This document shows, one piece after another, positions 1 through 64,000 of a stretch of 64,000 nucleotides of DNA (positions within the stretch are counted from its first letter, which is position 1; each line of letters opens with the position of its first letter). Source of the DNA: Picocystis sp. L7 (Eukaryota; Chlorophyta; Picocystophyceae; Picocystales; Picocystaceae); NCBI GenBank assembly GCA_020975725.1, contig QXJR01000005.1, positions 62,001 through 126,000 of the forward strand, given 5' to 3'. A model generated the notes under the pieces. It saw only the letters and a program-made list of their open reading frames with translations. It ran no database searches and was not told where the DNA came from. The position numbers and the translations under genes are program-made.

Positions 1-1
1 T

Positions 2-208
2 TGGGTTTGGACTTGGTGGCGCCGGATGGGTTTCCCCTTCGATTTTCGTCCGCACAACTCTATTGAATTGGAGTCAAATGACCTAGGCACGCACAGGAGG
101 GGGACACAGTTGGCACGAACCTCCCTCGACAATGAACGAATCACCCTGGAGGACGCACGAAACCAGGCAGAGGCCAAACCAGTGGCGGTTCCTGGTCTCC
201 GCCTGTGA
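2..208 (+). CDS. possible 3' exon of a gene running in from the left (partial)
   Basis: The frame is open from the window edge to a TGA at 206-208. The last 35 or so residues have a natural amino-acid mix (TSLDNERITLEDARNQAEAK is part of it). An acceptor-like CAG lies near 110, so only the distal part may be coding. No family is recognised. It could equally be chance open sequence in the intergenic region that follows the glutaredoxin gene, which ends tail-on at 384. Confidence 0.2.
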   Translation, partial: WVWTWWRRMGFPFDFRPHNSIELESNDLGTHRRGTQLARTSLDNERITLEDARNQAEAKPVAVPGLRL

Positions 209-383
209 GACGCCCATGAGCGAGGCTTGCCCGAACGTGGATCACAGACAACGGGTGCGTTCCTCGTTCTCTTGCATGAGGAAGGCGCTTTCAGCGCGAC
301 CGTGGAAGTTGAATCGAGGGTCCGTTGTCTCGTTCGTTTCGGACCACCACCTTCGCTTCCTTTCGGTCGTCTTCTTCTTTCCT

Positions 384-839
384 TCACGTTCGTTGCAGTT
401 TTTGGTCCAGGTCCCCAGTTTCGTGCATGTTGATGAGGATGTCTGCGCCACCCACGAACTCACCATCGATGAACACTTGAGGTATGGTGGGCCATTCGGT
501 GTATCTCTTGATCCCTTCGCGCAAGTCCGGATCTTCGAGCACGTTCCTGGCGCCGAATTCCGCGCCGTGGGCACGCAGCACTTGTACGACGACGTTGCTG
601 AACCCGCACATGGGCGCATCCGGCGTGCCTTTCATGTACACCATGATCCGATGGTCCTGGACGTCCTTCTGTATGGATTCCGACACGTCTTGGTTCGTGT
701 TTTTGTACTGGGTCTGGAAATCTTCGTGGGAGTCGTCACCCCCTTGTGCGGCCATTCCGCGTCCCATCCGTTCCAGTTCCATCCTCCACGTCCGCTGGAC
801 GGTTCGTCTCGCACATCCTTGCAGTGCGTTTCGGAGCAT
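384..839 (-). CDS. monothiol glutaredoxin (Grx5/GRXS type)
   Basis: Predicted 151 residues. Residues 52-148 form a glutaredoxin fold with the monothiol active site CGFS (C78-S81), the upstream lysine of the YMKGTP motif (K70), the cis-proline stretch WPTIPQVFIDGEFVGG and the conserved GGAD turn. In this family these residues bind a [2Fe-2S] cluster with glutathione, and the protein passes clusters on during Fe-S biogenesis. The first 50 residues are Arg-rich with few acids up to residue 34, which suggests a mitochondrial (less likely plastid) targeting peptide. The ATG at 839 is the first in frame after a run of non-ATG codons; the frame stays open a little further upstream. No intron is needed. 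The CGFS class is near certain; the compartment is inferred. Confidence 0.93.
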   Translation of the reverse strand: MLRNALQGCARRTVQRTWRMELERMGRGMAAQGGDDSHEDFQTQYKNTNQDVSESIQKDVQDHRIMVYMKGTPDAPMCGFSNVVVQVLRAHGAEFGARNVLEDPDLREGIKRYTEWPTIPQVFIDGEFVGGADILINMHETGDLDQKLQRT

Positions 840-2864
840 GGCGTTGGATTGGACGCCTTGGCGTGGATGCAACAGCGCAACACCCACCTGACGATGGAAC
901 GTCGACGAATGGGTCCGATGGGAAGGGAAGACCGTACATCCATTCGATTCCCCATGGGTTGACCCAGGAGAAAGGGGGACGGTGACCCCAGGTGTTCGAT
1001 GGATCCATCGGGTTCACCAGGAACATCGAACCAGGAGACCCGCGTCCATGGACAAGATGGAGCGTTCGGATCCGTTCCTGGGGGACCTCGTTCGTACCAT
1101 CCACGTGGAGGAAGGGCAAGAGAGACGGGTCGAACGAGACGGCAAAACCTAGAGGACAAGAGGAAGGTAGACCACGGACGGATCTTACTCACCCTCGAAA
1201 TGTCCGTCGCACACCCATCCATCCCCGTGCCCATGGGATTTACCGAATCAGGGTTCATGCATCCGTCCTTTGTCCATGTCCATCCTCGGATGGGAGGGGT
1301 TGCACGCTACCTGCTCAAGCGAAAGCAACGCAAGGTTTTAGCCACTCCTTTCCAATGGCGGAAAGTGGATGAACAATCCACACGGAGGAAAGCGTGGCAT
1401 GATGACGAAGATGAAACTCAGATTTATCACCACAAGCATGTTGATGGGACGGTCGAGGGAACGTTCGGTCATGCACAAGGCGGCCCTTCTCGCACCGGCG
1501 ACGATGTTCTTAGAAGCCTTGCGTGTGGGAAAACCATAGCTTTAGGGAAAGCACGGACCGTGGTTCAAGATGGTCCAAGAACCCCACGGCATGTCTTGCC
1601 GAGGCGCCGCCTTCCATTCGCATCGAGGCACTTTGGCAAGAGTGCGGTCGCCTCGTCCATGGGTGTTCTTCCGTCCAGATGCAATTTGGAACCATTTCGC
1701 TTGATAGGCCATGTCATTACGGGCTTCTCGTCGGATTCGCGCGGAATTCGACTCTTGGTCATTAGTTGCGACATGGAAGGTTGGGGGCGCCGATCGATAT
1801 GGCATTGCACGTCCCATCACGTTACTCGTTTTCCGAGTTCCCACGTTCGTCGTACGTTAAAGAAAGCACGTGTTGTATGGGGGATACGTCCTGGACCATG
1901 TAGGCATCCACGAACCACCTTCGAAAGGGCCAGGCTCCATCCCCGCAAGGAATGCTATCTGTAGGCTTTCGTTGATGTAGCGTAGGCGATTGACATTTGT
2001 TCTTCGTTTGTAGCAACCGTGCGATTTTGTGCGTACGCATGGCCATCCCCAACATGATGTATCTCTCAACCGTCCACCTCCTCGGGTGCCTTCCGAAGGA
2101 ACCGAAGAAGAACCCAGGTAGGGATCCTCCTAGAAAGGGAAAAACCCTGGGTTCGATCCCAGGTCTCCCCCCTTGGATCACCGCATGAGATGGGTATCGA
2201 CCCTGGGTCTTCTCGAAGGGGGTGGGAGGGTTTTTCCGGACTGGGGTCGAAAAGGCGCGAAACTCACCCGAGAAGTCCCGCCCAGATCCTCGTCTTTGTT
2301 CTTCATCACCGCGTCACACGTCTCTTCCTTCCATCGAAGGACACGTCGACGCACCTGGACCAGCGAGGGACGACGAAAAAAAGGTAAGGATGTCCATCTC
2401 GTCGTGTGGGAGGGGTTGGACGTCCACGCGTGGATCGATCGTCGGACGACGAGAATCAGGTCGAGACGAAAGAAACCACGGGACACAGTGATCATGCATG
2501 CGTCGCATGTACTCACGACAACCAACCATCGTACACGATGGTCGAGTGTCCTAGAAGCCAACGTCAAAAAGGACATGAGAAGGTTGCCTCGGAAAGGAGA
2601 TCCTTGCCCAGACACGAGTCGAAAGGGAGATCAGACGAATCCGCGAGTAGAGAAAAAGAAAAAAGACCACGTCAAGACCAACGATCTGCCGTTGAACGAA
2701 ACCAAATACGAATCTACGCGACGGAAGGACGGAGCATGCAGATTCACGTTTCGTGGGTGGATGGGAGATGGCGAAGGATCAACAATGTTGATGGACGTTC
2801 GAAGCTGACGTGGTGGCGATGGTATGCTTGCTGATCTTCAGGGACCCATCGATCGAAAATCGAG
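840..2864. other. intergenic stretch without a recognised gene
   Basis: About 2 kb between the glutaredoxin start and the actin start, so it should hold both promoters. Open frames here (for example plus strand 999-1964) have no recognisable domain. The segment 1370-2060 has lower GC and looks like decayed repeat DNA. At 2100-2175 there is an imperfect inverted repeat built on ACCCAGG/CCTGGGT with a tRNA-T-loop-like GGGTTCGATCCC, but no tRNA could be folded. The last 600 bases before actin are rich in CGACG, GGACGA and GATCG words. No TATA box could be assigned with confidence. Confidence 0.6.
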
Positions 2865-4158
2865 ATGGCCGAAGAAGGAGAAATTTCCGCCATCGTGTGC
2901 GACAATGGATCGGTAAGTCCACGTGTTCGATCGCTCTCCAGACATGCGCTGCAGGTCTTAGCAGAGGCAGAAGAGGACGATGCCACCTTGAAAATCAGGA
3001 CGATGGGATCCTCGTTCTGTTTGCTGACCCTGGCTCTGTGGCCCCCTCCTGCGCGTTGATCGGTCATACCAGGGAATGGTCAAGGCCGGATTCGCCCTGG
3101 ATGACGCCCCTCGCACCGTCTTTCCCAGTATCATCGGACGTCCTAGACACCAAGGTGTGATGGTTGGCATGGGTCAAAAAGAAGTGTATGTGGGAGACGA
3201 AGCTCAATCCAAGCGTGGTATTCTGAGCTTGAAGTACCCGATTGAACATGGCATTGTCACGAACTGGGACGATATGGAGAAGATCTGGCATCATACTTTC
3301 TACAACGAATTGCGCGTGGCTCCCGATGAACACCCCGTGCTGTTGACTGAGGCTCCTTTGAACCCTAAAGCAAATCGGGAGAAGATGACCCAGATCATGT
3401 TTGAGACCTTCAATGTTCCTGCCATGTATGTCGCAATCCAGGCTGTTCTGTCACTTTATGCTTCAGGACGTACCACCGGTATCGTTCTTGATTCAGGAGA
3501 TGGTGTGACACACACTGTGCCAATCTACGAAGGTTATGCGCTCCCCCATGCCATACTGCGCCTGGACTTGGCCGGAAGGGACCTCACGGATTATCTGATG
3601 AAGATTCTGACCGAACGTGGCTACTCCTTTACCACCAGTGCGGAGAGGGAAATCGTTCGTGAGATTAAAGAAGATCTGGCGTACGTGGCGGAGGACTTTG
3701 CGGCAGAAATGGCTACTGCTGAAGCCAGCTCTGAGTGCGAGAAAGACTTTGAACTGCCAGATGGCCAGACAATCACGGTGGGAAGTGAGCGTTTCAGGTG
3801 CCCAGAGGTGCTATTCCAGCCACAACTGATTGGACTCGAACATGCTGGAATTGCCGACACAACGTTCAGCTCCATCATGAAGAGCGATGTGGACATCAGA
3901 AAGGACTTGTACAACAACATCGTACTCTCTGGTGGAACGACAATGTTCCCTGGAATCGCCGAGCGCCTTACCAAGGAAATCAACAACCTGGCCCCAAGCA
4001 GCATGAAGGTGAAGGTAGTCGCACCACCAGAAAGGAAATATAGCGTCTTCATGGGTGGATCAATCCTTGCCTCGCTTTCTACATTCCAGCAGCTGTGGAT
4101 TTCTAAACAAGATTACGAAGAGGCAGGTCCAAGCATTGTGCACCGCAGGTGCTTCTAA
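2865..4158 (+). CDS. actin
   Basis: Exon 1 is 2865-2912 (16 codons) and exon 2 is 3073-4158. The 160-base intron begins GTAAGT and ends CAG, and splits the conserved DNGS|GMVKAGF near the N terminus. The product is 377 residues, the normal length. Nearly all actin hallmarks are intact: the phosphate-1 loop [21 protein letters not shown], the [20 protein letters not shown] segment, LDSGDGV, the phosphate-2 region and the HRRCF C terminus. It forms cytoskeletal filaments with ATP. Oddities: AGFALDD where almost all conventional actins have AGFAGDD, a [10 protein letters not shown] variant, and a divergent subdomain-4 region around residues 225-240 ([19 protein letters not shown]). These mark a fast-evolving but apparently functional conventional actin rather than an actin-related protein. 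Confidence 0.97.
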
Positions 4159-6028
4159 ACCGATCACTTGGCTAGGACAGACAGCTGTCCATGTACTTCA
4201 CTCCTTTAATCGTGCATTTGCCTTGATACCTTATTGAAAAGTAGGATTCAACTACTTGTTACACGTTAACCTCTAATCCATCTGCTTTCTGCCTTTTGAT
4301 TATTGGAATTCGTCAACTTGCATATAGAGAGAGGCGTCGCCTGCCCGTCCATTGTGCTTGAATGCTTGCTTCAAAATCTACTTGGACCTCCGCTGCCATT
4401 ATGTGCAATTTTTGGCCGTGGAGTTGCGGCTCGAAAATGGTGATCTCACCAGCAACTTTCATGCATAACTTGGGCTGCCCATCCGTCCTCGATGGTGCTT
4501 GAAGTAGTTGGTTGCATGATTTCCCCTTGAAGCCTGAAGGGCCCAAAATTAGTTGCATAACCTCCCCCCTCACGCATCTAGAAAACAGTACTCACAAACA
4601 TGCATACTCATCTTTTGCCGTTGTTGATGGCTTTGTCCATCACATTGAAAATATCAAGAATAGGCTCCAAGAAAATGAGCTGCACTCCCCTAGCATTGCG
4701 TCCTCCGATCGAGACCACGAGGATTAGCTTGTGCTGAAAAAGCACAACGATGAGTTTGAAGGTAAGAAGACAAAACGTTCGTTCTCGAAGCTCTTTGAAT
4801 GACAACATTCATCTTGTCATTCATGTGGTGCCCAAAGTACAAGATACTTTGTAGGTATATCTAAGCGTTCATGAGCTGTTGTTGCAAACAAGGTCTTCAA
4901 ATGCTATTCTTGTTCATCGAGCACAAACAACATACGGAGTTGAGACTCCGACCTCCTAGGACTCATTCAAAATGATGATGTAGTGCATGTGCTACAAACA
5001 TCGACCATAGAACTGTCATTAGCGCATGGGTGCCTTATCTTAGGGAAAGGGAGACGTCTTGATAATCCGTTTGACATACACCAAACAAGCTAATGGCCAT
5101 CGATGTTGATCCTCCATGCAGAAAAAAGCATCATGGTGCAAGGCTTTCTCATTCGGAGTACATATATGCTAAGTTAAAGAGGAGGCATCAAAATTCGAAC
5201 ACATTTGGAAGGTACTGTCTTTATAGATGAATACCACTTCGTGGTCGTGAAAGAACCGCTGGTTGCACATACGAAGCTCGAAATTTACATACCGAGCTAT
5301 GTACGACTTAAATTTTTTTTTGGAGTTTTTCTTGGAAAGGGTTATGAGGGGAATTCTTTAAGTTGTGTTGGTCTTGCGGGGGCAGAAAGACCACGAGGTA
5401 TAGATCTTAAAACCCCGTACTTTTGCTTCGTTCCTTCTTTCTTGGTTGCCGTCTCCATATTAGAGCCGTGAAGGAAGGAAGAACTCGCTCGCGCGGAACG
5501 TGCAGCGAAGCTTTCTTCCTACCCACACGTCGAATCCATTTTGCTTGAGCTACGGAGTTTTGGTACACCACGTTGGCATTCCGGGAGTTTGTTTAGTCCA
5601 GTTGGGCATTCGAATTGTGCCACGCATGTTCCTCAATGAATAGTTTTCCGTTCGAATCCAAGCTACTCATCCTCTCGAAAGGACGAGGACGGTTCCCTTG
5701 GCACCATCGTGCTTCCTTCGATCCCCTTGGGATGAGGTTGGGGATTTGTAGGGGAAGGTTGTTTGGTCCATGTGGTTGGATCTTTTCCCCATGGGTTCTG
5801 GCTCCAATTCTTCACCTTCCCTTTCTGGGTGCAGGGCACAACGCCATCATTGCGAGGGTGGTGCCCGACATCAGTGGTTGGTGGAGGATCTCCATCGCCA
5901 CTGGGACCATTTTGGAAAGGAAGAGGGGGCGTGTGCCGTGGTCCATTTGCACACTTGTCCGAAGGAAGAGGATCCACCACCACCACCAGAAGCACCACGA
6001 CCAGAACCCACCAACATCCGCGTGGAAC
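4159..6028. other. actin 3' flank, decayed DNA and 5' flank of DUS1
   Basis: Roughly 4160-4310 is probably the actin 3' UTR. From 4310 to about 5500 the DNA is AT-richer and holds only short open frames without recognisable domains; I read it as old repeat debris. From 5640 composition returns to that of host promoters. A plus-strand open frame at 5770-6126, out of phase with the downstream DUS1 frame, has coding-like composition (acidic, with a run of prolines) and is preceded by a good pyrimidine tract and acceptor at about 5805-5835. It may be an upstream exon of DUS1 or a separate small gene. Confidence 0.5.
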
Positions 6029-7402
6029 ATGAAACCAAACTGGGAACCGCCGCCACTGCCTGCCTGGCCCACCGCATGCGGACTGCCAACGTTGGTGGCG
6101 TCCGACGAAAGGCAGACGAGGCGTGATGGATACGTTCATGCAGGCCGAAATCAGGTTTGCGAAGGACCGTGGAAGGAGAAGAAACCGGAAGCATGGGCGT
6201 GGTGGAAGCAGATGGGAGCACCCAAGTACTGGGTAGCACCCATGGTTGATCAAAGCGAACTCGCCTTTCGCCTCCTGTGCAAAAAGAACGGGACGGAAGG
6301 AGCATACACACCTATGATACATGCACGGATGTTCTTGACCGATCCAATCTACAGGACAGAGGCTTTCACCTCCTTGGTCGGCACCCCCTCGGAAGGATCA
6401 GGGACAGATATGAAGGCTGATCCAAACGCAGACGACCGGCCGCTGATCGCTCAATTCTGTGCCAACGATGGCGAAATTTGGCTGGAAGCAGCCCAAGCTG
6501 TGGCACCCTACGTAGATGCCGTCGACTTGAATCTTGGGTGCCCCCAACGGATTGCCAGAAGAGGCAAGTACGGCGCATTCCTCATGGACCACCTGGAGAA
6601 CGTGGAAACCATGGTGAAGTATGTAGTCGCTAGACTAAATGTGCCTGTAACTGCTAAAATCCGAGTGTTTGATGACTTGGCATCAACCCTAGCATACGCG
6701 AAGATGCTTGAGCAGGCAGGTTGCTCCATGGTTGCGGTCCACGGACGCACGCGAGACATGAAAAGAGCAAGGGAGTATCCGCCAGATTGGAGGGCCATTC
6801 GTGCAGTCAGGGAAGCAGTCAACATCCCTGTGCTTGCAAATGGGGGTGTCCGGAGTTTAGAGGAAGCAAACGCTTTGATGGCTTTTACTGGGGCACAGGG
6901 CGTTCTCAGTGCAGAACCATTGCTGGAAAACCCAGCGATCTTTAAGCCCAGAAGCGTGGTTGAAGACGGCATCAAAGACGGTGCCGAGCCGTCTGGGCGT
7001 GAAATGGCCCTTGAGAAGGCCAAGCTTCTCACAGAGTACTTGGATTTAACGAAAGAGCACGAGACGCCTCTTCGGATGATCAAGGCCCACATGCATCGAA
7101 TGGCAGGAAAGTGGCTGGCAGAATTTGTGGACCTTAGAGAGGCTATCAATGCTAAAACTCCTCCGCCGGACAGAACCAAGTTGGAAGAGATTGGGGGAGA
7201 GATTTCGCGACGGATACACGCAGCCGTTCGTGCTGGGAGATACGATGCTATCCCCAAGCTCACTGAACGGGCATTGGCACGACTAGAGCAAGAAGAGGCA
7301 AAGGAACTTGCCATCTCACAGCAAACAGCGGAAGAAGACAATGCAGCTGCCCCTCCTTCAGTTACAGCTACCTTATCTCCCGGCACGGTGAAGGCTGTAT
7401 AA
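6029..7402 (+). CDS. tRNA-dihydrouridine synthase 1 (DUS1, positions 16/17)
   Basis: As drawn, 457 residues. The Dus TIM barrel starts at about residue 60 with AWAWWKQMGAPKYWVAPMVD, closely like plant DUS1. It continues through QFCAND, the signature VDLNLGCPQRIARRGKYGAF with the catalytic cysteine, the FMN-binding HGRTRD segment and ANGGVRSLEEA. A helical C-terminal domain and an Ala/Glu-rich tail follow. The enzyme is an FMN/NADPH-dependent reductase that converts uridine to dihydrouridine in the tRNA D-loop. The N terminus is uncertain: the frame is open upstream, 6029 is only the nearest ATG that keeps the conserved AWAWW stretch, and an intron joining the 5770-6126 frame to this one is possible. 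It is convergent with eIF2-alpha, whose stop lies 262 bases beyond its own. Confidence 0.93.
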   Translation: MKPNWEPPPLPAWPTACGLPTLVASDERQTRRDGYVHAGRNQVCEGPWKEKKPEAWAWWKQMGAPKYWVAPMVDQSELAFRLLCKKNGTEGAYTPMIHARMFLTDPIYRTEAFTSLVGTPSEGSGTDMKADPNADDRPLIAQFCANDGEIWLEAAQAVAPYVDAVDLNLGCPQRIARRGKYGAFLMDHLENVETMVKYVVARLNVPVTAKIRVFDDLASTLAYAKMLEQAGCSMVAVHGRTRDMKRAREYPPDWRAIRAVREAVNIPVLANGGVRSLEEANALMAFTGAQGVLSAEPLLENPAIFKPRSVVEDGIKDGAEPSGREMALEKAKLLTEYLDLTKEHETPLRMIKAHMHRMAGKWLAEFVDLREAINAKTPPPDRTKLEEIGGEISRRIHAAVRAGRYDAIPKLTERALARLEQEEAKELAISQQTAEEDNAAAPPSVTATLSPGTVKAV

Positions 7403-7664
7403 GGCATTCGGACCACGTACACACCACCTCCCTTACATAAACTATCCTGAACACCGCTTTCTTTGGCCGCTACTGCGCATTTCAAAGAGGAACCAGCTCT
7501 TTTCCATACTGCCGCATCCAGCCGTTGCAAAATAGCAATGTATTTTCCATTCTGAAAAGATGAACGTTTATTACTCAGTCACCACGGCAGGGCTTGCTTA
7601 CTTCTTTGCAGTTTTTGTTGTTGCACTTTTGGGAGAGAAACAAAAGTAATGCCACTCCAATGGA

Positions 7665-9235
<1,571 letters not shown>

Positions 9236-9689
9236 GGCGCCGCCGGTGTGGTTCTCGTCCTTCCTATTTCCACTTCCCCATCCCTTGGGAAGGGGGGTGG
9301 ATTCCTCTCCAGTCGGATCCTCGGTCCCCGTTCCCTTTCGATTCCGGTCTTCTATCCATCCTCGTCCCTTTCCCATCCGAGTGGGTTCCAACCGACCCGT
9401 AGGAGAGAAGGAGGGAAGAAGAAGGAGAAGGACCGGGGGAGAGGGGAATCCCTCCCTTGTCCCTCTCGATCCGTGGCGACGGTCTTCCCCATCCAAGAGG
9501 AAGGGATGGGAGGATCGATGAAAAGGGATTCGAACCCGAAGGAAAGGAGGGTCTCCATCGATGACCATTGGAGACCGGTGTGGATGCCCATCCACCACCC
9601 CCGAAAGGGAGGGGGGGATCGGGGCGACGTGGAACCCATCCGAACCCAACCGAGAAAGATAAGAAGACGAGACATCGCGGAAAGGAACC
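9236..9689. promoter_or_regulatory. probable bidirectional promoter between eIF2-alpha and the DUF2854 gene
   Basis: This 454-base gap separates two divergent start codons. It is strongly strand-biased in short blocks: pyrimidine runs such as TCCCATCC, TTCCTATTTCC and TTCCCC up to about 9370, then purine runs such as GGAGAGAAGGAGGGAAGAAG to about 9660. GATCC and GATCG words recur, as in other promoter gaps of this window (36.4-37.9, 45.8-46.4 and 48.7-49.5 kb). Promoter function is inferred from position and composition, not from a recognised factor site. Confidence 0.45.
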
Positions 9690-10577
9690 ATGGGACTCGT
9701 CCAGATGGAAACCAGCGGATCTGTATGCGCACGGCCAAGCATCCATCCATGCACGTGGAAACGAACCCGAAGAAACCAACGGAATCGACCACGTCCGACG
9801 GAGGACACCGCTGCCAACGCAAGGAAGACGTACCTGCGCAACAACCGATGCCACCGACGACACGTCGATGCCAAGAGGGTGACCTGCGCTTCGAACGGAA
9901 GGGACGAAAGCGGAGACATGGTGGTGGACGATCAATTCAGCATCACCAGGGTGTCCTTCGGCACCATCGGACTGGTCACCGGCGTGGGCCTGCTCGTGTA
10001 CGGCTTCGGCGCATACTTCGACCTGCTGCCCGGTGGAAGCCTGTCCGCCCTCATGCTCATCTACGGATTCCCAGCGACCATCGTGGGATTCGCACTCAAG
10101 TACGCAGAACTCAAACCCGTGCCCTGCAAAACCACAACACAAGCCACCCAGCTGAGGGAGACCAAAGCCACCGACATCCAAAAACAAGTGCGACAGGATA
10201 CGACCAGGTACAGGTACGGAGACGAACAACACCTCGAAGAGGCGTTGGAACGGATCTTCCGTTACGGGAAAGCAGAAGGCATACCCAGGAGGTACGGACC
10301 CGAACTGCGTGCCTTGAGAGAGGAAGTGGTGGACGGAGAGTATGCCCTGGTCCTGGAATTCGAATCTCCCAAACTCACCGTGGAACAGTGGATGGATCGA
10401 CTGCCCAAGTTCCAATCGTTCTTCGGACCAGGCATCGTGGCGAAGATGAATCCCGTGCCCGGTGGCATGGACGTGGCGCTCATCACCGATGGGTCCGGAT
10501 TGGGGAAGGATGGGAAGGACCAAGGCGAGGTGCTGCCCCCCCTCATGCCTGGAATGCCAGCAAGGAGGAAAGAATGA
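9690..10577 (+). CDS. DUF2854 family protein, probably plastid-targeted
   Basis: As drawn, 295 residues. From about residue 75 the protein matches the cyanobacterial/plastid DUF2854 pattern: two adjacent hydrophobic segments (ITRVSFGTIGLVTGVGLLVY and LSALMLIYGFPATIVGFALK), then YAELKPVPC, the QVRQDTTRYRYGDEQHLEEA block, YALVLEFESP and FFGPGIVAKM. The biochemical role of the family is unknown; a thylakoid or envelope membrane location is inferred from the two membrane segments. The leader is Arg/Asn-rich and ends in KRVTCASNG, which resembles a transit-peptide cleavage region. The start is uncertain, because the first 60 residues look less like coding DNA and a short first intron would be hard to see. 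It is good evidence that the host has or had a plastid. Confidence 0.82.
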   Translation: MGLVQMETSGSVCARPSIHPCTWKRTRRNQRNRPRPTEDTAANARKTYLRNNRCHRRHVDAKRVTCASNGRDESGDMVVDDQFSITRVSFGTIGLVTGVGLLVYGFGAYFDLLPGGSLSALMLIYGFPATIVGFALKYAELKPVPCKTTTQATQLRETKATDIQKQVRQDTTRYRYGDEQHLEEALERIFRYGKAEGIPRRYGPELRALREEVVDGEYALVLEFESPKLTVEQWMDRLPKFQSFFGPGIVAKMNPVPGGMDVALITDGSGLGKDGKDQGEVLPPLMPGMPARRKE

Positions 10578-12630
10578 ACGGATGCCTCCTGGGGACATGC
10601 GAGGCCCTTGATGCGCGCGTCCCACCCCGCACGGCAAGGTTGCAGTCTGCAGCAGGTGTGGCATGCTGGCGATCCCCGGCTGGCGAGAAACCTCACCGTG
10701 TTCCGGCAATCGCGGTGAGCGAAGCAGAAAGACTGGACCCTCCTCCTCCCGGGTTTCATGTTCGGCGATTGGTGCTTGATCAAAAGCTCTGGAACTGGTA
10801 TCTTTTGTTGGAGCCGACAACGGCAGGAAAGCCCTGTAATTGAAGCGAAGGCTTGCGGAGGGTTTATCCTTGCCTTGTGCGGACGTTTTGCTTGTGCAAG
10901 TGGCCCCACTTGTTGATTTGGTGCGTGCTTCTCCTGTTCGAACGAACGCGGTAGGCAAACTTCGATTGCTTGACACACTGGGAATGTTTGGTCTCGCGTT
11001 CTGGACCAACACAAGCTAATTCTTCGAATCCACTTCGCACACCTGCTGCGCAGACTGTAGCACGGGCGCGAGTCCCGTCCACGTTGCTCCTTGAAGCGTG
11101 GACCAATATCGTGCAATCAGACAGCAATTTAACTTCGGCCAACTACAATGCTAGAGGAATCTATCAATTGTTCTTGTCATGTTCCCCTACCAATTGTGTT
11201 CAAAGCAAGAAGGATGCATTGGTTCTCTACAGGCACGCCGTAAACGGTTTGCCTGCTTGGTAGAAATCGTTGGGAAGGGAATCGACCTATCCGAGGCCAA
11301 ACGGCTTCCTTCAAGAATCAGTTAAAAAAACTCGCGACTTCGAATGGTGACTTTTCATCCTTCACCATTTTCATCCAGTATGCTTGGGATACCAAACCTT
11401 TGAATTGTGCAATTCTAGAATTCAAACACCGGTGATTTTTCATGTGCGGAGGTCGATGCAAAAGTTTTTTATGTATTGCCACGTCCAAAGCTTCAATTTC
11501 GCTAGTAAGGTATTTCACTCCAAGCAAACTCTTTTACAGTGCAAAAAAACTTTACGCACAATTTTCTAATTGTATACATGGCTTGATACCAACACAACAT
11601 GCAATTCGACGGCACTCTATCCGTCAACCATCTTTGGGCATGTGTAGGTTTTGGAAAAACTTCGACTTGGCCGTGGATTTCTCGTATCAACTCGTGGCAA
11701 ATGATGACCCTCTTGACAGATGTACGGTCTGCTCGATGAGACATTGTATCGCAAGTCTTGAAACCTTGCGCCGAAGCTGTGCTACTCGAGGCTCCCTTGG
11801 AATGCTTGCAGGTGAAAAGTGTTGTTGGTGGGAAACCACTTGCTCAAGCGTACTGGCAACGTGATCGGGAAGGCGTCGCATGAGAAGAAACACCAAGAAT
11901 TGACGAAGGAAGGAACACTGAAGTTCAAACGAAATGTAGATTATGTATGAGCGACAAAGACTTGCAATCTGCATTGGTCTCAATATTCGAATGCCAATTC
12001 TATGCAATGAATCCAGACTATGCACCTTCGCTTCTGTTCTCGTCTTTCGCCAAGACTCTTTTGCCTTGAAGTAGATCATTGATTGCTTTCTGCGATTGCA
12101 AACAAGCCTTTGGTCTTGCGATTGTAGCTTGGCAACCGAACAGCTGGGTGACCCCAACAACCACATTGGTAATGGTTGGGCAACGTGTTTTGATCCTCAT
12201 CCAGTGGGTAGGATGTAAGAGGGGAATTTTCGATCGCCCATGGCTTTGTTCGTTTTCTTTCTTCGCCTTGGTGAAGGTAATACACGCATCTCGAAGGAGA
12301 GTAGGTCTCTCTCATCTTCGTTCGTGTTTTCATGCGTCGATTCATGCATGCCTGGTCGAACGTTGGCGATCCCACGGACGAGTTCAATTCGTTGAAAGGA
12401 CAGTCGTCGGTTCCTTTTCGTCAATGTTGCGTGGGTAATGGATGAGACAAAGATTCCGTCGAGGGATTGCGAGGGGCTTCGAAACCCGCACTCCCGTGCA
12501 TTCCTCTCGACTCTTTCCTCCACGCAAAAGGCGGCCATGTTGGTTTGCGAGTCTGGCGATGGATCGGGGAAGGGGCGGGAGACAGGGTGGACAACCCGCC
12601 GCGTCTCATCCGAGACGTGGTACGAGACGA
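10578..12630. other. intergenic and decayed DNA
   Basis: The first 700 bases follow the DUF2854 stop without a recognisable gene. About 11,260-12,250 is AT-richer. Its minus strand holds several short open stretches with a protein-like look but no recognisable domain, the remains of some old repeat or pseudogene too worn to name. From 12,300 the composition turns back to host promoter type, leading into the RING/PHD gene. No RNA gene was seen. Confidence 0.45.
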
Positions 12631-12754
12631 ACAGGGGAGGAGTGGGACAGACCAGGGAGGAGAGAGGGGACAGGCAAGGCAGCAGTGGGACAGGCAGGCA
12701 AGGCAGGAGAGGGACAGGCAGGCAAGACCAGGGAGTGGGACAGGCAAGTAAGCA
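12631..12754. repeat. GGGACAGGCA-type minisatellite
   Basis: Short imperfect tandem units built on GGGACAGGCA, with GGCAAGGCAG and ACCAGGGAG variants, run for about 124 bases just upstream of the likely start of the RING/PHD gene. The plus strand is almost free of T here. An in-frame translation reads through it (Gly/Gln/Arg-rich), so it could be part of an extended N terminus, but promoter or 5' UTR repeat is more likely. Confidence 0.7.
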
Positions 12755-12804
12755 GAGGCATTGGGTGGCAGGGAGTGTGGGACATCGTGTGGGGTTGGTC
12801 GGTG

Positions 12805-13920
12805 ATGTCACATCCACCACCACGTGCACATCACACCCGTGCTTTGTTCGACGCGTTGTACGATCGACTGGTGCTTCGTAGACAAGGTGCAGGCGTGTAC
12901 TTCGAATCTTGCCTCGGCGACACGTCCAAGCCATACACGGACGAAACCTGGGCACACCGGTCACACCTGGGTGCTTCGAACCCACCTGGTGCAACGCCCA
13001 CACCGCGCACCACCAGTGGCGTCGAAACAAGTGCGGAATTGGACACACATGCGAAGCACGGAGTGAAGGTGGACGAGGAGGTAACGAACTTCGAAACGAA
13101 ACAACCACCGACGATTCGGCGCGTTCGGACGTGGAACCCAAGGGTCGCTCCCAACGACCGGAACGAAGGAACGAAATCAAGACGAAAACGAATTAAAGAC
13201 GAGAAGGAACCCATCTTGCCTCGTCCTGGAGCGGATGAGGACGAAACGAGCCCGAAACCAGCCCGAGAAGAACACGAAGGTTCAGGTGCTCGAAGAGACT
13301 GCTGCAGCATCTGTTACCAACCGTTCCGACGTGGTGTGAAGTGGACCAAGCTGCCCACTTGTGGACATCGATTCCACGTGCCTTGCATCCAAAAGTGGGT
13401 GGAGGTGCAAAACACCTGCCCAACCTGTCGCGTGCGTGTCACCAAACTTCGAAACCGAGCCGTGCCAGATCGATCCTTGGCTGCACTGCTTCCCAACGCA
13501 GCCTACGAAGCATTGGTCTGCACTGCTTGTGGCAGTGGTGCAGACGAAGGGAGATTGCTGCTCTGCGACGGTTGCGATCGAGGCTGGCACATCTATTGCC
13601 TCGTGCCTCCCAAATCACAACTGCCGTCGGAAGAGGAAGCCTGGTTCTGTGACTCCTGCACCAGATTGCAAGCCGCCACGTCCACTGGAACCACGCGCGT
13701 GCCACAACACCAGCAAGCTGTTCCCTCCACCGCACCGCAGGAAGAGGCAGCGCGACTAACACACTCACTAAGGGGCAGGCGATCCACCAACCGCGGCCGC
13801 AGAAGCCAGCCGGGAAACCGTGGCAGAGGCAGGGGCCGGAGAGGAAGGCCTCCTGCTGGCGTGCTGGAGCTCCCCGTCCCTGGCGTTCTCTCTGAAGACC
13901 CGGATCTCAAAGTGTCCTGA
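12805..13920 (+). CDS. RING-H2 and PHD finger protein (PHRF1-like arrangement)
   Basis: With the ATG at 12805, 371 residues. Residues 166-209 form a RING-H2 finger (CCSICYQPF, then CGHRFHVPC and CPTC), the signature of an E2-binding ubiquitin ligase. Residues 238-285 form a C4HC3 PHD finger (CTACGSGADEG, LLLCDGCDRGWHIYC, WFCDSC), usually a reader of histone H3 tails. The order RING then PHD matches PHRF1-like proteins. The tail is Arg/Gly-rich (GNRGRGRGRRGRP) and could bind RNA or localise to the nucleus. No ATG lies between 12805 and the RING, but two in-frame ATGs (12442, 12559) lie upstream beyond the minisatellite. The central Lys/Glu region may be disordered. Substrates are unknown. Confidence 0.85.
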   Translation: MSHPPPRAHHTRALFDALYDRLVLRRQGAGVYFESCLGDTSKPYTDETWAHRSHLGASNPPGATPTPRTTSGVETSAELDTHAKHGVKVDEEVTNFETKQPPTIRRVRTWNPRVAPNDRNEGTKSRRKRIKDEKEPILPRPGADEDETSPKPAREEHEGSGARRDCCSICYQPFRRGVKWTKLPTCGHRFHVPCIQKWVEVQNTCPTCRVRVTKLRNRAVPDRSLAALLPNAAYEALVCTACGSGADEGRLLLCDGCDRGWHIYCLVPPKSQLPSEEEAWFCDSCTRLQAATSTGTTRVPQHQQAVPSTAPQEEAARLTHSLRGRRSTNRGRRSQPGNRGRGRGRRGRPPAGVLELPVPGVLSEDPDLKVS

Positions 13921-14012
13921 CGTTAGCGGCCACAAGAAACGCACGCAACTGGACACATACACGAAAGAGGTAAGCGCCGGATTCAACCCCTCAGACACCA
14001 CCATCACCAGGG

Positions 14013-15656
14013 ATGAGCATCAAGGAGGCCAATCTACGCTGTTGTTGTCTCGTACTCGAGCAAGCATTGGTAGAAGGTCGTGGAGATAGAGTGGGAGAGG
14101 CCGTGAAAAGCACGGCGGATGCTGTTCCACCTTCCTCTGATGGGGAGCTGGACGAGGTCTTCATGGACATGTTTCCGCTGCTGTGCCGGGCCGCAAAGCA
14201 GTGGTCCCCGACAGGGAACCAGACGAGACATCTTTTGGGACTTATCGCACGTAGGTCGAACCCTCGCGAAGTCCTCCTTTTGGCGTGTGAAGAGTTAGCC
14301 GATCTGCACTTGTTGAATCGAGGCGACTGCGAGCTTTCAATCACGTTGATGGGGTGTCTTTGTACTTGTATCGAGAGACACACCAGAGCCTTGGCTCACT
14401 CAATGAAGGCAGCACTCCAAGCCGTCATTGCATTGAACTTGACCGCATCTGAAATCCTGTCCCTCTCATCGTTGGATACTGTCGTGGCAGATTCGATTGC
14501 GCGGACCCTGCAAGAGGGGGCCAAGTCGACTGGTAGCATATGTACAATTCTTTGCCAGAGGGGTATGGGCAGCCAATGCACCCGTTCGAAAGCACTTGTA
14601 TGTATTGCTCTCATGGTGTCTCTTGCGACAACCGTTTTGCCCTTGCCATGGTCGGACGAAAGGAGCTTTGCATGCGAGTCCTTGCTGTTGCTCCTGTCTC
14701 GCGTCCTGTTTAGAGAAGGTCACAACGGCTGCTGGCCCAGAGACGCGGCTAAACTTGAGATGTATGTGGAACAATTCGTTGCCGATGATATGCACGAGGA
14801 GGTACACAGAGATCTTGTGCCTCAGGAAAGCGGCAGCGCTCTCAAGGGTGGCTTGCTTGCCCTCAAATACGTCAATGTAGTGCAAGCGGTCCATGCCCAC
14901 ACGCTTGGAGAAGATGGAGAAGACATTCTTTATCTATCTCATGATCTAGTTGGTTATGCTGAATATGCTGGCCCGGAGTGTTTGAGGAAAGCCTCCCGGT
15001 TGCTTGTAGAAGCTGCAAAAGGGACGCGCACACCATCCGCTGACCGCAAGATTAGTAGCTTCCACGTTGATTCAGCAGCGCTCCTTGGTACTTCAGACTA
15101 CAAACACATATTACTTTTTGTGCAAGCGTGGACTGCTGTAGTGAAGTGTTTGGCTTTCCAGCCAGAGCAAGATCTAAGAGAAAACTGCGCAGATTACCTG
15201 AGAGAATCAATCTGCAATCTGGAAGTGAAAGACCGTTTTCTTGTCCTACGCTGCATACTTTGCAAAGCGCATAAGTTCCACCCACTGTCTGTTACCTTTG
15301 TGATGTCCATCCTGCATGAGCAAGTGGTGAAGAATTTTCCTCTCGAGCCATTTCACTTTGACGCAGTACTTGGCTTGATTGCGACCTGGATTCAACCTAC
15401 AGAGGATGTCTGGACCGATTCAGATGACCTTGTTACTTTCAATGTGCCCGTTTGTGCAGCAGCCAACACCCTTTATTTCATGGTCAGGAAGGCCAGGGGC
15501 AGAAGCTTATCCAGTTATGATGCACAGAAGGCCAAATATTCTATCCTTCCACTGAAGGAAGTCTTGGACAGCAGTTCTAGAGAGACTATGCAGAATCTCG
15601 GGCCATTGCATCTGGCCGTTTCTGATATTTTGAATGCTGCTGCAGATGCTTCATAG
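14013..15656 (+). CDS. glomulin / ALF4-like helical-repeat protein
   Basis: A 547-residue, intronless frame that is almost entirely helical and Leu-rich, with a spacing like HEAT-type repeats. The NPREVLLLACEELADL stretch, a middle block around ALVCIALMVSLA and a C-terminal NTLYFMVRKARGRS followed by ILPLKEVLDSS resemble the ends of glomulin and plant ABERRANT LATERAL ROOT FORMATION 4. Proteins of that family bind the RBX1 RING of cullin ligases and block E2 access. Identification rests on visual resemblance only, so another HEAT-like protein remains possible. A GTAAGC...CAG pair at 13970-14010, just ahead of the ATG, could be a very short 5' UTR intron. It follows the RING/PHD gene by 92 bases on the same strand. 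Confidence 0.55.
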   Translation: MSIKEANLRCCCLVLEQALVEGRGDRVGEAVKSTADAVPPSSDGELDEVFMDMFPLLCRAAKQWSPTGNQTRHLLGLIARRSNPREVLLLACEELADLHLLNRGDCELSITLMGCLCTCIERHTRALAHSMKAALQAVIALNLTASEILSLSSLDTVVADSIARTLQEGAKSTGSICTILCQRGMGSQCTRSKALVCIALMVSLATTVLPLPWSDERSFACESLLLLLSRVLFREGHNGCWPRDAAKLEMYVEQFVADDMHEEVHRDLVPQESGSALKGGLLALKYVNVVQAVHAHTLGEDGEDILYLSHDLVGYAEYAGPECLRKASRLLVEAAKGTRTPSADRKISSFHVDSAALLGTSDYKHILLFVQAWTAVVKCLAFQPEQDLRENCADYLRESICNLEVKDRFLVLRCILCKAHKFHPLSVTFVMSILHEQVVKNFPLEPFHFDAVLGLIATWIQPTEDVWTDSDDLVTFNVPVCAAANTLYFMVRKARGRSLSSYDAQKAKYSILPLKEVLDSSSRETMQNLGPLHLAVSDILNAAADAS

Positions 15657-17157
15657 CACCATCCGCGTACCAGAGGTTCCCAGTGTGGGAAACTTGTTTG
15701 GTCTGGTATTCTTAGTTTCAAGTGGAAATTGAAAAGTCTGTGCCACCAGGACACACAGACAGCTTGACATGATGCCTTGCATTTCTAATGAAGAGTTTGC
15801 ATGCTAGTCCATCTTTGGATGGGCTCATCATCTGATGCATTGTCAGGCCCACTTTTTGCTTGGAACAAATCACCTCTCCCGTTTGTTAATAAATTGCCTG
15901 CATAATGTCACTTGCCTAGTTTTAGGCAGCTCCAATGCTTCATTGAAATGCTGGCAAGATAGTCCACCCAAGCATGCTGTTGCTGAGCATATTGGCAGTG
16001 AAATTGAGGGCGTCGTCCCCTTGGCAAGAAAATCTGCTTTTGAAACCGATTACTTTGCGTACTCAAGGGTTGGCGAACGTATCGTACAATTTTGTTAGCT
16101 CCATCGGGAACACTTCTATCAAACAGCTGGGCATGAATTTCCCAACCAACATGTTGTTCTTCAAACATAACAATAGCCCACCCCCTCTCCAGGCATTATA
16201 TTTGGTGCTGCTTCCAGGACTATATCGATTTGGGCACATGTGTGTTAGTTTGATGCAAAACAGCCGCCTGACTGTCCATTAACTGTCTTCCTGAATGTGA
16301 GAACTGATACGTGCCGTATTTGGGGCACAGTGAAGCACATGCAAATATACGAGAGTATGCAGGATTGATGCTACCTAATGCAGTCCTTCGGAATCGTCAC
16401 CGAGAGCATGCTTTCATTGAAGTGGAGATGCATTCTTTGGCTATGGAATCTTTTCGTTTGGTCTTTGGTTCGATATCTTCACTGTGGTGGTGCCGACTTG
16501 ATAGAGAAGGTTTGTAAACTGCCACGAGCCATGTGCGGAATGCTAATTTGGTGATCGCATCACGAGCGGGGGTTGGTATCCAGTTCGATCTGTTGAGCGG
16601 CTGTTTCAGCCGATGCAGTCAGACTGTAGCGCCTCATCAAATTACATTTCAAAGGCACAATTCCATTGAAACTTCCTATGTGGATTCCTGCAATCTTGCA
16701 GGAAACTGGCAGTACCCCAATTGTTAGTCCGTGGGATTTCTCTGTATCTGTTCTAAAGCTACACAGAAATCCTCACGCCAAGAAAGTGAAGCAAATCACT
16801 CACAATGATAAATGTATATGGAGAGAAGCCATTTCATTGTGGCTGCAAGTTGCTTGTCCAGAAAGAAACTACGAATGCCAAACGCAGTAGCACTTCCTGA
16901 ATGCGTAGCTGTACCATAAAACATTGGCAATACACCATCACCATCGATCGAGTAGGGAAAGTGTCGTTCCGACTATTTCACCTGAACTCTTTTCGTGACA
17001 CAAGACGTCTTCTGACGACAATCACTTGCAGCCCAATTCAATGTTCACATATACTCACCCAAACAAAATGGTTATAACAACTTGACATACGTGGCCGATC
17101 TCTTGCTTGGAAATATCTCAACATGGGTAGAAAAAATTTGCAACCTGTTTGAGAAAC
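15657..17157. other. convergent intergenic region, partly decayed
   Basis: Between the glomulin-like stop and the eIF2B-beta stop. The first 150 bases are probably 3' UTR. From 15,800 to 16,900 the DNA is AT-richer with only short open frames and no recognisable domain; it may be old repeat DNA. The last 200 bases before 17,157 probably include the eIF2B-beta 3' UTR. Confidence 0.45.
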
Positions 17158-18607
17158 TCAATCATAGTCGACTGGACTGTAAAACTCCTTCAATAACCTA
17201 TACACGTAGGTAGGGCTGATCCCCCCCGTGTCCGTGACAAAAAGAGACACCAGATGCGGAGGCACATAATCAAAGCCTGGGTTGGGTATTTGCAAGTTAT
17301 CATTTTTGTTGATCTGCAGGTCAGCAAGGGCATCGTATGCAATCAGAGAATCGGGCTCAAAGAAGTCATTCATGACCATGTTTGATTGCTGTGGGAAGAT
17401 AGGGGTGAGTTTGTGTAGACCTGTGAGCACAACAAACGGAACTGCATGTTTAGCAGCAGCCATGGCCAGCATTCTTGTGCCAACTGCAGCAATAATGCCG
17501 CCATTGGCAAGCACAGCATGGGCGCTCACAATCACCTTGTTGATTCTAGCCATCATGGCAAACACGGCACTGTCGGATATCAAGGTGGTTGGGATTCCAG
17601 CTTCAGCAAGATCTCGTGCAAGCTTATGACCGGTGAAGAGCGGAGCACCTTCTGCCACCACCAGCTGGAAACTCCTTTTTTTGCTTGCATCCAGAAGAAA
17701 TGACTCGACTGTACGCTGGCTTCCCATGGTGAGGATGGTCTCTTTCGCATGTATGTGCTCCCCTGCCTGTTCGGCAATCAAGGTCCTGAGACCCTCCAGC
17801 TCGTCCATCAGGTCGCTGATAGCTTCGATGACATTGTGCTTTAGTTTTCGTTCTCGTCTTGCTGAATCAATTTTTTCATCTGCGGAGGATCCCTTCGTTG
17901 CCACTTGGTCCAGCAAATTGTGAAGGGACACTAGCCTGGTCATTCTTTGCTTCTGGATTCCATCCCCCAGGCTCAACTCCTGCATTTGATTCTGCATACG
18001 TTCCGTGCTTGCTTCTCGTTTGATTCGATCCTTCCCTGCATCTTCGCTTACTCCTCCAGCTTCTTCCAGCACAGCAGCTGCTTCGTCTCGAATGATGTGC
18101 AGCACTCTTTTGGTGATGTTGCCAATGGACACCTCCAGTGGTGCAGATGATTGCAGCAGCGATCCTGCATGTCTCACCGCGTCGATCAACGTGGACTTGG
18201 AAGCACCTTTCTCGGAAGAGATCACCAGCCGCAGCACTTCTGCGGTCCGTTTGGCCACGGGTAAGGAACCGTGGATCTGCCTGTGACGAGGTGCGAACCA
18301 GCCCATCCACGTCGTTCCAATCGCAAGTGTGAGGAAGGTTGTCGGGACGAAGGGAATGGCAGAGACAGGTGTGATGTCAGAGAACGTTGTGCGCTCGTGC
18401 GATGCAAAACCCAAAAACCTTCCCGTGGCGTCGTGTTTCATCCATCCCAACGACTTGGGTTTCGTCTCTTGTTCGATGGATCGAAAGGACGTGAGATCCT
18501 GCAGGTGGATCGAATGGGTTTCGTTCGTACCTCCTCCTCAACTTCCTCGAGAACTGATCCAAAGCTGCAGCTGCACTGGGTGTGGTTGCGAAGGTGGTGG
18601 ACGCCAT
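17158..18607 (-). CDS. translation initiation factor eIF2B beta subunit
   Basis: Exon 1 is 18531-18607 and exon 2 is 17158-18280. The 250-base intron starts GTACGA and ends CAG. Joined, 399 residues. The splice restores the family pattern FSRKLRRRQIHGSLPVAKRT, which the unspliced exon 2 frame lacks. The N-terminal half is helical (TLIDAVRHAG, IGNITKRVLHIIRDEAAAVL). The C-terminal Rossmann-like half carries QLVVAEGAPLFTGHKLARDL, TTLISDSAVFAMMARINKVI, AHAVLANGGIIAAVGT, VPFVVLTGLHKLTP and the closing SPTYVYRLLKEFY. It is one of the regulatory alpha/beta/delta trio that senses phosphorylated eIF2-alpha inside the eIF2B exchange factor. It lies 8 kb from the eIF2-alpha gene. Confidence 0.95.
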
Positions 18608-18710
18608 CGTTCGACCACCGAACACGCGAAGGAAACGAATGGAACAAGGGAAGTGAAAATATTGCAAAATATGTATGGCTTAGTTAACCTGAGGTTTCTT
18701 CTCGTGGCGT

Positions 18711-19099
18711 GAGTCTCTCGCACTTCTCCAAGAGGGGGCCCTACTCCAGATTGGAAATACGCCCTTCGGGTCTCCCTTGAAGGTGATGCTCCCGCGACCG
18801 TTTGGTGTAGGATCCCGGACCTTGGAAAGAGTCAACCGATCGGTTACATCAACCTTTACTTCTTTAAAGAGCGTGGATGCATCTGCGCTGCACTACATCA
18901 TCCCCCCAACCGGGCAAGATTATTCGTACAATCACAACACTATCGCAACTTACTATCTCCCCTTTTAGAAGGTGGGTACCTTCCTTGTAGATCCATTCCC
19001 TTGACCGGTCTAGTCTTAAATCATCCTGTTGTAGCCAGTACGGGCACAATGATCCACCTTTCAAACTTCTCATGGTTGGAAGCTTAACCTTTTTTTACA
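18711..19099 (-). repeat. probable 3' LTR of copia element 0
   Basis: Just past the RNase H end of element 0 on the minus strand comes a purine run (GGGCGGGAGTG) typical of a polypurine tract, then TGTAAAAAAAGG, a plausible LTR start at 19099. The distal end near 18711 was set only by a CA and by the change to eIF2B-beta upstream DNA. No second copy exists in the window, so both bounds are inferred. Confidence 0.4.
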
Positions 19100-22000
19100 C
19101 TCCCGCCCAACAGAAGAAGTATCCACTGTTCACATCTGTCGTACACCAATGTTTTGCACTAGCTCATTGAACCTTTCAGGTCTCGAAACCTTTGTCGAGC
19201 TGTCTTCACACACGTTTTCTAAGGGGTAGTTCATGTATACTATCTCACCTCTTAGTCCACGCTCTCTGACAAAATGATGTCTCACATCAATATGCTTTGT
19301 CCTGCTCACATAGTTCAAATCCTTGGCCAAACGAAGTGCTGCTTGATTATCACAATATATGGGTAGTGGTTGTGATACTTTTTCCAAGCAACTCCACAAA
19401 CATGGTCCTTAGCAAGAGTGCATTCTTCACACATTCTGCAAGTGACATATATTTAGCTTTTGCGGTGCTTGTGGACTCTGCGGATTGTAGTTGACTTCTC
19501 CAATCAGTTATGCTCCCATTTACCATGAAGAGGTATCCTGTTCTTGATCGCTTTGTCTCTTTGTTTGTTGCGAAATCGGCGTCACAGTATCCTTCCAACG
19601 ATATTTCACTTGACCGATTTTGCTTTAGATCTCCAAGTACAATTCCAATGCTTTTGTCCCCTCCAAATAACGTAGCACTCCTTTTGTTACTAACCAATGT
19701 TGTTTGCTTGAGTTACTCATGTGTCTTGAGAGAACTCTAGCACCATGTCTAAGGTTCGGTCGTACCGTCGTGGTGAGGTAGAGTAACATCCCAACCAATT
19801 GCTAATAGCTTCTGGTGATGTCTGGGTCACAAACTTGTTGCAAATCACTCACGTCCTCACATATGGGTGCCTTTTTCTCTTTTGCATCACTCATTCCATA
19901 TGTCTCTACCATTCTCTCAACCTTGAATGGTTCAGTGAGTTGTAATATTCTTTAGCTTCGGTCTTGTTTCGCTTGCTTTCCAAAGAAGGTGTCGATCTCA
20001 CTCTTCGATCCAACTTTGAATCTCTTGCAAATTCTCTTCAACTCTTGCATAGGATCTTGGTAACTTGATGCCAATAGTATGTCGTCCACATAGAAACAAA
20101 CAAAACAAACTTCATCTTCTTTCTTGCAAATGAGCAAAGTCTCATCCACACTTACGCATATGCACTCCAAGTCATTAGACAAGAATGATATGAGCTCCTT
20201 GTTTCATTCTCTCGGCGCTTGTTTTAATCCATAGAGGCCCTTCTCTATATTGTAAACTGTTCGTGGCTCTTCTTAGATACCTTCCGGAATATCCAAGTAT
20301 ACCTCTTCTCTAACGTTTGCACGTAGAAAAGCTGCCTCTTTATCCAATTGTTGTATGTCATAGTCTTTTATCGCGGCCACAGTCAAGAAAAGGCGTATTG
20401 CTGGCTTCGAGACAACCGGAGAAAAAATATCCGTGTAGTCTATGCCTTCACGTTGCTGATAGCCTTTCACAACTAACCTTGCCTTGTACCTTTCAAACGT
20501 TCGCAAGTCCGTCTCTTTTTACCTTGAAGATCCACTTCGTTTGCAACGGTTTTCTACCTTGGGGCAACCTTGAAACTTCGCATGTTTCATTTGCCAATAG
20601 TGCTCGTTTCTCGTCTTCAATTGCATCTTTCCACATGGACTTCGCGGGCCGTTCCATCGTTGCATGATAACCTGAAAATTCATCGGATAGAATCATGGCC
20701 TTAGCATTAAGTTCCTTGCTTGCCATGTGTTTGAAGTCCAAGGTTTTCCTCTCTCTCAAGTTGTATACGCTTGTTGGCTCGTTCACTGTTTCATCCTTAT
20801 TTGCTTCAACATTGTCGTCTTCGATTGCTTGACTTTGATCTCCCTCAGTCTCTCTATGAGGATCCAGGTTTTCATCCAATTGTTGAACGGTCTCGCTATC
20901 CATAGTAGTCTTCACAGTTGTTTCACTTGGTGTTGCTGCTAGATAACTACCTTCGTCATGACTGGGTTGAGAAATGATTCCGGGTTCCATCAGTAGCTCG
21001 GGCACCGTTCCACTCTTTAGGCTGTCATCCATCTTGCCCGCTTGGTCTTCTAGGAACACCGAAGTGCGCGATCTCAACACATTCATCTTCACTAGAAAAC
21101 GATAAGTGGTGCTGTTAGCATATCCAACAAAGATTGCGGGTTCCGCCCGTGGTCCAAGTTTCCCAACTTGCCGGTCTCGTGGTACATGCACGAGAGCTTT
21201 GCATCCCCAACGTTTGAGTTGTTTGTAGTTGGGATGCTTTCTAGCCAATGGCTCTAGTGAGCTCTTGCTTTGTTTTCCATTTATGTTGCATGGCTTCAAG
21301 TTTCTCATGTAGTTGACGGTCCACATAGCTTCTCCCCAAAGAACGGCAGGTAGTAGGGTGTCTTCAAGGAAAGCTCTAGTTCCTTCTATAAACGTGTGAT
21401 TGAGTCATTCCACTTGATCACTTAGTTGTGGCTCGTAACCTGTCGTCTTCTCGTGATTAATCCCTTTTTCGCTCAACCAAATTCTCATATTCTCTTGTAG
21501 AAACTCTTTGCCATAATCGGTCCGTATGCATTTCACATGTTCTCCGGACAATTGTTCCAGCCAAGTGATTGCTTGCTTTGCTGCATCTGTAGCTTGACCC
21601 TTGTTTAGGAGTAGTGTGACAAGACTAAACTTCGTTGCGGCGTCCACCGCTACAAGTGCATATGTTTGTCCTCCAACGGCCTCCGGTGTGACTGGTCCCA
21701 TCAAATCCATTGAAATCCTATTCAATGGTTTCTTCAATGTCGCATCATGTGCATACACTTTACGGCTTAGTTTTGCTTTGACACATGCTTCACACGATTT
21801 CATGTCATCCGGCAGTCCAATTTGTTTCAATGTGTTCGAACTTGCATGGCACAATCGTTTATGCCATAGATCCGCCCCCGCTTGTAAGGCATGCACACCG
21901 TCCGTGTGTGTGTGCAACTCCACGATGTCTTGGTCTGGTTGAAGTACGCAAGTTCCATCACTCCTCATAACTATGTTAGCTACCTTGTTGCGACCCATCT

Positions 22001-22377
22001 TTGTTGCGGTGATCAAGTTGTATGCCATGTTCGGAACATACAACACGTTTGAAAGTTTAATCTTCATCTTACAATCTTGAGCGTCACGTTTCCTTTACCT
22101 ACAATGGCCGTGCTCCGACCATCGGCCACCATAATCTGACCGCTTGCTCGTTCCAAAGTTCCCTCGTCGAACTTCTGTAGGTCTCCTATCATATGATCGG
22201 ATGCTCCATTATCGAGTATCCAGTAATTTACGCTTGGACTGCTTTCAATTGTTACTCGCATACTCCGACCTTGCTTGTCGGTCTCGGTACCTTGTCGGCA
22301 ATAACGGGCCATATGTCCTTGCTTACCGCACTTATAGCACTTGCCATTGAATTTCCTTTTCTTTTCCTTGGCGTGCC
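18711..22377 (-). mobile_element. copia retrotransposon remnant, element 0
   Basis: A minus-strand Ty1/copia pol lies between a likely 3' LTR and the younger copia cluster. Parts from high to low coordinate: gag zinc knuckle (CYKCGKQGHMARYC), protease (ILDNGASDHM), integrase zinc region and core (WHKRLCHAS, CEACVKAKL, CIRTDYGKEF), integrase C-terminal region, reverse transcriptase (FYVDDILLAS) and RNase H (YCDNQAALRLAKDLNY). It differs clearly from the family at 22.4-31.8 kb. It is broken many times, about half a dozen or more, and its 5' part ends at the neighbouring LTR, so it is the oldest copia copy here. Confidence 0.85.
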
Positions 22378-22672
22378 TGTAAGAAGCAGGGCGTTGACTT
22401 TGGATACGTTCGTGGGTTGCCACCTTCGTAGTTCTGTACTACATGCAAGAATGAGTGGTGAGTATCCCCACTCAATGGCGGCTTCATCGACCGCAGAGGA
22501 CCTCTCAGTAAACCGGGATCCCTCCTCGTCGGTATCGAACACTGCAGGAATGGGCATCGCCCTTCGAGGACCCACAGGGGCCCCATACTCCTCGAAGGTA
22601 CTCGACCGAAACTCGGTCGTGGTCCCTAAGGGATTCGACCTCCCAGGGACCAGGGCTTGAGCAGCCTCAACA
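22378..22672 (-). repeat. LTR A (copia family 1)
   Basis: A 295-base LTR, TGTTGAGG...CTTACA when read on the minus strand, at the 3' end of the minus-strand copy A. It matches LTRs B, C and D over its full length. It shares four diagnostic bases with LTR C against LTRs B and D. Confidence 0.95.
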
Positions 22673-24839
22673 CTCTCCCCTGCTCATGGCCTGGTATTCC
22701 AACAAGCCCAATGTCTTCAATGCAGCTTGCAACTTGGTGGGCCCCAGGGCCTTGGTCAGGAAATCGGCCAGCTGATCATTTGTGCTGATGTACTGGAATT
22801 TCAGCTCTCCCCGACTCACGCGGTTCCGCACAAAATGATGTGCGATGTCGACGTGTTTCGTACGGGACACCGTCAGAGCGTTCTTCGTCAAGTTCACAGC
22901 ACCTTGATTGTCACAATGAATGGTGATGCATTGGGCCCCAAATCCAATATCATTCAACACCTTTCTCAGGTACAACGCTTCTTTTGCTGCAGAAGCAGCA
23001 GCCATATACTCGGCCTCCGTCGTGGACACGGCAACTGTTTTCTGCAATTTTGTCTGCCAGGAAACCAAACTGCCGTGCAAAGTGAACACGTAGCCAGTTG
23101 TGCTACGTCTGGTTTCTTCACATCCTCCGTAATTGGCATCACAATAGCCTTCCAGCAAACTTGGGGAGCTGTCACCCAGCAAGATACCAACTGCCTTTGT
23201 GCCATTCAGGTATTTCAGGACCCTCTTGGCCACGGCCACGTGATTGGTGGTTGGTGCAGAGACATAGCGGGCCAGACGATTGGTCACATAAGCTATGTCT
23301 GGTCTTGTGGACACTGCCAAGTATATCAGGCACCCAACCAATTCCTGGTATGGGAAGTTGGATTCTGTCGCTGATGCATCTGAGGTCCATTTTGTTCCAG
23401 GTTCCAATGGCGTAGAGACACTGTAGCAATCTGCCATTCTGAACCTTTCCAGCACGTTGTTCACGTAGGTCTCTTGACTGAGGAAAACCGTTTTTCCAGT
23501 TCGATCACGTTCCATTTTAATTCCTAGAAAGTGATCCGTGGGCCCGAGGTCTCTGCCTTCAAAGGTGGTCAGCAAGGATTGCTTGACATTTTCCACTTTT
23601 GATCTGCCATTTCCACAAAGCAACAGGTCATCGACGTAGACCATCAGCAACACGTCTTCACCCACGTATAAGCCCGGATCTGCAGTGGAGCATCTGAATC
23701 CAAGCTTTTCCAAAACATCCGTGAGTTTGATGTGCCAGGCACGTGGGGCTTGTTTAAGACCATACAGGGTCTTTTTCAATTTCCAAACTTTGCCATCCAC
23801 CTGAAAACCAGGGGGCATATCCATGTAGATTTCTTCGTCGAGATCACCGTTGAGGAAAGCCGTTTTGATGTCAATGTTCTCGACTTCCCAGTCTCGTTTA
23901 GCAGCCAAGGTCCACAATAAACGTAGAGTGCTCTGTTTTGCCACCGGTGCAAACGTTTCACCAAAATCAATTCCAGCCACCTGTTTGAATCCTTTGGCAA
24001 CCAGGCGAGCCTTGAAGCGTTGGATGTTCCCATCTTGGTCGTATTTCACCTTGAAGACCCACTTGCAAGGCAGAGTCTTCATCTCAGGTGTTCGGTCCAC
24101 CACATCAAAAACATCCTGCTCGCTCAAACTGGATACTTCTTCCTGCAAGGCTAGTTTCCAATCATCGTGCTGGGGGCTACCTAAAGCCTCATCCAAGGTC
24201 AAAGGTTCTGTCAAGCAGGCATTTGCAGTCCAATATGGCGGTGGTGGACGACGTTCACGAAGTGGGTAGCGCCTTTCTTCAGCAGCGGTATTGCTGATAT
24301 TTTCTAAATCTTCCATTCCCTCGGTTGTTTCGTGCTCTGGTAATTCCACATTTTCAATTGTACTGTTCTGCCTCTCCCCCAACGAAACAGTTTCCAATGT
24401 TTCGGACGCGGTAGGCATAGGCGTTATGTCTTCCTAAGTGTCATCTGGCGATGTTGTAGGTTTCTCTGCCACACCAAGAAAAGTGACGTTTCTGGACAGT
24501 ACCAATTTTTCACCAAACCAAATACGGTACGTGTCTTTTGTTCCAGGCTCGAATCCAACGAAATGACCAAGCTTACTTTTTGCATCCAACTTTCCAGTGG
24601 TCTCAGTTGGATTCTTCAGCACATAACACGTTTCACCAAATATGTGCATATTGGAAACATCCGGTTTGTGACCAAAAACTGCTTCGTAGGGTGTACGGCC
24701 ATGAGGTTTGCAAGGCACACGGTTTCTGACAAGAGCACAATATTCCACGGCAAAGTTCCAAAAACGTTTGTCCAGACCACCATCCAAGAGCACTGCGCGC
24801 ACTTTTTCCAGAATTGTCCTGTTATATCGTTCTGCGTTT
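22378..24839 (-). mobile_element. copia family 1, copy A (partial, minus strand)
   Basis: Parts present: the C-terminal half of integrase, reverse transcriptase (MVYVDDLLLC), RNase H and the 3' LTR, with the same purine-rich tract before the LTR as copy B. No gag, protease or 5' LTR is seen; its upper edge directly meets the 5' LTR of copy B. It is very similar to the partial copy at 29.3-31.5 kb. Broken: incomplete, with about one further break. Young, since it is close to copy B throughout. Confidence 0.93.
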
Positions 24840-25134
24840 TGTTGAGGCTGCTCAAGCCCTGGTCCCTGGGAGGTCGAATCCCTTAGGGACCACGACCGAG
24901 TTTCGGTCGAGTACCTTCGAGGAGTATGGGGCCCCTGTGGGTCCTCGAAGGGCGATGCCCATTCCTGCAGTGTTCGATACCGACGAGGACCGATCCCGGT
25001 TTACTGCGAGGTCCTCTGCGGTCGATGAAGCCGCCATTGAGTGGGGATACTCACCACTCGTTCTTGCATGTAATACACAACTACGAAGGTGGCAACCCAC
25101 GAACGTATCCAAAGTCAACACCCTGCTTCTTACA
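24840..25134 (+). repeat. LTR B, 5' LTR of copia copy B
   Basis: 295 bases, TGTTGAGGCTGC to CTTCTTACA. It carries a strong inverted motif CGACCGAGTTTCGGTCG near position 50. It differs from LTR D at only one base. Confidence 0.95.
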
Positions 25135-25149
25135 TGGTATCGGAGCCCG
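25135..25149 (+). promoter_or_regulatory. primer-binding site, initiator tRNA-Met type
   Basis: TGGTATCGGAGCCCG directly follows the 5' LTR. TGGTATC-GAGC is the usual copia primer-binding site, complementary to the 3' end of initiator tRNA-Met. Confidence 0.85.
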
Positions 25150-25245
25150 TTTGAAGCAGAAGAAAACAGAAAACAAACTGAAAAACTAAACAGAAAGAAA
25201 ACGCAAAAAAAAACAAAAAAGAGAACAGAGAAAAACAAAAACAAA

Positions 25246-28200
25246 ATGGAAGGAGTGAACTTCGAGAAACTGAACTCCGAAAACTTCCCGATATGGAAAC
25301 ATCGGATGAAAGCTTTGCTGGTCACCAAGGGAGTTGGAGAAGCCATCTTAAACAAAGACAGTGAACACTCTGAAAAGGCATTGGCCCTCATGTGCTTGTG
25401 TGTGAGCAATGAGTATGTGGATTTGGTGGCGAACTCTGAATCTGCGCATCATGCGTGGACGATGCTCGAGGACATGCATGCGGGACAAACCGCCGCACGC
25501 CGTCTCACCCTGCGCAAGGAGTTAACAGGACTTACCAAGAAACCGGAGGAAAGCATGATGAGCTTCATCATGCGTGGAAAGCAGATCTGCACCAACCTGC
25601 GCGCGATCGATGGGTCGGTGACCGACATCCATCTGATCGATGCGATCCTATCAGGCCTGCCGGAGGAATATGCCAACAAGGTAGAGATGCTGACTACCTT
25701 GGGAGAGACAGACATGCTCAAAATCCAGAATCAGCTTCTCCAGGCAGAAAGTGCCATCACCGTGCGAGAGACATCTAGAGGCCAGGTTGCTTTCGCTACG
25801 CAGAACCGACGCCCGAAGTTTACCTGCAGCTATTGTGGCAGAAGTGGACATGGCCGCGAAAAATGCTGGTACCTGAACGGATTGCCTCCACATCTGCAGA
25901 AACAACCCAGAAACGATAGGGAGACGGATGAAAAGGTTGCACTGGTCTCTTACGCTTTGGAATGTGGAAATGCAAACTGTTTGGAAAATATCTGGATCGT
26001 GGACAGCGGCGCCACCGCTCATGTTTGCGCTCAACAAGAGATGTTTACATCCCTGACACAAGAAGCATCGCCGCAGTCCATCTTGGTTGGAAATGGAGAA
26101 GTAGTGCACGCCAAGCAATCTGGCACCGTTGCTCTTGCTGAAAACGTGGAATTGCAGAAGGTGCTGTTTTGCCCGGAACTACGGGTGAACTTAATCTCGG
26201 TTCCAAAACTGATGGAACGTGGATGCAACGTGTACTTTGAAAATGGGGAATGTGCGATTTGGAAAGGAAAGCAGAAAGTCCTCAGTGCGGTGCAGAAAAA
26301 TGGTCTTTACGTGACCTGTGGAAAAATGGAAAACGTTTTCTCAGCCATGGAGTGGCACAGAAAATTGGCTCATTTTGGCCAGATGGAAAAGCTGCACGAC
26401 ACCGTGGTAGGTGTACCAGACAATCTAAAGTGGAACAAAATCAGTTGTGAAACGTGCATCCAAGCCAAACAAGCCAGATCTGCTATTCCCAAAGGAAATG
26501 AAGAAAATCAAGCAAATGTCGGAGAATTGTTGCATATGGATTTGATGGGACCCATCACGCCTGCTGGAAAGAACGGAGAAAAATACATTGTCAGCATTCT
26601 GGACGAGAAGAGCAAACTGGGGGTTGCAAAACCTATTTGCAACAAATCACAAGCAGCAGCTGTCATCAAAACGGTGATTCGGATGATGGAGAAGCAAACT
26701 GGAAATGCTGTGAAGTTTGTGCGTTCGGATCGTGGAACCGAATTTCTCAATGCAGAGTTACAAAACTTTCTGCAAGAAAACGGCATCCAGCAACAGACGA
26801 GTGCACCATACACTCCACAACAAAATGGAAACGCAGAAAGATATAACAGGACAATTCTGGAAAAAGTGCGCGCAGTGCTCTTGGATGGTGGTCTGGACAA
26901 ACGTTTTTGGAACTTTGCCGTGGAATATTGTGCTCTTGTCAGAAACCGTGTGCCTTGCAAACCTCATGGCCGTACACCCTACGAAGCAGTTTTTGGTCAC
27001 AAACCGGATGTTTCCAATATGCACATATTTGGTGAAACGTGTTTTGTGCTTAAGAATCCAACTGAGACAACTGGAAAAATGGATGCAAAAAGTAAGCCAG
27101 GCCATTTCGTTGGATTCGAGCCTGGAACAAAAGACACGCACCGTATTTGGTGTGGTGAAAAATTGGTACTGTCCAGAAACGTCACTTTTCTTGGTGTGGC
27201 AGAGAAACCTACAGCATCGCCAGATGACACTCAGGAAGACATAATGCCTATGCCTACCGCGTCCGAAACATTGGAACCTGTTTCGTTGGGGGAGAGGCAG
27301 AACAGTACAATTGAAAATGTGGAATTACCAGAACACGAAACAACCGAGGGAATGGAAGATGCAGAAAATATCAGCAATACGGCTGCTGAAGAAAGACGCT
27401 ACCCACTTCGTGAACGTCGTCCACCACAGCCATATTGGACTGCAAATGTTTGCTTAACCGATCCTTTGACTTTGGATGAGGCTTTAGGTAGCCCCCAGCA
27501 CGATGATTGGAAACTGGCATTGCAGGAAGAAGTATCCAGTTTGAGCGAGCAGGATGTTTTTGATGTGGTGGACCGAACGCCTCAGATGAAGACTCTGCCT
27601 TGCAAGTGGGTCTTCAAGGTCAAATACGACCAAGATGGGAACATCCAACGTTTCAAGGCTCGCCTGGTTGCCAAAGGATTCAAACAGGTTGCAGGCATTG
27701 ATTTTGGTGAAACGTTTGCACCGGTGGCAAAACAAAGCACTTTACGTTTATTGTGGACCTTGGCTGCTAAACGAGACTGGGAAGTGGAGAACATTGACAT
27801 CAAAACGGCTTTCCTCAACGGTGATCTGGACGAAGAAATCTACATGGATATGCCACCTGGTTTTCAGGTAGATGGCAAAGTTTGGAAATTGAAAAAGACC
27901 CTGTATGGTCTTAAACAAGCCCCACGTGCCTGGCACATCAAACTCACGGATGTTTTGGAAAAGCTTGGATTCAGATGCTCCACTGCAGATCCGGGCTTAT
28001 ACGTGGGTGAAGACATGTTGCTGATGGTCTACGTGGATGACCTGTTGCTTTGTGGAAATGGCAGATCAAAAGTGGAAAATGTCAAGCAATCCTTGCTGAC
28101 CACCTTTGAAGGCAGAGACCTTGGGCCCACGGATCACTTTCTGGGAATCAAAATGGAACGTGACCGAACTGGAAAAACGGTCTTTCTCAGTCAAGAGACC

Positions 28201-29001
28201 TACGTGAACAACGTACTGGAAAGGTTCAGAATGGCAGATTGTTACAGTGTTTCTACGCCATTGGAACCTGGAACAAAATGGACCTCAGATGCAACAGCGA
28301 CAGAATCCAACTTTCCATACCAGGAATTGGTTGGGTGTCTCATGTACCTTGCAGTGTCCACAAGACCAGACATAGCTTATGTGACCAATCGTCTGGCCCG
28401 CTATGTCTCTGCACCAACTAGCAATCACGTGGCCGTGGCCAAGAGGGTCCTGAAATACCTGAATGGCACAAAGGCAGTTGGTATCTTGCTGGGTGACAGC
28501 TCCCCAAGTTTGCTGGAAGGCTATTGTGATGCCAATTACGGAGGATGTGAAGAAACCAGACGTAGCACAACTGGCTACGTGTTCACTTTGCACGGCAGTT
28601 TGGTTTCCTGGCAGACAAAATTGCAGAAAACAGTTGCCGTGTCCACGACGGAGGCCGAGTATATGGCTGCTGCTTCTGCAGCAAAAGAAGCGTTGTACCT
28701 GAGAAAGGTGTTGAATGATATTGGATTTGGGGCCCAATGCATCACCATTCATTGTGACAATCAAGGTGCTGTGAACTTGACGAAGAACGCTCTGACGGTG
28801 TCCCGTACGAAACACGTCGACATCGCACATCATTTTGTGCGGAACCGCGTGAGTCGGGGAGAGCTGAAATTCCAGTACATCAGCACAAATGATCAGCTGG
28901 CCGATTTCCTGACCAAGGCCCTGGGGCCCACCAAGTTGCAAGCTGCATTGAAGACATTGGGCTTGTTGGAATACCAGGCCATGAGCAGGGGAGAGTGTTG
29001 A
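25246..29001 (+). CDS. copia Gag-Pol polyprotein (copy B)
   Basis: A 1,251-residue frame from the first ATG after an A-rich leader. Order: Gag with MEGVNFEKLNSENFPIWKHR at the N terminus; zinc knuckle CSYCGRSGHGREKC near residue 200; aspartic protease DSGATAHVC near 255; integrase zinc region (WHRKLAHFG, CETCIQAKQ) and core (MDLMGPIT, RSDRGTEF, YTPQQNGNAERYNR); reverse transcriptase (FKARLVAKGFKQVAGIDFGE, YVDDLLLCG); RNase H (HCDNQGAVNLTKNAL, TKHVDIAHHFVR). Copia elements make Gag and Pol from one frame. The frame is uninterrupted, consistent with a recent insertion. Confidence 0.95.
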   Translation: MEGVNFEKLNSENFPIWKHRMKALLVTKGVGEAILNKDSEHSEKALALMCLCVSNEYVDLVANSESAHHAWTMLEDMHAGQTAARRLTLRKELTGLTKKPEESMMSFIMRGKQICTNLRAIDGSVTDIHLIDAILSGLPEEYANKVEMLTTLGETDMLKIQNQLLQAESAITVRETSRGQVAFATQNRRPKFTCSYCGRSGHGREKCWYLNGLPPHLQKQPRNDRETDEKVALVSYALECGNANCLENIWIVDSGATAHVCAQQEMFTSLTQEASPQSILVGNGEVVHAKQSGTVALAENVELQKVLFCPELRVNLISVPKLMERGCNVYFENGECAIWKGKQKVLSAVQKNGLYVTCGKMENVFSAMEWHRKLAHFGQMEKLHDTVVGVPDNLKWNKISCETCIQAKQARSAIPKGNEENQANVGELLHMDLMGPITPAGKNGEKYIVSILDEKSKLGVAKPICNKSQAAAVIKTVIRMMEKQTGNAVKFVRSDRGTEFLNAELQNFLQENGIQQQTSAPYTPQQNGNAERYNRTILEKVRAVLLDGGLDKRFWNFAVEYCALVRNRVPCKPHGRTPYEAVFGHKPDVSNMHIFGETCFVLKNPTETTGKMDAKSKPGHFVGFEPGTKDTHRIWCGEKLVLSRNVTFLGVAEKPTASPDDTQEDIMPMPTASETLEPVSLGERQNSTIENVELPEHETTEGMEDAENISNTAAEERRYPLRERRPPQPYWTANVCLTDPLTLDEALGSPQHDDWKLALQEEVSSLSEQDVFDVVDRTPQMKTLPCKWVFKVKYDQDGNIQRFKARLVAKGFKQVAGIDFGETFAPVAKQSTLRLLWTLAAKRDWEVENIDIKTAFLNGDLDEEIYMDMPPGFQVDGKVWKLKKTLYGLKQAPRAWHIKLTDVLEKLGFRCSTADPGLYVGEDMLLMVYVDDLLLCGNGRSKVENVKQSLLTTFEGRDLGPTDHFLGIKMERDRTGKTVFLSQETYVNNVLERFRMADCYSVSTPLEPGTKWTSDATATESNFPYQELVGCLMYLAVSTRPDIAYVTNRLARYVSAPTSNHVAVAKRVLKYLNGTKAVGILLGDSSPSLLEGYCDANYGGCEETRRSTTGYVFTLHGSLVSWQTKLQKTVAVSTTEAEYMAAASAAKEALYLRKVLNDIGFGAQCITIHCDNQGAVNLTKNALTVSRTKHVDIAHHFVRNRVSRGELKFQYISTNDQLADFLTKALGPTKLQAALKTLGLLEYQAMSRGEC

Positions 29002-29290
29002 GGCTGCTCAAGCCCTGGTCCCTGGGAGGTCGAATCCCTTAGGGACCACGACCGAGTTTCGGTCGAGTACCTTCGAGGAGTATGGGGCCCCCTGTGGGTC
29101 CTCGAAGGGCGATGCCCATTCCTGCAGTGTTCGATACCGACGAGGAGGGATCCCGGTTACTGAGAGGTCCTCTGCGGTCGATGAAGCCGCCATTGAGTGG
29201 GGATACTCACCACTCATTCTTGCATGTAATACACAACTACGAAGGTGGCAACCCACGAACGTATCCAAAGTCAACACCCTGCTTCTTACA
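28996..29290 (+). repeat. LTR C, shared by copia copies B and CD
   Basis: 295 bases. It serves as 3' LTR of copy B and as 5' LTR of the partial copy downstream. By diagnostic bases it belongs with LTR A, not with LTR B. Confidence 0.95.
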
Positions 29291-31481
29291 ACCATACACT
29301 CCACAACAAAATGGAAACGCAGAACGATATAACAGGACAATTCTGGAAAAAGTGCGCGCAGTGCTCTTTGATGGTGGTCTGGACAAACGTTTTTGGAACT
29401 TTGCCGTGGAATATTGTGCTCTTGTCAGAAACCGTGTGCCTTGCAAACCTCATGGCCGTACACCCTACGAAGCAGTTTTTGGTCACAAACCGGATGTTTC
29501 CAATATGCACATATTTGGTGAGACGTGTTATGTGCTGAAGAATCCAACTGAGACCACTGGAAAAATGGATGCAAAAAGTAAGCCTGGTCATTTCGTTGGA
29601 TTCGAGCCTGGAACAAAAGACACGTACCGTATTTGGTGTGGTGAAAAATTGGTACTGTCCAGAAACGTCACTTTTCTTGGTGTGGCAGAGAAACCTACAA
29701 CATCGCCAGATGACACTCAGGAAGACATAACGCCTATGCCTACCGCGTCCGAAACATTGGAAACTGTTTCGTTGGGGGAGAGGCAGAACAGTACAATTGA
29801 AAATGTGGAATTACCAGAGCACGAAACAACCGAGGGAATGGAAGATTTAGAAAATATCAGCAATACCGCTGCTGAAGAAAGGCGCTACCCACTTCGTGAA
29901 CGTCGTCCACCACCGCCATATTGGACTGCAAATGCCTGCTTGACAGAACCTTTGACCTTGGATGAGGCTTTAGGTAGCCCCCAGCACGATGATTGGAAAC
30001 TGGCCTTGCAGGAAGAAGTATCCAGTTTGAGCGAGCAGGATGTTTTTGATGTGGTGGACCGAACACCTGAGATGAAGACTCTGCCTTGCAAGTGGGTCTT
30101 CAAGGTGAAATACGACCAAGATGGGAACATCCAACGCTTCAAGGCTCGCCTGGTTGCCAAAGGATTCAAACAGGTGGCTGGAATTGATTTTGGTGAAACG
30201 TTTGCACCGGTGGCAAAACAGAGCACTTTACGTTTGTTGTGGACCTTGGCTGCTAAACGAGACTGGGAAGTCGAGAACATTGACATCAAAACGGCTTTCC
30301 TCAACGGTGATCTCGACGAAGAAATCTACATGGATATGCCCCCTGGTTTTCAGGTGGATGGCAAAGTTTGGAAATTGAAAAAGACCCTGTATGGTCTTAA
30401 ACAAGCCCCACGTGCCTGGCACATCAAACTCACGGATGTTTTGGAAAAGCTTGGATTCAGATGCTCCACTGCAGATCCGGGCTTATACGTGGGTGAAGAC
30501 GTGTTGCTGATGGTCTACGTCGATGACCTGTTGCTATGTGGAAAGGGCAGATCAAAAGTGGAAAATGTCAAGCAATCCTTGCTGACCACCTTTGAAGGCA
30601 GAGACCTCGGGCCCACGGATCACTTTCTAGGAATTAAAATGGAACGTGATCGAACTGGAAAAACGGTTTTCCTCAGTCAAGAGACCTACGTGAACAACGT
30701 GCTGGAAAGGTTCAGAATGGCAGATTGCTACAGTGTCTCTACGCCATTGGAACCTGGAACAAAATGGACCTCAGATGCATCAGCGACAGAATCCAACTTC
30801 CCATACCAGGAATTGGTTGGGTGCCTGATGTACTTGGCAGTGTCCACAAGACCAGACATAGCTTATGTGACCAATCGTCTGGCCCGCTATGTCTCTGCAC
30901 CAACCACCAATCACGTGGCCGAGGCCAAGAGGGTCCTGAAATACCTGAATGGCACAAAGGCAGTTGGTATCTTGCTGGGTGACAGCTCCCCAAGTTTGCT
31001 GGAAGGCTATTGTGATGCCAATTACGGAGGATGTGAAGAAACCAGACGTAGCACAACTGGCTACGTGTTCACTTTGCACGGCAGTTTGGTTTCCTGGCAG
31101 ACGAAATTGCAGAAAACAGTTGCCGTGTCCACGACGGAGGCCGAGTATATGGCTGCTGCTTCTGCAGCAAAAGAAGCGTTGTACCTGAGAAAGGTGTTGA
31201 ATGATATTGGATTTGGGGCCCAATGTATCACCATTCATTGTGACAATCAAGGTGCTGTGAACTTGACGAAGAACACTCTGACCGTGTCTCGTACGAAACA
31301 CGTCGACATCGCACACCATTTTGTGCGGAACCGCGTGAGTCGGGGAGAGCTGAAATTCCAGTACATCAGCACAAATGACCAGCTGGCAGATTTCCTGACC
31401 AAGGCCCTGGGGCCCACCAAGTTGCAAGCTGCATTGAAGACATTGGGCTTGTTGGAATACCAGGCCATGAGCAGGGGAGAG

Positions 31482-31776
31482 TGTTGAGGCTGCTCAAGCC
31501 CTGGTCCCTGGGAGGTCGAATCCCTTAGGGACCACGACCGAGTTTCGGTCGAGTACCTTCGAGGAGTATGGGGCCCCTGTGGGTCCTCGAAGGGCGATGC
31601 CCATTCCTGCAGTGTTCGATACCGACGAGGACCGATCCCGGTTTACTGCGAGGTCCTCTGCGGTCGATGAAGCCGCCATTGAGTGGGGATACTCACCACT
31701 CGTTCTTGCATGTAATACACAACTACGAAGGTGGCAACCCACGAACGTATCCAAAGTCAACGCCCTGCTTCTTACA
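31482..31776 (+). repeat. LTR D, distal LTR of the copia array
   Basis: 295 bases, ending CTTCTTACA before unrelated DNA (CTTGGTGCTACC). It is nearly identical to LTR B (one difference) and less like its physical neighbour LTR C (about six or seven differences). Confidence 0.95.
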
Positions 31777-34700
31777 CTTGGTGCTACCAATAGTACGTGG
31801 GGGTTCGCTTTTCTCGAACTTATCTCTGATTAATGAAGTTAAAGTTCAGCCCTACGTGTACACATCGCAATGACAATGTTGCAAATTAGTGTTTACATGC
31901 TTCTTGCATTTTGATCTCCCGCCACGAACGCAGTTGCATGAAGAAATGGAGCGTCCGCTTTTTTTTGGATTGGGCGTTCTCCTTTATTACCAAACGTACG
32001 GATGTACAAAGTGTGTGCGAATGGTTGAAAAGGACAACTTTTAAGACAACAACATTATGTCTTGCTCATAAAGTTCACGAGTGGAGGGCAACTGCTCGAA
32101 TTGTAAGACATGTACGTGATCTGCAAGTATATGCGCCTTGGAACTCGTACTTCAATCATAAAAATGGAATCCCGTTGGTGAAGGATGCCGGTTATGCATT
32201 GACATAATCGTTGGGTTTTTTTGCAAGGGCATGCATATTCTCGCTTTGTAAGGGAACAACATGGTGCAAGCAATGCACGAGTTCCGAGTGCCTTTGTTGC
32301 ATGAATATGCATTTGCGATCGATTACTAGGGAGTCTGGAGGAGATTGGCTATGCTAAAGGCACTCAAGTTTCTAGGATATTTTGTTTAGAGGCGCGAGAT
32401 TCGCAAGTTTCATGCCTCTAACGCAAAGCCAACAAATTATGGTGTAAATATGGCCCCTCAATAAATCGGTGATAGAAAAGGGTTCTAGCTTGCTCGAGGA
32501 ACTCTCTAATTGTTGAAAGGGCAAAGCTTTTCGGGGTACAGTTGGAAAGTTCATTAAGTACCCGCGTTTCTCCAACGTCGATGTCCATGAGCAAATGCTT
32601 AAGGAATATGTTCTAAACATTTGAGAGGATCTATTTTCATTTGTTTGCTTCGAAGAAGCATGGACTTGAAGCTCTGATCTTTGATTTTAGATTTCCTTTC
32701 CAAGTTGTCCAATTTCTACTTCTGAAAAGTCTCTATGTTGGAGCGAGGGTGCCACCAATTACACACTAACCTTGTGCTTCTAAAGTGCTCGATAACTGTT
32801 GAAGGTGTCATATGCGATCCTACAAAGTAAAAAAAACAAGTCCTTGGGAATGCTTGAAGGAAACGCAACAAAACACCAAATACTTCATAAAGTCTACATA
32901 TTTGCCATGCAAGCGCATCAACTAACTTGGATTGGGCATCGCTTGTCTCTTTGTGGACCATCATGTGAAATAAAAAACAATCATCAAGGCTACGTGATTG
33001 ACGAGGACACACTAGTATTACTTTGGCAACTGATTGCGCTATGTTGCGTTGATGTATGCATGATGAAAAATGGGCGTATTGTTCGGGAACAGTTCCGTTG
33101 GTGGTCTGTGGAAAAGCGTGACCATCACATTGGGCACAATTCACGAGGTGTTTGCACAAAACACGACTACGAACTTCTTGGAAGGTGCTTGACGTACAAA
33201 GAGGGTGCGTCTCTCGCTCTCCATACCTCCAATCCGTCATGAAGGGATTGTGGCCAAGGATCCCAAAATCAGGCACTCTTGCCGTGCCCCGTGTTCGTAG
33301 AGAACATTGGAACGACAACTTCTTGTCTTGTATGGACCACTTGTAGGAAGTAAGGACTCCCTTGTGGGTCCCTCACTTCCCACGGTTGGGGCCTTGTCTC
33401 ATTCGAACGCGTCCTACAAGGAATCAAGTTCGTGTATTCCTCGGCAAGGGAGAACCTTTGCGGGTTCCCCATATGAAAAATGTCCCTTCGCTTGTAAACT
33501 TGGTATCCCACATGTGAACACTCACGTGCTCGCGTGCGTCCCGGTTCTACTTCTTCTCGCTTGTTTGCTTCTCTTCACCGCGTACAACCTTGCATTGCTT
33601 ACTTAGGAGAAAACTAGGCCAGACACGTCTTTAGTGCAGACATAGCAAATCGATCCTACCGGGAGATTTCTGAATACGTTGAAGCCGATGCCAACGGCGG
33701 AAGGGCATTTCAATGTACAATTAGTGCGAGCCACGGTGGAGTAAGACCAAAGAATCCTTTCGCGTGAAGATGGAAGATCCCCTCTCTTTGTTGAAGAAGC
33801 GAGCTTGTTGATGGTCCCTATTACGAATAGCCTTGTTTTTTCGCGTTATTGTAGTAGACAACGAATCCAAATTCCTCGGTCCCATCCAAACAGATAACGA
33901 GGGTGTGGTACTGCGACCTTAATGGTATCGCAATATTGGTTCTTGTGCCGCACTTTTTGAGTATTTTGTAGTATGAAAACAAGATCATCACAACTGTACA
34001 TTGCCGTGGTCTAGGCCGATGCACCTCATCCACTCCGGGCAATGTGGGGAGCAACCGGAGTCTCCTGGCATGACGGACATGTTGGTTGTCGAACTAAACT
34101 CTTCGTTGGTTTCACCCCGACATGTCTTTAATCATGCCTTTGTGGAGTGGGCAATCAACGTGGTTCTTGGAGTGAAATGAATGGACGGGGAAATACCATG
34201 GGTTTGCAATGTATCCGTACAAGTGTTGCTTTTTGCCCCGATTCTCATCTTGTTCATTATTGTTCCTTACAATTTCTCCGCATCAATGAGCACCGCAAAG
34301 ATGCAGACAAACACTGTATGGTGTTGTTGCCCAACGATGTCAAATTCCCGAGAAGGCACGGTCGATTGTGGCCGCCAAAGGTAAATTATGCACTAGACAA
34401 GCTCGTGTTACCGTTCCGTAGAAAAGAATCTCTTTCAGCTGCTGCCTCCTGGGTCCTCACTGTCCACATTATGAGGATGGCGCGACACTTGTCTCGATAG
34501 GGTCTAGGCCGTTGGTACCACGACCATCTCGATGTGGGGATGATCCAATAGTCTAAATGGGATGAACTACATCACTGACAGCAGTCGCCGAGTTAGTGAG
34601 CACCTTCATTGTGAAAAAGCGAAGGAACGGAATCAACAACACAACAGGCAACGTGGCGGGTCATCCTTGCTCGAGGACGATTCGTTTGACGCGACGACAG

Positions 34701-34815
34701 TCGGGAAGCCTTCTACGGCTTTACAGCTCTACGTAGGGATGTTTACAACTACCACCTACAGAAACAAATGCAACGGACCGGTTCCTCGACGTATGGAGAG
34801 GACAAATACAGGTGA
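31777..34815. other. AT-richer decayed region without a recognised gene
   Basis: A 3 kb stretch between the copia array and the carrier gene. Several short minus-strand frames look protein-like (around 32,370-32,620, 32,720-33,320 and 33,820-34,050) and one plus-strand frame at 34,147-34,500, but none shows a domain I can name. At about 33,345-33,600 a block starting TGTAGGAAGTAAGG could be a solo LTR of another family, but no second copy or target duplication is present. I read the region as several layers of old repeats. Confidence 0.5.
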
Positions 34816-35748
34816 TCACTTCTTTTCCAAGTAATCTTGGCCCAGCCTCCAGAGAACGCTGAACAACAAGCCCTGCACTCCATTGGAGATGATCTTCGTT
34901 CCAAGACCTCGGAAGAGAAGCCCTTGAATTCCGTCCTTTGCAACTACCGACTGAAATGCCTGCGGATAGGTGATCGAAGTCACAGCCGTCTGCTTGGTTG
35001 TTTTAAGCACCCGGATAGAGTTAGAGCATGTGTCCGACACCGCACTGGACGAGAATCCCATCACTGCACTGCGCAGTAGGTATTGGGGCAGCTCCGTTTG
35101 GCGATCATACTTGGGAAGCATCTCATTCAGGAAGTTGTAGGTGAAGAACCAGGGGTAATGTCCTACAAACGTGGCAGCAGAGGCACCGAGCGCACCGTGC
35201 CAAAGCACAAACGGGCCACCTTGACGCATTTTCTGCAGCAACTTGCCAAACCCGCCCTTTCCTTCAACCTGCATGATGGTCTTGCAAGCATCGATGGGCA
35301 TCAACAAGATGCGGAACCCAGCGGCCGCTGCAGAGGCGCACGCTGTCTTGGCAGCTGTAGGCAATGCTTTCGTTTGATCCATGCCATCGAGGAAAGCAAT
35401 CACACCTGCATTTGCAGCCGTGTCGCCGAATCGTGAAAGTGGACCCTGCAGTAGCGCAGGGAAGACACCTCTGTAGAACCGAGGGATCCCGCCCTCCGCA
35501 TACAGATGCTTCAAGGCTTGGGTCGTGGACATGCCGTAGCGATACTGAAAATTGACGGTGGTCCTCATCCACATGAGCGCGCCGACGTTGATGGCCATGG
35601 CTCCGGCACCGGCCAGGCCCCCACCCATCGCCCGGCTCGCTGCCTTGGACAGCACGTCCCTCAGTGCCGGTGGGGGTGCCGTTGCCTCGTCCGGGGAGAA
35701 GGCTGCCCACGGTTGAAGGGACGCCCTGACGTACTTCAGGTCTGCCAT
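34816..35748 (-). CDS. mitochondrial carrier family (SLC25-like) transport protein
   Basis: 310 residues, intronless, with about six helices in three repeats. The second repeat carries the family signature as PIDACKTIMQVEGKGG (residues 151-166). The third carries a degenerate SDTCSNSIRVLKTTK. The first repeat lacks the usual Pro-x-Asp motif and has NVGALMWMRTTVNFQYRYG instead. Conserved glycines and the RFGDTAANAG stretch near 107-116 support a divergent subgroup found in plants and algae. Substrate is unknown; location could be mitochondrial inner membrane or plastid envelope. The ATG at 35748 fits the start of the first helical repeat. A small minus-strand frame at 35824-36009 lies just upstream. 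Confidence 0.85.
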   Translation of the reverse strand: MADLKYVRASLQPWAAFSPDEATAPPPALRDVLSKAASRAMGGGLAGAGAMAINVGALMWMRTTVNFQYRYGMSTTQALKHLYAEGGIPRFYRGVFPALLQGPLSRFGDTAANAGVIAFLDGMDQTKALPTAAKTACASAAAAGFRILLMPIDACKTIMQVEGKGGFGKLLQKMRQGGPFVLWHGALGASAATFVGHYPWFFTYNFLNEMLPKYDRQTELPQYLLRSAVMGFSSSAVSDTCSNSIRVLKTTKQTAVTSITYPQAFQSVVAKDGIQGLLFRGLGTKIISNGVQGLLFSVLWRLGQDYLEKK

Positions 35749-38243
35749 CGCAAAGACTCACCTTTTCAGGAAAAAGCTAGTAGGACCTGATGGACGCGAA
35801 GAAGGCCTGACGAAAATGGCGGGTCAGTCATCGAGCAACGGATTCGCTGACATGCTCCTCATGGAAGGGTCCGCGGTAGGATCGTCCGTTTCGGAGCTCG
35901 GTCCCGCGCTCGCACGCCACGCGAAACCTTGTGCCGGACATGGAATCTCGATCTTCTTTGGCCTGCATGGCAATCGACGCAGCAAGGTGAAGATGGAACG
36001 GCGTGCCATAAGTAGAGACTGGCTGCCGTCAAGCTGCCACGCTGCGCTGCATGCGAAGAACGCAGAGCAGTCTCTCCGAGCCGGATTTGCAGGCTGGACC
36101 AGGACCGTTCCTTGGAGGAGGATGTTCGCGAGGGAACGCACGGGTGACTCTTGAAGAAAGTCGTTGCGGCACGGCGGCACTGGTCGTCGTCCGGAGGGGA
36201 GATTCCCGTCGAGGCCTCGCCCGTGCAATCCTGAAAGGCAAACGGCGGGTGGCAATCCTTTCCCCTGTTGCACTGCTCGGCAAGCCAAGGTCCCTTTGGG
36301 CGAGAGCCCGGGCACGTTTCATCGCTCCGACTGAGGATCGGATCCCGCGCGCGTGGAGCGCGGGCATGCGTTCGGACCTTTTCTTCTTCCATCGCCTGGA
36401 TCCAGTGTTGGGTTCGCCAACCACGTCGCCGCTCTCATTCGGTCGTTCTCGAAGAGGTGCCGCTCGAGCCTGGTGGGGAGGCGCGGTTTCGTCTGCGTCC
36501 AGGTCATCGACGAGCGCATCGATCGTTTCCTTTTCCTCTCTGTTCCTTCTCCCTTGCTTCGGCCTCGATCCCGCGTTCCCGTTGGCACCGTTCTTGTCCT
36601 CTGAGGAGGTGTTTGGGAGGCGATCTTCTCCACGTCCGAATCCTCTCTGGTGGGCTTGGTTGGCGTTTCGTTCCCATCCGATCCGTCCGTCCGTCCTTCA
36701 TGAACACGATCCTCCCACGTGTTGGATCCATCGGTTCCTGCTCGCTGTTCCTGTCCCGGATCCGCGAAAGGGAGGAACGGATGGTTCCATCCCTCGCGTG
36801 GATCCGCTCGGCATCATCCCGTTCCTGGCAGGTGTCGTTCGTCTGCTTGGGAACGAGTTGGTGGTTGGGTTGGGATTGGTGCGTTTCCTACGAAGGACAC
36901 CACGTGTCCTCTTTCTTTCCTGCCTTACCTTGGACGTGGGGGAACGACCGTGGGAAGGAACGGAACGGTCCTTCGATTCCCACGTGTTCGTGGTGGGAGG
37001 TGGATCGTGCGTGGTGGGTCTGGAGAGGAGGGGGGTTGGATGGAACCACGAGCATGGGCGCCAGGGTGGGAAAAGGAGGGGGGGGGAAGGATCGATCGTG
37101 TCCGTTTCCCTTTCCTGGATGGAAGGGGAATGGGTTTGGATCCCCTGGGTTCCTCCCTCCCTCCCGGTAGGTTCGCACCCATCGTCGAGGTGCCGTCTGG
37201 GGGATTGGAGGGAGAAGGGAAGGGAGAGTAGGTCCCCTTCATCCCCTCCATCCCCACGATCCCTTCCTTTCCTTCCTTTCGAATGATGGGGAAGGATGGG
37301 GATCGATTCGTGTTCGATCGCTTTCACCCCCCTTCTCCATCGGAAGGATGGTAGACAAGCAAGGATCCACCCACGATCGAAGAAAGGTGGAGGGGTCCAG
37401 GAAAGACACGATCCGTTCCTTTTCCTCCCTCCCTCCATCGGGTCCCCCTCCTCTACCCCATGAAAGACCCAAGGGAAAGGGGATCGAATGGGAAGGACGA
37501 AAGGGGTGAATGGTGGGACTCCCATGGACGACGATGCACACGAGACCACCACCACCACCCCCAACTCCCACCCGAACGTCAAGATCGATGGAAGGGATCC
37601 CGATGGATGGAAACGGATAGAGAACAAGGAAACGGACCCACGGGAATGCGAGGAACAACACAACCATGGACGTCCCCTTCCCACACGTCGAACCTACCAT
37701 GACAACCACCCGAAGCAGCCAACACGAACCCAAGAGTGGAAATGGAATCGATCCCCCCCCGACCACCACAGGCATCGTCTTGGTCGATGGTGCCTGTCGT
37801 CCAACGAACCATGGGATCCCATCGCACGACCCAAAGGTCCGGTACAACCTGTGCAGCAGCTAATGCACCCTGCAGACCGCCTTGAAAGGTGGTGGGTCCA
37901 TGAAACCAAACGATGGTACGCACACAGGCACGACAACCATAGCCTGCCAGGGGTGCAAAGCCCGCCTTGATCACGCAAGGTGTGCACGCGTTCGCATACG
38001 AAACAGAAAAGGAAGTTGGCACGATTCAGCGCTTGAAAGGAAACAATGGAGATTGAGGCTCAATCACAAAACAGGCCATGTGACCATCAACACGGTCGGA
38101 GGTATTGTTCGGTCGACTTCAACCCCCTCCTGGTCTCTATACGTTCAAACTGAAGGATTCGCTTGCATCAGAATGACATCGACAAGCTCCGACATTGCAC
38201 AAGGTGCTGTGCCCTTTCGTCGGGAAATCAATGGAAGCATACA
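35749..38243. other. long intergenic region rich in purine/pyrimidine blocks
   Basis: Between the carrier start and the SET-gene stop. At 35824-36009 the minus strand holds a 61-residue frame (MARRSIFTLLRRLPCRPKKI at its start) resembling a small mitochondrial protein, and an overlapping plus-strand frame starts at 35816; neither can be confirmed. From 36,400 to 37,870 the DNA is built of GGATGG, CCATCC, TTCCC and GATCC blocks, which leaves long open frames on both strands by chance. At about 37,550 there is a CCACCACCACCACCC run. The last 350 bases probably include the 3' UTR of the SET gene. Confidence 0.4.
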
Positions 38244-41200
38244 TCAATTCATTGTCCCTCGGCAGTTCGGAGCACCACAGTAGCATGGTATCTTGCTTGC
38301 TTCATCCTCTTTCTCGAAACGGTAATCGAAAGTGAGCTCTTCCCCTACTTTTATGTTTCTTCGGGCAAAGAAGACAAGCCGTCCGATATTATCAACCTCC
38401 AATACACGTGTGTAAAGCGATGGGTTGCAACAATGGTTGATGAAGCGACTCGGTGACCCGCAATCAGTAGCGTCAACGACAGTGCGATTGTCCACCGAGA
38501 ACAAATAGCAGTCCTTTCTTGCTCTTCTGTGCCTGGTCTCATGTAAGTCTGCTAACACAGCACGTATGACCACTCCTCTGTATTCAATCACCATGTCGTC
38601 CTTCTTTATTGGCGTTCTAGCTATCAACCCCCAGCCATGGATTCCAGATTTCCCAAAGGCTACTCGACACATTTCGGTTCGCGAAAGGGATTCAAGTTTT
38701 TCTTTCACTAACTTAGGAGGGGGGCGCCTATCATTTGGACATTCTTCACCTTTGGTTTGCTCGTCGTTCAGTAAATTCTCAGATGCGCACTTGAGAGTCC
38801 ATGCTTCTGATGACCAAACTTTGCTGGGAGGGAGCTGTTCAGGAAAATGACAGCTTAGGCCCCTGGGCAGCTGTTCAAGTGCATACACATACATGCGCTT
38901 TCCAAACCGTTTTCCTCCTGACTTCTGCTTTTGCTCCTTCATTCGTGGTTCGACAGTCTCTAGATGCAGTCCAACACTCTCTGGTGTCGTGCGCACAGTG
39001 GATTTACAATCAGGCTTGTCTCCTTTCAATCCATTATGTTGCGCCTCTAGTCCATTCCCCTGACTCTTTGCTCCAAATCCACACCTTGCACCAAGGGCAT
39101 CGCTGGGCCTCTTTGCGAAAACACGCTGCTCAATCCAGTCCCCGAGAGTGCTGCAAGACATCCCATCACTAGAAAAGATCTTTATACTATACTTCCAGCC
39201 ATGTGTGCCCTGAATACCACAGTAAGCTTCAAAGTCCGTGGGAGAAAAATCCTGACCATCGCAGCTGATCCGATGCGTGACTGCATCAAACTTTCCAACC
39301 TTGTCTCCACATACAATGTCAACAGAATCATTGACTTGGGTGCACTGATTGGATCGTACTTTTCTTTCGACTGCAATTCTCATCTCATCTGTAACTCCAA
39401 CTTTCTCTAGAAACTTTACAACTTCGACTCCCAAGCAAATCTGTTCAACATCCCCATCATCGTAGTATACCGTGTGCATATCAACAGTTTCATCAAAATC
39501 TACGACAATGCCATTGTAAATGCAATCGTCATCGCACCAATACACGGCAACTCTCCAACCCACCAAATCCATACCTCTTCCTGGCAGCGGATCTGAAAGC
39601 CACTCAAATGTTTCACGCGACAAATCCAACTGCTCAACATCGCCATCACACTGGTATTCGACTTGATACTCTTTCTCGTTGTCAAGGTAAGTAAGTATCC
39701 TTGCAATAAACCATTCATCGTCTTCGGACCAGTAAATGCGAAGATAACGGCCCAGTTCTGCTTTTCCTTGGAGTGCAGTTTCTGCACTCGTTCGAACATG
39801 ACCTACGTCTGCATGAGATTCAGGATGTACTGTGCTTGCATTGGACTTAGTGGATAAGCCAGCTTCCGCTCCAGGAAGCATTGTGTGAGCATCCTCCTTT
39901 GCATCAGGCAAGCCGTGCATTGACACGGAATTAGGCAAGATATCTTTCGTTTGCCCCGTGCTTAGGCAGGCACGATCAATTGTTGCCCCTGCTTCTTGTG
40001 CAGGTGAACTGTGCGTCAAAAGAGCTACACCATTCTCTTGATCGTCAGTACCGTGAACCGTCAGTTGCTTCTCAGGATCCAAACGTGTTGATGTGGGCGC
40101 AGTATTTGCTTCTGGGCCGTGGCAGGAAGAACCAACTGCCAGAGTCACATTCACAAGGGGTTCATCACCCGCACTTGATGGAAGAACAAAAAGGCTTACT
40201 CTCACAACAGTCATGACATCGAAGGCCTGCCCAACAGCATTGGAATCGGCACAGAGATCCAAGTCTAGGGGCTCGCTAGATCTCCCTAATGCCGGTTCCA
40301 GTAACCCAAGCTCAAGCATAATCCAATACTCTCTCCCTACCCAATCTGCTTTGAAGTCTGCCTGCAATTTAGCATGAAGGCCTCTTTGACCCAAGTAATC
40401 CCCGATGCTCACCTCTGGACCATCAGAAAATAAAACAGAGTTAGATGAAATAAGTTCATACAAACGAAGGATGTGGCGGCCCTCAAGGCTTGGTTCAGGG
40501 TCAAGATCCTCGCCCAAGCACCCGTGTACATCTCCAACGATGGCTGCACTTTTTTCGTCAAACGTCCCAACTTTCACCGAATTCCTCCATTTTTTTGCCC
40601 TCCAGGCCCCGGCCAGTTTTTCGAAATCAGATGGGCTCATAATCCCTCCACCACTGACTTTGATTTGGCATGCACGCACAAGAAGTATGCCCGCTGTGTT
40701 CAGACAATATACCGGTACAACTTCAGGGACGCCTTCTGGTAAGCTGGGAAGGACGTTGCTGGGCTTGAAGGGGGTGTCGTTGGCACGTGACGGCCGCGGG
40801 TTCTTTGCGCTAGAACCTCCCTTCTGCTTGACCTGCTTTGGTGCTGGCAATGTAAGCTTTGGAAGCCAGAATGCCTTGTCACCAGAGACAGACGCAATGC
40901 CAGTCCCGTGAGACTCCCGGTGCCATTCCTCGTCCACTGGTTGACAGCGGGCAGCCCCAGCGGCACTCCGAAAGCCGGCCAAGGCCTTGGTGCCTTCCAT
41001 CACCATAGATTGGAGCTTCACACCCACATCCTCAGCAACCGCAGCCCAGCCAAGACCATGAGCACTCTCTTTTTCCACTCGAACAGGTGTCGCAGTCAGA
41101 GGGTTCGCCCCGCCATGCCTTCTACAGTAGCTCAGAAGACGTAGCGGTGCATCTGGATCCTTGGCATTGGAAGTTCTTGCCTCAAATCGCTGTCCTGACA

Positions 41201-44200
41201 TTCTTGCACACGTGGTGTGGTAGGAGGTGTAGCAGGCTGAAGCACACTGAATCTTTGCCCCCACTCTCTTCCTACAAATAGTGCAAGGCAGATCCCAACG
41301 ATCCCTTGCTATATTCTTGATCCCACAAATGGGTTCCATCCTGGCAATGTTTTCAATGTAGTTCTCAGCGATGTACATTCCGCATGACCAATGAGCCCAC
41401 ACACCCGGGATCTCTGTCCTCTTCAATGCACCGCCACCAACGGGGCAAAGACAGCACTGAGGCCTTCTGAGGATTGAGCCAGCCTGTGCTTTGAAAGCAT
41501 TTGCAAACGAGTTCCTAGTATCATCACTCACCATCTGCAGCAGAGGGGCCGCATAATCAATGATGGATCCCAAGCGCTTCCAAGATAGACGCTCAAGGCT
41601 TCTCCACGACTTATCAACCGCACTCAACGAAGTCGTGCCGCTTGCCTCCACGCCATCATCCATGAACTTTTCAGCAAAGAACTTTCTTTTGGAATTTGGC
41701 TCAAAGTAAATTCGTTCAAGCAACTGCTCTACCTTTCGAGCTGCCCTTCCCATGCGGCGAACATGAATGCATGCCTGGCAAAGCCATCCCTCGTCTGGTC
41801 CAGGCGCCCGTGCTATTCCGTAGCAACTTTGGTGCACTGTCACCCTACAATCATCGCAGCTTACAAGTTGATCAACATCGTACTCCCTGTCTTCGTGGCA
41901 GACCGCGCAGCGATCACCAGCCCAATGAGCAGCAATTGGACAGAAGGATGGAACCGAGGTTTCATGCCACGGTGCATAGATGCTTGGCGGTGCAAATCTT
42001 ACTCCAGTGTCGATCATAGAAAGGGGAACTGGTGTGACTTTGGTCGCCTTCTGCTGAGGTGGATTCGATAGACCAAGTCTTACAAGTAGGTCTCCTACCT
42101 TCCGTCCGTCCGTTGTCTTCACAGAAGACTTCCATTTCTTTGCAGCACCAAGCCCTGCCAGAACTTCAAATTCCCTTGCGGACATCTCTCTGCCATCGCT
42201 TATGACTCTCATACTTCCTGTCAAAAAAATGCCCGATAGTTGACCGCAGCTAACAGGGATTTGCTCTGGAATGTCCTTGCAAATCTTCGAGGCTCCATTC
42301 TTTTGAGATGGAGCCCCTGAGGCCTTGACATGAACCTCGGGTTTAGAAATAAGTTGCTTGGTACTTGCACTCGTTCTCTGACTACGAGAGGCCGCATCCG
42401 TTTCCGAAAGAGTGTGGTTCTCTTCCTTTCCTATGTACTCCAACAAGGCTTGCTCCAGGACAAGCAATAGATCTCCTCCTTTGAGAGTGCCATTTGTACC
42501 TGTGAACGGGAAGACTCCGGTCAAGATGGAGGCTTGCTTCCACTCCTCCATTTCCTGCAAGTATTCAGCATGCAGTCGGTCGTACTCGTGGAGCTCCCTA
42601 GCCTCAACTGCTTCGCAGTGCTGCCTTTCCTCCGCTGAAATCCTCTCCCAGGAGTCCTTTGCTTCCTTCACCGATGCCATGCCCTTCAGCGTGGCGAGTG
42701 TAGAGTACCTTGTCTTTGGTTTGCGCGGTGGCTGGGGGGCACCAAGGTTCAACACTGTTTTCAGGTCAAACATTCTCTTGCAAGGAAGGGCGGCCACCTT
42801 GGAAGACACCAGGGTGGGTGCACCATCAGCCCTGTGGTCCATCCTTCCCATCTCTTTTTCCGCGTTTTCGATATCTTTCTTCGACGGTGCATCGCTGGAG
42901 CACTTGGCCACCTTAGGCCCGGATTGGGATGGGTGCGATCTTCCGCATGCGTGCTTGAGGGATGCTCCATCTTTGTCACGGGACCCTTCCTTGTTGGATG
43001 AAGCCAACTTCTTGTGTCTGAGCTTTTGAACTTTTTGGGTCTTCAAGGGTGGGACTGGTGCATGCTCGCCTACGACGTTTGAGGCCACCTTTCGTTTCAG
43101 TGTTGGTTTCTGTCTGGCGATGCACTCTGGGCAATGATACACTTCCTTTTTCTTTTTCATTCTTGCTTTCTTTAGAACAAAATCCGCGTGTTCGTCACAA
43201 GATGTGTGAACGTAGCCACGACATCCGTTGCAAACGATCATAGCACTGGACCCCGAGAAGTCGATTTGCCCACAGATTTTACATTTCGACTCGGCCACTG
43301 GTTTGGACCTACCTGCCTTTGCCTTGCGGGATTTCTTGCTCGCTGTCCCAGGCAGCGCAGGGGCTGTGATTTCTCCTTTCGCAGTGCCTCCCTCATTCTT
43401 GCTGTGTCCGTGCTTTCCTCTGTGAACCTTCAAACGTTGGCTGGGTGGCTGAAGGCGGAAATGATCATCGTGCATTTTCTCTGCTTTTCGCTTGAGCGTA
43501 CCCATAGCTTTTGTACAACAAGGACAGAGGTACTTGTCTGCTCCGACGGAGTCGGCACCAAATGGACGCGAGCGGGTTCCAAGACCCGTGCAACTACCAT
43601 GTACGAGTTTGAGACACTCGCTGCAGGGAATCACATCGGGGCTCCCATTCACACAGTGCTTTGAGCAGATCTGGCAAGGGCCTTCCGCGGGCGTAACTCT
43701 GCTGGACACAGGTGCCTTATCTTCGGCCTTGGACACTATAGGAGCTTTCATGGAAGTTGAGTTACGAACGGTCGGCACCGAAGATGAAGCCACCGGACCA
43801 TCCTTTCGGACGCTTTGGCGGTGGTTCGACCTTTGCCCGTGCTCTCTCGCCGGCGCCCTATGGTCGCACCTTGCGCAGGTGTAGTGAGCTTCTTCCCTGA
43901 TCTCCGGAGGGAGGCTCATGATTTCCGTTGCCAAGGCGCAACAACCGTTATGCACCCACTTTTTGCATACGTCACACTGGATCATGTTGTCATCTTCAGG
44001 CTCGTAGCTTTTGTTGCAGCCACAGCAGACCCGGCCGGCTTTCCTTGCGTGTTGACACGCTTTGCAGTACGCGCTCTTTCCCTTTCGAGGGACGCGTTCA
44101 CAGCTCTCGCACAGGGCAGGGACCGTGGATTCAGCCTTCACCCCGTGCTCTTTGGCATCTACCGAATTGTCAACAATGGAATTGAGGGAAAGGTGCTTGC

Positions 44201-45774
44201 GGGACGTCCTCGTCCAGCATTGCTCATGCGTGTCCAATCTTCCCGAAGTGCTGGCTTCAGCGTGAGTGCGACGCGGGGACCTGCAGGCGATGGACCGGGC
44301 ACGGTCTTCCATGGCCGCCGGACAGGCATCGGGAGCGATGGCCATCGAGGTAGGCTTGGCATGCCCTTCATCTTTGCCCAGGGTCTCGTTCTTCACGCCT
44401 ACGCCGTTGGACGTGACACGTCCCGGCTCAGCCGGAACCTCGGCGCTTCCGAGGGCGGCCCGGATCCACGCGGCTGTGCTGGCGGGCGGTTCCACGGGTG
44501 GAAAGCGCGGTGGGGGAGGGATGGGGGTGGTGGGCGTGCGGCTCCCTTCCACGGGAGGGGGATCTTCCGGTCCATGCCTTTTGTCCTTCCATGCGTCGTC
44601 TTCGATGGCCTGCACGCGCATGGAGGATCCGGGGGGGTCCGAGATCGAAACCGAGGTGGGGTGGGGTGCAGAGTCCGTCACCATCCGAGCCATTGCAACG
44701 GGCGATTGGCATCGAAGGAATCGTAAAACGTCCGAACCGTCAGTCCATGGATCCACGGACGCACGCGTGGCTCCGCAACAGCACCGCGAGCCTCTGCGGA
44801 CGGCCTTGTTTTTCCTGGGTTCGATCCCTCTCGTCGTTCGAAGTGCGCACCTCTTGGATGGCCCGTTCCAGGAACGATGCGTTGGATTTGGTGACCTTCT
44901 GCGCCTGCATTTGCCAGAACGGGGTCCCATTCGCATCGATTCGAGACGGGACGGTGGTTCGTCCGTTTCCCAACAGGCACGGTCAGCGATCGATCTCGCA
45001 GCAAGGGATGGTGTGCGGCGCGCTCGGACAACAGAATCGACCGGTGTTCGTCCCGATCCGTCCTTTCGTTCGTTCCACCTTGGCACGCCATTCCGGGTGC
45101 GTGTACCCACGTATCGTTCCAGCACTCACCTGGAACCTTTCCAGGTTGGATTGGAAGGGCAGAAGACCCTTGGGTTTGTACCATCCGTATTCTCGGACGT
45201 TGGACTGGGATGGCATCCGCACGTTGCACGCGGCGCGCGTGAAAAAGAAGGCGCGCAAGTCGCGTCAGATCGGATCCTGCGGCGTGGACGTTCGACGTTT
45301 TCGGTTCGGGACCGGTGGTTGGTCTCGTTCTTCGCCACGTTCGAGGTGCTTGGGATGCACGTGCGTTCGCTTACCTTGTTTTTCGGCGGTCCGTAGAACA
45401 TGACGCACACTTTGTCCGGTTTGGCGTGCACTTGCAGCGGTATGGGCACGTCTTCGTCCCTCACCACCGACGCCTGTGTTGGGTCGTTGCGCAGTTCCAC
45501 GTGCGATCCTCGTCCGCGGTCAGTCCTCCATCCGCTGCGTCTACACGCAAATGCGAAAGCATCGTGGTGGCGTTGGTGTTGGTTTCAAGCATCGTGGTGG
45601 CGTTGGTGTTGGTTTCAAGCATCGTGCTGGCGTTGGTGTTGGTTTCAAGCATCGTGCTGGTTTCGTGGACGTGTTGGAAGGTGTGGTTGTGTCGCGTACC
45701 GGCCAGTGTGTCTTCTGTTTCTTGGATCCGTATCCCACCCACACGCGTGGATCGTTCCCTACGTCCTCCACCAT
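38244..45774 (-). CDS. trithorax/ATX-like histone H3 lysine methyltransferase with PWWP, PHD, SAND-like, Tudor-like and SET domains
   Basis: Five exons: 45700-45774, 45375-45473, 45130-45204, 44851-44904 and 38244-44609. All junctions are phase 0 with GT-AG ends; the fourth donor is GTGCGC. Predicted 2,222 residues. Exons 1-4 build a PWWP-like domain (VWVGYGSKKQKTHWP|ASVV, VCVMFYGPPKNK, YGWYKPKGLLPF). Then: PHD 295-349, 413-467 and 543-597; an HMG-like stretch about 725-793; SAND-like module about 887-943 (FEVLAGLGAAKKWKSSVK); PHD about 995-1048 followed by an extended PHD about 1153-1265; second SAND-like about 1397-1465; two Tudor-like repeats about 1720-1772 and 1783-1837; third SAND-like about 1872-1918; SET about 2082-2202 (GIHGWGLIARTPI, RFINHCCNPS, ELTFDYRF) and post-SET CYCGAPNCRG. 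The SET and PHD-ePHD pair point to H3K4 methylation in the nucleus. Start and short exons are inferred; the large exon is solid. Confidence 0.88.
45559..45662. repeat. 30-bp minisatellite inside intron 1 of the SET gene
   Basis: About 3.4 copies of GCATCGTGGTGGCGTTGGTG followed by TTGGTTTCAA. The first units have GGTGGTGG, the later units GTGCTGG. It lies between the acceptor of exon 2 (45473) and the donor of exon 1 (45700). Confidence 0.9.
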
Positions 45775-45887
45775 CCTTTCCTTTCCCTTTTCGTTCCGTC
45801 TCCTGTGTCGGACGCGACGGTGGGAATGGACGTCGACCACCCCGCGTCGGGATGCAAACCCAACCATCCCATCGAGGGATCGAAGGG

Positions 45888-46132
45888 TACAGAAAGGGAA
45901 TAGAAGGAGTATAGAAGGAGCATAGAAGGAACATAGAAGGAGCATAGAAGGAACATAGAAGGAGTATAGTAGGGATAGAAGGTGTATAGAAGGGGTATAG
46001 TAGGGATAGAAGGGGTATAGTAGGGTATAGAAGGGGTATAGAAGGAGTATAGAAAGAAAGGGGAGTATAGAAGGGATGTACAAGGGGTATAGAAGGGATG
46101 GAAAGGGATAGAGAAGGGGATGGAAAGGGATT
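45888..46132. repeat. polypurine (TATAGAAGG)n minisatellite in a divergent promoter gap
   Basis: About 245 bases of units such as TATAGAAGGA, CATAGAAGGA and TATAGTAGGG. The plus strand is nearly all purine except for the regular T. It sits between the SET start (45774) and the protease start (46410), which face away from each other, so it lies in or near both promoters. Confidence 0.88.
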
Positions 46133-46409
46133 CATCCTTCCCACCGACCCCGGGACGTCTCCCCGCCAAGCTCCACACGGGTACATCCCTTTTCCCTTCC
46201 CTGGATGGGTGGGATGAGGTTTTCATCCATGGGGGATCCATGTGGGGGAACGGACGTGGACCCACATCAACCCAGGTCCATCCCAGGTGAAACCCACACC
46301 CATCCGAACGAGCAACAGACCCATCCCAAGAAAGGAGAGTCCAACCAACACCGCCGCCGAAGAAGAATAGGAGAGGATAGGAGACCCACACGGATCCAAA
46401 CCAAGGAAC

Positions 46410-47520
46410 ATGGAGTTTCACGCGCTGAACGCGACCCTGACACCAATGCCCGTGGTGGGCAACCTCACGAGTGACGAGGCACAAGCGAGAATCGTGGGAG
46501 GCACACCCGTGTTTCCAAACGACAAGTACGAGTGGATGGTGCTGCTCGCCTGTAGGAGAGGAAACACGTACACCGCGTTCTGCGGAGGCACGATCCTAGA
46601 TCAAAGACACGTACTCAGCGCTGCCCACTGCGATCCAAGACTTCCAGACGTGTGCCCAGGGGTGCCCGTCATTGCAATACTCACGTAAGCGATGCCCATT
46701 CGTATCGGCTGGGGAAGATGATGGCCATCGTACGCGAACCGCGACTGACCGAACTATTGTCCTGCCCTGCAGACCCTTCTCCAGGAATACAGGAATAAAC
46801 TTCTACCGCGATGTCGATGCCGTGGCCAGGCACCCGAGGTATATCGACGGCGCTTTCAACTACGATGCAATGGTGCTGCGACTGAGGACACCAGTCACAG
46901 ATCGAGCATTCGTGCCGTTGCCACGGCGCAACGTAGATCTCTTTCCTGGTACTTCAGTGTTGACGATGGGTTGGGGCACCACATCCTTCGAAGGGCCAGT
47001 CAGCGATCGGTTGAGGGAAGTTCGATTGGCCGTGTACAGCAACCAGCAGTGTCGAAGTACATATCCTGGCTTGGATCCACAGACCATGATGTGTGCCTTT
47101 TTGCCTGGAAGGGATTCCTGCCAAGGCGACTCGGGCGGACCTCTGTTGGAGAGTACGACACTCAGACAGGTGGGCATAGTGAGCTTCGGCATCGGTTGTG
47201 GCGACTTTCCAGGCGGATATACAAAAGTATCTGCACCTGAAGTATACGACTGGATCTCCACCCTGATCGATCCTGGCACTACCCCACCTGCTCCTGGCAT
47301 TACCCCACCCACTCCTGGCATTACCCCACCCACTCCTGGCATTACCCCACCCACTCCTGGCATTACCTCACCCACTCCTGGCATTAACCCAGCCGCTCCT
47401 GTGCATTCGGGTTCCCCTGGATTTTCTTTCCCACACAGAGCCGGAATGTCAGCCGTGGCATATTTGTGGGTAGTTTTGCATTGCATGTGCATCGTTCGAA
47501 TGTGGAACTTTCGTGCATGA
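46410..47520 (+). CDS. trypsin-like serine protease (S1) with Pro/Thr repeat tail
   Basis: Exon 1 is 46410-46684 and exon 2 is 46773-47520; the 88-base intron starts GTAAGC and ends CTGCAG. Product is 340 residues. The mature protease begins at IVGG (28-31), with WMVLLACRRG after it. Catalytic triad: His73 in LSAAHC, Asp123 in NYDAMVLRL, Ser212 in GDSGGP. Asp206, six residues before the serine, predicts cleavage after Lys/Arg. The short segment before IVGG would be an activation peptide. No signal peptide is visible, so a further 5' exon is possible. After the catalytic domain come six PGITPPT-type repeats, then a hydrophobic C-terminal stretch (AYLWVVLHCMCIV) that may anchor the protein. A secreted or surface location is inferred. 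Confidence 0.92.
47283..47402 (+). repeat. 21-bp coding tandem repeat in the protease gene
   Basis: About six units of CTCCTGGCATTACCCCACCC-A encode PGITPPT. Units are nearly identical in DNA, so copy number is likely to vary between individuals. Confidence 0.9.
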
Positions 47521-49723
47521 GTGAACAGTGGCACGGAATGCGCCTGCCGTACAAAAGATGTCGGGGATTTCAAAGAAGCATTGCTCACCATCCACAATGA
47601 TGAGTTCTTCCTGCAAGAAGTGACTCCTACCTTTCACATCTATAAGGTACAGGTGTATTAATGCCTCTGTCACCTACAGGCACGATCCGAACGAGTACCA
47701 TTGGCAATCATACCCACGGTGAACTCGTCTTCTGCTTGCCTGCACACCTTGAGCATTACTGCAGCCACTATTAGGCATGTAGCAGGTGGCATCGGGCTCC
47801 GCTTGGAGCAACGAAACGTACTGGAATCATCAATAGATTGGGTGCAAGGTTGACCTTGTGGATGCTTCTATGTCATGCCGCTTGGCTCTTTAACTTTTCC
47901 ATGTGCATGACGTCGTTAGCCCACGTGATCCTGGGTAGAGCTACGGATAGCTCAAACAAGTAGGAGATGGTACGCATAGTACGCGTAAATGTGGAATTGA
48001 CAAGTGACGAAGATTTTCCTGAAAAGCCACGCACGCTCGATTTCGAATTTTAGACAGCTGCCCACGGCCGTCTTCCTACACCCACAACTGGCGAATTCAC
48101 CTTGGGAAGACATGGAGTATGCACGCTGTCCAGCAACCATGGCGGGAGTGTCTCGAACGCTATTATCGCGATGGTTTGCCTCTGCTCGACTGGACGCCTT
48201 TCGTCGATGCTTTCCGCAACATAGGAGGTGTTGTCCTGTTCCTCAAGCTGGCAGCACCTCCTGGACATGGGCAGGAAGTGCGCACTACGGAGCAGCCACG
48301 CTTGTGACTTGTCAGGTGGCGAACATTCGCTCCACCGCGGGTTGATGCGCATTCGTCTGGACGATGGACGATTGGAGAGGATTTCACGCGCGGCATGGAA
48401 TTCAGGAGGCTGATCACCTACGTAGGATGTCCTCCCTTGTTGTTCTGGCCTGCAGGAATCGGGCAATGGTTGCTTGGGTGGGGAATTTACGGTTGGGGAG
48501 GTGTTGCAGCTGTACGAACCCTCGTGTTGTGGGCGTGCATGATCTTTCCTCTGTCTGCGTGTGGTTTGCGTATCTGCCCACCTGTGACGAAATTGTTCCG
48601 TTTCTTTCTTCCGTCCGATTGGGCGTTGGTCATCTTCGTGGAGGGTGGGAGCGTGTGTTCGATCGCAGGTGTGGGAGTGGCGTTCATGGGATGGATGGAG
48701 CTCCACTCGTCCCTCCTCCAAGATGTGGATCTGGATGTGGTTGTGGTTGTGGTTGTGGTTGTGGGTGTGGGTGTGGGTGTGGGTGTGAATCTGGATGTGG
48801 CTGTAAGTGTGGGACCCTTCTCCCCACCCGGGTTGGCCCCGTGGTGGGTCGTATGGACGATCGGATGGGAGACGTTCCATCCCCCACGTACGATCTCCAC
48901 CGTCCATGGGGGGTCCCTCGCGGTCGAATGGACACGGATGGGCCATCCCGGAGGACCACCCACTCCCACCTTGCACCCTTCCTCTGCGTTCCACGACGCC
49001 AGATCCCCCTGTTCGGGGATATTCGACCGTTCGTGTCGTCATTTCGGTTCCGATCCCCTACGAGGAGGTCCTTCTCTCCGGTCCGCCGCCATCCCCCCTC
49101 CCTCTCCCCCTCTCATGGGAAACGACCCCCCCCATCCCTTCCCATCCCTCTTGGGGGTACCCTTTTCCCACCCCTTCCCCCACGGGCACAAGGCCAGGAC
49201 CGATGGAAGTGGTGGACGATCCAGAAGGATCTCCCATTCACGGTTGGATCGGACCGATCCCCGAGAAGGGAGGAGAGAGGAAACTAGGGGTTTTGAACCC
49301 CGACCCCATCCCCTTTCGGATCCATCGATCCCCCTTTTGGATGGTTGGGGTAGAAGGACACCTTCCTCCTCCCAGGGTCCCATTGTTGTCCACGTACGAA
49401 CGAAGCGCCGCCATCGACGCCAAGGCCGCAACCCACGTGCGAGAAGGAAAGACAGGGAAGGGATCGAATCCACGTCGATTCCCTCGAAGGAGAAGACGCA
49501 TCGAACGATCCACTAGAGGTGGAACCGAAAGCAGACGAGACGCAGGCGAAGATCTCACCAGGCAGACACGCGATCGTCCGATCGATCCAGACCTCGTCGT
49601 AGCCAGAGAAGAAACGCATCAAGTGGATCGGACGAGGCGCGATCCAAACACACACACGCACACGTGTGGTGCATCGACACGTACGTGAAGAACAACGAAG
49701 AACGGAGCACACGTGCGGGTACG
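47521..49723. other. intergenic region with a GT-rich repeat and promoter-type DNA
   Basis: No gene is recognised with confidence. A plus-strand frame at 48138-48345 starts MAGVSRTLLSRWFASARLDA, which looks like a mitochondrial targeting peptide, and another frame at 48119-48307 has a helical look; either could be an exon of an unresolved small gene. From 48,830 to 49,500 the DNA is pyrimidine- then purine-biased with many CCATCCC and GATCC words, like other promoter gaps here, and leaves long chance open frames. Confidence 0.35.
48721..48812. repeat. GTGGTT/GTGGGT hexanucleotide repeat
   Basis: About 90 bases of TGTGGT and TGTGGG units with GGATCTGGATGTGG at the left edge and a similar block at the right. 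It translates to Val-Gly runs on one strand and His-Asn/Thr runs on the other, which explains chance open frames crossing it. Confidence 0.88.
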
Positions 49724-49972
49724 ATGGCAGACGAGGACGGCAGTAGTGGCAGTAGTGGTTTACGAGGCAGAAAACAAAGGGTGAACTTCGAAAACGCAAA
49801 CGCGTGCCGCGGAAGCAACCCCATCCGAAACGACCAGTGGAACGGCAGTGGATTCCGTGCTGGACACCCATCGATCACACACGGATACGGCGTGGAATAC
49901 ATCCGAGGGAAAGGAGGGGTCGCCAAGTACAGGGACTGCGCCTACTCGGACTGCGTGAGGAAACCCTCCTGA
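49724..49972 (+). CDS. small hypothetical protein, 82 residues
   Basis: ATG at 49724, stop at 49970-49972. The composition is coding-like: an acidic Ser/Gly start (MADEDGSSGSSG), a basic RGRKQRVNF stretch, then a Gly/Tyr-rich part ending KYRDCAYSDCVRKPS with three cysteines in total. No domain is recognised, and there is no signal peptide or membrane segment. It lies on the same strand 245 bases upstream of the AdoMetDC-ODC gene, so it could be a separate short gene or an exon. The preceding 200 bases are of promoter type. Confidence 0.4.
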   Translation: MADEDGSSGSSGLRGRKQRVNFENANACRGSNPIRNDQWNGSGFRAGHPSITHGYGVEYIRGKGGVAKYRDCAYSDCVRKPS

Positions 49973-50216
49973 CACGACCACGAGAAACAGAGGGCAAGTA
50001 CCCCAAAACCAACTGAACGACCAGAGATTGAAACGGTCGACTGATCCACACTTGCCACCAGCAGAGGCAGATTACCAAAAGCGATTCCATATTCTCCCCC
50101 ACGCTGGTTGTGACCAAGACCTGGTCAGCGGTTTTTAGAACCCTCGCCCTGTGGAAGGACTGGCATACTGCGCTTAAACAGACAGAAAGGACATTGAGGA
50201 GACACCAGGCATTGCA

Positions 50217-52745
50217 ATGGCGTCATCATACTCCGTCAGTGCTGCCCAGCTCTCTGCAGATGGCAATGCGGCTGTCACGACCGGCGTTGCAGCCAACAGT
50301 CAGGAGCATGTATTTCCCACTCCAGGTTTTGAAGGCATGGAGAAAAGAATCGAAGTGGACTTTGACTGTGCCAACTTCGAAGAGAAGACTCTCAGGAGCA
50401 TTCCGCAGGCCCTTCTTCAAGAGATGCTGGATCTTGCAGAGTGCACCATTGTTTCACACCGGACTAGTGGACACTTTGATGCTTATGTCCTCTCGGAATC
50501 AAGCCTCTTTGTCTATCACAACAAGATGGTGCTAAAGACATGTGGCACCACCAAGTTGCTCAATTCGTGCAGTAAGATGATCCAGCTAGCAGAGGAGATT
50601 GGGCATGTCCCTCGCCGCGTGAAGTACACGCGGGGCAACTTCCTGTTCCCGTCTGCCCAACCACACCCCCACACCTCGTTTAGCCAAGAAGTGGAAGTCC
50701 TTAAGCATCACTTTGGACAACTTGCTGCCAATGGCTCTGCGTACGTTCTTGGTGACGCACTCAAGGGATTCCAGTGGCATGTATTTGTGGCAGGTATTGG
50801 CGATGGAACTGCAGAGAGAGACACAAACTGTACTATGGAAGTATGCATGACTGGCCTGCACGCAGAAAGCATGGCCCATTTCTTCAGAGATGAGAAGTTT
50901 GTGGACGCTGCCACTGTCACCAAGGCCAGTGGGATTGCAGACCTACTTCCTCATGCAGAGATAGATGACTATGTGTTTGAACCGTGTGGATATTCTATGA
51001 ACGGTTTAGAGGGAAACGGTTTCTCAACCATCCACATTACCCCAGAGGAGGGGTTCAGTTACACAAGCGTGGAGCTGAGTGGGTACCATCCTGATAAGAT
51101 TGATCCTTGCAAGTTTGTCAATCAGATATGCAGTGTGTTTAGGCCCAGTCGTATTTCTGTGGCTTTGACAGTAAGCAGTAGCAACGAACCAAAGTACCTG
51201 CATTGGGTGCAACCATTTGCTTGCCCACGCAAGTATTCATGTGCTGGTGGGGTAGTGCAAGACTTTGCTTGCGGAGGAAGAACTGTCTATCATCAGTTCA
51301 GTCTGTTGGATGAGTTTGCTCATGCTGAGCTTGTCAGGAGTTTATCGCCAAACTCAGTTCTGGACACTTTTTCCTGTTCATCTGACGATGAGATGTACTA
51401 TGCCTACGAGAAGCCAAGTCCCTGTGACCCTCGCGCCAAAGAAAAGAAGTTGATCTCGCCAATGCCAGGTACAGCACTCGGGAAAACACCCTGCATCAGC
51501 AATCTTGCCTCTGTTCTTGCTGCACACAACACTATGACAATTGCCTCTGCAGAGCTGGAACACATCGAGCAATTCATGTGTCAGCTGATCAGGGGTCTAT
51601 CTTTGGAGGATACTTTCTACATCATGGACCTGGGTAACGTTGTCAGGAGGTTCCAAGTTTGGCAAGAAGCCATGCCAAGTGTGCGCCCATTTTATGCCGT
51701 CAAGTGCAACCCAAATCCTGCCCTGTTGAGTGTCCTTGCGTCCATGGGTGCTGGTTTTGATTGTGCAAGTAGTGCAGAGTTGGACCAGGTTTTATCCTTG
51801 GGTGTGGCACCTGATGACATTATATTTGCCAATGCGTGCAAGATGCCTTCCCATGTGTCGCACATGGCGCAGAGAGGCATTTCCAGGACCACCTTTGACA
51901 ATGAGCAGGAGCTGTACAAGATAAAGGATCGGCACCCTGGTGCTGAATTGTTGCTTCGTATCCGTGCAGATGACCCGAATGCAAGGTGCCAGCTGGGGAA
52001 TAAGTTTGGGGCTGAAGAGAAGGAGGTGCCATTCTTATTGCAGGAGGCAAGGAGGCTGAGCCTGAATGTTGTAGGGGTCTCCTTTCATGTGGGGAGCGGT
52101 GGCACAAATCCAGATGCTTTTGTACAAGCGATTGCCGCATCCAGGAGGGTATTTGACGTTGCGGAAGTGACTGGATATCAGCTTAAACTACTGGACATTG
52201 GTGGAGGGTTTGCCGGGTGCAACGTGTCGTGCGAAGGTGGGTTGTTCAAGGTGGCCAATGCCGTAAACGGGGCCCTGGAAAGTTACTTTCCTCTTTCGTG
52301 TGGCGTGTCCGTCATTGCAGAGCCTGGACGGTATTTTGCCGAGTCAAGCGCAACTTTGGCGACAGCCATCTACGGAAAAAGGTCTAGATGGAATGATAAT
52401 GGGCTCCAAATGCACTACTGGATCACAGATGGATTGTATGGCTCATTCAATTGCCTCCTGTATGACCACGCAACCGTGAGCTGCCGGCAACTGAAACTAG
52501 CTACCGATGCCCATGTGGTAGATGACAGACAGCAGCACTCCTCCACTGTGTTTGGGCCCACTTGTGATGGTCTGGACACAGTGTTACGGGATTACCCTCT
52601 TCCCAAACTCAGCGTGGGTGATTGGTTGGTTTTCCCTTCAATGGGTGCCTACACGTCAGCGGCAGGGTCAGAATTCAATGGCTTCAGTGCTGCCAAGGCA
52701 CCCGTTTTCTATGTGTACTCTGAAAACGATCGATGCATGATGTAA
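50217..52745 (+). CDS. bifunctional S-adenosylmethionine decarboxylase - ornithine decarboxylase
   Basis: One intronless 842-residue frame. Residues about 40-375 are a eukaryotic AdoMetDC: the self-processing site YVLSESSLFV, where cleavage between Glu94 and Ser95 would make the pyruvoyl group; KTCGTTKLL; FEPCGYSMNG; and TIHITPE. A hinge of about 60 residues (about 375-435) follows. Residues about 435-835 are a PLP-dependent ODC: PFYAVKCNPNP with PLP lysine K496, VSFHVGSGG (H624), the LLDIGGGF loop, AEPGRY, ITDGLYGSFNCLLYDHA, and the dimer-interface active-site GPTCDGLD (C783). The two activities make decarboxylated AdoMet and putrescine for spermidine synthesis. The order matches the Plasmodium fusion. 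All key residues of both halves are visible, so both should be active. The stop lies 106 bases from the stop of the convergent CysRS gene. Confidence 0.95.
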   Translation: MASSYSVSAAQLSADGNAAVTTGVAANSQEHVFPTPGFEGMEKRIEVDFDCANFEEKTLRSIPQALLQEMLDLAECTIVSHRTSGHFDAYVLSESSLFVYHNKMVLKTCGTTKLLNSCSKMIQLAEEIGHVPRRVKYTRGNFLFPSAQPHPHTSFSQEVEVLKHHFGQLAANGSAYVLGDALKGFQWHVFVAGIGDGTAERDTNCTMEVCMTGLHAESMAHFFRDEKFVDAATVTKASGIADLLPHAEIDDYVFEPCGYSMNGLEGNGFSTIHITPEEGFSYTSVELSGYHPDKIDPCKFVNQICSVFRPSRISVALTVSSSNEPKYLHWVQPFACPRKYSCAGGVVQDFACGGRTVYHQFSLLDEFAHAELVRSLSPNSVLDTFSCSSDDEMYYAYEKPSPCDPRAKEKKLISPMPGTALGKTPCISNLASVLAAHNTMTIASAELEHIEQFMCQLIRGLSLEDTFYIMDLGNVVRRFQVWQEAMPSVRPFYAVKCNPNPALLSVLASMGAGFDCASSAELDQVLSLGVAPDDIIFANACKMPSHVSHMAQRGISRTTFDNEQELYKIKDRHPGAELLLRIRADDPNARCQLGNKFGAEEKEVPFLLQEARRLSLNVVGVSFHVGSGGTNPDAFVQAIAASRRVFDVAEVTGYQLKLLDIGGGFAGCNVSCEGGLFKVANAVNGALESYFPLSCGVSVIAEPGRYFAESSATLATAIYGKRSRWNDNGLQMHYWITDGLYGSFNCLLYDHATVSCRQLKLATDAHVVDDRQQHSSTVFGPTCDGLDTVLRDYPLPKLSVGDWLVFPSMGAYTSAAGSEFNGFSAAKAPVFYVYSENDRCMM

Positions 52746-52851
52746 ACTTTGCAGACGTGTTTAGATGCAGAGTGTGGAGTCAAGTTGCTTTAAATGAATA
52801 TTAATTGTTCCTGGTATGGCTTTGTGTCTATCTATATGACAGAACTGACTT

Positions 52852-54876
52852 TCAGCTCTCCAATTGCCTCATAGCAGGTTTCCACCGGGACCCATCTTGA
52901 GCGCCATCCATCAGCATGATTCCTTGTGCAGCCAACTCATCCCGTATGCAATCAGAGAGCTCAAAGTTTTTGCTTCTCCTAGCTTCCAGCCTCTTTTCCA
53001 AAATCTGTTCCAGTTGCTCTTCATCCATCCCTGCCCGCTCAAGGGCAAGGGCTCGCATTTCAGAGAGGACAAGATCTGGGTCTTCCATGTACATCCCAAG
53101 ACAGTCAACAGAAGCTTCTAGGGCTCTGAGGTTGGCGCGCATTCGAGGAAAGCGGTCTTTCGCTTTCCTTCCTTTCTTTGTGTGAAGAAGATCGTTTAGG
53201 ATCTTAAGAGGTTGTGAAATTGCTCCAATCGCAAGAGGAGTATTCAGATCGTCTGCAAGAGCATGTAGCACTGTTTCTACGAGTGCTATTCCTTCCTTCG
53301 ATGCTTCCTCTTCGGCCCTCCTTTCTACCTCGCATGTGGTTGTTAGGGAGTACCCTGTAACAGGGTCTTGCAACAGTTCTCTACGAACGTCTGCCATGGT
53401 CTGGTAGAGGTAGAAGGAGCGTTCCGATGCCTCCTCCAATGCTCTCTGCGTGTAGTTTATTGCCGATCTGTAGTGCGTTCCGACCAGAAACCACCGCAGT
53501 GCTAGGCTATGATACTTGCGAAGGACTTCCTTTATAGTAAAAAAGTTCCCAAGAGACTTGGACATTTTTTTCGCTATCCACGTTACGAAGCCATTGTGCA
53601 TCCAAAAATTGGAAAAACTGTTGTGATCCGTCTTGCACCCACAAGAAGCTTCACACTGAGCGATCTCATTTTCGTGATGAGGAAACATGAGGTCCACCCC
53701 ACCACCATGGATATCAATCCTCTGTCCCAAGAGTGACTGAACCATAGAGCTGCATTCAATGTGCCAACCTGGGCGGCCCCTCCCCCAGGGACTATCCCAC
53801 CACGGCTCCCCAGGTTTCGCTGACTTCCAAAGTGCAAAGTCTGATGCATCACGCTTACCGCTGCCAATGCCACCTTGGTCCATTGAGTTGACATTCGGTT
53901 CAGAACTTTGCTTGAATTCTCTTTCTATTTTCGCACACACCTCGGCACTGACTGAGGACTCCACTGTTGCTTCTTTTTCAGCTTGCAGCATTTCCATCTC
54001 CGCTCTTTCACGTGCACGCTGGCCGGCCCCTGCTTTATTGTCTTCTTGCTCCCTCATGGCCAGCTTCTTCCCGTAAGCTGGCAGCGTTCCCACTGCGAAG
54101 TAGACATCTCCAGAGTTTGGCACGTAGTAACCATGCCCATTTTCAACGATGCGTTGGATCATGTCTACAGCTTCCTTGATATGATGGGTTGCTCTGGGCT
54201 CCATGGTTGGTGGCAGGCAGTGCAGTCTCTCCATGTCCTGCCTAAAGGATTGGTAATACGTTTCCGCCAGCTGCTCTGTAGATTCTTTTCTTTCTTGCGC
54301 CCTGGCGATGATTTTGTCGTCGATGTCGGTGACGTTCCTGCAATATTGGACCTGGTACCTGGCCTTCCTGAGCACACGGTAGAGCACATCGAAGGCCACA
54401 TAGGCTCTGGCATGTCCCACGTGTGCGTGATCATAGACTGTGACTCCGCATACGTACATGGTGACCCTACCAGGTGTTATGGGATTGAACTTTTCCTTGG
54501 TTCGTCCCAGGCTGTTGTACAAGTGAAGGTGATCCTGCAGGATACTCGAAGCACGCGTGGGATCCACGCCCTCCAGCACGGACAATCGGTCCGAATGGTT
54601 TTTGGAAACCGTTCCTTCCGATCCATGTACAACCGTCTTGGAATGCGAAGACAAAGCATACGAAGCGAAATTGTGAGAGGTAGATCCAACACGTTTTCCT
54701 CCGTGTCTGGTGCAGACCAGACAGCTGCGGTTGAAAGTGTCAGACGCAGTCCACCACGTGCGTGGACGTGTCCACCTGTCGAAGGAACTCCTCGATCCAC
54801 TCCTTGCTGGATGGATGGATCCAACACGTGTGCGAAAAGGCGCCATGGCCGCACAAGCACGCGGCAGGCGGTCCAT
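52852..54876 (-). CDS. cysteinyl-tRNA synthetase, probably organellar or dual-targeted
   Basis: 674 residues from the ATG at 54876; a second ATG at 54846 is also possible. Class I signatures: HVGH at 152-155 (HIGH), KMSKS at 437-441. Zinc-site residues are Cys143 (YVCGVTVYDHAHVGH), Cys375 in HIECS, and the His pair of FPHHENEIAQCE. The first 120 residues are basic, Ser/Thr-rich and unlike the catalytic core, so probably a targeting peptide. A charged insertion of about 70 residues (271-339, rich in Glu/Lys/Ala) splits the catalytic domain before DFALWK. The C-terminal helical domain ends with a usual DALR-like fold. It attaches cysteine to tRNA-Cys. No intron is seen. Confidence 0.95.
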   Translation of the reverse strand: MDRLPRACAAMAPFRTRVGSIHPARSGSRSSFDRWTRPRTWWTASDTFNRSCLVCTRHGGKRVGSTSHNFASYALSSHSKTVVHGSEGTVSKNHSDRLSVLEGVDPTRASSILQDHLHLYNSLGRTKEKFNPITPGRVTMYVCGVTVYDHAHVGHARAYVAFDVLYRVLRKARYQVQYCRNVTDIDDKIIARAQERKESTEQLAETYYQSFRQDMERLHCLPPTMEPRATHHIKEAVDMIQRIVENGHGYYVPNSGDVYFAVGTLPAYGKKLAMREQEDNKAGAGQRARERAEMEMLQAEKEATVESSVSAEVCAKIEREFKQSSEPNVNSMDQGGIGSGKRDASDFALWKSAKPGEPWWDSPWGRGRPGWHIECSSMVQSLLGQRIDIHGGGVDLMFPHHENEIAQCEASCGCKTDHNSFSNFWMHNGFVTWIAKKMSKSLGNFFTIKEVLRKYHSLALRWFLVGTHYRSAINYTQRALEEASERSFYLYQTMADVRRELLQDPVTGYSLTTTCEVERRAEEEASKEGIALVETVLHALADDLNTPLAIGAISQPLKILNDLLHTKKGRKAKDRFPRMRANLRALEASVDCLGMYMEDPDLVLSEMRALALERAGMDEEQLEQILEKRLEARRSKNFELSDCIRDELAAQGIMLMDGAQDGSRWKPAMRQLES

Positions 54877-54886
54877 GGCCCAGCAG

Positions 54887-54938
54887 CAGACACACCCACG
54901 ATGCCCAGACACACCCACGATGCCCAGACACACCCTCG
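54887..54938. repeat. 19-bp tandem repeat at the CysRS 5' end
   Basis: About 2.7 copies of CAGACACACCCACGATGCC lie just upstream of the CysRS start at 54876. The repeat keeps the frame open upstream of the ATG. Confidence 0.85.
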
Positions 54939-55614
54939 TTTCCGTCCGTACGACAGGGGACTACTGCTGTAGTGCGATTGTCCCGATCGACACTCCTTTC
55001 GAGACACACCCCAGCCTCATCCGAAGTGTCGAAACGGGGAAGTTTCTAGCATCCGGAGAAAAAGACTTGCATGGAGAGGAATGACACCATGACCAGGTAC
55101 GTCCATGAGCTCACGCCTCGCACACGGTGCCGTTGATCCATTCATAGACATGCACATGTCGAGAAAATGATTCGTCTGATGATGAAAACACACCAAGTAC
55201 AACCGGGATGTTGCTCGATCATTGGAACGGCATGGGTCCCCGCCCATGACAACGTAGGTATAGAAGTGCGCAATCTTTCGGGAAGTGGAGAACGTAGCTG
55301 TCACATATGCTCCGATCTATGTACATGTGATGTCCGAATGATAGGTTGCGATGATCGCCCTCCTCAATTGTGGCGTTTCGCATTATTCCACGCCTACAAT
55401 CCGTTTCGAAGAAGGTAACCTCAATACAAACAGAATTGATTGTGTGGCGTATAGCTTAGAGGTGCTTCTCGAGAGAAGAGATACTCAATAAATTAGGTAA
55501 GGGTTAAGGTGGCGTGGATGTAATACTTATTCTATCATTTTACCATGTCCATTGGGACGCCCTTGTAAACACCTAAAATGGCATAGGCTACACCCCCCTT
55601 AGTGAAGTGAGTGG
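54939..55614. other. CysRS 5' flank and degraded DNA
   Basis: The first 100-150 bases should hold the CysRS promoter. At 55,167-55,418 a plus-strand frame contains TAWVPAHDNVGIEVRNL, which faintly resembles the WVPGH...GNE..AD motif of LINE-type RNase H; this is too short to assign. The remainder is AT-richer with no recognisable feature. Confidence 0.35.
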
Positions 55615-56273
55615 TGTAGCGTCCGACTGATGTGGCACGTGCTCAGGGTCTCACCAGCACCGAAAAGAGCGTCGTTTGAAGGTGGCGAAGTGGAGGAGGC
55701 GTGGGGAAGGCGGTAGCTCTTCCGAAAGAAAGCAAGTGAACTAAAAAGACAAAGGGAGGGACCTAGGGGTCTACCTCTCTCTCAACCGCCCTTGAGCGGT
55801 TGAAGACAGCCTGGCGGGGCTCCCCAACTGCCCACGTGGGGGGCGGGCGATGCATTGGATGGTCCCGAAGGGTCGTTTCCAAGCGACCCTGGCCTGTCCG
55901 TCGCATCGCCACCGTTGGGTTGCCCCAGCCCTACCTTCTAGAAGGGATTGAGGGAAGGGATTCCAAACACCACAACCCTTCAATCCCGGTCTGTTCCGTT
56001 CGAGTCCTCGATGGGGAGGTCCCTTAGTAAGGGGCGAGTCCCCTTACTACAAGGGTTCTGACCGGACCAGGTCTCGACCCAACTTGGAGAGGGGTTCGAA
56101 GGGGCCCTCTCATGGATAGGGCCTCTAGGGCCTACATTCTCCTGGTTCCTGTCACTAACTGACACACCTAAGCATGATTGAAATCATAAATGTAACTGAT
56201 GGGGTCATAGAGCATAGTCTGAATTTCTGCCACGGTATGTGTTGATTCATATCCATCTGTCCATAGCACACGG
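55615..56273 (-). mobile_element. gypsy retrotransposon fragment (3' end, minus strand)
   Basis: Read on the minus strand: the last ~135 bases of a pol region (AEIQTMLYDPISYIYDFN, against AEIRAMLYDPISYVYDFL in the neighbouring element), a purine-rich tract, then a 522-base LTR (TGTAGGCCCTAG...GGACGCTACA, 55615-56136). The LTR shares blocks such as CTTCTAGAAGGTAGGGCTGGGG and the terminal GGACGCTACA with the neighbouring LTR but is clearly diverged. It is a relative, not a copy, of the element at 56274, and is broken and incomplete. It ends exactly where the next LTR begins. Confidence 0.88.
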
Positions 56274-56855
56274 TGTAGCCTAGCAGGGACCCTACGAGAC
56301 CCTGCGTGAAGACCCCGAGACTTTGGGGAGTAAAAGGGCAGTCATTGCCTTACTGCTCCCTACTACCGTTATACCATAGATCCGGGTCTGGATTGAATGT
56401 GGGTCAACAGAGCCCGGGAATAGATGCAGAACGCCCCGGGTCAATGGACATGTTTCAGTAAGGGATGAAGGGAACCCTTGACCGGTAGAGTTGAGTCGAA
56501 AGGATTCCCTTTCCCCGTGTACTTCTAGAAGGTAGGGCTGGGGAGGCTGGACGGTGTCGATGACTCGGACAGCTGGCGGACGCCCCACGGCTGGCTGCAC
56601 GGACGGTCAGATTTGACCGTCAGCAGCACGTGGACCCTCCTTGTGCCCCACTTGCCCTCATCTCAACCGCCACTGAGTGGTTTTGAGAGACGGACCTCCA
56701 GTCCATCTCTTTGCCTTGCAATTCACTTTTCTACTTGTCCTCCGAGACGACCTCCTCGCCTCATCAGCCTCTTCCAGGACCTCAACGACTGCTGAGAGCC
56801 GCAACTCGCTCGTTGCACAAGTGTCCCCTGTCTGCGACCCTACTTGGACGCTACA
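56274..56855 (+). repeat. 5' LTR of the gypsy element
   Basis: 582 bases, TGTAGCCTAGCAGG to GGACGCTACA. It starts directly at the end of the minus-strand gypsy fragment. Confidence 0.96.
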
Positions 56856-59800
56856 TTGTCGAAGCCTCGCTTGGCGATGAGCGACTCGGAGGAAGAATTC
56901 CTCTCCGGAACCGCCACACGAATGCAACGGTTGAGAGGTGAATTGGAACGTGAGCAACAAGCTCGATCCGTCCTTGCTCAGCAAGTGGAGGAGTTGGAAA
57001 GTCAACTACGTCGTTTGCGTAACGACACCCCCGCTCAAGACCCGCAAGTGCAAGAAGAAGAACCGCTTGGGGAAGAGGATCTCCCTCGCGAGGACAATGG
57101 ACCTACTCCACCATCAGTTGAACCCAATGAGAAGGCAGCTGGGAATGCTTCCCACCTGGCTATGCAACCATTGAGCCAACAAGGACTTCATTCACTCACC
57201 AAGATGTACCAAGCTATGGAAGGCTCCCACCGGTTGCAAGGAGTGGCATTGTCCAAGCCAAAAAGCTTCTCTGGAACGGAAGTGATAGATGACCCATATG
57301 CACTCACCCACTGGTATAGGGAGGTTGCTTGTTGGGTTGAAGGTTACGCGAGCGATCCAACTCAGCAGGTAGTACTAGCTCTCCAGACCTTGACAGGCAC
57401 AGCCCGCATCATGGTCGATAATATTATCATGGCTGATCGGGAGCGCGTTCCAAACTTACCGTCTCTCTTCAGTCTACTCAAGGAGACCTTTCAAAGAAGA
57501 GACCCAGGGCCTGATGCTTGGAAAGAATTTCAGCGGGCTCGTTTACGTCAAAACAAGGAGAATGTGATCACTTACTTGAACCGCCTCCTTCTTCTGAGTT
57601 TTGTGATTAATATGAGCGATGACCCCACCTGTCCAAGGGTTGATGAGGATGACATCGCCACCAGGTTACGCATCGGCCTGCCATATGACAGTGGCAATAA
57701 GGTGGAGCAACACATGCAACTGATGGTTGATTTGGAACGCAAGCCAGATGTGTCCCCATGGGGCATAGCAGCCATCGCATTGAAAGTGGAAGCCCAGGAC
57801 AGAGAGAAAGCTCGGCGTGTTTCACGCACGGTCAGGCCGCTCAATCAAAATGGTCATGGAGCCAAATCTGTGGCCACTGTCCATGCCTTACCTCAGAAGG
57901 AAGGGAGCTACCGCCCCAACGTACGATCGATCGAAGGACGGGCCGCCAAGCGATTCAGAGATTTATCGGAGGAACTTCAAAAAGGATAGTGGCTGCGCAG
58001 ACACAGATGAAAAGTCTGCCTTTGGGAGCCAGTCTTTCTCAAGACCAACTTCAACTCTGTCAGAGTAATTCCTTGTGCATCAAGTGTAGACGCTACGGGC
58101 ATGACGCAAAACATTGCCGTCACACCCAGCCAATGATGCCAAAAAACTGAACAGGCTCCTCCCGACGGAAGAGGCCGTCGGGATGGAGCCAGGAGAGGTG
58201 CCACCCGCAAGCGCGAGGTCTGATCCGTTGACTCTCAACAACTTATACCCAGATCAGGTGGTAACCTTACGAGCGTCGCCAAACCCTCGCCCCGTTGTGA
58301 GTTCCTCACAGCCAGCAGTACTATTGGACCTACAGGTCCTACTGACCTGTCCACACAGGCGTACGTGGACACGCTTGCCAGCAACTCCTTCTTAAGCATT
58401 CATTACCTTGAAAAACTGAAGAAGCATGACCCAACACAGCAGAATTGGAGGCCTACTGGCCAATACTTTGATTTCAGCCTAGCAGTAGGGACAGAAGTGC
58501 ACCAGGCCCAAGTTATTCAAGCACAGATTACAATCGATACCTTTCAGGTGAGTCATTATTTTGGTGTGGCCCCCATTGAGACCTTTGAATGCATACTAGG
58601 TGTCGACTTCTGCCACCTCTTCTTGCTGCACATAAACTGGCAGCATCAGTACATGGAACTTAAACATCCAGATGGGACAGTTCATAAAGTACAGGGCGAC
58701 ACAGCATTTTTAAAAGCCCGTAAACTTGACCTTATAGTGCCCCCCTCTGAAATCAAAGAGGCCATGCAAACAGAAGGATGTTTATTACTAATGGTGCAAC
58801 CTCTTGATGTCACCTGTGAGCTAACATCTGAAGAACTAGAAACTTCGACCTTCCGCAGTAAGCTCAGTGATGCCTGCACGCTGTCACCCAACGAACAAGA
58901 GAGACTGCAGAAGCTGCTCAGCAAGTACGCGCTCTGCTTTGAAAAGCGTACCACCTTACCTTGCGAACGCGTACCCGGTGAGTCATTCAAGATTCAGCTG
59001 GAACCTGGTACTCAGCCGGTGCATCGCAACTATTATCGGTTGTCCCCACAACAGCAGGATGCTCTACGCGAACTGCTGACCGAATACGTGGACGTTGGGA
59101 AAATGGATGTCTGTGCGGGATCGAGTTGGGGGGCACCTGTCCTCCTCATCCCAAAGAAGGATGGGGGGTGGAGGGTCGTGTTCGACTATCGAATGCTAAA
59201 TGCAGCCACAATTAAGGACCGCTACCCGTTGCCGCGAATAGATGACCACCTGCAGAACTTGAGAGGGTCAAGTATCTTCTCATCAGTAGACGCCCTAGAC
59301 GGCTTTCACCAGCTTCCCATGAATGGAGAAGATGTTGACAAGACAGCAGTTGTTACTCCTTTCGGCAGCTATGTATGGAGGGTTATGCCAATGGGTCTGG
59401 CCAATGCCCCTGCAATGTTCCAGAGAATGATGAATCGAATTTTTGGGGCATTGCCCTTTTTAAAGGTCTATATGGATGACATATTGATACACTCTGTAGA
59501 TCAAGAGAAACACTTTGAACATTTGGAAGACTTCCTCGAGGTATGCCAGCGTAACGACATACGACTGAAAGAGTCAAAATGTCACTTCTTCCACCGAACG
59601 CTGGAATGGGTAGGTTTTCGCATACATGCTGGCCAGCTCAGTTGTGCAGACCATTTGGTGGAGCGCATACAAAAGTTCCCTAAACCTGTCACACACAAAC
59701 AAAACTTAGCATTCCTGGGACTTTGTCAATTCTACATGCGTTTTGTACGCAATTATGCAGAGATTGCTTCACCTCTTACAGAGCTCACTCGCAAACAGTA

Positions 59801-60299
59801 CCGCCACGACTTCTGTCGTTTCTGGAAGGCTCAACATGACCAGGCCTTTGAACACCTTGTGCGTATGCTCACTACTGGACCTATTTTACAGTTATTTGAT
59901 GAAGACCGGCCTATACGCGTTGAGACTGACGCTTCGGATTTGGGTATGGGGGCTGTACTACTACAAGAAACCTCCCCCAACACCTGGGAACCAGTTGAGT
60001 ATTACTCTAAAAGTTCAATTCAGCACAAGAAACTATCATCCAGCAGAGAAGGAGACTTGTGCTATCGTCTACGCTCTGCAGCATTGGCGGCACCTTCTCT
60101 TTGGACAGAGATTCACTGTCCTTACAGACAACAAAGCCAGCATGTACTTGCAAAGCAAGTCCGCAGAACAACTCAGTCCCCGGGATCAGCGCTGGACGGC
60201 GAAGTTGGCATACTTTGCACCTTTCGCTGTCGAGTACCGCCCAGGATCTCAAAATATCACTGCAGATTACTTATCGCGCAACCCCCCTAGCACAGGTCC

Positions 60300-61165
60300 T
60301 CCCATCATCCGGATTTTAGACTTATGTGCAGGTATGGGCACAGTCCTTCGAGCTCTGTGGCATCTCATACCAACTGGCTATCCAATACAAGTTGATTACA
60401 TAGCAGTCGAAATAGAAGAGCATGCCCGAAAGGTAATACAGAGGGTGTTTGCTGAGGTGAACCTCGGATCGACCTGGACTCTTTCACCGCACAGATATTT
60501 TCCGTTATGGCAATGATGTACGAGTATTGGCGCATCGAAGAAAGCTACCACCTGTCCACCTGCTTATCGCGGGGTACCATGCCAGCCGTTCTCCAAAGCC
60601 AATACCTCGCCAGACTACCCCAGTTATGGGCTGCGGGATGAAGAGAACTTTTTACAACGGTACATACCCTTTACAACCGACTTGGTCGACCAGATTATAT
60701 CATCGAATGTACTCCTTTTGCAGGCCACCTTTACAAAGATTTTCAGCAGGTTGCGGAAATGTTTGGAGAGCCCGCCTTACACGACATGTCCCAGTACTGC
60801 CCCAGAAAAGGAGCAGGTACTGCTGGACTTCGCTTCCGTCCAATTCACGTATATGGCATGTACCCGGTCTGCCCTTACCTGGCAAGATTGTTTGACCGAT
60901 GGAGCTACGGTTTCCTATGGCGCAATGAAACAGCCCGTTCTTAATACCCCACTTTGATGGCCACGAGTAACTCGCATAGTGACCGCAATCGGACAACATG
61001 GGTACGTAACTCAGATGGAACTGAAAGAGCGCTGACAGTTGCAGAAAAAGAGCGCTTGGTTGGGATGGAAATTGGAGACACAGCTGCCGAGAATGTCTCA
61101 ACAAGCAGGCGACATCGGTTGTGCGGCAATGCATTCCCCGTAGCGTGGATAGCCAACCTTCTGGA
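60300..61165 (+). other. C5-cytosine DNA methyltransferase segment within the gypsy element
   Basis: Lies between RNase H and integrase. Motif I (AdoMet binding) is ILDLCAGMGTVLRAL at about 60310-60355, followed by an acidic YIAVEIEEHAR strand end. Motif IV, with the catalytic cysteine, is PCQPFS at 60577-60594. Motifs IX-X are LTVAEKERLVGM and LCGNAFPVAWIANLL at about 61030-61165. Spacing and the YIA-E strand recall the DNMT3/DRM type more than DNMT1, though the PCQ is general. It is part of a broken element, so activity should not be assumed. Confidence 0.82.
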
Positions 61166-63170
61166 CCTTTACTTTAAAACACCCACAGGGACGCTTCGAC
61201 CGCTAGCTAGCCGCAGTCTCACCGAGGCTGTGTGTGTTCAAGGCAAACAGTCCAGAATCCTGTCCGCGTTAGCCGATCCGGGCAGTCCCTCTTTTGTGCA
61301 GCGCCTACGGTCCGCCGCTCTATCTGACCCTCAGTATGAGGCATGGCTGCGAACGCTGCCCCCACATTTGCGTGCCACCAATGGACTGCTTTTTGAAGTC
61401 AGCCCTCCAAATCAGATCGATGTCTTCGACGGCCCTGCTGTGGTACTGGTTCCCGCAGATGACGCCTTACGTCAGGACTTATTACACCTAGTACATGACC
61501 AGGCGCACTTCGGTGCAGAGCGTACCTTCGCAAACGCCAAGCGCCACTTCACTTGGAAAGGAATGAAACAGCATATAAATCACTTTGTCGCGCGCTGTCC
61601 AACTTGTCAGATGCAAAAACCAGGAACAACATCTAGGCACCAGCCCCTCTTTGCCGAGACTAAGTTTTATCCCTATCCATTTCACACAGTGGTAATGGAT
61701 GTGGTCGAAGGATTGCCCCTTACAGCCAAGGGCATAATGGGGTGCTTACTGTTGTCGATCGTTTACCGAAGTATGCGATCTACATTGCTATACACACTTC
61801 CTGGAGTTCTTTCCGACAAGCGCAATGCTTGCTAGATGCGCTCGTGTACCGCTTCCATACGCCGCAGCGCATTCACACTGACAATGGGCCAGCGTATCGC
61901 GACCTTTTCCAAGCATTCTGCGCTGCAATGGGAGTTCAGCATTCCACTGGAACACCGTATCATTCACAATCCCAAGGAGGTGCAGAGCGAGAGCATCGCA
62001 CTCTTTTGCAGCAGCTGCGCTTAACGTGCGATGACCGTTTAAACTGGGATGACTATTTACAGGCAGCTGCCCATGCTTATAATGACAGCGTACATGCTGT
62101 TACAAAAGTTGCGCCGTTTGTCGCTTTGTTCGGATGCCCTTCAAGGTTGCCCTGGCACTTGCAGTTCCTAACCTTACAGGACAATACAGAGAGTCTCACA
62201 GATATGATATCCACAGTAGACCAACGGGTTACTGTCCTACTAGACAAACAGCGACAATTGTACAGAACCATGCTAGAGCATTTGCATAAACAAGCTGAGA
62301 AATTCCAGGCTCTGCGTTCACAATTACCGACTCGCTCTTTCAAGGTTGGTGATCAAGTGAAAGTCCAGTATGGCCTCAAGGGGCCAACTGATAAACACAA
62401 ACTGGACCCATACTACGTCGGTCCATTCACCGTTACTGAAGACTTGGGAAAAGGGGCTTACAGGCTACAACTGCCCCCTGATTCGCCCTATTCTGACCGC
62501 TTCAATGCTGACCGTTTGGCACCGTGGTTTGATTCAGATTTAACGCTCTTCCCTTCACAAGAACCTACTGGTGCATCCACCTCCCTTCCCGTGGATGCCA
62601 ACGTGGAACCCGCCGCAATCATACAGCGCTATCTATTGAGAGACTATCAACTCTTCCCCCAACAGCCTGTTCGTTATTGGGTCAAGACAACTTCAACTAC
62701 AGAACCCTACATGTGGGTCAATGAAACTAGTGAACTACTAGATGAGTTTTTGGTGCTGGAGGAAAACAATGGTTGCATTCCCGAACAGGGCATTACTGCC
62801 TCTAACCTTGAGAAAGTGGAACAGCATAAACACCAAGTATATTTACAGTATCCAGCACCTATATTACTGAACACCTGGACTTCTTCAAAGCTACCATTCC
62901 AGACCCGACGAAGACCGACTTACAAGTCACCCCATAACCTGCAACAGGCAGTGGTGCAACAGTTGTTTCATGCCTCCGATGGCACACAAGCATACTTTCA
63001 AGGCATGGTGATTGGCACATCGGGTGAAAACTATTGCGTGCGCTGGACTGATGGGATCGAGCAAAGTTATACAGCTGCTGAGATACGTGCGATGCTATAT
63101 GACCCCATCAGTTATGTGTATGACTTTCTTCACGTCTGATGTGTCAGTGACCTGACAGGAGCCAGGAGAA

Positions 63171-63752
63171 TGTAGCCTAGCAGGGACCCTACGAGACCCT
63201 GCGTGAAGACCCCGAGACTTTGGGGAGTAAAAGGGCAGTCATTGCCTTACTGCTCCCTACTACCGTTATACCATAGATCCGGGTCTGGATTGAATGTGGG
63301 TCAACAGAGCCCGGGAATAGATGCAGAACGCCCCGGGTCAATGGACATGTTTCAGTAAGGGATGAAGGGAACCCTTGACCGGTAGAGTTGAGTCGAAAGG
63401 ATTCCCTTTCCCCGTGTACTTCTAGAAGGTAGGGCTGGGGAGGCTGGACGGTGTCGATGACTCGGACAGCTGGCGGACGCCCCACGGCTGGCTGCACGGA
63501 CGGTCAGATTTGACCGTCAGCAGCACGTGGACCCTCCTTGTGCCCCACTTGCCCTCATCTCAACCGCCACTGAGTGGTTTTGAGAGACGGACCTCCAGTC
63601 CCTCTCTTTGCCTTGCAATTCACTTTTCTACTTGTCCTCCGAGACGACCTCCTCGCCTCATCAGCCTCTTCCAGGACCTCAACGACTGCTGAGAGCCGCA
63701 ACTCGCTCGTTGCACAAGTGTCCCCTGTCTGCGACCCTACTTGGACGCTACA
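63171..63752 (+). repeat. 3' LTR of the gypsy element
   Basis: 582 bases, identical to the 5' LTR except for one substitution noticed near position 430 (CCATCTC against CCCTCTC). Confidence 0.96.
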
Positions 63753-64000
63753 GATGTTTCGCCGACGAGGGACCAGGAGTCCACCGAAACCCGTCGAACG
63801 GACGAGGCTGGAGCGAATTTCGTTTCGAAACACGCTCTTGTATTACAAAGGAGAGATTCCGACGTTCGAAGCCCGAAAAACGATCGCCCTTATGTCCCTT
63901 CGATCGCGTCGGTCGCGGTCGGGCCGACCTCCATGGCGTCGGCCGTCCGTGGCCCTGCGTCGCACGGGTCGTACGCGGAGCCACGGGCGCGCGAAACGCT
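63753..64000. other. GC-rich flanking DNA at the window edge
   Basis: 248 bases, CG-rich (CGGTCGCGGTCGGG, ACGGGCGCGCG). No gene is recognised. It does not continue the minus-strand gypsy fragment found on the other side of the element. Confidence 0.5.

Follow-up and report, generated by a model that had tools for sequence, protein, structure and literature searches.

A multicopy Ty3/gypsy retrotransposon of the green alga Picocystis sp. L7 with a DNMT3-like cytosine methyltransferase domain between RNase H and integrase

The window, which is the whole stretch of 64,000 nucleotides of Picocystis sp. L7 DNA that was analyzed, contains a Ty3/gypsy retrotransposon on the + strand at positions 56274 to 63752, with long terminal repeats (LTRs), gag, and a pol gene in the order reverse transcriptase (RT), RNase H, and integrase. 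The 5' LTR (56274..56855, +), with the ends TGTAG...CTACA, and the 3' LTR (63171..63752, +) are both 582 bp in length and share 99.83% identity (1 mismatch in 582). The gag region (56796..58150, +) consists of two overlapping stop-to-stop frames, 56796-57989 and 57731-58150, with a frame change between them, and a CCHC zinc knuckle, CIKCRRYGHDAKHC, is read from the window frames at 58076-58117 (+). In the copy on contig C18, gag is a single frame of 451 amino acids (aa). An AAAAAAC heptamer (58141..58147, +) adjoins the gag stop and is positioned as a canonical putative -1 gag-pol frameshift signal. The gypsy elements of this genome were sorted into lineages, and the heptamer precedes TGA in all four copies inspected of lineage A, to which the window element belongs (L049 to L052), and was not found before the gag TGA in the two lineage C copies inspected (L076 and L078).

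The pol region on the + strand encodes RT (59148..59624; PF00078, E value of 2.4e-35), RNase H spanning a frame break (59823..60216; PF17919/PF17917), a DNMT3-like C5-cytosine DNA methyltransferase (DNMT) domain split across several open stretches (60310..61178), an integrase zinc-binding domain (61458..61622; PF17921, 1.3e-18), an integrase core (61742..61966; PF00665, 1.2e-11), a Tf2-1-like SH3 domain (62381..62521; PF24626, 1.6e-9), and a C-terminal tail (62909..63136) that can be aligned to its Tudor-like counterparts in lineages C and D, although the lineage A tail by itself gives a weak match. The nearest solved structure to the RT-RNase H region of the C18 copy is Ty3, with an E value of 1.8e-81, and the next family (8r0s) follows at 7.2e-51. 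The gypsy identity given in the preliminary description is thus borne out by the LTRs, gag, domain order, and closeness to Ty3. Protease active sites normally read DTG or DSG; the lineage A pol (e.g., L049) has Asp-Thr-Leu at this site, and the related protein P0026 has Asp-Ser-Leu. No tRNA genes were found in the window. It also encodes a cysteinyl-tRNA synthetase, whose top three relatives among the best 120 listed are 97%, 67%, and 70% identical, the named relatives among these 120 presumably being green algae and land plants. In addition, contig C6 encodes a RuBisCO small subunit, with its best solved relatives, which we take to be those of plants and green algae, at an E value of 5.7e-49 and red-type forms near 1e-11. 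The host is a member of the green lineage.

A cytosine DNMT had previously been placed at 60300..61165, with its motifs between RNase H and the integrase zinc-binding domain. These motifs are present there on the + strand, including motif I (ILDLCAG, 60313-60333), motif IV (PCQPFS, 60577-60594), and motif X (GNAFP, 61125-61139), and the location holds, while the domain spans about 60310 to 61178 and so ends slightly beyond the earlier boundary. Each of the three motifs sits in its own open stretch; the stretches occupy two reading frames and are separated by stops and frame changes. The Pfam DNA_methylase profile is not significant on the window's own frames alone, with the sole matching piece scoring 11.8 bits (cut-off, 22; E value of 0.16), and the window locus is absent from the 121 PF00145 matches in the genome. 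A profile built from relatives (alignment A1, from which the window was excluded) matches the window pieces, listed in that search as L009/L029, at 79.9, 71.4, 81.0, 54.9, and 113.5 bits. In the C18 copy, pol is open over 1,680 aa and PF00145 scores 29.6 bits (E value of 6e-7); this profile exceeds its curated cut-off in the nearly identical C18 copy and in related copies and not in the broken frames of the window. The A1 profile matches and the open C18 copy with PF00145 above cut-off confirm the DNMT in the window and bear out its assignment to the C5-cytosine class. Chance resemblance is ruled out by the A1 matches and by PF00145 in open copies, and a non-C5 methyltransferase is rejected by the profile comparison.

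By sequence profile, DNMT3 is nearest to lineage A and to the mixed profile A1, and the domain is closest to DNMT3 by fold too; for the lineage B DNMT alone, the nearest relative is HhaI and not DNMT3. The phylogenetic placement proposed earlier was carried out against one DNMT3, two DNMT2, one DNMT1, and four bacterial references, with DNMT5, DRM, and other retrotransposon DNMTs left out, and in this tree all of the retrotransposon DNMTs group with DNMT3B at 84/88 support, on long branches and with this single DNMT3 reference. In total, 40 distinct open DNMT sequences were compared by fixed patterns, and motifs I, IV, VI, VIII, and X were present in 34, 40, 40, 35, and 36 of them, respectively. 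Motif VI is Glu-Cys in all 40 sequences, whereas that of DNMT3 is Glu-Asn-Val (ENV), and methyltransferase activity is therefore not certain. A search of NCBIfam with two of the retrotransposon Pols (P0001 and P0005) returned nothing above cut-off.

The window copy and the C18 copy share 99.67% identity over 7,226 aligned columns, with 11 substitutions and 13 one-base gaps, 12 of which fall in runs of two or more identical bases (a low bar). An excess of gaps over substitutions, mostly in base runs, is common in long-read errors, and the broken frames of the window copy may for this reason be sequence errors rather than biological. The identity extends beyond the element: the sequence left of the 5' LTR is identical in both copies, and C18 also holds a collinear counterpart (~100% identity) of each of the window segments 30000-34000, 52855-54960, and 55000-56273. 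The four compared pieces of window 30000-63752 are nearly identical to C18:5962-39723. Judged from these alignments, the window copy is a duplicate of the C18 insertion and not an independent insertion, and a segmental duplication, a retained haplotype, or an assembly duplicate are possible sources of the likeness. The C18 copy is flanked on both sides by ACGG, which may represent the target-site duplication of 4 to 6 bp expected of a Ty3/gypsy element (two copies were checked). No target-site duplication was found at the window copy, the right junction of which is rearranged or misjoined. To the right of the window copy, starting exactly at the LTR end, lies a repeat with 40 genome matches, many of them near contig ends. 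Because the left flanks match and the right flank differs, starting with this repeat, either the segment underwent duplication and rearrangement or two separate places were joined in the assembly at 63753. Another repeat, of ~1.78 kb and with ~40 or more full or partial genome matches, lies at window 30000-31777.

Further copies with the same domain order, which the preliminary description proposed to look for, are abundant. The genome (20,525,659 bases in 30 contigs) was searched with a piece spanning the DNMT C terminus and the integrase, which gave at least 140 matches at at least 132 places. A second piece, covering RNase H and the DNMT start, lies upstream on the same strand at at least 125 of the 132 places, and the gap between the two pieces is 450 to 499 bp in at least 117 of the 125 pairs, which indicates that the length and position of the DNMT are fixed. 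The search with this second piece gave 143 rows, of which 8 spanning only about query residues 1 to 105 were dropped and 135 were used. An open pol frame of at least 1,660 aa without a stop is present at at least 55 of the 132 lineage A places, where "open" refers to stop-to-stop length. All of these genome-search counts are lower bounds, as the best candidates were scored. In the RT search, the best 150 of 273 candidates were scored, and 27 of the 150 matches have no lineage A RNase H/DNMT match within 2.5 kb (with three approximate lineage A positions added by hand); at least one of these 27 (C3:464513) is nevertheless a lineage A place.

The ratio of nonsynonymous to synonymous substitutions (dN/dS) was estimated from the same 40 distinct open DNMT sequences from fetched loci, comprising 35 of lineage A and 5 of lineage B; the 59 open DNMT domains found there come from loci that overlap one another and do not represent 59 copies. 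In lineage A, 521 of 595 pairs are synonymously saturated. Two pairs at dS 0.3 to 1 have dN/dS values of 0.088 and 0.087, and 30 pairs at dS 1 to 5 have a median of 0.12 (0.059 to 0.215). In lineage B, six pairs at dS 1.39 to 1.57 have values of 0.067 to 0.074. Constraint is weaker among close pairs, with medians of 0.35 to 0.40 for 42 lineage A pairs at dS 0.0001 to 0.1 and values of 0.28 to 0.48 for four lineage B pairs at dS <0.1. As judged from these substitution ratios, the DNMT domain is under purifying selection. The earlier view that only a fossil is seen here does not stand, given the 55 of 132 places in open pol, the dN/dS of ~0.07 to 0.12 at larger distances, and the origin of the window copy as a duplicate of an open insertion. 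Decayed capture is ruled out by the low dN/dS, the fixed spacing, and the open pol copies.

The DNMT lies between RNase H and integrase in lineage A (P0001 to P0004), lineage B (P0005), and lineage C (P0181 and P0183), and, as predicted from these proteins, at least three gypsy lineages hold a DNMT in the same slot. Lineage E, represented by P0026 from a protein database, is another DNMT-bearing gypsy relative. Between lineages A and C (seven and three elements, respectively), identity is 49% (44 to 54) for the DNMT, 39% (33 to 45) for RT, and 32% (28 to 37) for integrase, with ranges from a column bootstrap. Within lineage A, the order is reversed, with 76% for RT, 67% for integrase, and 63% for the DNMT. 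The DNMTs of lineages A and C thus seem to share a later common ancestor than their RTs or integrases. Because the A and C DNMTs are more alike than the RTs or integrases, the DNMT module was probably exchanged between gypsy lineages and not only inherited with RT. However, RT and DNMT distances correlate strongly overall (Mantel r of 0.90, 15 elements), so that exchange would be the exception and not the rule, and the A-C comparison is the basis for inferring it. That comparison speaks against a purely vertical inheritance of DNMT and RT, which the Mantel correlation favors. The forks between lineages in the RT tree are mostly unstarred and poorly resolved. In lineage D (P0182), the RT shares 54% identity with A1, and no recognizable DNMT occurs at the RNase H-integrase site, where the segment matches the DNMT profile at an E value of 0.012 to 0.014 in a single-target comparison. 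Placement of lineage D outside the DNMT-bearing lineages is not rejected by RT, with p-AU values of 0.174 (A, E, B, and C without D) and 0.0495 (A, E, and C without D and B), and lineage D may either have lost a DNMT or have always lacked one.

Other domains related to chromatin or DNA modification accompany these elements. The Tudor profile PF21743 matches at 24 genome places, 18 of them above cut-off, and 12 of the 24 (11 of the 18) lie 2.2 to 2.45 kb downstream of a non-A DNMT place on the same strand, a spacing that matches the pol end in lineages B and C. The DNMT places in this comparison were the 26 of 121 PF00145 rows outside lineage A, some of which were fetched and confirmed as lineage B or C. 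The tails of lineages A, C, D, and E align, and that of lineage A has weak Tudor_3 and Agenet matches. A Tudor-like tail behind the integrase is thus clear in lineages B and C and weak in lineage A. Lineage D bears a Dam-like domain (PF05869, E value of 2.4e-11), and in the copy L077 (C25:793500-801500) an open frame of ~2,670 codons has this domain at its C-terminal end. Among 59 of 101 Dam places analyzed, 22 pairs are 8.0 to 8.25 kb apart, and because of this spacing the Dam-like domain seems to sit in the repeated ends (LTRs) of lineage D. The catalytic motif of Dam-type enzymes is NPPY, and catalysis by the lineage D domain is doubtful because HPPC stands in its place. Lineage C (L076 and L078) has a related stretch, located between the protease and RT domains, that matches the Dam-like domain of lineage D at BLAST E values of 6e-13 to 6e-10 in single-pair comparisons, and lineage C would therefore combine Dam-like, DNMT, and Tudor-like parts.

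The copies are unevenly distributed: contigs C3 and C4 account for 11.6% of the genome but hold 53 of the 132 places (binomial p of 6e-17, a rough value because places are partly nested or duplicated). Open copies are fewer there, at 8 of 53 versus 47 of 79 elsewhere (Fisher p of 3e-7, also rough because some places are duplicates). Targeting, poor purging, or low recombination would each produce this concentration; C3 and C4 are perhaps outlier or low-recombining chromosomes. The CpG observed/expected ratio is 0.71 in the element, 0.82 in window 1-56000, and 0.60 to 0.97 in five host-gene loci, and the CpG depletion of the element is unremarkable. The host has a DNMT1-like gene (P0006; E value of 1e-233 to DNMT1) and further a DNMT2-like gene, a DNMT gene with BAH and chromodomains, and a PWWP-bearing DNMT gene, an architecture reported for the green lineage (PMC12344493). 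No DNMT3-like host gene was found among the eight fetched PF00145 loci, which comprise four host genes and four lineage B copies, although genes with many introns could escape such a search. Profile comparison with four single host DNMTs gave probabilities of at most 24%, and the host gene P0009 had no PDB match at an E value of 0.001.

Relatives also occur in sequence collections. One protein database search returned 18 Pol relatives, the best 94% identical in the DNMT region and most of them from contigs of the sources ena, jgi, and lgn. Eight EukProt entries labeled Pavlova lutheri (P0019, P0029, P0031, P0033, P0036, P0039, P0040, and P0042) carry pieces of lineage A and B elements, and two entries with this label share 96% and 98% identity with the DNMT domain over 82% and 41% of its length; contamination, mislabeling, or horizontal transfer is possible for this haptophyte label. 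Among viral contigs, two distant related loci were found, with 28 to 30% identity.

On balance, the element is best read, with somewhat better than even confidence, as a multicopy, recently mobile lineage A Ty3/gypsy retrotransposon with an apparently exchanged DNMT module, the DNMT3-like enzyme of which would be part of Gag-Pol and serve to methylate the element's own cDNA or insertion. The DNMT would be made within Gag-Pol through the -1 frameshift and would travel with RT and integrase inside the particle, where it may methylate the double-stranded cDNA or, later, the fresh insertion, so that a new copy would enter the genome premarked. The Tudor-like tail behind the integrase might read chromatin and bias the insertion site. 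Self-methylation is held to be most likely because the DNMT is fused between the cDNA-making and cDNA-inserting enzymes. A broader reading, put forward tentatively, is that the DNMT is a swappable gypsy module in at least three RT lineages, with recombination between A and C, and that its pairing with the Tudor-like tail in lineages B and C forms a write-and-read cassette filling C3 and C4, while the LTR region of the related lineage D instead contains a Dam-like (N6-adenine) domain. With such a cassette, an element would mark its own DNA and steer insertion into marked chromatin.

The gain from self-methylation may lie in protection, silencing, or targeting, and several rival readings were weighed. 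Methylation might shield the cDNA from a host nuclease or deaminase or let it pass for old silenced DNA, thus acting as a passport and not as silencing; this is somewhat unlikely, as lineage D lives in the same genome with no recognizable DNMT, although purifying selection and the presence of the DNMT in three lineages are in its favor and protection has been suggested for SymbioDIRS (PMC5890265). It is less likely that the element silences its own new copies and thereby keeps the host alive. The crowding of copies on C3 and C4 and the scarcity of open ones there agree with such self-restraint, but targeting, low recombination, or selection would equally give this concentration, and the many open copies elsewhere oppose tight restraint. 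Action mainly in trans, by which the host methylome would be shifted to an element-tolerant state as discussed for Symbiodinium, is improbable. The high copy number in a small genome speaks for it, and an effect on the host was raised in 2018 (PMC5890265); however, the host has its own DNMT1-like and other DNMT-like genes, CpG depletion is mild in the host loci examined, and a Pol-fused enzyme would be expected to remain with the particle. That the window insertion is a decayed chance capture without function is very improbable, since its lack of a single open DNMT frame and its score below the Pfam cut-off are set against the fixed spacing, the open pol copies, the low dN/dS, and the DNMT in other lineages.

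Cytosine methylation is a main defense against mobile DNA, yet more than one lineage of these elements maintains its writer by selection. The more than one hundred copies that encode a DNA-methylating enzyme, many of them with intact reading frames, suggest that mobile DNA is able to write the mark normally used to silence it. What a transposon gains from methylating DNA was left as an open question in 2018 (PMC5890265). A green alga of 20.5 Mb with dozens of open copies would offer a small system in which to ask this question. In addition, the apparent DNMT exchange and the presence of Tudor-like and Dam-like domains point to epigenetic enzymes moving between retrotransposons as modules.

Among known systems, yeast Ty3 resembles the window element in its RT-RNase H, the nearest among solved structures, and in the order RT, RNase H, and integrase. 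To our knowledge, Ty3 has no DNMT and no Tudor-like tail. Gypsy-10_Ec32 of Ectocarpus is a gypsy element with a C-terminal Tudor domain and, to its authors' knowledge, the first transposable element found with one; it differs in its stramenopile host, and the parts of that report available here mention no DNMT (PMC12477816). In open-licence literature, covered mostly by titles and the beginnings of abstracts, no element with both a DNMT and a Tudor domain and no DNMT-bearing gypsy element in a green alga with a small genome was found. However, DAM- and DCM-encoding Ty3/gypsy and DIRS elements, pooled, were reported in 2019 from stramenopiles, red algae, green algae, and charophytes (PMC6338049), and on that statement a DNMT-bearing gypsy element may have been seen before in some green alga. 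As the preliminary description rightly stated, a few algae and dinoflagellates were already known to harbor elements of this kind (PMC5890265). In Symbiodinium, DNMTs are known from DIRS and LINE elements; SymbioDIRS-Dnmt3 and SymbioLINE-Dnmt likewise have the DNMT inside a many-copy retrotransposon, and SymbioDIRS-Dnmt3 has a DNMT3-type enzyme in Pol with reported de novo CG methylation, but their backbones are DIRS (with a tyrosine recombinase) and LINE and not gypsy (PMC5890265). A 2025 paper cites that work as concerning Copia and DIRS elements (PMC12344493). The closest counterpart is KnitGypsy-Dnmt3, described by de Mendoza et al. in 2018 from Klebsormidium nitens, which is also an LTR gypsy element of a green-lineage host; its Pol ORF includes a DNMT related to DNMT3 that retains the key residues and is under purifying selection (Ka/Ks of <0.2 in the K. 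nitens element) (PMC5890265). An independent capture, raised in the preliminary description for a host outside the known lineages, is one possibility; the present host and K. nitens both belong to the green lineage. A DIRS-type repeat structure is stated for it (PMC5890265), whereas the window element has plain 582-bp LTRs at both ends and DIRS-like repeats are absent, and it is for this reason not classed with KnitGypsy-Dnmt3. DNMT3-bearing gypsy elements are thus already known, and the element reported here is a variant of that kind, which, compared with the published description, differs in its presence at at least 132 places in 20.5 Mb, its several RT lineages, its signs of module exchange, and its Tudor-like tail.
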